This document shows, piece by piece, positions 1-43,445 of a DNA stretch of 43,445 nt. The notes below the pieces were generated by a model that did not search any database, was not told the origin of the DNA, and worked only from the letters and a program-made list of their open reading frames with translations. The position numbers were made by a program, and so were the translations under genes. Numbering within the stretch: position 1 is the stretch's first letter; the number at the start of each line of letters is the position of its first letter. Origin of the DNA: Deltaproteobacteria bacterium (GTDB taxonomy: Bacteria; Desulfobacterota; Desulfomonilia; UBA1062); NCBI GenBank assembly GCA_018434685.1, contig JAHDOV010000008.1, positions 1 to 43,445 of the forward strand. The letters are read 5' to 3'.

Positions 1-385
<385 letters not shown>

Positions 386-410
386 CTATGGTTTAGCTCT
401 TGTCCTGGTG

Positions 411-1043
411 TCACTGGCCGATGACCGCACAGGGTATGTCTTTGCTGCGAAATGTCATGGCGAGCCCTTGGGCCTTCTCAAGGGATTGAAAACCACCCAG
501 TCGGACCCTGTGAAGTTGTTTCCCCTGTATCGATGCCTCTTCAATGCTGGGCGAATAACCGATAGTCCTGAGCCTGTCTGCCATCTTCTCGGCATTGTGC
601 CTTTCTGTGTATGCGCCAAACTGCAAGATGTAACGGCTTGTATAGTTACTGGGAATTTGTAACACTTCGATGTGGACCTTGGCAAGCCCTTCTTTCACCA
701 TGCCAAGCTGCCTGGCCGCTCCGTAGGACATATCGATGATACGGTCGCCGACAAACGGCCCCCGGTCGTTTATGGGCACCACGACCTTGCGGTTGTTCGC
801 CAGGTTGGTAACCCGTACCCGGGTACCCAGGGGCAGTGTTTTGTGAGCGGCACTGCACCCGTACATGTTGTACGTCTCGCCCGATGCCGTGGGCCTGCCG
901 TGAAAATCCGACCCGTACCACGAGGCGGTGCCCACCTGCTGCCACCCGGATTTCGATGCGGGCACATGAGAACACCCTGTCAGGAGCAGCAGGGTGATGA
1001 GCAGCCAGAGGCTCAGACGGTCAATTCTCAAGATATGCCTCAA
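411..1043 (-). CDS. rlpA: RlpA-like septal ring lytic transglycosylase lipoprotein with SPOR domain
   Basis: This 210-residue protein has a lipoprotein signal peptide with lipobox LLTGC (Cys24), then a double-psi beta-barrel (about 36-125) with RlpA hallmarks: ASWYG, FHGRPTASGE, AAHKTLPLGT and NDRGPF, which contain the His and Asp used by catalytic family members. A C-terminal SPOR domain (about 137-210, starting YILQFGAYTERHNAE) binds denuded peptidoglycan at the septum. RlpA proteins cleave glycan strands lacking stem peptides and help daughter-cell separation. The start lies 23 bp inside the 3' end of plsB, implying translational coupling. Catalytic activity is inferred from the conserved residues; some family members are inactive. 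Confidence 0.93.
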   Translation of the reverse strand: MRHILRIDRLSLWLLITLLLLTGCSHVPASKSGWQQVGTASWYGSDFHGRPTASGETYNMYGCSAAHKTLPLGTRVRVTNLANNRKVVVPINDRGPFVGDRIIDMSYGAARQLGMVKEGLAKVHIEVLQIPSNYTSRYILQFGAYTERHNAEKMADRLRTIGYSPSIEEASIQGKQLHRVRLGGFQSLEKAQGLAMTFRSKDIPCAVIGQ

Positions 1044-3501
1044 TCTCCCTGATCAGGTCCTCCAGTGCCTTTACATCGGCGAGAGAATTCTGGCTGTCCA
1101 GGAGGTTCTTCTTCCTGAAGGTGTTGAGTGCCCCCTTGTACACAGGCAGGCACAGGGCCTCATATCGTTTGATCTCGCCTTTCTTGTACATCCTGGAGGC
1201 ATAGCGGTTTATCGCCTTGAGCGGGTCTTTCTTGCCCATGTCCTTGACCTTCCTGACATACCTGGCGACACTGAGGTACGATTCGAGGTAATTCTCAATG
1301 AGCCCGTCGAACATCACGGCGATGTCACGGTTGTCCCCGTTTATGGCATACATGCCCTTTGTGTGCGTCACTATCCTGTTGTCCAGCATATACTGTCGAG
1401 CCTTCTTGAAGCTATCCATGTCCAGGATGAACTCGTTTCCCAGCAGGGATGAAAGACGTGCCACCTGCTCTTTATAGGTCTTCTCGTCAATGCCCGACTC
1501 GTACTTGAGGAGCACATTGCATATGAGTGAGGCGGGCACAAAGAAGTTCAGTACCGTGTTCTTGTAGTACTCGAGGTGTATCCTGTTCTCGGCCTCGGAA
1601 CCGACCAGGTTGGGGTCTTCCTCGTTTTCGCCCTCGTCGATAGTGACGAGTTTCTTCTCCTTGAGCAGCGCATAGGAATCGTTGAAGGCCTCCTCCTCAT
1701 TGGAGAGCGACGAGGCGAGGTTGCACCCGAGGTGTTTGAGATAGTCCACGAAGAGGTGGAATCCCCTGCGCAGGGCCTGTTCCTCGATGGCCGATGTCTG
1801 GCTCGTCACCACGCACGACAGGATGGAAAAGGGCGTTGCAACGGTCTGCTGATAAATGGACCCGATGATCTGCTGTGCAAAGACATCGTAGAGATCGTCC
1901 TTTTCAGTGCTGTCCATCTGTGAATAGAGCGTTTTCCCCTTCATGAAGGCGTTGAGCGAGATGGGCTCGGCGAAGCGGATATAGACCTTGCCGTACCGGT
2001 TTTTCAGGATCTTGCCGGCCTTCAAGAGCTGCCAGAAGTTCTCCTTTTCCTTTGTCTCGCCTTTCATCTCCCGGATGTATGAGTTCTCCTCCACCACCGT
2101 ATCATATCCCACGTACACGGGTACGAATATGACATCACGGCTCACCCCTGATTCCCAACCCTGGATGATCATGGACAACAGACCCTTCTTGGGGAGCATG
2201 AGCTTTCCAGACCGGCTCCGGGTGCCCTCGATGAAGAACTCCATGGGGATTCTCTCCTGGAGAATCGTACGGATGTAGGCGGAAAAGGTCTGGGAATAGA
2301 GGGGATTGTCCTTGAACGTGCGCTTCATGAAGAAGGCACCGCCGCGGCGCAGGAGGGATCCGATGGGGAAGAAGGCCAGGTTGATGCCGGCAGCGATGAC
2401 CGGGACACTCATCCAGTACTGGAAGAGGCAGTAGGACAGAATGAGGTAATCGATATGGCTCTTGTGGCAGGGAACATAGACCAGGGATCCTTTTCTGGCC
2501 ATCTCCTTGACCGCCTGCACACCATCCTCGTTCACGTCGACGCCGTCGTAGATATTGTTGAAGATCCATGAGAGGGTTCTGTTGAGGATATTGATTACGG
2601 CAGGGCTGAGGTCCGAGGCAATCTGGTCGAGGTGCCGGTAAACCGTATGTTCGAGATCTTCCACATTTTTCTTGTTGTCTTGCGAAAAGGACCGGAGAAA
2701 GGACTGCAGCAGCGGGTCCTTGATGGTCTTCCTGATGAGGAAGGACCGTTCCCTGATGGGGGCGCCGGAGATGTTTCTGCCGAGTACCGAGAGCCTGTGT
2801 ATGAGCTCGCTCCTGACCTCGGCAGCGGTCTCTTCCAGGAACTTTCTCCCGTCGAGGGCCTGGCGGATAACCTCCTGGAGGTTTATGGGTTCGCCGTGTT
2901 CGATGAACCCGTGCTCCCGGCCCCATATGAGCGTAATCAGCTTCCTGATTCCGCGGATGCCGGTCGTCTCCTCCTTTGTCGAGTCTTTCACCTTCAGCGG
3001 CGACCGCTTGTAGATGAGCCGCTGGGGTACTATATAGATAGGAGTGTCGATATCACGCTGGGTCTTCAGCAGTTCCAGGATGGGGTCAAATCGGGATCGT
3101 CGCGGTTTCTTGTCGAGGAACAGGAGCGATGCGTTGTGTTCGCCCCGGGAGTATTCCCCGTAGAAGTCGTGTTCGAACACCGAAGGCATCCTGGAACAGC
3201 AGGACCGGAGGACCGCCCCGAGTTCCCTCACCGGCTGAAGCAGGAGAAACTTCTTGCCGAACAGTATGCGGGGCACCGGGAGCTGCTCTTTCCTGAAGCG
3301 GTAGTTTACGAGCAGGGCGTCGATCGTGCTTGTGGTGGTGTGAGCATAGACGATATGCCCCTTTCCGGACAGGGATGATATGGATTTCTTGTACAGCTCG
3401 GGAATATTCATCTGGGAGAAGAGCCTGTTCATGATCGGTCGCAGGAGAGGGCCGTACTCGCCTTCCATCAGGTATATGTAGTCTCGTTTCTTGTCTGTCA
3501 T
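1021..3501 (-). CDS. plsB: glycerol-3-phosphate 1-O-acyltransferase PlsB
   Basis: This protein of about 826 residues acylates sn-glycerol 3-phosphate at position 1, the first step of phospholipid synthesis, at the inner membrane. It has the acyltransferase HxxxxD block (HKSHIDYL, about residue 346) and, about 77 residues later, the substrate-binding block FFIEGTRSRSGK, both typical of the long PlsB type (about 800 residues in E. coli) rather than PlsY or PlsC. The long N-terminal region and the C-terminal extension also fit. I chose ATG at 3501; an in-frame TTG at 3522 would add seven residues, and neither has a clear Shine-Dalgarno. Its 3' end overlaps the rlpA start. Confidence 0.93.
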   Translation of the reverse strand: MTDKKRDYIYLMEGEYGPLLRPIMNRLFSQMNIPELYKKSISSLSGKGHIVYAHTTTSTIDALLVNYRFRKEQLPVPRILFGKKFLLLQPVRELGAVLRSCCSRMPSVFEHDFYGEYSRGEHNASLLFLDKKPRRSRFDPILELLKTQRDIDTPIYIVPQRLIYKRSPLKVKDSTKEETTGIRGIRKLITLIWGREHGFIEHGEPINLQEVIRQALDGRKFLEETAAEVRSELIHRLSVLGRNISGAPIRERSFLIRKTIKDPLLQSFLRSFSQDNKKNVEDLEHTVYRHLDQIASDLSPAVINILNRTLSWIFNNIYDGVDVNEDGVQAVKEMARKGSLVYVPCHKSHIDYLILSYCLFQYWMSVPVIAAGINLAFFPIGSLLRRGGAFFMKRTFKDNPLYSQTFSAYIRTILQERIPMEFFIEGTRSRSGKLMLPKKGLLSMIIQGWESGVSRDVIFVPVYVGYDTVVEENSYIREMKGETKEKENFWQLLKAGKILKNRYGKVYIRFAEPISLNAFMKGKTLYSQMDSTEKDDLYDVFAQQIIGSIYQQTVATPFSILSCVVTSQTSAIEEQALRRGFHLFVDYLKHLGCNLASSLSNEEEAFNDSYALLKEKKLVTIDEGENEEDPNLVGSEAENRIHLEYYKNTVLNFFVPASLICNVLLKYESGIDEKTYKEQVARLSSLLGNEFILDMDSFKKARQYMLDNRIVTHTKGMYAINGDNRDIAVMFDGLIENYLESYLSVARYVRKVKDMGKKDPLKAINRYASRMYKKGEIKRYEALCLPVYKGALNTFRKKNLLDSQNSLADVKALEDLIREIEAYLEN

Positions 3502-3591
3502 AGGACCGGGATTATAGACCAAGGTGCAGGTATTGGGAAGATCATTCTTGTGCCCGCCACGGGGACGCCGCAGCTGCCCGCAGAACAGGGA

Positions 3592-5364
3592 TCAGGAGCG
3601 GGAGTCGTGCAGGAATTCCACGATCTCCCGGATATTCACAGCGCTCAGCCCGGGACACCCGGCGAGATCCTCCGGGGTGATCTTCGAGAGGTCCTCGAGG
3701 TGGGAGGTGTGCATGAGCACGGCCCTGGCCTTCTTCGGCCCGATTCCGGGGATGTCTTCCAGTATGGATGATGAGGATTGTGAGCGCAGGTGCTTGTGAT
3801 ATTTCACGGCAAACCGGTGTGCCTCATCCCGTATCCGCTGCAGTGCCCGCAGGGCACCGCTCCGCTCAGGCAGCCTGAGGGGGTCCTTTCTGCCGGGAAC
3901 GAAGAACCTGTCGGTCTTGAGTCCCCGCGCCTTTGCAATGGCCACCACCGGGAGCGTACGCATGTCGAGCTTTTCGAGGACCCGCAGGCAGATACCCAGC
4001 TGTCCCTTGCCGCCGTCTATAACGATGAGGTCGGGTTTCACCTCGTCTGCGGTCAGCCTCCTGGTGAGAACCTGTTCCATCATGGCGAAGTCGTCCTGGC
4101 CGTCGATATCCCTGATCCGGTAGTGGCGGTAGAGGGTCTTGTCCGGTTCGCCCGCGATGAAAACCGCCCTGGATGCCGTGGCATGTGTTCCCTGCAGGTT
4201 CGAGATGTCGTAGCACTCCATGCGGTAGGGTATGGTCGTGAGGTGCAGGCCGCGGGCAATCTCGTCGATGACCGGGGAGGACTCGGTTCCCTTGTAGTAG
4301 TTCCGGGCATTGTCCTGGGCCATGGAGATCCACTGTTTCGGCCGGCCCCTGAGTGCCTTCCTTATGCTGACCGCACTGCCGCGCAGGTCGGACAGGACCT
4401 GTTCGAGCCTGTCTTTTTCCGCAGGGGAGATGTCGGTATAGATTGTCGGCGGGATGAGGGGGTTGCGGAGGTAGAACTGGAGGATACAGCCGGTCATGAA
4501 ATCATCCGGATCGATATCTTTCAGGGTAAAGTTGTTGCTGTCTGTGAGCGTGCCCTTTTCTATATGAAGGACAGCGATCTGAATGTCGCGGTGGTGCGAG
4601 TAGGTGCCGAATATATCGGTGTCGGCAGCGGCATTGCCCACAACGACCTGGGGAACGAGGGTATTCTTTATCGCATGGATCTGGTCGCGTATCCTGGCCG
4701 CCATCTCGTAGTTCTGCCTGGCCGATTCACTCTTCATCCGTGCCTGGAGGTTCTGTTCGAGCTGCCTGTTCTTCCCCTCCAGGAAGGCGATGAGGTCGTG
4801 TACGAGCTGGTCGTAGTGCTCTTTTGATGCCCTGTGGACACAGGGTGCGGTGCACACGCCGATCTGGTGGTAGATGCAGGGACGGGTCCTGTTCTTGAAT
4901 ACCGTATCCTTGCACCTGCGGATGGGGAAGATCCTGCCGAGGGCACTGAGTGTCTTCCTGGTCGCCTGCGCTGAAGAGTAGGGGCCGAAGTAATGCGCGC
5001 CGTCATGAAGTACTTTTCTCGTTATGTATATGCCCGGCCATTGGCTGTTCGTCGTGATCTTGATGCGGACATAGGTCTTGTCATCCTTGAGGTCGATGTT
5101 GAACCTCGGCTTGTGTGCCTTGATCAACTGGTTTTCCAGCAGCAGTGCCTCTGTTTCGTTTCTCGTGATGATGAAATCGATGGTGTGCGTATTGCTGACG
5201 ATGTGCTGTGCGTAGGGGCGGGTGTCTCGGCCAAGGTAGGACTGAAGCCTGGATCTGATATCGTTTGCCTTGCCGACATAGATGATCTGTCCCTGATCGT
5301 TTCTCAGGATGTATACCCCGGTGGAGCGGGGCAGTCTTTCTATGGCTTCGGCAGTCAGACTCAT
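3592..5364 (-). CDS. uvrC: excinuclease ABC subunit C
   Basis: UvrC makes the dual incision in nucleotide excision repair together with UvrA and UvrB. The 590-residue product shows, in order, a GIY-YIG nuclease domain at the N-terminus (GVYILRNDQGQIIYVGKAN), a Cys-rich segment, a UVR helical hairpin around residue 200 (YEMAARIRDQI), the RNase H-like UvrC domain (YDISNLQGTHATAS, LIVIDGGKGQL) and a C-terminal helix-hairpin-helix pair (DIPGIGPKKA, GCPGLSAVNI). Length is normal. ATG at 5364 is preferred because the family N-terminus starts there; a GTG at 5388 would add eight residues. It is divergent from pth and probably leads the minus-strand group with plsB, 90 bp downstream. Confidence 0.96.
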   Translation of the reverse strand: MSLTAEAIERLPRSTGVYILRNDQGQIIYVGKANDIRSRLQSYLGRDTRPYAQHIVSNTHTIDFIITRNETEALLLENQLIKAHKPRFNIDLKDDKTYVRIKITTNSQWPGIYITRKVLHDGAHYFGPYSSAQATRKTLSALGRIFPIRRCKDTVFKNRTRPCIYHQIGVCTAPCVHRASKEHYDQLVHDLIAFLEGKNRQLEQNLQARMKSESARQNYEMAARIRDQIHAIKNTLVPQVVVGNAAADTDIFGTYSHHRDIQIAVLHIEKGTLTDSNNFTLKDIDPDDFMTGCILQFYLRNPLIPPTIYTDISPAEKDRLEQVLSDLRGSAVSIRKALRGRPKQWISMAQDNARNYYKGTESSPVIDEIARGLHLTTIPYRMECYDISNLQGTHATASRAVFIAGEPDKTLYRHYRIRDIDGQDDFAMMEQVLTRRLTADEVKPDLIVIDGGKGQLGICLRVLEKLDMRTLPVVAIAKARGLKTDRFFVPGRKDPLRLPERSGALRALQRIRDEAHRFAVKYHKHLRSQSSSSILEDIPGIGPKKARAVLMHTSHLEDLSKITPEDLAGCPGLSAVNIREIVEFLHDSRS

Positions 5365-5533
5365 GGATGAACCATAGCAAATATGCACCAGGCGGTAAAG
5401 ACTTGCCGGGAGTGAACCGGGCGGGACGGGCAGGGCAGATCTCGGGAAGAGCTCCGGGTGTCGGGCATTCAGAGTGGGGCACAGCCTGGGATATCTGCAC
5501 TGTTGATTCTTGCGTTTATGCAGGAAAGTTCTC

Positions 5534-5563
5534 TTGACACCCCGTGGCGATAAGGTATATACA
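5534..5563 (+). promoter_or_regulatory. sigma-70 promoter for pth-hppA
   Basis: TTGACA at 5534-5539 is a perfect -35 box. It is followed at 16 bp by TATATA (5556-5561) or at 18 bp by TATACA (5558-5563). The expected start point is near 5570, giving a leader of about 33 nt to the pth ATG at 5603. The site lies in the divergent gap between uvrC and pth. Confidence 0.7.
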
Positions 5564-5602
5564 ATCCAATGATGAATGAGTATTCATTTTTTAGGTGTTT
5601 TG

Positions 5603-6166
5603 ATGAAGGTGATTTATGGGTTGGGGAATCCCGGAAGACGCTACGAACTGACCCGCCACAATATCGGATTCATGGTGGCGGACGTTCTGTCTCGTAAGTG
5701 GAGCATACCCATACACGACGTTGGGCCGGACATAGCCTGTGGTGAGGGACATATCAACAAGGTTGCTGCGATGATTATCAAACCCAAGACATACATGAAC
5801 CTGAGCGGCCTTCCCCTGGGAGTTCTCAATATCGATGCCGAAGATCTCATCGTGATACACGACGACCTGGATATAGAAAGTGCCGCGGTCAGGGTGAAGG
5901 CACGGGGAGGAACGGGTGGTCACAAAGGCCTGGACTCGATTATCCAGGCCCTCGGGCGAGATGATTTTGTCAGGATACGCTGTGGAATCGGGAGACCAGC
6001 AAATGGTTGCGACCCGAGTGATTATGTGCTAGGGCAGTTCACCAATGAAGAAATGCCCCGGGTCAGAGAACAGATCGAGGCTGCTGCAGGCGCTGCCGAG
6101 CTCTGTCTGTCAGAAGGGGTAATGAGGGCAATGAACGCCTACAACAGGCGTGACAGAAATACTTAA
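5603..6166 (+). CDS. pth: peptidyl-tRNA hydrolase
   Basis: Pth releases tRNA from prematurely dropped peptidyl-tRNA. The 187-residue protein opens with MKVIYGLGNPG, containing the conserved Asn9, and RHNIGF with catalytic His19. KPKTYMNLSG, HDDLD and GTGGHKGLDSI follow, as in all bacterial Pth1 proteins. I chose ATG at 5603 because AGGTG lies five bases upstream and the family N-terminus begins there; an in-frame ATG at 5576 would add a nine-residue tail with no homology. It is followed 26 bp later by hppA and probably shares its promoter. Confidence 0.96.
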   Translation: MKVIYGLGNPGRRYELTRHNIGFMVADVLSRKWSIPIHDVGPDIACGEGHINKVAAMIIKPKTYMNLSGLPLGVLNIDAEDLIVIHDDLDIESAAVRVKARGGTGGHKGLDSIIQALGRDDFVRIRCGIGRPANGCDPSDYVLGQFTNEEMPRVREQIEAAAGAAELCLSEGVMRAMNAYNRRDRNT

Positions 6167-6192
6167 AGTACGTGAAGGGAGGTTAACGTCAT

Positions 6193-8193
6193 ATGGAACA
6201 ATGGGCAAATGGGGCAGCAATTTTGGGTATCATCGGGTTTATCATCGCCTTTGCGATGTATCTTTCTCTCAAGAAGAAGGATGCGGGCACTGAAGCGATG
6301 CAGGAACTGGCGCATCAGATTCATGAGGGCGCCATGGTATTCCTCAAAAGGGAATATTCCATTCTTTCAGTTTTCATCATAGTAGTATTTCTTCTGCTCT
6401 GGTTGGCGCCGGGTTTGGGCCTGTACACAGCAATTGCCTACCTCGGTGGTGCTCTCTGCTCGATCGTGGCAGGTTTCACCGGCATGAATTCCGCCACCAT
6501 GGCAAATGTGCGGACCAGCCAGGCTGCAAAAGAGCATGGGCTTGAGGCGGCACTGAACATCTCCTACTTCGGCGGCGGTGCGGTCATGGGTATCGCGGTT
6601 GCCTCCCTTGGACTCATCGGCCTTGGCGTGTTCTACTGGTGGTTTAACGGTGCCGGGATGCTGCAGTACCTGAGCGGTTTCGGTATGGGTGCCTCTTCGG
6701 TCGCACTGTTCGCTCGTGTGGGCGGCGGTATCTATACGAAGACCGCAGACGTTGGCGCAGACCTCGTGGGTAAGGTCGAAGCAGGTATCCCGGAAGACGA
6801 TCCGAGAAACCCCGGTGTTATAGCCGACAACGTGGGCGACAATGTCGGTGATATCGCCGGCATGGGCGCCGATATCTTTGAATCGTATGTCAACTCCATA
6901 ATCGCCTCCATAGCCATTGCCGCCACCATGAGCCTCAGTACGCTGGGATGGCAGGGAGCACAGCAGTCGTACATCGCACTGCCCCTGCTTCTGGCAATGG
7001 TCGGATTCATCTGCTCCCTGGTGGGCGTCTGGTCCGTCAAGGTGTGGGGAAAGATGGGCCCTGCAGAAGCCCTGCGCTATTCAACCATCACCGCAGCCAT
7101 CCTCTTCCTGATCGTCTCCTATGTGCTCGTACGGAGCCTTGGGGTTCAGATGGGCGTGTTCTGGGCGGTGTTCTGGGGCATGATCGCTGGAACCCTCATC
7201 GGTCTCGTAACCGAGTGGTACTGCTCTGGTAAGCCCATCAGGGTCATTGCCGAGGCATCACAGACCGGACCGGCCACCAACATCATCACCGGCCTTGCAA
7301 TCGGTCTGGAATCCACCGCTATTCCGCTCTTCATCATCGTGGTTGCCATCGGCTTTGCATCCTATTTCGCCGGCCTCTACGGCATCGGTCTGTCCGCAGT
7401 CGGTATGCTTGCCACTGTTGGAGCTACCATGAGTGTTGATGCATACGGCCCGGTTGCCGATAATGCAGGCGGCATCTCCGAGATGAGCGGCCTCGGACCG
7501 GAAGTCAGGAAGATCACGGACGAGCTCGACTCCCTCGGCAACACCACCGCTGCCATCGGGAAGGGCTTTGCCATCGGTTCTGCTGCACTGACAGCCCTGG
7601 CGCTGTTCTCGGCATTCGGCCAGGCAGTAGGCCTCCAGTTCATCGACCTGACCAAACCTATGGTCGTTATGGGCCTGTTTATCGGCGGTATTATCCCGTT
7701 CATGGTAGCTGCCATGACCATGACCTCGGTTGGTAAGGCTGCATACAAGATGGTCGAGGAGATCAGGCGTCAGTTCAGAGAGATCCCCGGCATCATGGAA
7801 GGCACAGGGAAGCCGGATTCAGCCAAGTGCGTTGACATCGCGACCAAGGGTGCCCTGTTCGAGATGCTCAAACCCGGCCTTCTGGCTGTCGTCGCCCCGG
7901 TCGCCTGCGGATTCATACTCGGTGCAGAGGCGCTTGGCGGAATGCTGGCCGGTGCCACGCTGACCGGTGCCCTCATGGCGCTGTTCATGGCCAATGCGGG
8001 CGGCGCATGGGACAACGCGAAGAAATTCATCGAAGAAGGCCACTACGGCGGCAAACACAGCGATGCACACAAGGCAGCAGTCGTGGGTGACACAGTCGGC
8101 GATCCGTTCAAAGACACATCAGGTCCGTCTATGAACATCCTGATCAAGCTCATGAGCGTTATCGCACTGGTTATCGCTCCTCTGCTTATCTGA
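6193..8193 (+). CDS. hppA: membrane-bound ion-translocating pyrophosphatase
   Basis: This 666-residue integral membrane protein (about 16 hydrophobic segments) couples hydrolysis of cytoplasmic pyrophosphate to H+ or Na+ export. The substrate loop is intact: [20 protein letters not shown] followed by [15 protein letters not shown], then [16 protein letters not shown], and near the C-terminus [15 protein letters not shown]. The segment [10 protein letters not shown] has Ala where K+-independent enzymes carry Lys, so this should be the K+-dependent subfamily, which contains both Na+ and H+ pumps; the ion cannot be assigned by eye. GGAGG precedes the ATG. With pth it forms a two-gene unit. Such pumps recover energy from biosynthetic PPi in energy-limited anaerobes. 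Confidence 0.97.
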
Positions 8194-8207
8194 TACAGAT
8201 CACCAAC

Positions 8208-8236
8208 GGGGGGAGGGCTCAAGCAGCCTTCTCCCC
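8208..8236 (+). terminator. strong hairpin downstream of hppA
   Basis: The arms GGGGGGAGGGCT (8208-8219) and AGCCTTCTCCCC (8225-8236) pair over 12 bp, with two G-T wobbles, around a 5-nt loop. It starts 15 bases after the hppA stop. No immediate T-run follows (GCAATTCCC), so it may be a weak terminator or an mRNA 3'-end stabiliser. Confidence 0.5.
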
Positions 8237-8343
8237 GCAATTCCCTCCTTTCGAACGATCCTTCCTCCCTCTTTTATTTTCATCAGACAGTATTCCCCCG
8301 TGCTGCAGGCGTTATTTCCGGCCGGATGTCCCACCGATGACTT

Positions 8344-8370
8344 CAGGCAGAAAATTGGTGCGTCTGCCTG
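8344..8370. repeat. 8-bp perfect inverted repeat upstream of small gene
   Basis: CAGGCAGA (8344-8351) and TCTGCCTG (8363-8370) are perfect inverted copies with an 11-base spacer. They lie 57 bp before the gene at 8428. There is no T-run on either strand, so an operator or a leader hairpin is more likely than a terminator. Confidence 0.4.
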
Positions 8371-8427
8371 GGAGTTGTGCGTATTCATTCTTCTTCAGAT
8401 GTGGTTATTGTGTTATAGGGGAAAACC

Positions 8428-8652
8428 ATGATTGAGAAGATACCGTTTCTCCACCGGAAGAATATGTACAATATCATCGTCGAGGATGATATCACGTTCT
8501 CAGCACTGCACTACATCCTCGATGTGCTCATCGAGAACGATGCATTCGTTCCCTATGAGGGCGGTGAAGCCGAACTGTATACCATTACCTTCGAAGAGAC
8601 CTGCTATACGGTCGGTGTGGACGGTACCGATGTCATGGTAGTCGTCAAATAA
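8428..8652 (+). CDS. small protein of unknown function
   Basis: I do not recognise this 74-residue protein. It is acidic, has no signal peptide or membrane segment, and begins MIEKIPFLHRKNMYNIIVED. Its alternating hydrophobic pattern (YTITFEETCYTVGVDG, DVMVVVK) suggests a small alpha/beta fold. A purine-rich stretch (TAGGGGA) lies before the ATG. It is followed 14 bp later by another unrecognised gene and then nadC-nadA-nadB, so it may be the first gene of the NAD operon. The coding call rests on typical codon use and tight spacing; the function is open. Confidence 0.65.
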   Translation: MIEKIPFLHRKNMYNIIVEDDITFSALHYILDVLIENDAFVPYEGGEAELYTITFEETCYTVGVDGTDVMVVVK

Positions 8653-8666
8653 GATGGTGCTGCACT

Positions 8667-9488
8667 ATGGTGAACATACATCTCTGTCAGCCCGATAGCA
8701 CCAAATCCTGTGCTGCCTGCTGCGGGATCTACAATTATGCCGACAACACCCGCGCCTCGCTGCTGAAGCGTTTCGACTACCGGACCCGGCTCTTTTCAAA
8801 GGTACGCAGGACCGAGATCACCCTTGATGTCTACCGGGACGCCATCAGGCACCGGGAGGACGCCAAGCGGATATACAAGACCATCTATACCTGCGAGTTT
8901 GTCGGTTTCGTCAATGCCGACAGATCGCGGGTGGGTTGCATGCTCCATCCCCTGGCCAATAACGGCAACGATCAGCGCCACGAGAGCTTTTACGGGAAAG
9001 AGATCTGTGAAGGTCATTTCTGCCCGAGCTACCAGAAGCTCACCACGAACGAGGCCCTGACCGTGCTCGCATGCCTCGATGACTGGTATCTCTACGGGAG
9101 CGTGATCACCGATATCGACTTTGTCAAGACGTTCTTCCGGATCGTTCAGGACAACCTCGGGGCAGAGATCTTACCGCGTCAGGTGGAATCGAACACGACG
9201 CTCATCGCTATGCTGCGGAGCTATTTCTCCCTCAAGGTGCGGTGGCCCTACCGGGACACGACGAGGCCGCGATTCGGGAAGTATTATTTCGTGGGTGAGG
9301 AGTACGATATCGACAGGATAGACTATGACCGCCTCGGTTGCGAACCCCCGGCGTACGATCCCATATTCCTGAGCCTCTCGTCGTCTTTTGCTGCCAGAAA
9401 GGATCTCGAGCAGGCCATAACAAACCTGGATAACCTCATAGAAGGATTTTGCCATGAATACACGCGAACTGATAGAATCCATAATTGA
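8667..9488 (+). CDS. Cys-rich protein, possible YkgJ-like metal- or cluster-binding protein
   Basis: This 273-residue protein has a cysteine cluster at the N-terminus (Cys7, then CAACC at 15-19), with Cys76, Cys91 (GCMLHP), Cys114 and Cys119 (CEGHFCPSY) downstream. The CxxCC start followed by spaced GC-xx-HP and C-P motifs resembles proteins of the YkgJ/UPF0153 type that bind zinc or an Fe-S cluster, but overall similarity by eye is weak. The C-terminal half is helical with no recognised motif. The gene overlaps the nadC start by 35 bp and is co-oriented with the NAD genes, so it is very probably co-transcribed. A role in the Fe-S-dependent NadA step is only a guess from context. Confidence 0.8.
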   Translation: MVNIHLCQPDSTKSCAACCGIYNYADNTRASLLKRFDYRTRLFSKVRRTEITLDVYRDAIRHREDAKRIYKTIYTCEFVGFVNADRSRVGCMLHPLANNGNDQRHESFYGKEICEGHFCPSYQKLTTNEALTVLACLDDWYLYGSVITDIDFVKTFFRIVQDNLGAEILPRQVESNTTLIAMLRSYFSLKVRWPYRDTTRPRFGKYYFVGEEYDIDRIDYDRLGCEPPAYDPIFLSLSSSFAARKDLEQAITNLDNLIEGFCHEYTRTDRIHN

Positions 9489-10287
9489 TCTTGCCCTGCT
9501 GGAAGACGGCGAGGATATCACCTCGTCGGCCATATTCTCCCGTGATGAGCAGCTGCATGCAGTCTTCAAGGCCAAGGAAGAGGGCATACTCGCAGGAATC
9601 GACGTCGCACGCCAGGTGTTTCATAGGGTCAATCCCGCCATCAGCTGCGATTTTACGATCACGGACGGAACCCTGGTGAAGAAAGGCCAGGCCATAGGAG
9701 CTGTCCGGGGCCCTGCCACGGACATCCTCAAGGCAGAGCGGGTGGCCCTGAATTTCATGCAGCGAATGAGCGGCATCGCGACCTCGACTGCACGGTACGT
9801 GAGCCGAGTCCAGGGAACCCGGGCCCGCATACTCGATACGAGGAAGACCGCACCGGGCCACCGTGTTCTGGATAAGATGGCGGTGAAGACCGGCGGCGGT
9901 ATGAATCACCGCATGGGTCTGTGGGACATGGCGCTCATCAAGGACAACCACATCGACCGGGTCGGTTCCCTTCAAGAGGCGGTGAGAAAGGTGCGGCAGT
10001 CCTGTGCGGGGATTCCCGTCGAGGTGGAGGCGCGGAGCCTCGATGATGTTAGACAACTCATGAAAATCGGTGTAGACAGGATCATGCTCGACAATTTTTC
10101 CCTCGAGAACATGAGACGGGCCGTGGAGATGGTGCAGGGAGAGGTACCGCTGGAGGCCTCGGGAGGCATTACACTCGAGACGGTCAGGGACGTTGCCCTG
10201 ACCGGTGTAGACTACATATCCGTGGGAGATATCACTCACTCGATGAAATCTTTGGATATCTCCCTTATCATAGAGGGAGCATCATGA
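9454..10287 (+). CDS. nadC: nicotinate-nucleotide pyrophosphorylase (quinolinate PRTase)
   Basis: NadC converts quinolinate and PRPP to nicotinate mononucleotide with CO2 release. The 277-residue length is normal. Conserved blocks include ALNFMQRMSGIATST, the active-site stretch DTRKTAPGHRVLDKMAVKTG, the segment GGMNHRMGLWDMALIKDNH, and the C-terminal strand motifs EVEARSLDD, DRIMLDNFS and LEASGGITLETV of the type II PRTase barrel. The start lies 35 bp inside the upstream gene and the stop overlaps nadA by 4 bp (ATGA), so the NAD genes are translationally coupled. Confidence 0.97.
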   Translation: MNTRELIESIIDLALLEDGEDITSSAIFSRDEQLHAVFKAKEEGILAGIDVARQVFHRVNPAISCDFTITDGTLVKKGQAIGAVRGPATDILKAERVALNFMQRMSGIATSTARYVSRVQGTRARILDTRKTAPGHRVLDKMAVKTGGGMNHRMGLWDMALIKDNHIDRVGSLQEAVRKVRQSCAGIPVEVEARSLDDVRQLMKIGVDRIMLDNFSLENMRRAVEMVQGEVPLEASGGITLETVRDVALTGVDYISVGDITHSMKSLDISLIIEGAS

Positions 10288-11324
10288 AAGACAGTGCAGC
10301 ACGGGCAACCATAACCCGGATAAAGCAGGAAATGGGTGATCGTCTGGTCATCCTCGGACACCATTACCAGAGCGATGAGGTGCTGGAGTTTGCAGACTAT
10401 GTCGGTGACTCACTCGAACTGGCGAAAAAGGCCGCCACCATTGACAAGGCCGATACCCTGGTCTTCTGCGGGGTGTACTTCATGGCCGAAACCGCTGCTG
10501 TCCTCGCACCGGACAAGTCCGTATATATACCGGACCTCCATGCCGGATGCCCGCTCGCAGACATGGCAAAGGAAGACGACGTAGCCAGGGCGTGGGAACG
10601 GATCAGAAGCATCTCCTCCTCAATAACCCCGGTTACCTACGTGAACTCATCGGTTGAGATAAAGGCCTTCTGCGGAAGGAATAACGGGATCGTCTGCACG
10701 TCCGGTAATGCCGGGAAGGTTTTCGCCTGGGCGTTCGAGCAGGCCCAAAAGGTGTTCTTCATGCCGGACAGGAACCTCGGGAGGAACACCGCCCATGGCA
10801 TGCATATCCCCGATCATGAGATCGTCGAGTGGAATCCTGAAAAGCCTCAGGGCGGCCTCGCCGATGATGAGATCGAAAACGCCCGGGTGATCCTCTGGAA
10901 AGGGTGGTGTCCCGTACACTGGCCCGGCTTCACCCGCGAGAATGTGCAGGACCTGCGCCGGCACTATCCGGGCATCAAGGTGATCGTACACCCCGAGTCC
11001 GACCCGGACACGGTCCAGGCAAGTGATGTCTCCGGTTCCACTGCCAAGATCATCGAATATGTCCAGGGGCTCAAACACGGCGACAAGGTAGCCATCGGCA
11101 CCGAATACAACCTGGTTGCCCGTGTGGCCAAGAGGTATCTGCCGCTGATGGAAGTAATGCCGTTGAGCAGGCAGCTGTGCGACGACATGGCAAAGATCAC
11201 CCTGGATAAGCTCGCCCTTACCCTGACCAGTCTCGAGGGCGATACTTTCCGGGTAGTCGTGGAGGAAGACATTGCCAGGGATGCATTCAAAGCCCTCACG
11301 AACATGCTGGGGATACAGCGATGA
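10284..11324 (+). CDS. nadA: quinolinate synthase A
   Basis: NadA condenses iminoaspartate with dihydroxyacetone phosphate to quinolinate using an oxygen-sensitive [4Fe-4S] cluster. The 346-residue protein carries ILGHHYQ, GDSLELA, VTYVNSSVEIKAFC and CTSGNA, and the three likely cluster ligands are Cys138 (VCTSGNA), Cys209 (WCPVH) and Cys299 (LCDDM). The cluster assignment is by family pattern, not proven here. It overlaps nadC and nadB by 4 bp each, which places the enzyme making iminoaspartate (NadB) and the one using it side by side. Confidence 0.97.
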   Translation: MKDSAARATITRIKQEMGDRLVILGHHYQSDEVLEFADYVGDSLELAKKAATIDKADTLVFCGVYFMAETAAVLAPDKSVYIPDLHAGCPLADMAKEDDVARAWERIRSISSSITPVTYVNSSVEIKAFCGRNNGIVCTSGNAGKVFAWAFEQAQKVFFMPDRNLGRNTAHGMHIPDHEIVEWNPEKPQGGLADDEIENARVILWKGWCPVHWPGFTRENVQDLRRHYPGIKVIVHPESDPDTVQASDVSGSTAKIIEYVQGLKHGDKVAIGTEYNLVARVAKRYLPLMEVMPLSRQLCDDMAKITLDKLALTLTSLEGDTFRVVVEEDIARDAFKALTNMLGIQR

Positions 11325-12967
11325 ACCCGACAGTCAAAGAAACCGAATGTCTTATCATCGGAACCGGCATAGCCGGTGCAACCTGTGCGTACATCGCTGC
11401 CAAGTGCGGGCTCAAGGTGTGTCTGCTCACCAAGAGGTCGAACCCGGTATTGACCAATACGAACCGTGCTCAGGGTGGAATCGTGTACGCGGGCCATGGA
11501 GACAGTCCCGAACTCCTCAAACAGGATATCCTCAAGGCAGGGAGAAACATCAACAGCATTGAGACAGTCGATTTCCTCGCCAAGAACGGCCCGGGTATCG
11601 TGAAAGAGGTGCTCATCGATGCGCTCAATGTCGAGTTCACCCATCTCAAGGGACCTGAGGACGAGAACTATGATCTGACCCGCGAGGGCGCTCACTCAGT
11701 AAAACGCATCCTCTACTCGGCCGACCATACCGGCCACGAGATCGAAGAGGCTTTGATCAACGCGCTGAAAATCAACGAGAACGTGGAGATCATCACCAAT
11801 GCCACCGCTGTGGATCTCATCACGCTGCACCACCATTCCTCTGATGTCCAGACCCAGTACGTGCTGGATGACCGGTGCATCGGCGCCTACGTCTTTATGG
11901 ACGAAACCAAGGAGGTCAAAACCTTCCTGGCTCAGTACACCGTACTTGCCACGGGCGGCCTGGGAGACATCTACATCCACTCCACCAATGAGAAGGGCAC
12001 AGTTGGCGACGGGATCGTCATGGCGAAACGTGCCGGCGCCCGGGTGCTCAATATGGAATTCATGCAGTTCCATCCCACGACGCTCTATATTCCGGGTGCC
12101 AGGAGATTTCTCATCTCCGAGGCCGTACGGGGTGAGGGCGCACGGCTGAAGAATCTCCGGGGGGAATTCTTCATGGAGAAATACAACCCGGAACTCAAGG
12201 ACCTTGCGCCCCGGGATGAGGTGTCCGTGGCCATATGGCAGGAACTGATCGAGAATGCCGAAGACCATGTCATGCTCGACATTGCCAACTTTGTCGACGA
12301 AGATATCCCCACGAGGTTTCCGAACATCTATGCCACCTGCAAGGAATCCGGGATCGACATTACCAGGGAACCGGTGCCGGTCGTGCCGGCAGCGCACTAT
12401 TTCTGCGGGGGCGTCCATGTGAACACGGCAGGGAGGACCACCTTGAAGGGGCTCTATGCCATTGGCGAGGTCTCGTGCACCGGACTCCACGGCGCAAACC
12501 GCCTTGCATCGACGTCGCTGCTCGAGGGCCTTACCTGGGGATACCATGCCGCGCAGGATATTGCCGCCCGTATCAATTCCGGGTGTACGGTGAGTTCCAA
12601 GGTCTTAAAGACTGCCCGCGACTGGATTCCCCTTGGTGCTGAAGAGAACGAGGACCCTGCACTGATTGCCCAGGACTGGGTATCCATCAAGAGCACCATG
12701 TGGAACTATGTGGGAATCGTGCGGACCAGTGCCCGGCTGAAGATTGCCCTTGACGGACTGAGGCACATGTACCTCAGGATCGAAGACTTCTACAAGGAAA
12801 CGCCGGTATCAAAAGACATTATCAGCCTCTTCCATGGCGCACAGTCTGCGATCATGGTTGCAGAGGCTGCGCTGAGAAACAAGCATTCCATCGGCTGCCA
12901 CCTCATCAGGGATTCGAAGGCCTCCAGCAGATCATACCCGACAATGCGGAGGAACTACTTTCCCTAG
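11321..12967 (+). CDS. nadB: L-aspartate oxidase
   Basis: NadB oxidises L-aspartate to iminoaspartate for NAD synthesis; in anaerobes fumarate can serve as electron acceptor. The 548-residue flavoprotein shows an N-terminal FAD-binding GTGIAGATCA motif, the family segment NRAQGGIVYAGHGDSPE, EFMQFHPTTLY, ISEAVRGEGARL, and the second FAD contact GLYAIGEVSCTGLHGANRLA followed by STSLLEGL. The capping-domain features distinguish it poorly from SdhA/FrdA by eye, but the operon with nadC and nadA settles it. No convincing terminator was seen after the stop at 12967. Confidence 0.96.
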   Translation: MNPTVKETECLIIGTGIAGATCAYIAAKCGLKVCLLTKRSNPVLTNTNRAQGGIVYAGHGDSPELLKQDILKAGRNINSIETVDFLAKNGPGIVKEVLIDALNVEFTHLKGPEDENYDLTREGAHSVKRILYSADHTGHEIEEALINALKINENVEIITNATAVDLITLHHHSSDVQTQYVLDDRCIGAYVFMDETKEVKTFLAQYTVLATGGLGDIYIHSTNEKGTVGDGIVMAKRAGARVLNMEFMQFHPTTLYIPGARRFLISEAVRGEGARLKNLRGEFFMEKYNPELKDLAPRDEVSVAIWQELIENAEDHVMLDIANFVDEDIPTRFPNIYATCKESGIDITREPVPVVPAAHYFCGGVHVNTAGRTTLKGLYAIGEVSCTGLHGANRLASTSLLEGLTWGYHAAQDIAARINSGCTVSSKVLKTARDWIPLGAEENEDPALIAQDWVSIKSTMWNYVGIVRTSARLKIALDGLRHMYLRIEDFYKETPVSKDIISLFHGAQSAIMVAEAALRNKHSIGCHLIRDSKASSRSYPTMRRNYFP

Positions 12968-13069
12968 AAACCACGCCGATCCTTCAGGCACCTGTTGTTC
13001 TCCCGTGCTCAGTTCTTCTGCCTGTCACCGGAAAGGGTATGGGGGGTGATGGTCCCGAAGCTGCGCCGC

Positions 13070-13097
13070 TTATGGTGTTCTCGCCATATTATGGTTT
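13070..13097 (+). promoter_or_regulatory. paired TTATGGT elements, candidate activator site
   Basis: TTATGGTG (13070-13077) and TTATGGTTT (13089-13097) start 19 bp apart and lie about 100-125 bp upstream of the -24 element at 13195. CCATA (13084-13088) between them makes inverted pairs with both. The same words recur upstream of the second sigma-54-like promoter. Enhancer-binding proteins of sigma-54 usually bind at such distances. The match is by eye and speculative. Confidence 0.3.
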
Positions 13098-13194
13098 CGG
13101 CACCACTTCGAAAACAGGAGTTTCATACCAAGGGGTTCAACCGGGTTAACTGATAAATTACCTGATATCGGATTGTTAGCATCTTGATTGCCGG

Positions 13195-13211
13195 TGGCAC
13201 GCCATTCGCAA
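13195..13211 (+). promoter_or_regulatory. sigma-54 (-24/-12) promoter
   Basis: TGGCACG (13195-13201), four bases, then TCGCA (13206-13210) gives the obligatory GG-N10-GC spacing (GG 13196-13197, GC 13208-13209) and matches the RpoN consensus at 11 of 12 defined positions. The expected start point is near 13221, just before the Cys-rich gene at 13241. This argues that the upstream in-frame TTG at 13184, which lies before the start point, is not the start codon. Confidence 0.65.
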
Positions 13212-13240
13212 TATGGGAAGGTGGATTTGCTGGGTCCTCT

Positions 13241-13549
13241 ATGAAAGAGAATATGAGATCAGGGAAAATTCGTGACAGTCTCTGCGATCAGTGTGGAAAA
13301 GGCATTGCTGTGGAGGTGTGTGACGGTTGTGAAAAATCCCTCTGCAAGAAATGCCGCTCACTGGAGATCTACAGGACGGATGACGGAGAGATAACCCTCA
13401 AGTGTTTCTGCGCTGCATGCTTGTCCGACCCGCACCTCAACCCCCAGGGAGGGCATGAAAAGGTCTTCGGCCTCGAGGATGTAACCGATATGGTCAACCA
13501 GGGCAGGGACAGGAATAATCGCTTCAAGATCAAGCTCAAGATATGCTAG
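13241..13549 (+). CDS. small Cys-rich zinc-finger-like protein
   Basis: I recognise no family with certainty. The 102-residue protein has regularly spaced cysteines: CDQC (15-18), CDGC (27-30), CKKC (35-38), CFCAAC (55-60) and a terminal Cys102. This is the spacing of a compact treble-clef or B-box-like zinc-binding module of about 50 residues, followed by a basic tail (RNNRFKIKLKIC). There is no signal peptide. I chose ATG 13241; ATG 13253 is also possible and neither has a strong Shine-Dalgarno. A sigma-54 promoter lies 20-45 bp upstream, so expression is probably activator-dependent. A short hairpin (13552-13565, CATCT/AGATG) follows the stop. The function is unknown. Confidence 0.7.
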   Translation: MKENMRSGKIRDSLCDQCGKGIAVEVCDGCEKSLCKKCRSLEIYRTDDGEITLKCFCAACLSDPHLNPQGGHEKVFGLEDVTDMVNQGRDRNNRFKIKLKIC

Positions 13550-13570
13550 CGCATCTCATCAGATGTTCTT

Positions 13571-13626
13571 ATGGTTTGCAACCCCTAACCACATAATCCC
13601 CTTAGGGTATAGCCACCATAAACCAT
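13571..13626. promoter_or_regulatory. nested inverted repeats upstream of second sigma-54 promoter
   Basis: Outer arms ATGGTTT (13571-13577) and AAACCAT (13620-13626) enclose inner arms CCCTAA (13583-13588) and TTAGGG (13602-13607). The reverse strand also carries TATGGTG (13614-13620), matching the word at 13071. The element lies 55-110 bp upstream of the -24 box at 13681, a usual place for an enhancer-binding protein. This is an inference from pattern only. Confidence 0.35.
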
Positions 13627-13680
13627 GGAGGGGAATTAAAATAAGGTAGTTAATTCAATATTATATGAAATCAGATCCCG

Positions 13681-13697
13681 TGGCATGCCTTTAGCAT
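13681..13697 (+). promoter_or_regulatory. second sigma-54 (-24/-12) promoter
   Basis: TGGCATG (13681-13687), N4, TAGCA (13692-13696) keeps the strict GG-N10-GC spacing (13682-13683 and 13694-13695) and matches the RpoN consensus at 10 of 12 positions. The expected start point is near 13707. The nearest downstream feature is a strong intrinsic terminator at 13875-13943, so it should drive a transcript of about 237 nt with no obvious gene. Confidence 0.55.
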
Positions 13698-13706
13698 TAT
13701 AGAGAG

Positions 13707-13943
13707 ATGAAAACAGGGGTTTTCGGCTCAATACATGCTCTTTTACAACATATAACTATTGTATCTTACGTACGTTCGGCATGTGCGCAGGGCGCATAAG
13801 TCCTGCACGGGTATCACCGGTGTCATTGCCGCTTCAGTACTCAGATAACAGTTCTTAACTGAAACCTCCTTTTGATGCCAGAAGACGGGACAAGAAAATA
13901 CTCCGCTAACCGTCCCCACACCTTATCTTCTGGCATTTTTTTT
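13707..13943 (+). ncRNA. candidate small RNA with anti-Shine-Dalgarno-like linker
   Basis: The proposed transcript runs from the second sigma-54 promoter to the terminator at 13943, about 237 nt. It contains hairpins GAAAAC-AGGG-GTTTTC (13709-13724), TGCGC-AGG-GCGCA around 13784-13796 and CAGTT-CTT-AACTG (13849-13861). The unpaired linker ACCTCCTTTT (13864-13873) is followed by the terminator stem. The linker copies the 3' tail of 16S rRNA and could pair with AAGGAGGT ribosome-binding sites. A 30-codon frame starts at the predicted +1 (13707-13799, MKTGVFGSIH...), but it has no usable ribosome-binding site, so I favour a non-coding RNA. The rest of the 512-base gap to rplU holds only the rplU promoter. 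Evidence is pattern-based. Confidence 0.45.
13875..13943 (+). terminator. intrinsic terminator before rplU
   Basis: ATGCCAGAAGA (13875-13885) pairs perfectly with TCTTCTGGCAT (13926-13936), with an inner GGGAC/GTCCC pair in the loop, followed by eight consecutive T (13936-13943). It ends whatever transcript enters this gap; rplU has its own promoter just downstream. Confidence 0.85.
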
Positions 13944-13992
13944 GTCCATTTCCTTCCCGGGCAAGAAAGATGGCTACGAGCGGGAAAATCCC

Positions 13993-14019
13993 TTGACAAT
14001 CATGGCAAGTTTCATTAAT
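13993..14019 (+). promoter_or_regulatory. promoter for the rplU operon
   Basis: A perfect TTGACA -35 box (13993-13998) is followed by an AT-rich -10 region; ATTAAT (14014-14019, spacing 15) is the best hexamer and TAATAG (14016-14021, spacing 17) an alternative. It lies just after the terminator at 13943 and about 40 bp before the rplU ATG. Confidence 0.6.
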
Positions 14020-14061
14020 AGCTCAACAACCTTTCGTATAAACGTGCTATAGGAGCTAAAA

Positions 14062-14382
14062 ATGTATGCTGTTATAAAGACAGGCGGAAAACAGTACAAG
14101 GTTGAAACAGGTGACACGATTCAGATCGAAAAGATCAATGCTGAAAAGGGCGACTCGGTAACATTCGACGAGGTTCTCTTTGTCGGCGGCGAAGAATACC
14201 GGCTCGGATCACCAAGGGTCGAGGGTGTCACGGTAAGCGGCAAGATCGTGCGGCAGATGAGAGCGAAAAAGATAATCGTTTTCAAGATGAAGAAGAGAAA
14301 GGGATATAGAAAGAAACAAGGTCACAGACAGAACCTTACTGAAGTCTATATCACCCAGATCGATTCAGCCAAGGAGGCCTAA
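14062..14382 (+). CDS. rplU: 50S ribosomal protein L21
   Basis: L21 is a 23S rRNA-binding protein of the large subunit. The 106-residue length is standard. MYAVIKTGGKQYKV at the start and the basic C-terminal segment KMKKRKGYRKKQGHRQ are the family signatures. AGGAGC precedes the ATG. It opens the rplU-rpmA-obgE group, a conserved order in many bacteria. Confidence 0.98.
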   Translation: MYAVIKTGGKQYKVETGDTIQIEKINAEKGDSVTFDEVLFVGGEEYRLGSPRVEGVTVSGKIVRQMRAKKIIVFKMKKRKGYRKKQGHRQNLTEVYITQIDSAKEA

Positions 14383-14385
14383 GCC

Positions 14386-14646
14386 ATGGCACATAAGAAA
14401 TCAGGCGGGACATCGCGAAACGGCCGTGACACAGCAGGGAAGCGCCTCGGCGTGAAACGCTTCGATGGCCAGGAAGTCAAGGCCGGGAGTATCATTGTCC
14501 GTCAGCGCGGTACAAGGATTCATCCAGGTGAAAACGTCGGCTGCGGCAGGGATTATACCCTTTTTGCTCTTACTGATGGGGTCGTAAAGTTCGAAACCCT
14601 TTTCAATAATAAAAAGAGGGTGAATATCAAATCCAGTGCTGCTTAG
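14386..14646 (+). CDS. rpmA: 50S ribosomal protein L27
   Basis: L27 reaches the peptidyl transferase centre. The N-terminus [20 protein letters not shown] followed by LGVKRFDGQ is diagnostic, and [17 protein letters not shown] is the conserved core. The protein is 86 residues, normal for the family, without the cleavable N-terminal extension found in Firmicutes. It lies 3 bp after rplU and 3 bp before obgE. Confidence 0.98.
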
Positions 14647-14649
14647 CAT

Positions 14650-15639
14650 ATGGACTTCATTGATGAGTCGAAGATCTACCTAAAAGCGGGCAACGGCGGG
14701 AACGGCTGTTGCTCGTTCAGGCGTGAAAAATACGTACCCAGGGGCGGACCTAACGGAGGAGATGGCGGCAAGGGCGGAGATATCATAATCGAAGCGAGCC
14801 CCCATTTCCATACCCTCCTCGATCAGCGCTACCATCCACACTACAAATCCGAAAAGGGCCAGCATGGTCAGGGCAAGAATTGCGCTGGCCATTCCGGCCG
14901 GGATCTCGTCATTCATGTCCCGCTGGGCACCCTGGTGAAGGATGCCCATACCGGTGAGGTCTGCGCCGATCTGACGGAAGCAGGGCAGTCCTTTGTTGCG
15001 GCACGGGGCGGGAAAGGCGGCAGGGGCAATGCCCAGTTCGCCACCTCCACCATGCAGGCGCCGCGCTACTGTGAGCCGGGTGTCCCGGGCGAAGAGAGAG
15101 ACTATCTCCTTGTCCTGAAACTCCTGGCAGATGTCGGCCTGGTGGGATTTCCCAACGCGGGAAAATCAACCTTGATCTCGAAGGTTTCCAGTGCACGACC
15201 CAAGATCGCCGATTATCCCTTCACCACCCTGGTGCCGAATCTCGGCATGGTCAGGTGGAAGGGTTCCGATTTCGTGATGGCCGACATTCCCGGGATCATC
15301 GAGGGTGCCCACAAGGGTGTGGGGCTCGGTCTGCGGTTTCTCAAGCACATCGAACGTACCAGGATCATCGTCTATGTGGTGGACCTGTCTCCTGAGAATA
15401 CCAGGAACCCACAGGAGGAATTTGCCGTACTCAGGGAGGAGCTCAAGGCTTACTCGGAGCAACTCCTGGATCTGAAGCAGTTCGTGGTCCTGAACAAGGC
15501 GGATCTCCTGCCGAAAAAAGATCAGGCAAAAGAAGCAGTTGCGTTTATCCGGGGCACGGGTTATCCTTGTTTTATTGCCTCGGCCCTGACGGGTGAGGGT
15601 TTGGACACAGTTCTCGATGAAATAATTAAGGAATTATAA
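14650..15639 (+). CDS. obgE: Obg family GTPase
   Basis: Obg is an essential GTPase acting in 50S subunit maturation and growth control. The 329-residue protein has the glycine-rich Obg fold (about 1-158; GGNGGNGC at the start with repeated GGxGG) and then a G domain with P-loop GFPNAGKST, switch II DIPGIIEGAHKG, specificity motif NKAD and the SALTGEG G5 loop. The variable C-terminal domain of some Obg proteins is absent, which is common. It is co-transcribed with rplU and rpmA. Confidence 0.97.
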   Translation: MDFIDESKIYLKAGNGGNGCCSFRREKYVPRGGPNGGDGGKGGDIIIEASPHFHTLLDQRYHPHYKSEKGQHGQGKNCAGHSGRDLVIHVPLGTLVKDAHTGEVCADLTEAGQSFVAARGGKGGRGNAQFATSTMQAPRYCEPGVPGEERDYLLVLKLLADVGLVGFPNAGKSTLISKVSSARPKIADYPFTTLVPNLGMVRWKGSDFVMADIPGIIEGAHKGVGLGLRFLKHIERTRIIVYVVDLSPENTRNPQEEFAVLREELKAYSEQLLDLKQFVVLNKADLLPKKDQAKEAVAFIRGTGYPCFIASALTGEGLDTVLDEIIKEL

Positions 15640-15644
15640 GGCAT

Positions 15645-16790
15645 ATGAAAGGCAGTTCGAGATCGTCTCTGAAATCATGCAAACGTATCCTGGTAAAGAT
15701 CGGTTCACGGGTATTGAATACCGGTGACGGTTTGAACAACCGGGTCATAGACCGCCTCTGCGATGACCTTTCCCTCCTGCGTGACCAGGGCAGGGAGTTT
15801 GCGCTCGTTTCATCGGGTGCCATTGCCGAGGGCAACGCCATCATGAAGATCCCCGCATCGCACATGACCCTGTCGAAGAAGCAGGCCCTTGCAGCAATAG
15901 GGCAGGGCAGCCTGATACGGGCCTATACCGATGCATTCAGGAGATACGGATATACGACGGCCCAGATCCTCATCACGCGGGAAGACCTGGATGACCGGCA
16001 TCGCTACATCAATATCCGCAACACCTTCACCAGCCTGTTCGAACTCGGTGCAATCCCCATCATCAACGAGAACGATACGGTCTCCGTTGACGAGATCAAG
16101 TTCACCGACAACGACATGCTCTCGGCCATGATCGTTCCCCTGGTCGAGGCACAGGCAATGATTATCCTCACGGATACGCCGGCTGTCTACCGGGACGACC
16201 CGCGCACCAATCCCGACGCCGAGGTGCTCTCCGAGGTAAAGGATATCAAGGCCAGGGACATCGAAGCCTTCAGCAGCGATTCCGGGGCCATGGGAAGGGG
16301 CGGAATCAAGTCCAAGCTCCAGGCAGCCTACCATGCATCCCTGCTCGGGATTCCCACGGTCATCACCTCTGCATACATCCCGCAGGCGGTCAGCTCGGTG
16401 CTGGGCGGCGAGGAGATCGGCACCTTTGTCCACCCGAGAAAGAAGGGGAGGCTTACCCAGAAGAATCACTGGATCAGCTTTGTCACGCGGCCCAAGGGAA
16501 GGGTCATCATCGATGAAGGCGCCGCGCTCATGCTCATCAACAATGGAAAGAGCCTGCTGCCCTGCGGAGTCGTCGGCGTGGAGGGGAGTTTCTCTGCGGG
16601 AGATCCCGTTGAGATCAAGGAGAGAAGTGGCGAGGTCATTGCCTTGGGACTGAGCAACTTTACCGCCGAAGAGATCAACAAGGTCAAGGGTGCCAACACC
16701 AGGGATGTCTGCACCATACTCGCCCATGAGTGTGACGAGGAGGTCGTTCACCGCAACAACCTGATCTTGAAAAAGGAGTCCGGACAGTGA
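15645..16790 (+). CDS. proB: glutamate 5-kinase
   Basis: ProB phosphorylates L-glutamate in the first step of proline synthesis. The 381-residue protein begins its amino-acid-kinase domain with RILVKIGSRVL; further conserved blocks are VSSGAIAEG, QAQILITREDL, PIINENDTV, FTDNDMLSAM and MGRGGIKSKLQAA. A C-terminal PUA domain (about 285-375; GRVIIDEGA, GVVGVEGSF) is present, as in the full-length form. The stop overlaps the proA start as GTGA. Confidence 0.97.
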   Translation: MKGSSRSSLKSCKRILVKIGSRVLNTGDGLNNRVIDRLCDDLSLLRDQGREFALVSSGAIAEGNAIMKIPASHMTLSKKQALAAIGQGSLIRAYTDAFRRYGYTTAQILITREDLDDRHRYINIRNTFTSLFELGAIPIINENDTVSVDEIKFTDNDMLSAMIVPLVEAQAMIILTDTPAVYRDDPRTNPDAEVLSEVKDIKARDIEAFSSDSGAMGRGGIKSKLQAAYHASLLGIPTVITSAYIPQAVSSVLGGEEIGTFVHPRKKGRLTQKNHWISFVTRPKGRVIIDEGAALMLINNGKSLLPCGVVGVEGSFSAGDPVEIKERSGEVIALGLSNFTAEEINKVKGANTRDVCTILAHECDEEVVHRNNLILKKESGQ

Positions 16791-18040
16791 GCAGGGAACT
16801 GATCGTATCGATTGCACAAAAGGCACGACGTTCTTCGAGGACGCTCATGAATCTCTCGTCCACGCAGAAGAACGACGCCCTGATCAATATGGCCCGGGCC
16901 TTGAGGAACAGTGCCGACTACCTCCAGGCAGAGAATACAAAGGATCTGAAGATGGCTGAGCGGAACAACCTGAGCGCTGCGATGATCGACCGGTTGACGC
17001 TGAGTGAGGGCGTCATAGAATCCATGGCCAGGGCCCTGGAGGAGATCGCCGATCTGCCCGATCCCGTGGGTAAGATCACCGGCATGATCAAGAGACCCAA
17101 CGGGCTCCTGGTGGGCAGGATGCGTATCCCGATCGGGGTGGTGGGGATCATATACGAGTCCAGGCCCAACGTCACGGCCGACACGGCAGGGTTGTGCCTG
17201 AAATCCGGCAATGCCGTCATGCTCCGCGGAGGATCCGAAGCCATCAGTTCCAACACGGCCATTGTCGAGGTCCTGAAGCAGGCGCTCGAGCAATCCGGCA
17301 TCGACCCGGACGTGATCGGCTTCATCCCGGTTACCGACAGGCAGGCCGTGCTCGACATGCTCACCCTCGAGGACTACATCGATCTCATCATACCCCGCGG
17401 CGGGGAGAGCCTCATCCGGACCGTGGTGAAAAACTCGATGATTCCCGTTTTGAAACACTATAAAGGGGTCTGCCACATCTTTGTGGACAAAGACGCGGAC
17501 CTCGAAAAGGCATACCCCATCTGCATGAACTCGAAGGTGCAGCGGCCCGGCGTGTGCAACGCACTGGAAACGCTCCTGGTGGATGCGCCCGTGGCAGCGG
17601 CATTTCTCCCGGAGATGATCCGGATGTTCCAGGACAGCGGGGTGGAGATCCGGGGATGTGAAAGGACGCGCTCCATCGTAGGCGGCATCAAGGCGGCAAC
17701 AAAGGACGACTGGTATGAGGAGTTCCTCGACCTGATCCTCGCCGTCAGGGTCGTCGATGGATTGCACGAGGCGATCGACCACATCGAAACGTACGGATCG
17801 AATCATACGGAATCCATCATCACGGAGAACTATACCCGTGCGATGGAGTTCCTGCGTCTGGTCGATTCGTCGACGGTGCTCGTCAATGCCTCTACCCGGT
17901 TTTCAGACGGAGGCCAGTTCGGTTTGGGAGCAGAGGTGGGTATCTCCACATCGAAGATTCATGCCTACGGGCCCATGGGTATCGAAGATCTCACCATACA
18001 AAAGTTCATCTGCTTTGGAGACGGCCAGATCAGGCAATGA
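16787..18040 (+). CDS. proA: gamma-glutamyl phosphate reductase
   Basis: ProA reduces gamma-glutamyl phosphate to glutamate semialdehyde with NADPH. The 417-residue length is normal. Markers are RIPIGVVGIIYESRPNVT, GNAVMLRGGSEA, the catalytic Cys region KVQRPGVCNALETLL and FGLGAEVGISTSKIHAYGPM at the C-terminus. The start is GTG at 16787, with AAGGAG about eight bases upstream, overlapping the proB stop by 4 bp. The proline step is therefore coupled to proB. Confidence 0.97.
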   Translation: MSRELIVSIAQKARRSSRTLMNLSSTQKNDALINMARALRNSADYLQAENTKDLKMAERNNLSAAMIDRLTLSEGVIESMARALEEIADLPDPVGKITGMIKRPNGLLVGRMRIPIGVVGIIYESRPNVTADTAGLCLKSGNAVMLRGGSEAISSNTAIVEVLKQALEQSGIDPDVIGFIPVTDRQAVLDMLTLEDYIDLIIPRGGESLIRTVVKNSMIPVLKHYKGVCHIFVDKDADLEKAYPICMNSKVQRPGVCNALETLLVDAPVAAAFLPEMIRMFQDSGVEIRGCERTRSIVGGIKAATKDDWYEEFLDLILAVRVVDGLHEAIDHIETYGSNHTESIITENYTRAMEFLRLVDSSTVLVNASTRFSDGGQFGLGAEVGISTSKIHAYGPMGIEDLTIQKFICFGDGQIRQ

Positions 18041-18666
18041 TGCTCGGTATTTTCGGCGGAACATTCAATCCGATCCATATCGGACATCTCAGGGTGGCTG
18101 AAGAGGTACTCCAGTACCTGGAACTGGACAAGGTCGTCTTTGTCCCGTCGTATCTTCCACCGCACAAGGACCTTGCCGATAATGTCCGGGGCGACAAACG
18201 TCTCGAGATCGTCAGGCTCGCCATAGCAGAAAATCCCCGCTTCGAGGTCTCGCCGTTCGAGGTGGACAGCAGGGGGAACTCGTATTCCATCCGCACCATC
18301 GAACATATCCGCGAGGCCTGCCAGACCACGCCCTACTTCATCCTCGGGCAGGACGCCTTCAACGATATCCTGACCTGGTTCGAGAAGGACAGGCTCTTCG
18401 ATCTCACGCACTTTGCCGTGATGTCGAGGCCGCATTCCTTAAGGCCTTCCCTGAAAGACGTCATAGGCCCTCATGCCTCCCGCTACCGGGCAGCCGGCAG
18501 GGGCTATGTCAACGAGTGCGGCAACGAGATCGTGTTCGTGGATGTGACCCCCCTCGACATCTCCTCCTCGCGGATACGTGAGCTGTGCAGAGAGGGAAAA
18601 TCCATACAATACCTTGTGCCGACAGCGGTTGAACACTATATCAAGAATGAAAGGATGTACGAATAG
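18037..18666 (+). CDS. nadD: nicotinate-nucleotide adenylyltransferase
   Basis: NadD adenylates nicotinate mononucleotide to deamido-NAD. The 209-residue protein starts MLGIFGGTFNPIHIGHL after an extra Met, with the nucleotidyltransferase GGxFxPxHxGH motif, FVPSYLPPHK, and the second nucleotide site ISSSRIRELCREGKS. It overlaps proA by 4 bp (ATGA) and is followed directly by rsfS, a widely conserved pair. It completes the pathway begun by nadB-nadA-nadC at 9454-12967. Confidence 0.97.
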   Translation: MMLGIFGGTFNPIHIGHLRVAEEVLQYLELDKVVFVPSYLPPHKDLADNVRGDKRLEIVRLAIAENPRFEVSPFEVDSRGNSYSIRTIEHIREACQTTPYFILGQDAFNDILTWFEKDRLFDLTHFAVMSRPHSLRPSLKDVIGPHASRYRAAGRGYVNECGNEIVFVDVTPLDISSSRIRELCREGKSIQYLVPTAVEHYIKNERMYE

Positions 18667-18987
18667 ATGGAATCCCTGTGGAGCAAAGCGGTACAGGCCC
18701 TGGAGGAAAAGAAGGCAACGAATGTCGTGGTGCTGGATGTCAGCGGTGTGTGCTCCTTTTCCGACTACATCGTAATCTGTACCGGGATGTCAGACAGGCA
18801 GATAAAGGCCATGGCCGAACATGTCATCGAACAGGTGGGCAAGCCGTTCGGATCGGAAGGGATCGAGCAGGGACGATGGGTGCTCCTGGATTATTTGGAC
18901 GTGGTCATCCATATCTTCCAGGATGATATCCGCAGCTACTATGACATGGAAGGGATGTGGCTCGATGCAAAAAGGCTCGTGGGGTGA
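18667..18987 (+). CDS. rsfS: ribosomal silencing factor RsfS
   Basis: RsfS (Iojap family) binds L14 and blocks joining of ribosomal subunits under starvation. The 106-residue protein contains VVVLDVSGVCSFSDYIVICT, DRQIKAMAEHV, and WVLLDYLDVVIHIF. It begins immediately after the nadD stop and its TGA overlaps the GTG start of rlmH. Confidence 0.96.
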   Translation: MESLWSKAVQALEEKKATNVVVLDVSGVCSFSDYIVICTGMSDRQIKAMAEHVIEQVGKPFGSEGIEQGRWVLLDYLDVVIHIFQDDIRSYYDMEGMWLDAKRLVG

Positions 18988-19394
18988 AACTGGTTTTCTG
19001 CTTTTCCGGGAAGACCGCCAAGGGCCCTGTTCGTGAGATCATCTCAGACTACGTCAAACGGATCTCCAGGTATGTTCCCCTGGAGATCATCGAGTCGAAA
19101 AATCTGAAGCTGCAGACCCGTGAGGGCATGCACATCGTCCTGAGCCCTGACGGTCGCGCCATGACCTCCGAGGAGTTTGCCCGTTTTATCGGGGAGTCCA
19201 TGGGCAGCGCCAGAAAGCACCTGTTTTTCTATACCGGGGGGCCCACCGGTTTTGACAGCGCCATTATAGAAGCGGCCGATCTGAAACTGTCGCTCTCTGA
19301 CATGACCTTCAACCACCAGCTGATCAGGGCGCTCCTGTTCGAACAGGTCTACCGGGCCTTTACCATCCTGAATAACGAACCGTACCACAAATAG
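18984..19394 (+). CDS. rlmH: 23S rRNA (pseudouridine1915-N3)-methyltransferase RlmH
   Basis: RlmH is a small SPOUT methyltransferase modifying helix 69 of 23S rRNA. I start it at GTG 18984 (136 residues, VKLVFCFSGK), which gives a GTGA overlap with rsfS and removes a non-homologous tail that an upstream ATG (18957) would add. The SPOUT core FYTGGPTGFDSA and the C-terminal MTFNHQLIRALLFEQVYRA then NNEPYHK match the family, with NNEPYH instead of the more common GxPYH. It is the last gene of the rplU operon and is convergent with the KamA-type gene. Confidence 0.94.
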   Translation: MKLVFCFSGKTAKGPVREIISDYVKRISRYVPLEIIESKNLKLQTREGMHIVLSPDGRAMTSEEFARFIGESMGSARKHLFFYTGGPTGFDSAIIEAADLKLSLSDMTFNHQLIRALLFEQVYRAFTILNNEPYHK

Positions 19395-19422
19395 GCACGG
19401 CCGCTGCCGCTCGAGCCCGGGA

Positions 19423-20562
19423 TCAGGCGATACACACGGATCTCAGTTCATGGGCGGTCTCTTCCCCGAAATTATCCAGCCATCCTGCTTTCGCATCGAT
19501 CTTTCTGCTGAAGAACCTTCCCATGTTCTTGGGATTACGCGCCTGGTGGAACTTGAAAAACATCTCGTCGCCGTTTCTGCCCACGATCTCGATCTTGCCC
19601 TTGCGGTGAGACATGATGAATTTGAACCGCTTGGAGTGGCCGTTGAGCATTGTCCTGGCCTGCTCCACGATCTCGAATGAACGGTGAAGCGGGAGCTCGA
19701 AGTGGTGCATCACCCGCTTGACCGGCCTGCACTGGAACACGTAGTAGGGGTTCACCCCGATACCCACCAGGGCATTCTGCAGTTCTGCGAGACACGCCGG
19801 TGCATCGTTCACCCCCTTCAAGAGCACGGTCTGGTTGTTTACGAGCACCCCTGCACGCAGGAGCCGGTCGATGGCCAGAGTGGATTTCTCCGTGATCTCC
19901 CGGGGGTGGTTGAACTGAGAGACCAGGTAGATGCGCCGGTCCTTGCGCGAGTGCCTGGCAAACAGGTTCATGAGCTCGTCGTCTTCGATGATCCGGTCCG
20001 GCAGCGTTACCGGAATGCGTGAGCCGATCCGGATGAAGGCGAGGTGGTCGATGTCCGAGAGCATCTCCAGGAACTGCGCGATGATCTTCGTGGGCAGCAC
20101 CAGGGGATCTCCCCCGGAGATGAGGACATTGTTGATCTCAGAGTGTTTCTTCACGTATTCGGCGGCGTCGTCGAACCGCTGGAGCAGTTCATGGTTCGAA
20201 AGACCGACAAGCCTTTTTCTGAAACAATGCCTGCAGTACATGGCACACCGGTTCGTCGAGAGGATGAGCGCGGTCTGCGAATACTTGTGCTGGAGCCCGG
20301 GCATCTTGGTGTTGTCTTTCTCGCCGCTCGTGTCGTACGAGCCGAGGAGGTTCAGCTCGTCGAGGCTCGGCACGGCCATGGCCCGGATAGGGTCGTTCGG
20401 GTCATTCTTGTCGATGAGAGACAGGTAATAGGAGGGGATACATACCGGATGCCTCTCCACGACGCTGTCGAGTTTCCTCCGCTCCGAGGGGGTAAATGGC
20501 AAGTGTGGCTTTAAGTCTTTGATACTCCTGAAACTTTCCTCTAGTTGTCTTTCCCATGTCAT
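19423..20562 (-). CDS. KamA-family radical SAM aminomutase-like protein
   Basis: The 379-residue protein belongs to the lysine 2,3-aminomutase (KamA) family: cluster motif CAMYCRHC (Cys106, 110, 113), LISGGDPL, RIGSRIPVTLPDRI, NHPREIT and LLKGVND. The PLP lysine should be in MSHRKGKIEIVG near the C-terminus. Where clostridial lysine aminomutase has YQCD with a substrate-binding Asp, this protein reads FQCRPVKRV, and the second Asp region is also changed to MSHRKGK. Its substrate is therefore probably not lysine. ATG 20562 is chosen because GAGGTG lies 6 bases upstream; GTG 20571 is within that signal. It has its own promoter and a leader of about 165 nt. The function is unassigned. Confidence 0.88.
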   Translation of the reverse strand: MTWERQLEESFRSIKDLKPHLPFTPSERRKLDSVVERHPVCIPSYYLSLIDKNDPNDPIRAMAVPSLDELNLLGSYDTSGEKDNTKMPGLQHKYSQTALILSTNRCAMYCRHCFRKRLVGLSNHELLQRFDDAAEYVKKHSEINNVLISGGDPLVLPTKIIAQFLEMLSDIDHLAFIRIGSRIPVTLPDRIIEDDELMNLFARHSRKDRRIYLVSQFNHPREITEKSTLAIDRLLRAGVLVNNQTVLLKGVNDAPACLAELQNALVGIGVNPYYVFQCRPVKRVMHHFELPLHRSFEIVEQARTMLNGHSKRFKFIMSHRKGKIEIVGRNGDEMFFKFHQARNPKNMGRFFSRKIDAKAGWLDNFGEETAHELRSVCIA

Positions 20563-20665
20563 AATTATCACCTCACAGAAACAGATTTTTCATTCAAAAG
20601 AATTCTCGGTACGCAGTTATGCTGTACTAGTAAACTATCTGGATGGATTGGTTTTCAGTCAAGAA

Positions 20666-20698
20666 CCAGCAGGGTATAGATATACCATGCGCTGCTGG
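20666..20698 (-). repeat. double inverted repeat in the leader of the KamA-type gene
   Basis: Outer arms CCAGCAG (20666-20672) and CTGCTGG (20692-20698) are perfect complements. Inside them, GGTATA (20673-20678) and TATACC (20681-20686) are also perfect complements with a 2-base centre. The element lies between the promoter (20735-20763) and the start codon, so it will be in the mRNA leader; it could also be a dimeric operator. Confidence 0.5.
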
Positions 20699-20734
20699 AT
20701 GTCGTATTCCTTTTGTTCTTCTTCATCGCCATAG

Positions 20735-20763
20735 ACTATACCACAACAGGGTCATTTTTGCAA
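20735..20763 (-). promoter_or_regulatory. sigma-70 promoter for the KamA-type gene
   Basis: On the minus strand TTGCAA (20758-20763), a 17-bp spacer and TATAGT (20735-20740) form a good promoter. The expected start point is near 20728, leaving a leader of about 165 nt to the ATG at 20562. It separates this gene from the upstream ATPase operon. Confidence 0.6.
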
Positions 20764-20829
20764 ATTGATGCAAACAATAACATAATCACAATGAGTTATA
20801 TGACGGGGCATGGCCAGGGACCGTCTTCT

Positions 20830-21708
20830 TCAGAGGAGCACCTCGTAGCCGGCCACGATGTCGAGCAGCTCTTCGGTGATGTTCATCTGGCGCTGCCGGT
20901 GAAACTGGATATGGATCTCCTCAAGGCGCTCGGTGATATTTTTTTCAGCGTTCTGCATTGCAGCGAGTCTGCTGGCATTCTCGCTGGCGAGCGACTCGGC
21001 AAAGGCCTGAAAGAGCGAGGAGAAGAGGTATTCGCGGATGAGCGAGAGGAAGAGGTCGTCCCAGTTCATGGTAAACTGCGGCAGGGTCCTCGATTCCCAT
21101 TTCCTGCCCTTGAGGTTGTCGAGCCATGCCCGGTCAACGGGCAGGAGGTGCAGGGACGTGGGTTTGTAGTTCGAGCCCGAGATGTACTCGTTGTAGTACA
21201 GGAAGATGTGGGTGATCTGCTGAACGAAATGCCACTCCTCCAGGATCATGACGATCTCCTGAACCATGGGCGTGATGCCTGCGATGGATCCCGGGTTGGC
21301 GAGGCATTCGCAGTGACCCTGGCCGGCATCTTCGATATGGTCCCTGATCCGTTCGCCCACGATGAGCACGGTCCGGTCTTCCTTTGACACCTTAAGCCTG
21401 TCCATCTCCTCCAGCGCGTATGCGGCCATCTGGGCGTTGAGCTGCCCGCACAGTCCCTGGTCCGATCCGAATATGATCGCACCGATGCGGGTTATGGGTG
21501 CTGGTCTGGCAAACACCGCTTCGTCCGCCTTCTTGTTCAGTACGACCTGGAGCCCCATTTCCACGGTTCTGCTGTAATCCACGAGCGACTCCACTGCCCG
21601 CTGGTACTGGCGGATGCTCACCGCTGCCAGTGCCTTCATGGTCTTCACCACGGACAGGAGGTCCTGCGTGCTCTTGATCCTTTTCTTCAGGGACTCAATA
21701 GTCTGCAT
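20830..21708 (-). CDS. atpG: N-ATPase gamma subunit
   Basis: The gamma subunit is the central rotor stalk joining F1 to the c-ring. The 292-residue protein has the N-terminal coiled-coil start [20 protein letters not shown] AxxAV-type helix, a central [15 protein letters not shown] segment (family GSDxGLCGxxN), and the C-terminal helix [15 protein letters not shown] leading into [19 protein letters not shown]. It is more divergent from ordinary gamma than from N-type gamma by context. It overlaps atpA by 14 bp and is the last gene of the operon. Confidence 0.93.
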
Positions 21709-23251
21709 CTTCCGCTACCTTGCGGGCACCGATGGCTGCCCCGGCAATCTTGATGATGGTATTGTGGTCGTCCATGGTGAGCTTGCCGCCCGACTCTATC
21801 CTTGCGCAGAGGTCGGCGAGGTGTTTCGTAACGTTGGTGCGGATCTTCAGTTCCTCCTTACCGATCTCGGCTATGGGGACATGGTCCATGACACCAGTGA
21901 TGACGGCCAGCAGGGAGGCGATCTGTTCGGCTGCGGGAATAGGCTTGTACTGGGGCTGTTTCAGGATCTCGCGCACGCGCCACCCGCGTTCGAGTCTCGC
22001 GCGGGTATGCTCGTCGAGTCTGGTGCCGAACCGGGAAAAGCTCTCGAGCTCTTCGAACTGTGAATAGGAGATGCGCAGATCACCGGCCACGGCCCGGTAT
22101 GCCGGCAGCTGTGCCTTGCCGCCAACCCGGGAGACCGATTTGCCCACATCCACCGGCGGCAGGATCCCCTTCTGGAACAATCCCGGAGAGAGGTAGATCT
22201 GACCGTCGGTTATGGAGATGAGGTTCGTGGGGATGTACGACGAGATGTCCTGTGCCTCGGTCTCGATAATGGGCAGTGCGGTGAGAGAGCCGCCCCCGTA
22301 TTCCTTGCGCAGGTGCGTGGAACGCTCGAGGAGGCGCGAATGGATGTAGAAGATATCACCGGGAAAGGCCTCTCTCCCCGGCGGACGGCGGAGCAGGAGG
22401 GACAGCTCCCGGTAGGCCCTGGCATGCCTGGTCAGGTCGTCGTAGACAACGAGCACATCACGGCCCTGGGCCATGAAATACTCACCTATGGAGGTAGCCG
22501 TGTACGGGGCAACGAACTGGAGGCCCGGCGGTTCTTCCCCTGCGGCCACGATAACGATGGTGTAGTCCATGGCATGGTGCTCTTTCAGGGCCGCGATGGT
22601 CTTTGCCACGTCCGAGCTCTGCTTGCTGATGGCGCAGTAGATGCAGATGACGTCCTTGTCGTGCTGGTTTACGATCGTGTCCATGGCTATGGCGGTCTTT
22701 CCGGTCTGGCGGTCTCCCAGGATGAGCTCGCGCTGTCCCCGGCCTATGGGGATGAGGGCGTCTATGGCCTTTATCCCGGTCTGGAGCGGCACCGTGACCG
22801 GGTCGCGGTGCATGATGGGCGGTGCCTCGCGTTCCACCGGCAGGCGATGCACCGTGCTGATCTCTCCAAGGTTGTCCAGGGGCCGGCCGATGGCATCCAC
22901 GACCCGCCCGAGGAGGGCCTCTCCCACCGGGATATCCAGGACCCTCCCGGTGCGGTGCACCTCCGCTCCTGCATTGATCAGTTCGCTCGCGTCGAGCATG
23001 ATAATCCCGGTTTCATCCGGGTCCACGTTAAAGACCATCCCCATGAGGTCGCCGGGGAAACTGACGAGTTCTTCAGACCTGACATTGGACAGACCGCTCA
23101 CCCTGGCGATACCCCTGCCCACATAGTCCACGATGCCCACCTCCTCGGGCTTGAGCTCCTGTTTATGGCCTGAAAGAGCTGCATCCAGCTTCTCGAAGGT
23201 GTCTTCTAGCGAGGTGTTCAGTGCCCCTTCATCTTTGTCAGTGGTCTTCAT
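21695..23251 (-). CDS. atpA: N-ATPase alpha subunit
   Basis: The alpha subunit forms the non-catalytic nucleotide sites of the F1 hexamer. The 518-residue protein has the beta-barrel region, Walker [14 protein letters not shown] upstream of it, [20 protein letters not shown] and the arginine finger [10 protein letters not shown]. It lacks the N-terminal amphipathic helix typical for docking a separate delta subunit, having instead an acidic start ([19 protein letters not shown]), in line with the absence of a delta gene here. A 64-bp gap separates it from atpF. Confidence 0.95.
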
Positions 23252-23315
23252 CCAATGACCCCCTTCATCGTAATTCCTCAGTCCGTCTCAGGGGAGATCC
23301 TACCCGTCGCAGGGC

Positions 23316-24092
23316 TCATGTGCCCGGAAGCGACGGGATCTCCTCCTTGAGCATATGGGAGAATCTCTCCTGAAGCGAATCGATATAGTCATTGATGCTC
23401 CAGGAAAATTTATGGCCATGGACCATCATCTCGATACCTGCCACGAGCACCGGTGAAACCTCGTAGGTGATGGGAATGCCGTCCGCGGTGTACGGAGCGA
23501 GCACCTCCTCTAAAAGGGTACGCTGGGCAGGCGAGAGCTCGAAGGAACTCCTGATGACGATCCCGGTCTCGATGGCGGCGGATTCGCGCAGCAGGCTGAC
23601 CTGGCCCTCATCTGCCTGGCGGATACGCTCCATGAAGACAGTCACTATCCTCTGCTCGAGCCCACCATCGGCCAGGTCAATGAGTATGCGCCGCACAGCG
23701 TCATACACATACGCACCGGAACGCCTGCGGAGGTTCTCCAGGAAGCTTTTCTTTTCCAGGTTCAGCGTCTCGTACCAGCGCTGCTGTACCAGATCCACCT
23801 CCTGGCGGGCCTGTGCCTCGAGTTCACGGCGTGTCTGCTCGGCAGCCTCCCTGGCCTTGTTCAGCATGTCTTCGACCATGTTCTCGAGCGACTGGTTCTT
23901 CTTGTCATAGGCGATGGCCGCATCTTCAGCCTCTTTCCTGAGCCGCTGCGCCTCGTCGAACTGCGAGGCGAGCTTTGTCTGGCGGTCGTCCATGGCCTTG
24001 ATGATCCTGCCGTACAGGAGATACTTGAGCAGGAATACGAGGATCAGGAAGTTGACGATCTGGGCGAAGAATACAAACCAGTCAATATGCAT
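23316..24092 (-). CDS. atpF: N-ATPase b subunit with delta-like C-terminal domain
   Basis: The b subunit is the peripheral stator. The 258-residue protein is far longer than ordinary b (about 156). It has one N-terminal membrane helix (FFAQIVNFLILVFLLKYLLY), a long charged coiled coil (about 35-125, KKNQSLENMVEDMLNKARE), and a C-terminal part (about 165-250) whose ending ITYEVSPVLVAGIEMMVHG and SINDYIDSL resembles the C-terminus of the delta subunit. A fused b-delta stator would explain why no separate delta gene occurs in the operon. The delta-likeness is a by-eye judgement. Confidence 0.9.
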   Translation of the reverse strand: MHIDWFVFFAQIVNFLILVFLLKYLLYGRIIKAMDDRQTKLASQFDEAQRLRKEAEDAAIAYDKKNQSLENMVEDMLNKAREAAEQTRRELEAQARQEVDLVQQRWYETLNLEKKSFLENLRRRSGAYVYDAVRRILIDLADGGLEQRIVTVFMERIRQADEGQVSLLRESAAIETGIVIRSSFELSPAQRTLLEEVLAPYTADGIPITYEVSPVLVAGIEMMVHGHKFSWSINDYIDSLQERFSHMLKEEIPSLPGT

Positions 24093-24098
24093 TCATTA

Positions 24099-24371
24099 TC
24101 ACCCCTTCGTGATCACATGATCCCAGAACGGGTTTGCAAAGATCAGGATCATGGAGATGACAAAACAGTAGATGGCAATGGACTCGATCATGGCCAGGGA
24201 CACAAACAGGGTCCTCGTGATGGAGCCCCTCTCATCGGGCTGCTGGGCAATGGCGCTCAAGGCCTGCTGGGTAGCCCTGCCTTCGCCGAGCGCCGGCCCG
24301 ATCGAGCCTATGGCCATGGTCAGTCCTGCCGTGATGATCGAAGCCATTGCAATGAAGGTTAAACTGTCCAT
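24099..24371 (-). CDS. atpE: N-ATPase c subunit (rotor ring)
   Basis: The c subunit makes the membrane ring that carries the ions. The 90-residue protein has two membrane helices joined by the polar loop QQPDERG. Helix 1 contains the Gly/Ala/Ser packing run GSIGPALGEG with Glu30, and helix 2 has the main carboxylate Glu63 with Ser64 and Tyr68 (IESIAIY). Two glutamates facing one ion site are typical of N-type c subunits; ES and Y resemble Na+ ligands, yet a double carboxylate has also been linked to H+ binding, so the ion is undecided. GAGGAGG precedes the ATG, fitting the high copy number needed. Confidence 0.95.
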   Translation of the reverse strand: MDSLTFIAMASIITAGLTMAIGSIGPALGEGRATQQALSAIAQQPDERGSITRTLFVSLAMIESIAIYCFVISMILIFANPFWDHVITKG

Positions 24372-24417
24372 ATATCCTCCTCTTTCTCTTTGATTTTATC
24401 ATTACCTGTCTTTGTGT

Positions 24418-25119
24418 TCACTTCTCAGTCTTCTCCTCGTGGGCCTGGGTGGCCGAGGCGATATACACCATGGCAAGGATTGCAAAGATGTAGGCCTGGA
24501 CGAGCCCGATCAGCAGCCCCAGGGCATGCATGACAATGGGGAAGAACAACGGGGTGACGGCCAGGAGAATGGCGATGACCTTGTCATGGCTCATCATGTT
24601 TCCGAACAGCCTGACTGCAAGGGCCAGCGTGCGGGTCACTTCGCCCATCACGTGGAAGGGAAAGAAGATGAACGTCGGCTGAAAGTATTCCTTGAAATAC
24701 GAGAGGATGCCCTGTTTCGTGATGCCGTACAGGGGCACGGCGATGAACACGCATACGGCCAGGGCAGCGGTCGTGGTCAGGGAAGAGGTGGGCGCCACGT
24801 AGCCGGGCACGATGAGGAGCACGTTGGAAAGCCCCACAAAGAGGAACAGGCTGCCGATAAAGGCGAGGTAGTGCCCCGGGTCCTCCGGGTTGATTTCTTT
24901 GATCTGGTTCCGGATGGTGGAAACCACCACCTCCAGGACGCCCTGCCAGCGGGTCGTGCGGACATCCGAAGAAAGCCGCCTGGTGACGAGCCACGAGCCC
25001 ATGACCAGGAGCGCCATGATGAACCAGGTATACATCAGGGTTGCCGTGATCCGGATGATTCCCCACTGCCAGAGGATGACCTGATCCGGGCTGATCTGAT
25101 TCAGACTCAGGATCTCCAT
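24418..25119 (-). CDS. atpB: N-ATPase a subunit
   Basis: The a subunit forms the ion half-channels next to the c-ring. The 233-residue protein has about six membrane segments and carries the essential arginine in LALAVRLFGNMMSHD (family LxxRLFxNxxxGH). GQVLEVVV-type helix WQGVLEVVVSTIRNQIKEI fits the conserved region preceding helix 2. I start it at ATG 25119 (MEILSLNQIS), which overlaps the atpR end by 13 bp and has AAGGTG upstream; the longer frame to 25263 reads through atpR in another frame and is not credible. Confidence 0.94.
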   Translation of the reverse strand: MEILSLNQISPDQVILWQWGIIRITATLMYTWFIMALLVMGSWLVTRRLSSDVRTTRWQGVLEVVVSTIRNQIKEINPEDPGHYLAFIGSLFLFVGLSNVLLIVPGYVAPTSSLTTTAALAVCVFIAVPLYGITKQGILSYFKEYFQPTFIFFPFHVMGEVTRTLALAVRLFGNMMSHDKVIAILLAVTPLFFPIVMHALGLLIGLVQAYIFAILAMVYIASATQAHEEKTEK

Positions 25120-25412
25120 GCCTGCACCTTTTGGGGAGCCGCGGGTTGTCTGCCCAGTCGTCGGGTGAGTATCACCCGCATGAGCACAAACCCGAGCAGC
25201 GCGATAACGCAGTGTTCCCATTGTCCGCCCATGACGAGATAAAAGCCCGCCAGCACAACGCACATCCTGACGGCGAGGTTTCTCACCAGGAAAAGAGACG
25301 GGCGGGGTACGTCCGGCAACCTCTGAAGCGTCCGGTAGAGGTTGAGGAAATAAAAGGCACCCAGCGCCATGCCGGCGGGAAATGATAGAATCAGGCCCAG
25401 TGTTTCTCCCAT
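25107..25412 (-). CDS. atpR: N-ATPase AtpR subunit
   Basis: AtpR is a small membrane protein found only in N-type ATPase operons, thought to help assemble the c-ring. The 101-residue product has three predicted membrane helices (about 2-22, 43-63 and 65-85) with arginines at the membrane regions (FLVRNLAVRM, FVLMRVILTRR), as expected from proposed contacts with the c-subunit glutamates. The start at ATG 25412 (MGETLGLILSF) is preferred because AGAAGG lies upstream and the preceding residues of the longer frame are not membrane-like. Assignment relies on operon position between atpQ and atpB plus topology. Confidence 0.87.
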   Translation of the reverse strand: MGETLGLILSFPAGMALGAFYFLNLYRTLQRLPDVPRPSLFLVRNLAVRMCVVLAGFYLVMGGQWEHCVIALLGFVLMRVILTRRLGRQPAAPQKVQAWRS

Positions 25413-25461
25413 GCCTTCTGTCCTTACCAGTCCATCCGTCTTCGCGTGACGGAATATGCCC

Positions 25462-25782
25462 TCATTTCTGTATTCCCCCCTTGCGTACCCAGTACCAGGC
25501 ATTGAGGCAACCCAGCATGAGCCCGCCGATCAGGAGCATGAGGGTCCAGGAAAACTGGCTCGGCCACGACCGGTCTATCCACACCCCCACGGCAACTCCG
25601 ATGAGCGTGGGGATGGCCACCGACCATCCCACCACACCGAACATGCCCAGGCCGAACCAGACCGTTTCGTCTCTTTCCTTTCTGCCTCGTATCTTGAGTG
25701 ACTCCTTCTTTTCCGCCAGTACGCCGAACTTCCTGGCGGCCTCGCGACGCTTATCCTTGGGCGGAATCCTGCATTCGTTCAT
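25462..25782 (-). CDS. atpQ: N-ATPase AtpQ subunit (AtpI/AtpZ-like)
   Basis: The 106-residue protein has a charged N-terminus (KKESLKIRGRKERDE) and two membrane helices: GLGMFGVVGWSVAIPTLIGV with the small-residue pattern GVAVGVWID, then LMLLIGGLMLGCLNAWYWV. This is the layout of AtpI/AtpZ-type accessory proteins, called AtpQ in N-ATPase operons and linked to assembly or divalent-cation transport. It overlaps atpC by 4 bp and lies 49 bp before atpR. Confidence 0.87.
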   Translation of the reverse strand: MNECRIPPKDKRREAARKFGVLAEKKESLKIRGRKERDETVWFGLGMFGVVGWSVAIPTLIGVAVGVWIDRSWPSQFSWTLMLLIGGLMLGCLNAWYWVRKGGIQK

Positions 25783-26165
25783 GTTCTGCTCAACTCCATA
25801 AGGCGCCGTACGAGATCGGCCTCAAGCCGTGCCGCTGCTGTACGGGCAGCCTTTTCCTTGTCATCCAGGACCTTGAACTTCTCCTCCACAACCCCCCTGA
25901 GCTGCCCCAGGTCGGGGATACGGATCACATTCCTGGTGGATACGAACACCTCCTGGCCTTTCTTCACGAGGATGCCCTCATCCACCGCCAGGAACACCTC
26001 CTGGCCTTTTTCGTCCGCATAGGTCAGGAGTCCGGGGACGAGCGCGGCGACGAAATCGATGTGGCGGGGCAGGAGACAGAACGACCCGTTTCCGGCCTCG
26101 GCAACGATCTTTTCCACCTCTTCGTCGAGGAATACCTCTGAGGGTAGCAGCACCTTAAACTTCAT
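25779..26165 (-). CDS. atpC: N-ATPase epsilon subunit
   Basis: The epsilon subunit sits at the foot of gamma and can inhibit ATP hydrolysis. The 128-residue protein contains the beta-sandwich hallmarks MKFKVLLPSEVFLDEEVEKI, GSFCLLPRHIDFVAALVPG (family GxxGLLPxHxxxxxxLxPG) and a helical C-terminus with KEKAARTAAARLEADLVRRL. It follows atpD by 27 bp and overlaps atpQ by 4 bp. Confidence 0.92.
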   Translation of the reverse strand: MKFKVLLPSEVFLDEEVEKIVAEAGNGSFCLLPRHIDFVAALVPGLLTYADEKGQEVFLAVDEGILVKKGQEVFVSTRNVIRIPDLGQLRGVVEEKFKVLDDKEKAARTAAARLEADLVRRLMELSRT

Positions 26166-26192
26166 CCCGGATGACCTCGTACCCTGTCGTGA

Positions 26193-27581
<1,389 letters not shown>

Positions 27582-27642
27582 CTACACCACTTCGTGCAGC
27601 AGTAACCCCTGGTGTCAGACTACGTCATTCCATATTCATAAT

Positions 27643-27670
27643 AAAATAAGGGGAATAAAAGCAGTGTCAA
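27643..27670 (-). promoter_or_regulatory. sigma-70 promoter for the N-ATPase operon
   Basis: On the minus strand TTGACA (27665-27670) is followed after 16 bp by TATTTT (27643-27648), within an AT-rich tract. The start point should be near 27636, giving a leader of about 67 nt to the atpD ATG. The whole 318-base gap 27570-27887 otherwise holds the repeats at 27674-27701 and the promoter for the next gene. Confidence 0.6.
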
Positions 27671-27673
27671 GCA

Positions 27674-27701
27674 CCGGGAGATTTTGTGCCGGGAGATTTT
27701 G
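27674..27701. repeat. tandem direct repeat upstream of the N-ATPase promoter
   Basis: CCGGGAGATTTTG occurs at 27674-27686 and again at 27689-27701, a 15-base period, starting 4 bp upstream of the -35 box of the atp promoter. The position fits an activator or repressor binding site; a chance duplication is possible. Nearby, CTGCAG at 27711-27716 and 27725-27730 forms a further symmetrical pair. Confidence 0.4.
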
Positions 27702-27798
27702 GGCTATCACCTGCAGGAAATCTTCTGCAGTGCAGGCGTCATCTCGTGACCGTGCCGGGCGTGAGCATGAAAAGAAGAGTTCATTCGAATAGGGGTAT

Positions 27799-27826
27799 TG
27801 TACTCATAGCTGATTTTATTATATAT
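27799..27826 (+). promoter_or_regulatory. promoter for the first tandem paralogue
   Basis: TTGTAC (27799-27804), 16 bp, TATATA (27821-27826) precede the gene at 27888. A leader of about 55 nt would result. Confidence 0.45.
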
Positions 27827-27887
27827 ATTAGTAAGAGCTTGATATGTTTTTTCTTATACAGACCGAAAAGTCACAGAGGGAGGGCTG

Positions 27888-28373
27888 ATGATCTATTCTA
27901 AACTGATACAACTCATCGAGGACAATGCACAGGAGTTGACAAAACGGCTTTGCAACGATCTGCTCAGCAGGGAGGAAACGGCCGGCTACCGGACACTCCG
28001 GGAGGATACGGTCTGTGACCGGGTCTATGATGTGTACAGCAAGCTCGGTTCCTGGCTCAGCAAGGGAAAGGATTCCGTCGAGGTGAAGAAATACTATACC
28101 GAACTCGGCAGGAAACGCTGCAGGGAGGGCATCCCCCTTCACGAGGTGGTCATGGCGTTCATGCTCATCAAGAGACACCTCTGGCTCTACGTGAGGGAAA
28201 AGCAGTTCTTCGATTCCACCTATGAATGCTACCAGGCCCTGGAGATGAACAACAAGGTGGTCCTGTTCTTTGACCGGGCCATCTACTTCACCACCATCGG
28301 CTATGAACAGGAACTGCTCCAGGCCGGTGACAGGGGTGGCGGCCTCTTTTCGAAGGTGTTGAGCAAGAAGTAA
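27888..28373 (+). CDS. helical sensor-like protein, first of a tandem pair (RsbRD-N-like)
   Basis: The 161-residue soluble protein appears entirely helical and matches no enzyme motif. Its pattern (LSREETAGYRTLREDTVCDRV early, then GIPLHEVVMAFMLIKRHLW and NNKVVLFFDRAIYFTTIGYE) resembles the globin-like N-terminal domain of RsbRD-type stress-response sensors and related histidine-kinase N-termini; this is a by-eye match and no output domain is attached. Strong Shine-Dalgarno GGGAGGG. It is about 60% identical to the next gene by hand alignment, so the two arose by duplication. Confidence 0.75.
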   Translation: MIYSKLIQLIEDNAQELTKRLCNDLLSREETAGYRTLREDTVCDRVYDVYSKLGSWLSKGKDSVEVKKYYTELGRKRCREGIPLHEVVMAFMLIKRHLWLYVREKQFFDSTYECYQALEMNNKVVLFFDRAIYFTTIGYEQELLQAGDRGGGLFSKVLSKK

Positions 28374-28413
28374 TCACCGGCATAAAGTTTTATCCGCGCG
28401 GCGAAGAAGCGAG

Positions 28414-28441
28414 TTGAATCTCGTTGTCTTAGCCTTAATAT
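28414..28441 (+). promoter_or_regulatory. candidate promoter for the second paralogue
   Basis: TTGAAT (28414-28419), 16 bp, TAATAT (28436-28441) lie in the 117-bp gap between the paralogues, suggesting they can be expressed separately. The boxes match the consensus only moderately. Confidence 0.4.
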
Positions 28442-28490
28442 ATAGGGCAGTGATTTTTATTTCACGGGTACACACAATGGAGGGCCCTAC

Positions 28491-28979
28491 ATGATATCCG
28501 AAAAGATGGTTACCTTGATCAAGGAGAATGCAGACGAACTCGCGAAACGGCTCTGTAAGGACCTGCTCAGCAGGGAGGAAACCAAGAGTTACAGAAAGCT
28601 GAACGAGGACATCGTGTATGAGCGGGTCTTCGACGTGTACAACAGGCTCGATTCATGGCTGCAGAAGGACAAATCCAAGGGCGAGATCCGTGATCACTAC
28701 ATCGCGCTCGGCAAGAAGCGCTTCAGCGAGGGTATACCGCTGACCGAGGTGGTCATGGCGCTCATGCTCATCAAGAGACATTTATGGCTCTACGTGCTCG
28801 AAAAGCATTTCTTCGATTCGTCGTACGAATTTCAGCAGGCCCTGGAGTTCAACAACCGGGTGGTTTTGTTCTTCGACCGGGCCATCTACTTTGCCACCAT
28901 GGGGTACGAGAAAGAGCTGCGAAAGGCGGCTGAAAAGGCTGAAGGCGGGTTTTTCTCGAGGCTGCTCAAGAAGGACTAG
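28491..28979 (+). CDS. helical sensor-like protein, second of a tandem pair
   Basis: This 162-residue protein shares with its neighbour the blocks LLSREET, EGIPLxEVVMAxMLIKRHLW, LYV-EK-FFDS, and VVLFFDRAIYF. The most conserved parts are the middle and C-terminal helices, where KRH, FDRA and GYE invite a role in ligand or partner binding. The N- and C-terminal tails diverge. A GGAGGG ribosome-binding site precedes the ATG. It ends seven bases from the convergent siroheme decarboxylase gene. Function unassigned. Confidence 0.75.
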   Translation: MISEKMVTLIKENADELAKRLCKDLLSREETKSYRKLNEDIVYERVFDVYNRLDSWLQKDKSKGEIRDHYIALGKKRFSEGIPLTEVVMALMLIKRHLWLYVLEKHFFDSSYEFQQALEFNNRVVLFFDRAIYFATMGYEKELRKAAEKAEGGFFSRLLKKD

Positions 28980-28986
28980 TGGTTCG

Positions 28987-29433
28987 TCACTCGATATCGA
29001 AGGCCACCCGGATCTTGAACACCCTGCTGGTGGGCAGATCCAGGACCTCCACCTCGAGCCTGTGTTCTATCTCAGAGATGATCTCCCTGCTCCTGTCCCT
29101 GTCCGGGGCGATGAGGGTGAACCAGCAGTTGGGGCTGCCCGAGCGGACATAGTTGTGGGTGACCTCCGGGTACGAGTTCACGCACGCGGCATATTCCTCT
29201 ATCCTCTCTTCGGGGATCTCTGCAGCGCACAGCGTGGAATGCCACCCGATGCGCCGCGGATCGATGACCGCACCGATCCTGCGGATGATGCCGTCTTTGT
29301 GCATCCTCCTGACACGCTCGACAACCTCCTGGCCGGTAATGCCGAGTGATCCGGCGATCTTCTCGTAGGGCCTCTCCTCGAGCGGCAGTGACCGGTTCAC
29401 GAGCGTGAGGATCTTCTTGTCGATCGTATCCAT
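28987..29433 (-). CDS. siroheme decarboxylase subunit (AhbA/AhbB, Lrp/AsnC fold)
   Basis: The 148-residue protein has an AsnC-type winged helix (about 1-55; IAGSLGITGQEVVERVRRM) and then the siroheme decarboxylase segment IIRRIGAVIDPRRIGW, HSTLCAAEIPEE and YPEVTHNYVR, with NCWFTLIAP. The HNYxR stretch contains the catalytic or haem-binding residues of this family, which removes acetate carboxylates from siroheme to 12,18-didecarboxysiroheme. Active enzymes are usually AhbA-AhbB heterodimers; only one subunit is present here. Its position downstream of ahbD and hemB supports a haem role over transcription regulation. Whether it is A or B is unclear. Confidence 0.85.
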   Translation of the reverse strand: MDTIDKKILTLVNRSLPLEERPYEKIAGSLGITGQEVVERVRRMHKDGIIRRIGAVIDPRRIGWHSTLCAAEIPEERIEEYAACVNSYPEVTHNYVRSGSPNCWFTLIAPDRDRSREIISEIEHRLEVEVLDLPTSRVFKIRVAFDIE

Positions 29434-29506
29434 GATTACCCTATAACCCTATCCCTCTGACCTTGAAACGCTTGACGTACCTCAACATCATCAGCCCAGG
29501 TCCCCC

Positions 29507-30496
29507 CTAGTTCTTGTACCAGCATATGGGATCGACCCCCATGATGTTGTCGAGAATCTCGTAGGCCCGGGCCCTGCACCCGCCGCAGACCAGGTTGTAC
29601 GTGCACGTCCCGCACTTGCCCTCGAGTGCGTGCACGTCCCTGAGCACCTTGAGGGTGGGCGACCCTGCCCATATCTCGGTGAACGGCTGTTCCTTCACGT
29701 TTCCGCAGGGGATCTGGAGGAAGCCGCAGGGCTGCACGTCTCCTGTGGATGACACGAAACCGAAACCGTCCCCGGCGAGACACCCCTTGGTTCTGACCTC
29801 GTCGTCTTTTTCCGCGAGGAGCCGGTAGAACTGCGGGGCACACGTTGCCTTGCACTCGATTTCGGCCTTGGTGTACACCTCGTAGAAGCTGTCGAGCATG
29901 GCGCGGTATTCCTGGATCCTGGCCGGCTCGAGCGTCTCCCCCCTGCCGGTGGGCACGAGGAAGAAGACATGCCAGGCAACCGCACCGAGCGACTGTACGA
30001 AGGCAGGAAACGCATCCATCTGGGACACGTTCATGGCTGCCACCGTTGTGTTGACCTGGAAGGGAATGTGGTTTTCCACAAGGATCTCTATGCCGTGCAG
30101 GGCCATCTCAAACGCCCCTGCCACACCCCTGAAGGTATCGTGTATCTCCGGGGTAACCCCGTCGAGACTTATCGATACGCGGCAGATCCCGGAATCCTTC
30201 ATCGCTTTGGCCACCTGATGTGTCACGAGCGAGCCGTTGACCGCCATGGTCATGCGCAGTCCCAGCGACGTGCCGTAGCGTGCGATCTCGAAGGCGTCTT
30301 CACGGAGCAGGGGCTCGCCGCCGGAGAGGATGACCATCTTCGTGCCGGCCCTGCTCACCTCATCGAGGAGGTTAAGGCCCTCCCTGGTGGTGAGTTCTCC
30401 GGGCAGCACCGTGTTCGTTGCCGATGCCCTGCAGTGAAGGCAGTTCAGGTTGCACGACTTGGTGAGTTCCCACGCAAGGATGAACGGTGCATTCAT
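29507..30496 (-). CDS. ahbD: radical SAM haem synthase AhbD
   Basis: AhbD converts the propionates of iron-coproporphyrin III to vinyl groups, the last step of the siroheme-dependent haem pathway. From ATG 30496 the product is 329 residues: FILAWELTKSCNLNCLHC RA with the SAM-cluster cysteines 15, 19 and 22, LSGGEPLL, SISLDGVTPEIHD, and a C-terminal SPASM-type set (CGTCTYNLVCGGC, and a last Cys in ICWYKN) for the auxiliary cluster. The ATG overlaps the hemB stop as ATGA; a longer frame to 30661 runs inside hemB and is rejected. Distinguishing AhbD from AhbC is by the N-terminal APFILAWELT pattern. Confidence 0.88.
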   Translation of the reverse strand: MNAPFILAWELTKSCNLNCLHCRASATNTVLPGELTTREGLNLLDEVSRAGTKMVILSGGEPLLREDAFEIARYGTSLGLRMTMAVNGSLVTHQVAKAMKDSGICRVSISLDGVTPEIHDTFRGVAGAFEMALHGIEILVENHIPFQVNTTVAAMNVSQMDAFPAFVQSLGAVAWHVFFLVPTGRGETLEPARIQEYRAMLDSFYEVYTKAEIECKATCAPQFYRLLAEKDDEVRTKGCLAGDGFGFVSSTGDVQPCGFLQIPCGNVKEQPFTEIWAGSPTLKVLRDVHALEGKCGTCTYNLVCGGCRARAYEILDNIMGVDPICWYKN

Positions 30497-31464
30497 GAGA
30501 GTACCCGTGAGAGTTCCCTGGCGAAGTAGGTGATGATCATATCGGCACCGGCGCGCTTGATGGAGGTGATGCTCTCGAGCATGCAGGCCTCCTCTAAGAT
30601 CCATCCCTGTGCCGCTGCCGCCTTTATCATGGCGTATTCTCCCGATACCTGGTAGGCGCACAGGGGCTCGTCGAATTCGTCCGCGACCACCCTGATCACA
30701 TCCAGGTAGGGCAGTGCGGGCTTCACCATGATGATGTCCGCTCCTTCCTCCACGTCGGCTCTCGCCTCGCGCAGGGCCTCCCGCACGTTTGCCGGGTCCA
30801 TCTGGTAGGATTTCCTGTCACCGAAGGCAGGCGTCGATCCTGCCGCCTCTCTAAACGGACCGTAGAACGCGGATGCATACTTTACCGCATAGCTCATGAT
30901 GGGCAGATGTTCGAAACCGCCCTCATCCAGGGCGTCGCGGATTATGCCCACCCTCCCGTCCATCATGTCCGAGGGAGCCACCATGTCGCAGCCTGCCTTT
31001 GCATGGGACAGGGCCACCTGGGCCAGGACCTCCAGGGTATCGTCGTTCATGACCTCGTTCTTTTCGTCCAGGATGCCGCAGTGGCCGTGGTCGGTGTACT
31101 CGCACAGGCACACGTCGGTGATGACCATGAGGTCCGGGGCTACATCCTTGATCCTCCTGATGCCCTGTTGGACAACGCCGTCCTTTTTGTGGGCACCGGT
31201 GCCATAGCTGTCCTTCCTGGACGGGATGCCGAAGAGCAGCACGGCGGGTATCCCGAGGGATACGATATCTTTGGCCAGTGCCGGGAGCCTGTCCGGGGAA
31301 TACCGGTTCTGCCCCGGCATGGCAATGATGGGTTCGGTCAGGGAGTTCCCCTCTTTGATGAAGATGGGGTAAATGAGGTCATTGGCCCGGACATGGGTCT
31401 CCCGGATCATTCTCCTCATGGTTTCGTTTGCCCGTAACCGGCGTGGCCTGTTCTCAGGAAACAT
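30493..31464 (-). CDS. hemB: porphobilinogen synthase
   Basis: HemB condenses two 5-aminolevulinates to porphobilinogen. The 323-residue protein has the Schiff-base lysines in YAVKYASAFYGPFR and MVKPALPYLD and a Cys-rich zinc motif CLCEYTDHGHCG, so it is the zinc-dependent type. I start at ATG 31464 (MFPENRPRRLR) because AGGAGG lies seven bases upstream; a frame extending to 31515 adds residues without homology. It is the first gene of the hemB-ahbD-siroheme decarboxylase group. Confidence 0.96.
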   Translation of the reverse strand: MFPENRPRRLRANETMRRMIRETHVRANDLIYPIFIKEGNSLTEPIIAMPGQNRYSPDRLPALAKDIVSLGIPAVLLFGIPSRKDSYGTGAHKKDGVVQQGIRRIKDVAPDLMVITDVCLCEYTDHGHCGILDEKNEVMNDDTLEVLAQVALSHAKAGCDMVAPSDMMDGRVGIIRDALDEGGFEHLPIMSYAVKYASAFYGPFREAAGSTPAFGDRKSYQMDPANVREALREARADVEEGADIIMVKPALPYLDVIRVVADEFDEPLCAYQVSGEYAMIKAAAAQGWILEEACMLESITSIKRAGADMIITYFARELSRVLS

Positions 31465-31537
31465 GGTCAACCTCCTTAAACTGTTGTGCTGTTTCTGCTC
31501 ACTTATCCTATACAATCAGCGGTGGAGCAATGCAAGT

Positions 31538-32185
31538 TTATGGGACGGTGAAGAGTATCGGCACGATTCCGGATTCATGGAGCCGATCGATGACCAGGAG
31601 AATCATGAAGATCAGGGGGAACCAGATCACGCTGAAAAAGGCCCTGCGGAACAGCCGGGCATTGACGGTGTAGTTCTCCTGCTCGCGGAAACCGGAAAAC
31701 TTCGGAACAAACATCGGGGTGCTGCGCCGGTACTCCTCGAAGTCCTCTTTGTGCACCTCGCGCAGGTGTTCCTCTTCCGCCCTGATGACAAAGGGGTAGT
31801 AGATGCCGAACATGAGGACAATGAGTCCGAAGATGAGGACATTCTTGGTAATCAGACCGACCCCGACCGCACCGATCAGGCTGAACAGGTAGAGCGGGTT
31901 CCTGACCAGTGAATAGGGCCCGTCCGAGATGAGATCTTTCGTCTTGTGGCCGCTGATATAGGAGAGCGCCCAGAGCCTGCCGAAGGTGCAGATGAGAATG
32001 AGCAGGAATGCGACAAAATCCACGGCCAGGTTCACCAGAAGGTTCGGCTCCCAGGAATAGCTGGAGAACAGGATGAGAAAGAGAATGAGCGCGCCAAAGA
32101 CCCGCGAGATGGCTATCCGGTATTCTTTTGATATCAGGAGAATCTTTTCCATGTGTGGCCATAGTCTGTAAGACACCTCATCCAT
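31538..32185 (-). CDS. ICMT-like membrane methyltransferase
   Basis: The 215-residue membrane protein has about five hydrophobic segments and the isoprenylcysteine carboxyl methyltransferase signature: SDGPYSLVRNPLYL, then EEEHLREVHKEDFEEYRR and FVPKFS. The family binds SAM and methylates small lipid-like or cysteine carboxyl substrates; in bacteria the substrate is mostly unknown. An ATG at 32152 (MEKILLIS) could be the start instead; a TTGACA at 32190 and a weak -10 near 32172 overlap the longer start, which slightly favours the shorter protein. It stands alone on the minus strand, divergent from manC. Confidence 0.8.
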   Translation of the reverse strand: MDEVSYRLWPHMEKILLISKEYRIAISRVFGALILFLILFSSYSWEPNLLVNLAVDFVAFLLILICTFGRLWALSYISGHKTKDLISDGPYSLVRNPLYLFSLIGAVGVGLITKNVLIFGLIVLMFGIYYPFVIRAEEEHLREVHKEDFEEYRRSTPMFVPKFSGFREQENYTVNARLFRRAFFSVIWFPLIFMILLVIDRLHESGIVPILFTVP

Positions 32186-32316
32186 TATGTCAATGTCTTT
32201 TCAGCGATTGCATCGTGCCTGAGGCGGTCCCCGATAACATTTATTGACCAACAGGGCCTGCTTATATTACATAAGGGAAATAAGCGTGGAACATATTGAA
32301 ATAATTTGGAGAAGAT

Positions 32317-33366
32317 ATGGCCTTGCACGTCGTTATCATGGCAGGAGGTAAGGGTGAGCGCCTGTGGCCCCTCTCACGGGAGGGCATGCCCAAACAGCTG
32401 CTCTCATTCGGAATGGAAAAGAGCCTGCTGCGCGCCACAATCGAGAGGACCGCAGCGCTGACAGCAAAAGAACGCATCTACATCGTCACGAACACCCGGA
32501 TCGCATCTTCGGTGTGCGAACAGCTCCCCGATGTCCCTCCTGCAAACATCCTCGCCGAGCCGGTAGGCCGCAATACCGCCCCCTGTATCGCCTATGCCGC
32601 CGCGGTGATCTCGCTGAAGGACCCGGATGCCACCATGGCAGTGTTTCCCTCCGATCATATCATCAAGGACCCCGGGCGTTTCATCGATGCGGTGAACTTC
32701 GGGGTGAGCACCCTGAAAAACCACCCCGAACTCCTCATCACCCTCGGCATGATCCCGGACCATCCCGAGACAGGCTATGGATACATCTCCCCCGGTGAGG
32801 CCCTTCAGCAGGACCGCGGCCTCGTCCTGCACAAGGTGAACTCCTTCCACGAGAAACCCGACAGAGATGCAGCCCGGCGATACATCGAGGGCGGGTACCT
32901 GTGGAATGCCGGGATGTTCCTCTGGCGCGTGGATGCCATCCTGCGAGAGTTCAGGAAGCACACGCCCGGAATGTACGACGACCTTATGAGCCTGAGATCG
33001 TCGATGTCTGCCGGGGCAAACGAGATAGCCTCCTTCTACGAGCGGGTTACCCCGGTCTCCATTGATTATGCGGTGATGGAGAAGACTTCCAGTGCCGCGG
33101 TGATCCCTGCAGAGTTCGGCTGGAACGATATCGGCTCCTGGGATGCCCTGGGGAACATCCTCCCCGGTGACAACCGGGGTAACGTCCTCAGCGGCGACGT
33201 GTTCGTGGAAGAATCCTCCAACAGCGTGGTCTTCTCCACGAGCAAGAAGATCGTGGTCATGGGGGTGGAAAACCTGGTCGTGGTGGAGGGCGACGATGCC
33301 ATCCTGGTCTGCCCGAGAGATGCCTCCCAGGGGATCGGAGCGATCGTCAGGAAGGTCGTCCCCTGA
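32317..33366 (+). CDS. manC: mannose-1-phosphate guanylyltransferase
   Basis: The enzyme makes GDP-mannose from GTP and mannose 1-phosphate for surface glycan synthesis. The 349-residue protein opens with HVVIMAGGKGERLWPLSR then MPKQLL, the pyrophosphorylase signature, and continues with ILAEPVGRNTAPCIAYAA, VFPSDHII, FHEKPD, YLWNAGMFLW and GWNDIGSWDAL. The isomerase domain found in bifunctional ManC/AlgA proteins is absent, so this is the stand-alone type. It is divergent from the ICMT-like gene. Unrelated genes follow after a 168-bp gap with no clear signal. Confidence 0.95.
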   Translation: MALHVVIMAGGKGERLWPLSREGMPKQLLSFGMEKSLLRATIERTAALTAKERIYIVTNTRIASSVCEQLPDVPPANILAEPVGRNTAPCIAYAAAVISLKDPDATMAVFPSDHIIKDPGRFIDAVNFGVSTLKNHPELLITLGMIPDHPETGYGYISPGEALQQDRGLVLHKVNSFHEKPDRDAARRYIEGGYLWNAGMFLWRVDAILREFRKHTPGMYDDLMSLRSSMSAGANEIASFYERVTPVSIDYAVMEKTSSAAVIPAEFGWNDIGSWDALGNILPGDNRGNVLSGDVFVEESSNSVVFSTSKKIVVMGVENLVVVEGDDAILVCPRDASQGIGAIVRKVVP

Positions 33367-33534
33367 GCATGGACCGGCCCGCCGCAATTGAACGGAAGGA
33401 CCATCGGCGGCCCCGGCCGGACGGTGCATCCGTGATCGTTAATTCATTACAGTTTGAATCCTGGTTTACCGATGAGATAGGGTAATCTAAGGGTCGTAAG
33501 GATTAACCACCACAGGACGATTGAAAGGTTTGAG

Positions 33535-34284
33535 ATGAAGATAGAGATTCTCGGATGCTCGGGTTCGGTCACGAGAGGGTTCAACACCACGAGCATCCTG
33601 ATCAACGGCAGCCTGCTCATCGATGCCGGGTCTGCAGCATCTGTTCTGACCGAAGACGCCATCGAACAGATTCGCGACATCATCGTCACTCATACCCATA
33701 TCGACCATATCAAGGAGCTCCCCTTTCTCGTGGATACCCTGTTCTCGAACAAATCGAGAGGAATGAGGATCTGGGGGAGCGCACCGACCATCGAAGCACT
33801 GAAGACTCATATCTTCAACGGCCATATCTGGCCGGATATCAGTGAATTGAACGCCACAGAGGATTTTCTCCTTCTCCACCCGATTCCACAAGAAGGCTTC
33901 CGGACCGGTACACTCCAGGTACGCGCATACCCCGTGGATCATATCGACGGCTCGGTATGCTGTGTGATCACGGAAAAAGGCAGGCATGTTCTCTTCAGCG
34001 GAGACACCGGTTACGACCAGGGTCTGTTCCGGCTGGTCCGATCACTGGGGAACGACCTGCTCGCCTTGTTTGTGGAAGTATCGTTCCCGAACCGCATGGC
34101 AGAGATTGCCAGGCTCTCCCGACACCTCACGCCGGAACTTGTTGCAAAGGGCCTTGATGGTATTGTATCATCGTCAACAAAGATGATAGCCTATCATATC
34201 AAGCCCAAGCATCTCGACGAGGTGGTGGAGCAGCTGCCGCCGGGGTTCGGTTACATAACGGGTGGGGAGGTTTTCGAGCTTTGA
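33535..34284 (+). CDS. metallo-beta-lactamase-fold hydrolase
   Basis: The 249-residue protein has the metal-binding motif THTHIDH (His53, His55, Asp57, His58), further ligands in PVDHIDG and FSGDTG, and a C-terminal AYHIKPKH with another His. The opening MKIEILGCSG and the short, helical insert resemble class II cyclic-nucleotide phosphodiesterases, but a general MBL-fold nuclease or esterase is equally possible. It overlaps accD by 4 bp (TTGA), so it is probably the first gene of the accD-folC-lptD group. Substrate unknown. Confidence 0.85.
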   Translation: MKIEILGCSGSVTRGFNTTSILINGSLLIDAGSAASVLTEDAIEQIRDIIVTHTHIDHIKELPFLVDTLFSNKSRGMRIWGSAPTIEALKTHIFNGHIWPDISELNATEDFLLLHPIPQEGFRTGTLQVRAYPVDHIDGSVCCVITEKGRHVLFSGDTGYDQGLFRLVRSLGNDLLALFVEVSFPNRMAEIARLSRHLTPELVAKGLDGIVSSSTKMIAYHIKPKHLDEVVEQLPPGFGYITGGEVFEL

Positions 34285-35027
34285 GCGAAGTTCTCGACGT
34301 AGCAAAGAAAGACGGGAGATGGACCGAGTGCCCCTCCTGTTCAGAGATCATCATAACCAAGAAACTTCAGGAAAACATGTGGGTGTGCCCCCACTGCGAG
34401 TTCCATTTCAGGATAGGTGCAAAGCAGCGGATCGATCTCGTGTGCGACGAGGGGAGCTTTACTGCCATACACCTGGAAGAACACGATGCCGATGACCTCG
34501 GCGCAGAAGCGGAGGAAGTGCTCTGGGGCGGTACTGCGACCATAGGTGGCAGCCAGTGTGTTCTCGGCGTGATGGAGTTCTCCTACAAGGGCGGCTCCAT
34601 GGGAGTTCTCCTCGGTCAGTACATCATACTGCTCATGAAGAAGGCCCAGCAGAGCGCATGCCCGCTCATCGTCATCTGTGCCTCGGGCGGTGTGCGGATA
34701 CAGGAAGGGATCTGGGGGCTGCTCCAGATGCTCAGGACCTCGAATGCACGCAATGCCACCCGGGACGTGCCCATGATCACCGTGTTCACCGACCCGACCA
34801 CCGGCGGGGTAAGTGCGAGTTTCGCATCGCTGGCCGACATCCTGCTCGCCGAACCCGGCGCCCGCATCGGGTTCGCCGGTCCCCGGGTCATCGAGTCGAC
34901 CATGAAGTGTACGCTGCCGCCTGATTTTCAGGATTCCGAGAAGCTCCTCGCAAACGGGTTCCTCGACAGAATCGTCCACCGTCATGACCTGAAGAACAGC
35001 CTCTCGTTATTCCTGAGATGGTTCTAG
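34281..35027 (+). CDS. accD: acetyl-CoA carboxylase carboxyltransferase beta subunit
   Basis: AccD with AccA transfers CO2 from biotin to acetyl-CoA, giving malonyl-CoA for fatty acid synthesis. The 248-residue protein has an N-terminal zinc ribbon (Cys17, Cys20, Cys36, Cys39: CPSC and CPHC), ICASGGVRIQEG for the oxyanion hole, TGGVSASFASLADI, and GARIGFAGPRVIE. It starts at TTG 34281, overlapping the hydrolase stop, and ends 10 bp into folC. It is a little shorter than usual (280-300) at the C-terminus, ending after the RIVHRHDLK helix. accD-folC is a common order. Confidence 0.94.
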   Translation: MSEVLDVAKKDGRWTECPSCSEIIITKKLQENMWVCPHCEFHFRIGAKQRIDLVCDEGSFTAIHLEEHDADDLGAEAEEVLWGGTATIGGSQCVLGVMEFSYKGGSMGVLLGQYIILLMKKAQQSACPLIVICASGGVRIQEGIWGLLQMLRTSNARNATRDVPMITVFTDPTTGGVSASFASLADILLAEPGARIGFAGPRVIESTMKCTLPPDFQDSEKLLANGFLDRIVHRHDLKNSLSLFLRWF

Positions 35028-36163
35028 GGGATATCGATCAGAACAAGTGGTCGCTGGGCCTCGACCGCGTTCGCAATGCCCTGGATCGTCTCGGCCACCC
35101 GGAGAAATCCTACCGGCACGTACTAGTCGGCGGCACCAACGGCAAGGGTTCCACCTGCGTGTACCTGGAACGGATCCTCATGGCAGCCGGATACCGGGTG
35201 GGCACCACTATCTCGCCCCATGTTCAATCGTTTTCCGAACGGTTCAGGATCAACGGCTGCAATGCGGACGAGGCTGAACTGGACAGGATCCGCACGGAAA
35301 TCGAGCCGCTCGTCCACGATATCGGCCTTACGTACTTTGAATGGTGCGTTATCCTCGCTGTCATGATCTTCGCCAGGCACAGGGTGGATCTGGGTATCTT
35401 CGAGATAGGCCTGGGTGGACGATTCGATGCATCCAACGTCATGGACCCCGAGGTATCCATCATCACCGAGATATCCATCGACCACACCGATTACCTGGGC
35501 GACAGCACCAGCAAGATTGCAGCGGAAAAGGCAGCCATTGCCCGCCCGGGCAGGCCGCTCTTCACCGCGGCGACCGGCGACGCCCTGGGGGTGATCCGGG
35601 ACCATGCCCGAGCGATCGGTGCGCACCTGTGTGTGATCGATGAGCCGAGCCCCCATGTAACGGGCATGAAGGGGCCTGCGCAGGGCATGAATGCCTCGCT
35701 GGCGGTTCATGCCGCCCGTGCGCTCGGTGTGGAGACGAGCGAGCAGGAGCTGGCCGCTGCCCTGGGCTCGGCATTCCTGCCGGGACGGCTCGAGCATATC
35801 GGCGAGAGGGTGATTCTCGATGTGGCGCACAATCCCTCTGCCATGCTCGTTCTTATAAAATACCTTGAAGAAATCGGCTTTCATGGGGTAGGTGTGTTTG
35901 GGGTGCTTGCCGACAAGGATTATATGACCCTGATCGGGATGCTCGCCCGGGTATGCAAGGCTGTCTATATCGCGCCGGTCGCATCACCGCGGTCCTGGGG
36001 CAGGGCGGAGATGCAGCGGTGTCTCGGCCCGGAGGGCATCGTCGAGTGCACGAGCATAACTTCGGCATTTGGGCAGGCCCTCGAAACAGGGGAGCGCATC
36101 GTTGTGACCGGGTCGTTCTACACCGTGGGAGAGGTGAGGGGTTCGCTGATATGCACAGGCTGA
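35018..36163 (+). CDS. folC: folylpolyglutamate/dihydrofolate synthase
   Basis: FolC adds glutamate to dihydropteroate and/or folates. The 381-residue Mur-ligase-fold protein has P-loop GGTNGKGST (38-46), SPHVQSFSERFRING, EIGLGGRFDASNVM, SIDHTDYLG, and the ADP/ligand region PGRLEHIGERVILDVAHNP, all typical. It starts 10 bp inside accD, and its stop lies inside the lptD start region (13-bp overlap), implying coupled translation. Confidence 0.96.
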   Translation: MVLGDIDQNKWSLGLDRVRNALDRLGHPEKSYRHVLVGGTNGKGSTCVYLERILMAAGYRVGTTISPHVQSFSERFRINGCNADEAELDRIRTEIEPLVHDIGLTYFEWCVILAVMIFARHRVDLGIFEIGLGGRFDASNVMDPEVSIITEISIDHTDYLGDSTSKIAAEKAAIARPGRPLFTAATGDALGVIRDHARAIGAHLCVIDEPSPHVTGMKGPAQGMNASLAVHAARALGVETSEQELAAALGSAFLPGRLEHIGERVILDVAHNPSAMLVLIKYLEEIGFHGVGVFGVLADKDYMTLIGMLARVCKAVYIAPVASPRSWGRAEMQRCLGPEGIVECTSITSAFGQALETGERIVVTGSFYTVGEVRGSLICTG

Positions 36164-38232
36164 TTGTTCTGATTGCCATCATCTTCGCCAGTGCCGGACC
36201 GCTGCACGCGGCCACGCTCGATGTCGAGGCCGACACCATCAAGAAGACCGAGGAACGGATCGAGGCCTCGGGCAATGTGGTGGTTACGGGCGAGGACATG
36301 AGCCTGAAGGCCAATTACGTGGTGTACGACACGCTGAGTGAAGACCTCTGGGCAACCGGAGACTGCCGCCTGAAAGAAGAGGGTGGGGAGCTCGAGGCGC
36401 AGACCCTGTACTTCAATGCGCGCAGAAAGGATATCCAGCTCGAGAACGGCAAAGTGCTCATCTACAAGGAGCCCATGATCATCACGGGCGACTCGATCTC
36501 CCGGTACGGCCAGGATTTCTACGTGGGAGAGAATGTCGAGTTCACCCCGTGCCTCACAGAGCCGCCGAACTGGTCCGTGGCGTCATCATCCCTGGAGGTG
36601 CCGCTGGAGGGATACGCCCGGGCATGGCATTCGCGTTTCATGATCAGGCAGGTGCCGGCCCTGTATTTTCCCTATCTGCTCTACCCCGCGAAGCTCAAGC
36701 GGCAGTCCGGGCTGCTCTTTCCCGAGATCAGCCAGTCCTCGGATTACGGGTACCGCTTCGGCATCCCTTTGTACCTCACGCTCGGACGCTCTGCCGACAT
36801 GACCCTCACCCCGACCCAGCTCACCAGCAGGGGGCTCCTCCTGACCTCTGAACTCCGCTACCGCCCGGACTATGAACAGAGCGGGGAAATCTACGTGGAG
36901 AGCCTCTTCGACCGGAAAGGCGGCGAGGAAATGGAGGGCGGGGTGCTCGAGAGGATACCGGACCACCGGTGGTATCTCAAGGCGAACCAGGTGGGAGGCC
37001 CGCTGTCGTGGGATATCAACCTGGTCAGCAACGAGGACTACTTCCGGGATATCGGGTCGTTCTACGGCAATGAACAGTACTGGAAAGACACCGCCACCGA
37101 AGAGGCAGATAAAGACCGCGAGGAACTGATCTCCCGCATGCAGTGGCAGAGCTATGCAGACGGGTTCAGCCTCAACCTCTCGGGGCAGTGGAAGCAGGAC
37201 CTGACCGTCAAGGGGGATGACCGCACCCTGCAGGAGCTCCCCAAGCTGAGCGCGAGGATGAGCCAGCGCGATCTCTGGAAATCGCCGCTGAAGATCTCCT
37301 CGGAGCTGACCTCCACGAGGGTGTATTCTGAAGACTGGATCGAGGCGATGAAAGACTATGGTGCTGCCACCGTGTCGCTGCCGCTGTCATTCAGCCCGTA
37401 TCTCACGCTCAGGCCCTATGTGAAGGAGAGCTACCGCGACACCTTCATAACCGACCGCAGGGACGTGTACGATGAGGCCACCTACCGGGAGCACTGGCAG
37501 GAACGGGGCGTGTCGCTCACCACGGCACTGTACAGCTCGCGTTTTGCCGGGGGGTGGTACCACCAGATGGTGCCGAATCTGACCTGGACCTACCTGTCAC
37601 GCCTCGGCGGCAACTATGATCCGAGCGATCCCACCGACATCTTCCCGTACCTCCTGACCGGCGACGACTGGGAGAAGCAGTTCGACATGAAGCTGTCGGT
37701 CGAGAATTACATCCGTGACCGGTCCGGAAGATCGATCCTCGACTTCAGCATCGGCCGCATCTACAGCTATATTACCGACGAGTGGGAAAACTTCTTTACC
37801 ACCCTCAGGTTCCAGCCGTGCCCCTGGCTCATGGTGAAGCACACGAACGAGTTCGGCAGGGAGCCCGGCCGGTCCTATGCAACCTCTGTTCATTCGAGCG
37901 AGATAAGGCTCAAGGATCCGCGGGGCGATGAGATCTACGTGTCAGAGGAATACAACCGGATCGATACCAAGTCCGTTGTACTGGGGACCCGGCTTGTCCT
38001 GGTCAAGGGCTTTTCCGCCCGGTTCGAGGCGGAGCACGACTATCTCAGGCGCCGCTACGAGTATTCCCGCCAGGGCCTCACCTACAAATCCCAGTGCTGG
38101 AGCATCGACGTGTATCGGCAGGTCGAACCTGCAGACGAGGACTCTCCGCGTGAAACCACCATCTATCTCAGCGTGAACCTGCTGGGGTTCGGAGATGTGA
38201 TCCACACGAGCCAGTCGGTGGAAGGGGACTGA
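36151..38232 (+). CDS. lptD: LptD-like outer-membrane LPS assembly protein
   Basis: LptD inserts lipopolysaccharide into the outer membrane. From ATG 36151 the 693-residue product has a clear signal peptide ending GPLHA (about residue 20), an OstA/LptA-like jellyroll (about 22-130; VEADTIKKTEERIEASGN, YNxR-type repeats) and a large beta-barrel with YFPYLLYPAKLKRQSGLLFP, the conserved LptD linker. A much longer frame from 35953 lies inside folC and is rejected. Four cysteines (72, 134 and two near the C-terminus in QPCPW and SQCWS) could form disulfides, but their spacing differs from the enterobacterial pair. Confidence 0.9.
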   Translation: MHRLIVLIAIIFASAGPLHAATLDVEADTIKKTEERIEASGNVVVTGEDMSLKANYVVYDTLSEDLWATGDCRLKEEGGELEAQTLYFNARRKDIQLENGKVLIYKEPMIITGDSISRYGQDFYVGENVEFTPCLTEPPNWSVASSSLEVPLEGYARAWHSRFMIRQVPALYFPYLLYPAKLKRQSGLLFPEISQSSDYGYRFGIPLYLTLGRSADMTLTPTQLTSRGLLLTSELRYRPDYEQSGEIYVESLFDRKGGEEMEGGVLERIPDHRWYLKANQVGGPLSWDINLVSNEDYFRDIGSFYGNEQYWKDTATEEADKDREELISRMQWQSYADGFSLNLSGQWKQDLTVKGDDRTLQELPKLSARMSQRDLWKSPLKISSELTSTRVYSEDWIEAMKDYGAATVSLPLSFSPYLTLRPYVKESYRDTFITDRRDVYDEATYREHWQERGVSLTTALYSSRFAGGWYHQMVPNLTWTYLSRLGGNYDPSDPTDIFPYLLTGDDWEKQFDMKLSVENYIRDRSGRSILDFSIGRIYSYITDEWENFFTTLRFQPCPWLMVKHTNEFGREPGRSYATSVHSSEIRLKDPRGDEIYVSEEYNRIDTKSVVLGTRLVLVKGFSARFEAEHDYLRRRYEYSRQGLTYKSQCWSIDVYRQVEPADEDSPRETTIYLSVNLLGFGDVIHTSQSVEGD

Positions 38233-38236
38233 GCCT

Positions 38237-38908
38237 GTGGTGCCGACGAGAGCCTGGGCGTTTTCCCTCATGAGTCGCAAGGCTATGCCCCGTCATATCG
38301 TATGCCACAGCATGATGGTCAGGCGGGTTGCCGTGGTCATTGCCTCCTCGCTGAAGGAACTGGGCCATGCCATCGATATGCGCATGGTGGACCGGGCGGC
38401 CATGCTCCACGACATCTGCAAGAGCGACTCCATCAGGGCAGGCGGAGATCATGCCCTCATGGGAGAACAGCTGCTTGCCGCATACGGCTATCCGCTCCTG
38501 GGCGATGTTATAGGGCAGCATGTACGGCTGAAATCAATGGAGCTGAACGAGGCCATGATCGTCAACTATGCCGATAAACGTGTGAAGCACGATACGATCG
38601 TATCCGTCTCAACCAGGTTTGTGGATCTGATGGACCGCTATGGCACCGATGAAGCCAGGCAGGACCGCATAATGGGCCATTATCACAACACACTGCGCAT
38701 CGAGAATATCGTGTTCGAGGGTGTGCCGATCGATCCGGAATGGCTCAATGCCCTAAATCTGGTACCGGGAGATTACCCGCTCTATGGAGGAGATGGTATC
38801 CTGGGAGAGCACGGCCCGGTTGAACAGCAGAACCAGGACATGGATCTTGAACGGGTATATGAGGACCAGCCGGTTCTGGTCGATGAACGAGACCTTCTTC
38901 GGGGTTGA
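38237..38908 (+). CDS. HD-domain phosphohydrolase, C-terminus overlapping the next gene
   Basis: The core is a metal-dependent HD hydrolase: His24 (CHSMMVRR), His58-Asp59 (LHDICK), GGDHALMGEQLL and QHVRL, then YADKRV with the distal Asp. HD proteins of this size act on nucleotides or phosphorylated small molecules; the substrate is unknown. It starts at GTG 38237, 4 bp after lptD. The typical domain ends near residue 172; the last 50 residues are translated from 38753-38908, which is antisense to the C-terminus of the opposite response-regulator gene, so the tail is probably not a conserved domain. I keep it because no earlier stop exists. Confidence 0.78.
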   Translation: MVPTRAWAFSLMSRKAMPRHIVCHSMMVRRVAVVIASSLKELGHAIDMRMVDRAAMLHDICKSDSIRAGGDHALMGEQLLAAYGYPLLGDVIGQHVRLKSMELNEAMIVNYADKRVKHDTIVSVSTRFVDLMDRYGTDEARQDRIMGHYHNTLRIENIVFEGVPIDPEWLNALNLVPGDYPLYGGDGILGEHGPVEQQNQDMDLERVYEDQPVLVDERDLLRG

Positions 38909-39823
38909 GGGCAACAGCTGGCCGAGATTCTCCGAGAGGTCGAGGAAGAACTTCGTCACGTAGGGCATGTCGATGTCGCCGGCGATGGTGCCGGTCTGGT
39001 AGAGTACCTCGTTGTCGGCACTGATGACGGCAATTCCGGTGCATTCGTTGAGCGAGGAGATATTCTTCACCACGATGCGGGTGGACTCGTCGATGGGGGC
39101 GAGGTCTCTCTCGTCGATCTCTCCCTTTTCGAGTGCCATGCTCATTTCATCTGCCTTGCGCATTCCCTCTATGAGAAGGTATTCCCAGTTGGTGTTGATC
39201 GTTACTGCAGGGGCCTTTATCCCGCCGACGAACCGGAAGCTGCCGCTCGACCATGACAGGATGGTGAAGAGTGCTTCTTCGCCCTCTATGGCACCGATCT
39301 GGGCATGGGTTATCTGTCCGTCTTCGAAAAAGATGCACCCCTCTCTCTGGTCCTTGCGCACGTAGAGCGCCGTGGTGACCTGGGACAGGCAGTTCATCTG
39401 GATAAGATCCGGCAGCTGGAGCCCGGTAATGCTGCCATTGAATCCCTTGACCGTGTCTTCGCGCAGTGCCTTGAGGATGAGCTCACGCAACTGGTTTATC
39501 TCGAAGGGTTTCTCGAGGTAATACAGAGATCCGCGCGCCTTTGCCTTTGCCTTGATATCCGACGAGCCGTACGCGGTCATGATGATGACCTTGGTGGCGG
39601 GTTTTTCTTCCTTGATCTTCATGAGGACGTCCAGGCCGCTGATTCCGGGCAGGCGGATATCGAGCACGACGAGGTCGAAGCTGTCTTTCCGCACAAGAGA
39701 CAGCGCGGTCTCTCCGTCGTTGGCAGTGGTCAGCTCATAGACCTCCCGGTCCTGGGTGAGCGATTTTGCCAGGGACCAGGTGAGGGTTTCTTCGTCATCG
39801 ACCAGTAAAACGTGCTTGGGCAT
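38753..39823 (-). CDS. response regulator with PATAN (DUF4388) and roadblock-like domains
   Basis: The 356-residue protein begins with a receiver domain (1-120): acidic pair Asp9-Asp10, phospho-acceptor Asp55 (VVLDIRLPG), Thr83 and Lys105 (EKPFE) are all present. A PATAN/DUF4388 domain (about 125-230; GSITGLQLPDLIQM, IFFEDGQITHAQ) follows, and a C-terminal roadblock/LC7-like segment (about 240-350; GIAVISADNEVLYQTG, VLVLLFNRAV). No DNA-binding or enzymatic output is visible. ATG 39823 is chosen because the receiver core starts there; a longer frame to 39892 runs into the upstream gene. It is last of a four-gene operon; its 3' end overlaps the HD gene by 156 bp. Confidence 0.87.
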   Translation of the reverse strand: MPKHVLLVDDEETLTWSLAKSLTQDREVYELTTANDGETALSLVRKDSFDLVVLDIRLPGISGLDVLMKIKEEKPATKVIIMTAYGSSDIKAKAKARGSLYYLEKPFEINQLRELILKALREDTVKGFNGSITGLQLPDLIQMNCLSQVTTALYVRKDQREGCIFFEDGQITHAQIGAIEGEEALFTILSWSSGSFRFVGGIKAPAVTINTNWEYLLIEGMRKADEMSMALEKGEIDERDLAPIDESTRIVVKNISSLNECTGIAVISADNEVLYQTGTIAGDIDMPYVTKFFLDLSENLGQLLPSTPKKVSFIDQNRLVLIYPFKIHVLVLLFNRAVLSQDTISSIERVISRYQI

Positions 39824-39824
39824 C

Positions 39825-40574
39825 CTATTTTCCCCCGAGTCTTTCCAGTGCCATGACCAGCGAGGTCCTGAGCCGGAAAAATGAGTCGGCAATCCTGTTA
39901 TAGGCCTTCCCTCTGGCTCTCGGGATTTCAGCGTCGAAGTTTCCGAGACTCAGCTGTTCGAAGGCTGAAATAATCATCTTCGTTGGTTTGGTGACAATGG
40001 AAGAGACAACAAGGGCAATGACGAAAGAGAGTGCCAGTCCTGCAGCGAGGTAAATGAGCAGCAGGGTTGTCGTGGAGGCGATCTTGGTGCTCAGCTGTGA
40101 GTTCTGCTCGCCGATGAGGCCCTTTTCCCATGATCGCGGCTTGAATCCCAGCAGGGATCTCTTGCCGTCGAGCGGCATGACAGCGACCATGTAGGTCTCG
40201 GTCTGCACAGTCGCGGGCTTCTTGTTCTTTATTGCATCGATTATCCCGGACGCCTGGTCCAGAAGTTCCGGCACCTTGTACATCATGAGCCCGGTGTGGG
40301 CTTTGCTGGTGGACGAGCCGATAACCAGTGACTCGTTGTCCACCACCATGATCTCGGCCCATGAAGCGGGAAGGGGGGCCTTGTCGAGTGCATCGACATC
40401 GATGCTCCTGAGCGACCAGGACAGGATGGTCGTGTTTTCTGTGTAGAGCTTGTTCTCCAGTGCCTGCAGGTTGATGCCGTGCAGGGTCTGGAGCTGGGTA
40501 TACAGCAGAAAAGCCGAACCAATGACCACCATGATGAGTGCGGTGAATACGACGGTAAATATCTTGAGTTTCAT
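39825..40574 (-). CDS. membrane HAMP-domain protein without kinase
   Basis: The 249-residue protein has an N-terminal membrane helix (about 5-25), a periplasmic domain of about 140 residues, a second membrane helix (about 171-195) and a cytoplasmic HAMP domain (about 190-245; VTKPTKMIISAFEQLSLGNF then RARGKAYNRIADSF). It ends directly after HAMP, so no histidine kinase or methyl-accepting domain is attached, and the signal must pass to another protein, perhaps the products of the adjacent genes. It begins 7 bp after the PATAN gene and stops 1 bp before the response-regulator gene. Confidence 0.82.
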   Translation of the reverse strand: MKLKIFTVVFTALIMVVIGSAFLLYTQLQTLHGINLQALENKLYTENTTILSWSLRSIDVDALDKAPLPASWAEIMVVDNESLVIGSSTSKAHTGLMMYKVPELLDQASGIIDAIKNKKPATVQTETYMVAVMPLDGKRSLLGFKPRSWEKGLIGEQNSQLSTKIASTTTLLLIYLAAGLALSFVIALVVSSIVTKPTKMIISAFEQLSLGNFDAEIPRARGKAYNRIADSFFRLRTSLVMALERLGGK

Positions 40575-40581
40575 GTCCTGA

Positions 40582-41391
40582 TCACTCCTCTCCGTGCAGC
40601 CATTCTGTCATGGTATCCAGGAACTTCAGCGACATCCCCTCGTCGGGTATCTTGCTGGAGAGCGTCTCGATCAGCGCCGAACGCTGTCCGACATCCTCGG
40701 AGAGGAGATCGACATTCAATTCCTGTGCGGTCTCGACGATGATGAACGGAGCGACAGGTCCTATGGCCCTGGTGAGGTCCTCTTTCAGGGCATCGATAAA
40801 CGCTGTCTCCGGCAGTTCGATTCCCAGGGGTGTGATCTCTGTTTCCACCGAAAATTCAGCATCCCGCAGGAGCCCGAGCTTCAAGAGGGTGTAGAAGACC
40901 TTCATGGCATCGGAGACCCCCAGGCCGATGTTCTGGGCGATTGCGGCAATGGAGCGTTTTCCGTTGATATTGGCCAGCACCTTCCACTGGATGGATTTGA
41001 GGTTGATTTCCTTTTCCCTGATGTCGGGGTCCAGGGAATAGATGACCGAGCTCGACGGGATGAGCGTAGTGATCCGGTCCATCTGGCGGATGCGGTTGGC
41101 GGATTCCGCCAGGATATCTTCCATGGAGATATCCACGCTGATAACGTCGGGGGTTTCGTCCACGAAAAACCGGTAGTCTCCCGAGGACCATACGGTCAGT
41201 TCGTACACCGCCTTGGTGCCCTGGAGCTGCCCGCACTGTGCGTGGATGATCTGGCCGTCTCTGAAAAAGATATTGCCGGTCTCGGAACCATTATTCAGGA
41301 GCAGCCTCCCCGAGCGTTTGCCCAGGGAGAGAATCTTGATTATTTCCGGACAGCGAGTGTTTTCCAACCCCCCACTGATATCCTGATTCAT
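40582..41391 (-). CDS. PATAN (DUF4388) protein with helical C-terminal domain
   Basis: The 269-residue soluble protein has an N-terminal PATAN/DUF4388 domain (about 8-100; RSGRLLLNNGSETGNIFFRD, IIHAQCGQLQGTKAVYEL), a middle helical, winged-helix-like region (about 125-180; SIAAIAQNIGLGVSDAMKVF) and a C-terminal part (about 195-265) containing FIDALKEDLTRAIGPVAPFI, a pattern shared with C-terminal domains of other PATAN proteins. No catalytic motif is seen. It starts immediately after the stop of the roadblock-like gene (TAGATG) and lies in the four-gene operon. Confidence 0.82.
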   Translation of the reverse strand: MNQDISGGLENTRCPEIIKILSLGKRSGRLLLNNGSETGNIFFRDGQIIHAQCGQLQGTKAVYELTVWSSGDYRFFVDETPDVISVDISMEDILAESANRIRQMDRITTLIPSSSVIYSLDPDIREKEINLKSIQWKVLANINGKRSIAAIAQNIGLGVSDAMKVFYTLLKLGLLRDAEFSVETEITPLGIELPETAFIDALKEDLTRAIGPVAPFIIVETAQELNVDLLSEDVGQRSALIETLSSKIPDEGMSLKFLDTMTEWLHGEE

Positions 41392-41718
41392 CTATCTTGT
41401 CTCCTTCGCAATATTCGCTAAAACGAGTTTGCCGGTCATCCGCAGCAGGGCAAGGTTGACCCGTGTGCTCGACATGACCATCATCATGGTCAACCCGCTT
41501 ATGAATATCGTTAATACCATGTCTTCCAGGAATATCTCAACAACATTGCCCGGTCTGTTCCTGGCGGATACAAGACTGTCGTAGAGCATCTTGATGTTGT
41601 TCTTAGCGCCTGAAAACTTATGTTTCGAGGGAAGTTTGATCTGAACATTCTTCTCTCGCACGATAGCATACCCATGGACGCCTGAAACCTTGAGAAGATC
41701 TTTAATCGTGCCCTTCAT
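41392..41718 (-). CDS. small roadblock/LC7-like protein
   Basis: The 108-residue protein has the order expected for a roadblock fold: helix, VSGVHGYAIV, helix (NNIKMLYDSLVSARNR), VVEIFLEDMVLTIFI and a final VNLALLRMTGKL helix. Such domains dimerise and, in MglB, regulate the GTPase MglA; no GTPase gene is present here. I start it at ATG 41718 (MKGTIKDLLK) rather than at 41751. Assignment is by pattern and is moderate. It is the first gene of the operon. Confidence 0.68.
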   Translation of the reverse strand: MKGTIKDLLKVSGVHGYAIVREKNVQIKLPSKHKFSGAKNNIKMLYDSLVSARNRPGNVVEIFLEDMVLTIFISGLTMMMVMSSTRVNLALLRMTGKLVLANIAKETR

Positions 41719-41771
41719 ATCTATTGAACTATCGGCACATGGGCCCGGCATCTTTACTGATTATGGGCAGG

Positions 41772-41800
41772 TATATTCGATTAAGTTTTCATATTATCAA
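41772..41800 (-). promoter_or_regulatory. weak candidate promoter for the PATAN/roadblock operon
   Basis: On the minus strand TTGATA (41795-41800), 17 bp, AATATA (41772-41777). The -35 box is good, the -10 poor. It lies in the divergent gap 41719-41837. Confidence 0.3.
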
Positions 41801-41837
41801 GGCCGATAAGGTGAGTATCGATACACGGGGCCCAGTA

Positions 41838-42110
41838 ATGATTAAATATTTCAAACATCTGATTTCTACCGTGGTGGAAAAGATCTTTGGCAGAGAGAGT
41901 ATGAGCAAAAAAGGAATGAACCCAACAGATTTGACGGAGCTACTCAGCAATCATCACGACTTTATGACCGATCAGGAAATCCCACCTGATGATTTCAGGA
42001 GCTATTCATCGGTGGATGAGTATAACAAGGACTTCCTGAACATCTTTCAGGCGTGCAGAAGAGAATTCATCCTGGACTATTCGCAGAAGGACGGCCACTT
42101 CAAGGTATAA
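41838..42110 (+). CDS. small protein of unknown function
   Basis: From ATG 41838 the product is 90 residues (MIKYFKHLISTVVEKIFGRE...); ATG 41901 (MSKKGMNPTDL) would give 69. It is charged, with an acidic middle (TDQEIPPDDFRSYSSVDEYN) and no signal or membrane segment of certainty. I recognise no family. Its base composition is more AT-rich than its neighbours. A short hairpin (ACACC/GGTGT, 42110-42124) follows the stop. It could be coupled to gmhA, 136 bp downstream, but a separate promoter for gmhA was found. Confidence 0.5.
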   Translation: MIKYFKHLISTVVEKIFGRESMSKKGMNPTDLTELLSNHHDFMTDQEIPPDDFRSYSSVDEYNKDFLNIFQACRREFILDYSQKDGHFKV

Positions 42111-42178
42111 CACCCCTCCGGTGTGGAGCACACAACCAGCCCGCGTGAGGAATTCGACAAGGAACGAACACTTGGTCC

Positions 42179-42207
42179 TTGTATTGACTGGAAATCTTTC
42201 CTATATG
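42179..42207 (+). promoter_or_regulatory. candidate promoter for gmhA
   Basis: TTGTAT (42179-42184), 17 bp, TATATG (42202-42207). The spacer holds a short inverted repeat GGAAA-TC-TTTCC (42190-42201), which could be an operator. The start point near 42214 leaves about 33 nt to the gmhA ATG. Confidence 0.45.
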
Positions 42208-42246
42208 GAAAAGCATTACAGTTCATTCCTATGGACGGGGGAGACC

Positions 42247-42810
42247 ATGCAAGAGCATATCAGGGGCGCCATCGAGCAGAGCATCCGCCTTCACGAGGGT
42301 ATGTACGGCATCACGGCCCAGATCGAGGCTGCCGCACGGATGATGACGCAGTGTATAGCACAGGGAAACAAGATTATGTTTGCCGGCAACGGGGGCTCGG
42401 CTGCCGATGCCCAGCACCTGGCCGCAGAACTCGCCAACAGGTTTCTCAAGGATCGCAGGCCCCTGCCTGGCCTTGCCCTCACCACCGACACATCGGTCAT
42501 CACGGCCATCGGCAACGACGCCTCCTTTGACGAGATCTTCTCAAAGCAGATCCAGGCACTGGGAAGAACCGGTGATGTCTTCTTCGGCATCTCCACCAGC
42601 GGAAACTCCCAGAATATCATCAGGGCGTTTGCCGCTGCCCATGAGCAGGGCATCCTCACCATTGCGCTGACCGGCGACAAGGGCGGAGCGATGCACGACA
42701 TGGCCGACTGCACCATAGCAGTTCCCTCGCGCTTCACCCCGCGCGTCCAGGAGATGCACATCCTCGTAGGCCATATCCTCTGCGGGCTGATCGAAGATGC
42801 CTGCTGTTAA
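42247..42810 (+). CDS. gmhA: phosphoheptose isomerase
   Basis: GmhA isomerises sedoheptulose 7-phosphate to D-glycero-D-manno-heptose 7-phosphate for the LPS core. The 187-residue SIS-fold protein contains GNGGSAADAQHLAAE (His57, Glu61 in the metal/substrate site), FFGISTSGNSQN, and the C-terminal VQEMHILVGHILCG with Gln and His ligands. ATG 42247 is chosen because a GGGGGAG Shine-Dalgarno precedes it and family proteins begin there; the open frame to 42121 adds 42 residues without homology. Confidence 0.93.
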   Translation: MQEHIRGAIEQSIRLHEGMYGITAQIEAAARMMTQCIAQGNKIMFAGNGGSAADAQHLAAELANRFLKDRRPLPGLALTTDTSVITAIGNDASFDEIFSKQIQALGRTGDVFFGISTSGNSQNIIRAFAAAHEQGILTIALTGDKGGAMHDMADCTIAVPSRFTPRVQEMHILVGHILCGLIEDACC

Positions 42811-42814
42811 TCAA

Positions 42815-42843
42815 TTGACTTCGGAGAGAAGAGATACTATAAA
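42815..42843 (+). promoter_or_regulatory. promoter for ssrA
   Basis: TTGACT (42815-42820), 17 bp, TATAAA (42838-42843) form a strong sigma-70 promoter. The start point near 42850 lies about 10 nt before the mature tmRNA 5' end, leaving a short leader to be trimmed. Confidence 0.75.
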
Positions 42844-42859
42844 ATAGCTATAACTCGTC

Positions 42860-43216
42860 GGGGGCGTAATGGGTTCGACGGGGGTAGTTGAGGTTCAAGG
42901 AGCATGCCGAGGTCTGCTACCTCGTTAAACAGGCAGAGACACTATAAGTGCCGACGATTATAATTACGCATTAGCCGCCTAATAACCGGCTACGTCTTGC
43001 ATATACCCGCCTACCGGTTTATGTAACGACGTCAAATGAGGGTAGGAAGACCCTTCAGTCAGGCCTCTGGGCTGCAGGGGAACTCAAGAGGGGCTGGGAC
43101 TTGTAAAGCCTGTCCGCGGGCAGAACAGGTCCGAGACCTAAATACACGGAATAAGCATGTAGCAGCCTTGGGCCAAAGGCCTTCGGACGGGGGTTCGATT
43201 CCCCCCGCCTCCACCA
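42860..43216 (+). ncRNA. ssrA: transfer-messenger RNA (tmRNA)
   Basis: tmRNA rescues stalled ribosomes and adds a degradation tag. The 357-nt gene has the tRNA-like ends: 5' GGGGGCG (42860-42866) pairs with CGCCTCC (43206-43212), followed by discriminator A and encoded CCA (43214-43216). The T arm has GGTTCGATTCC and the 5' domain GGGTTCGACGGGGG is the typical tmRNA opening. The tag reading frame starts at 42950. Ends are set by the pairing of the acceptor stem. Confidence 0.96.
42950..42982 (+). other. tmRNA proteolysis-tag reading frame
   Basis: The frame reads GCC GAC GAT TAT AAT TAC GCA TTA GCC GCC TAA, giving the tag ADDYNYALAA followed by a stop and a second in-frame TAA. The ALAA end is the usual signal for ClpXP and other proteases. 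The resume codon is taken as the GCC at 42950. Confidence 0.85.
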
Positions 43217-43228
43217 TTTAAAAAAGAC

Positions 43229-43276
43229 AAACCCGTCTCTCTGGGGTCATTCTCCGGGGTGACGGGTTTTCTTTTT
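43229..43276 (+). terminator. intrinsic terminator of ssrA
   Basis: AAACCCGTC (43229-43237) pairs perfectly with GACGGGTTT (43261-43269), followed by TCTTTTTC. The hairpin begins 12 bases after the tmRNA CCA end. Confidence 0.85.
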
Positions 43277-43396
43277 CTCCTTGTTTATAAAGGGTTTGCG
43301 CCCGTTTCACATCTTTCCAAAGCACCTCTTCGCACCATCGATTCTCCCCATCCTCCCGCCTTTTTTTCTCTGTTTGGCCCCTGATTCTCTGTTTTC

Positions 43397-43424
43397 TCCG
43401 GACCAAGTCCGAAGCTCGTCCGGA
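43397..43424. repeat. inverted repeat near the window end
   Basis: TCCGGAC (43397-43403) and GTCCGGA (43418-43424) are perfect inverted copies 14 bases apart, with a third GTCCG between them (43407-43411). The 43277-43445 stretch holds no gene I can support; the repeat could belong to the control region of a gene outside the window. Confidence 0.35.
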
Positions 43425-43445
43425 AAGCTACATCCTTGATTGATA

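Follow-up and report, generated by a model that had tools for sequence, protein, structure and literature searches.

A conserved operon of a kinase-less HAMP receptor, PATAN proteins and roadblock-fold proteins, and its possible place in an MglA-type GTPase circuit

The four genes referred to as A, B, C and D, located in the window (the whole stretch of 43,445 nucleotides of a Deltaproteobacteria bacterium that was analysed), constitute a real conserved operon. We lean towards reading it as the branch for sensing, with its adaptors, of a circuit of an MglA-type small GTPase, the GTPase being now encoded elsewhere and the likeliest output being the motor of the type IV pilus. The genes and their noteworthy parts are as follows.

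41392..41718, minus strand: gene A, an ORF for a 108-aa stand-alone protein of the roadblock fold; the first gene of the operon
40582..41391, minus strand: gene B, with PATAN/DUF4388 (residues 6–103), a winged-helix-like middle part (about 119–195) and a C-terminal IGPxAP domain (about 196–269)
41083..41376, minus strand: PATAN domain of B (DUF4388, 65.2 bits in the whole-genome search)
39825..40574, minus strand: gene C, with TM1, a periplasmic domain of about 135 aa, TM2 and HAMP; no transmitter
38753..39823, minus strand: gene D, with a receiver (residues 5–116), PATAN (130–227) and a tail of the roadblock fold (about 246–353)
39659..39661, minus strand: codon of Asp55, the phospho-acceptor of the receiver of D (codon 55 from the ATG at 39823)
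39143..39436, minus strand: PATAN domain of D (DUF4388, 81.9 bits in the whole-genome search)
38270..38908, plus strand: HD-domain neighbour gene (Pfam HD, 5.1e-7), outside the A-B-C-D system; it runs tail to tail into gene D, with an overlap of 156 bp

The original prediction had regarded the four genes as a single unit, and its coordinates proved exact: all of them lie on the minus strand, and the gaps of A/B, B/C and C/D are 0, 7 and 1 bp, respectively. It had also proposed a search for co-occurrence of the four genes in other genomes. The intact A-B-C-D order was found in 20 of the 24 genomes of the family to which the window belongs (its own genome and 19 others), and thus the arrangement is not a product of chance. 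In one genome of the family, A and D are lost together, while B and C are retained. Neither HisKA nor HATPase was found in genes A–D with Pfam and NCBIfam, and Pfam detected no GTPase within the operon.

Protein C has two transmembrane-like stretches (residues 1–28 and 164–198, by hydropathy) and ends about 50 residues past TM2. C itself stays below the Pfam threshold for HAMP. The stretch after TM2 is matched by the HAMP portions of NCBIfam kinase models; in distant C proteins, one of which carries Pfam HAMP (1.5e-16), the TM2-HAMP part is matched by the profile of C; and the motif at the HAMP end is conserved. The distant C orthologues are Cache-HAMP proteins, likewise without a kinase. Judging from these sequence characteristics, C is a predicted membrane HAMP receptor whose chain ends right past HAMP without a kinase, in agreement with the original description of a receptor lacking a transmitter.

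The domains of D are clear in Pfam for the receiver (REC, 2.5e-26) and for PATAN/DUF4388 (3.5e-22). The PATAN/DUF4388 domain of B (1.4e-17) is the only domain of that protein over the Pfam cut-off, and both of the PATAN domains anticipated by the original prediction are hence verified. The residues D9, D10, D55, T83 and K105 are present in D and invariant across 20 orthologues, in which more than 100 positions of the protein are invariant. The receiver, for which an intact Asp55 had been noted, is accordingly predicted to be phosphorylatable.

The roadblock assignments for A and the D tail were upheld in one respect and not in another. In the searches with the window's own proteins, neither of them had a Pfam match, Robl_LC7 included; a local profile comparison with MglB-like proteins failed, and the PDB profiles built from the family members only gave no roadblock assignment. 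The assignment was rescued by the model of A, the predicted topology of the D tail, bridging homologues and D orthologues passing Robl_LC7. The AlphaFold model of A (pLDDT 78) has the element order alpha-beta-beta-alpha-beta-beta-beta-alpha, which is that of the roadblock fold; the Foldseek matches of this model were roadblock proteins, and its comparison with M. xanthus MglB gave a VIA Z of 11.3. The bridged profile of A matches the Robl_LC7 chain 7f8m (0.0014), and one A orthologue reached 21.4 bits relative to the Pfam Robl_LC7 cut-off of 23. As for the D tail, its orthologues in other families exceed this cut-off (1.6e-13, 3.9e-7 and 4e-6), and its predicted model shows the roadblock element order with pLDDT mostly 50–81, while the PATAN part of the D model is poor (pLDDT about 30). 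The match list of Foldseek with the full D model was filled by receivers, and is therefore uninformative on the tail.

The genomic contexts of the homologues outside the family provide the main clue to the function. Across the phylum, B occurs together with the GTPase in about 18 of 23 genomes, the background outside the family being 208 of 383; these figures are too confounded by relatedness to be relied on, and physical linkage was used instead. A point against the favoured reading is that in G048, G177, G270 and G348, a good B homologue was present and the GTPase was not detected. An MglA-like GTPase lies within 2 kb of the D orthologue in 14 of 18 genomes, covering five families. Canonical MglB usually adjoins MglA, and occurs between the D orthologue and MglA wherever the locus was read; CheW-like genes are also found at these loci. 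In f12 and f95, A, B and D (plus C where present) are clustered with MglB/MglA, and in f73 they occur with MglB, followed by a masked stretch. By this linkage, the full module consists of a kinase-less receptor, PATAN/roadblock adaptors and MglB/MglA. The original prediction had taken the lack of a GTPase as the nature of the system, and this claim is not supported. It had itself named a GTPase or a kinase in a fixed position of homologous operons as evidence against it; for the GTPase, such evidence was found, and for a kinase to a limited extent: a PAS histidine kinase directly precedes D in f22, and one lies downstream of it in f9. In the latter, the gene order is MglA-CheW-kinase-NtrC, followed by pilM and pilN, and in f39 and f62, genes for PilB-type ATPases are within the same cluster. 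The presence of pilM/pilN or a PilB motor gene beside the module in some lineages points to type IV pili.

Within the family of the window, an MglA-like GTPase is encoded exactly once in 21 of the 24 genomes and twice in one genome. The window's genome has a single one, at a separate locus (G000:C47), and also has a cluster of PilB/PilT/PilC-like genes, which is consistent with the original suggestion that an MglA-like GTPase and a motility machine might be encoded outside the operon. The family's GTPase is extended by about 100 residues, and is found at another conserved locus in nearly every genome, with TPR, TPR-membrane and PATAN genes as its neighbours. In this family, no pilus gene adjoins the operon, and none could be identified at the locus of the GTPase. 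Canonical MglB was found in none of the 24 genomes, whereas the same profile was positive in 6 of 6 other genomes used as controls. It looks as if the lineage transferred the GTPase to another locus, or has a substitute for it there, and lost its usual partner, MglB. A tree of 40 GTPases places that of the family in a separate clade with a long branch, and so does not establish it by orthology as the operon's displaced partner. The TPR proteins beside it are only 25–33% identical to those beside the other loci.

Based on these contexts, the operon may work as follows; we infer the signal, the kinase, the pilus output and every physical contact, and action by protein contact, as originally proposed, is supported as a reading. 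Binding of a periplasmic signal by C would change the state of the HAMP coiled coil, and the HAMP end of this enzyme-less protein would offer a surface on which a partner docks, the simplest candidate being its constant neighbour B. Asp55 of D would be phosphorylated by a histidine kinase encoded elsewhere. The roadblock protein A and the D tail would dimerise, with themselves or with each other, bind the MglA-like GTPase, and substitute for the canonical MglB absent from the family. The state would then be relayed to PilB by way of the PATAN domains and of the TPR proteins encoded next to the GTPase, and pilus extension would be altered. A bolder form of this scheme is put forward tentatively: in this Syntrophales-like lineage, an MglA-type GTPase operates without MglB, a pair of divergent roadblock proteins, of which one is a fusion with a receiver and PATAN, having replaced the GAP, and one operon couples a kinase-less periplasmic receptor and a phosphorelay directly to the polarity switch of the GTPase.

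Control of the pilus by PATAN independently of the GTPase, in which phosphorylated D binds PilB directly, after the proposal made for the cyanobacterial PATAN regulator PixE, A, B and C tune D, and the GTPase belongs to a separate system, seems unlikely. PATAN-CheY regulators do act on the pili of Synechocystis, with a reported PixE–PilB1 interaction (PMC7690835), the pilus motor genes exist in the window's genome, and the clade of the family's GTPase is distinct; however, the ties of the D orthologues with MglB/MglA in five families argue against this reading, which also leaves two roadblock domains without partners. Another reading is membrane-controlled transcription, in which C regulates B, the winged helix of B binds DNA and the other proteins are adaptors. 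The original statement that no DNA-binding domain is present became doubtful, since residues about 119–195 of B weakly match the winged helices of MarR/SlyA (0.0036–0.19, PDB). This middle part is probably a winged-helix domain, judging from the profile matches, and it had been overlooked. B is conserved at full length within the family and also in about 23 genomes beyond it, and in f62 and genomes related to it, this region persists together with the C-terminal domain as a short protein that stands alone. Nevertheless, even the best match is weak, the linked genes are those for the GTPase, the GAP and the pilus, and the winged-helix fold also serves protein contact; we consider regulation of transcription quite improbable. 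A module of envelope stress for the adjoining lptD/HD/gmhA genes would suit the conservation of this neighbourhood across the whole family, but these neighbours lie on the opposite strand and differ in other families, so that the linkage looks like inherited synteny; this reading is very improbable, and a service to lptD was rejected on account of the differing neighbours. Finally, the view of the operon as a decaying remnant of an MglA module that lost its GTPase, which the disappearance of MglB/MglA from the locus and the joint loss of A and D in one genome might suggest, is hardly credible and was rejected on the conservation of D, given the four intact frames in 20 genomes, the many invariant positions and the retention of all the receiver residues. 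Taken together, the observation underlying the original prediction was confirmed, and its interpretation was partly supported.

The favoured reading, a branch of an MglA-type circuit, has counterparts among known systems. The MglA/MglB/RomR module of M. xanthus likewise combines a small GTPase, roadblock proteins and a receiver protein that does not belong to a normal two-component pair; its output is type IV pili, the presumed output here, and its MglA works together with the TPR protein SgmX (PMC11580455). In contrast to that module, the family of the window has no canonical MglB and a GTPase about 100 residues longer that is encoded elsewhere, and the operon contains a kinase-less HAMP receptor, PATAN proteins and a receiver-PATAN-roadblock fusion. 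The actinobacterial conservons cvnABCD (AGPS; PMC13343842 and PMC4316618) are operons for a membrane HAMP protein, a roadblock protein, a third adaptor and a small GTPase, all of which have counterparts in the present system. The differences are that C, ending past HAMP, lacks the kinase/ATPase part of the CvnA type, that the adaptor is a PATAN-winged helix protein rather than CvnC, that a receiver is present, and that the GTPase is outside the operon; neither CvnC nor CvnD was found there (in Pfam, B had only DUF4388, and no GTPase was detected). In cyanobacterial phototaxis, the PATAN-CheY regulators PixE, PixG and LsiR also carry REC and PATAN in one protein and are linked to type IV pili (PMC7690835), while D has an additional roadblock tail and its orthologues show linkage to both MglB/MglA and a HAMP receptor. 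With the classical two-component system, the operon shares a phosphorylatable receiver (D), but the histidine kinase is missing. The occurrence of PATAN genes in the vicinity of MglA of groups 1 and 5 was reported previously (Wuichet and Sogaard-Andersen 2014; Makarova 2006), and the PATAN-MglA-MglB neighbourhood is thus already known (PMC4316618). In the available portion of that source, there is no description of A-B-C-D as a unit, of the HAMP receptor without a kinase, of the split loci or of the loss of MglB.

PATAN/DUF4388 is widespread yet nearly unstudied. The homologous loci suggest that it serves as an adaptor linking MglA-type GTPases with membrane receptors and receivers, probably in connection with the type IV pilus. 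Two questions become testable here: whether a HAMP receptor can signal without any enzyme, and whether MglA can function without MglB. The family of the window is a clean natural case for both, together with the one genome that lacks A and D jointly.

The four genes of the operon are arranged as follows.

41718-41392, minus strand: gene A, roadblock-fold protein
41391-40582, minus strand: gene B, PATAN domain (DUF4388) by Pfam
40574-39825, minus strand: gene C, two transmembrane-like stretches, then a HAMP-like end
39823-38753, minus strand: gene D, receiver and PATAN domain (DUF4388) by Pfam

The spacings A-B, B-C and C-D are 0, 7 and 1 bp; the four minus-strand genes and their gaps are exactly those of the original prediction. 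Behind its second transmembrane-like stretch, C aligns with the HAMP part of models for kinases (e.g., WalK), and it terminates there with no further domain. The receiver residues D9, D10, D55, T83 and K105 of D are all in place and are invariant among 20 orthologues. The 3′ end of D overlaps an opposite-strand HD-domain gene tail-to-tail by 156 bp (38753-38908); this overlap was found again in relatives in a shorter form, with the final residues of D kept. Residues 119-195 of B match MarR and SlyA chains (E 0.0036-0.19), and in family f62 of the same phylum this region and the C-terminal domain form a free 157-aa protein. Thus, although the operon had been described as having no DNA-binding domain, B possibly carries one putative winged helix.

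The assignment of A and the D tail to the roadblock fold, a test that the original prediction had to pass, failed on their own sequences but was rescued by other evidence. In profile searches, the window's own A and D tail gave no Pfam match, and no match to MglB-like proteins was found by profile comparison. However, in an AlphaFold model of A (pLDDT 78) the elements follow the roadblock order, Foldseek with this model returned roadblock proteins, and a structural aligner gave Z 11.3 against Myxococcus xanthus MglB, with similar values for other roadblock chains. The predicted structure of the D tail shows the same element order, the orthologous D tails in f22 and f95 pass the Robl_LC7 Pfam cut-off (1.6e-13, 4e-6 and 3.9e-7), and an A profile bridged via f12, f95, f73 and f39 has roadblock chains as its top PDB matches. 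Since longins and profilins also reach Z near 10 against the A model, the function is not decided by the fold alone.

The order A-B-C-D is kept in 20 of the 24 genomes of the window's family, the window included, and neighbouring genes are −4 to 14 bp apart; this count includes one genome (G016) in which two contigs share the operon. In two further genomes the operon is truncated by contig ends, in G008 (97% complete) B and C are kept and A and D are lost, and in G004 (77% complete) no part was found. The flanks, lptD-HD and w41724-gmhA, are constant across the family, indicating that the locus was inherited in place. Mean column identity is highest for D (80%) and lowest for C (55%). The named relatives are MAGs, e.g., Syntrophaceae bacterium UBA1062. 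Elsewhere in the window, we noted by eye a membrane pyrophosphatase gene (6193-8193) and minus-strand ATP synthase genes (20830-27569; atpD first, atpA-atpG last), whose order recalls N-type ATPases. Tandem paralogues of about 160 aa each (27888-28373 and 28491-28979), with no assigned function, are both kept in relatives.

Other families of the phylum carry homologous loci in which the parts missing from the window can be seen. In f12 and f95, the cluster order is A, B, C, D, canonical MglB, MglA-like GTPase and CheW-like protein, C being a Cache-HAMP protein without a kinase; at one f12 locus (L105), the stretch from B to D showed no frame for C. The f73 cluster reaches MglB, and a masked or gap stretch (a run of N near 3638-3955 of locus L112, genome G418) follows right at the place expected for the GTPase. 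The order differs in f39, where MglB-MglA-CheW-like-PATAN precedes A, B and C, and in f9 the module lies in two places, B-C being apart from D-MglB-MglA-CheW-like. The GTPases were identified by Ras/Arf Pfam matches, the roadblock protein by Robl_LC7 (2.2e-11) and the MglB NCBIfam model (1.5e-20, under that model's cut-off), the C protein by HAMP (1.5e-16) and dCache_2 (3e-8), and the CheW-like protein by CheW (3e-6 in one case, just below the cut-off in another). Other families contribute 18 strong D orthologues (E about 1e-90 or better; f15 was excluded, its GTPase positions not being listed). Of these, 14 lie within 2 kb of an MglA-like GTPase, and they belong to five families (f9, f12, f22, f73 and f95). 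In two of the remaining four, MglB adjoins D, with a contig end or masked stretch beyond.

Within the window's family, one MglA-like GTPase each was found in 21 of the 24 genomes, two in G008 and none in two genomes of 77-82% completeness. This GTPase is extended by about 100 residues, and the genes around it form the conserved cluster TPR - GTPase - TPR-membrane - PATAN. The second GTPase of G008 (L060, L157), the genome without A and D, is divergent and clustered with several receiver and histidine kinase genes. Canonical MglB was found by profile search in none of the 24 genomes, while the same profile was positive in 6 of 6 control genomes. Because the family GTPases form one clade on a long branch, the tree is compatible both with a GTPase that moved out of the operon and with replacement of the old one. 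The fourth DUF4388 match of the window's genome (L069:7504-8841, contig C32) seems, by reading, to combine PATAN-like, J-domain-like and TPR parts.

Several clusters are linked to type IV pili. In that of f9, the next genes encode a PAS histidine kinase, an NtrC-type regulator, PilM (2.3e-83) and PilN (3.1e-14), and those of f39 and f62 include a PilB-type ATPase that carries MshEN and TPR parts (T2SSE 4e-125 and 5e-119). PilB-type ATPases with TPR repeats before MshEN lie inside GTPase-module clusters at L124:11454-13787, L129:1222-3615 and L131:286-2715. A PilB/PilT/PilC-like set is present on contig C40 of the window's genome, PilC by reading only. There are published precedents: in M. xanthus, PilB is brought to the pole by MglA and the TPR protein SgmX (PMC11580455), and cyanobacterial pili are acted on by PATAN-CheY proteins, PixE reportedly via PilB1 (PMC7690835).

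PATAN genes near MglB/MglA had already been noted in 2006 and 2014 (passages of PMC4316618); in a literature search mostly without subscription journals, neither the kinase-less receptor operon nor the split form was found described. In its working, the operon would resemble an MglA polarity module or a conservon. It does not qualify as either, since the locus holds neither the GTPase nor MglB and the receptor is without the kinase part. The domains, their conservation and their linkage were observed; the contacts, the signal, the kinase and the output are inferred, and the most economical scheme with a role for every part is as follows. C would be the sensor, its HAMP end may serve as the docking place for an adaptor, and D would provide the phosphorylation input. 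The roadblock proteins, standing in for MglB, would transmit the state to the GTPase, and the PATAN/TPR proteins would hand it on to the pilus motor.
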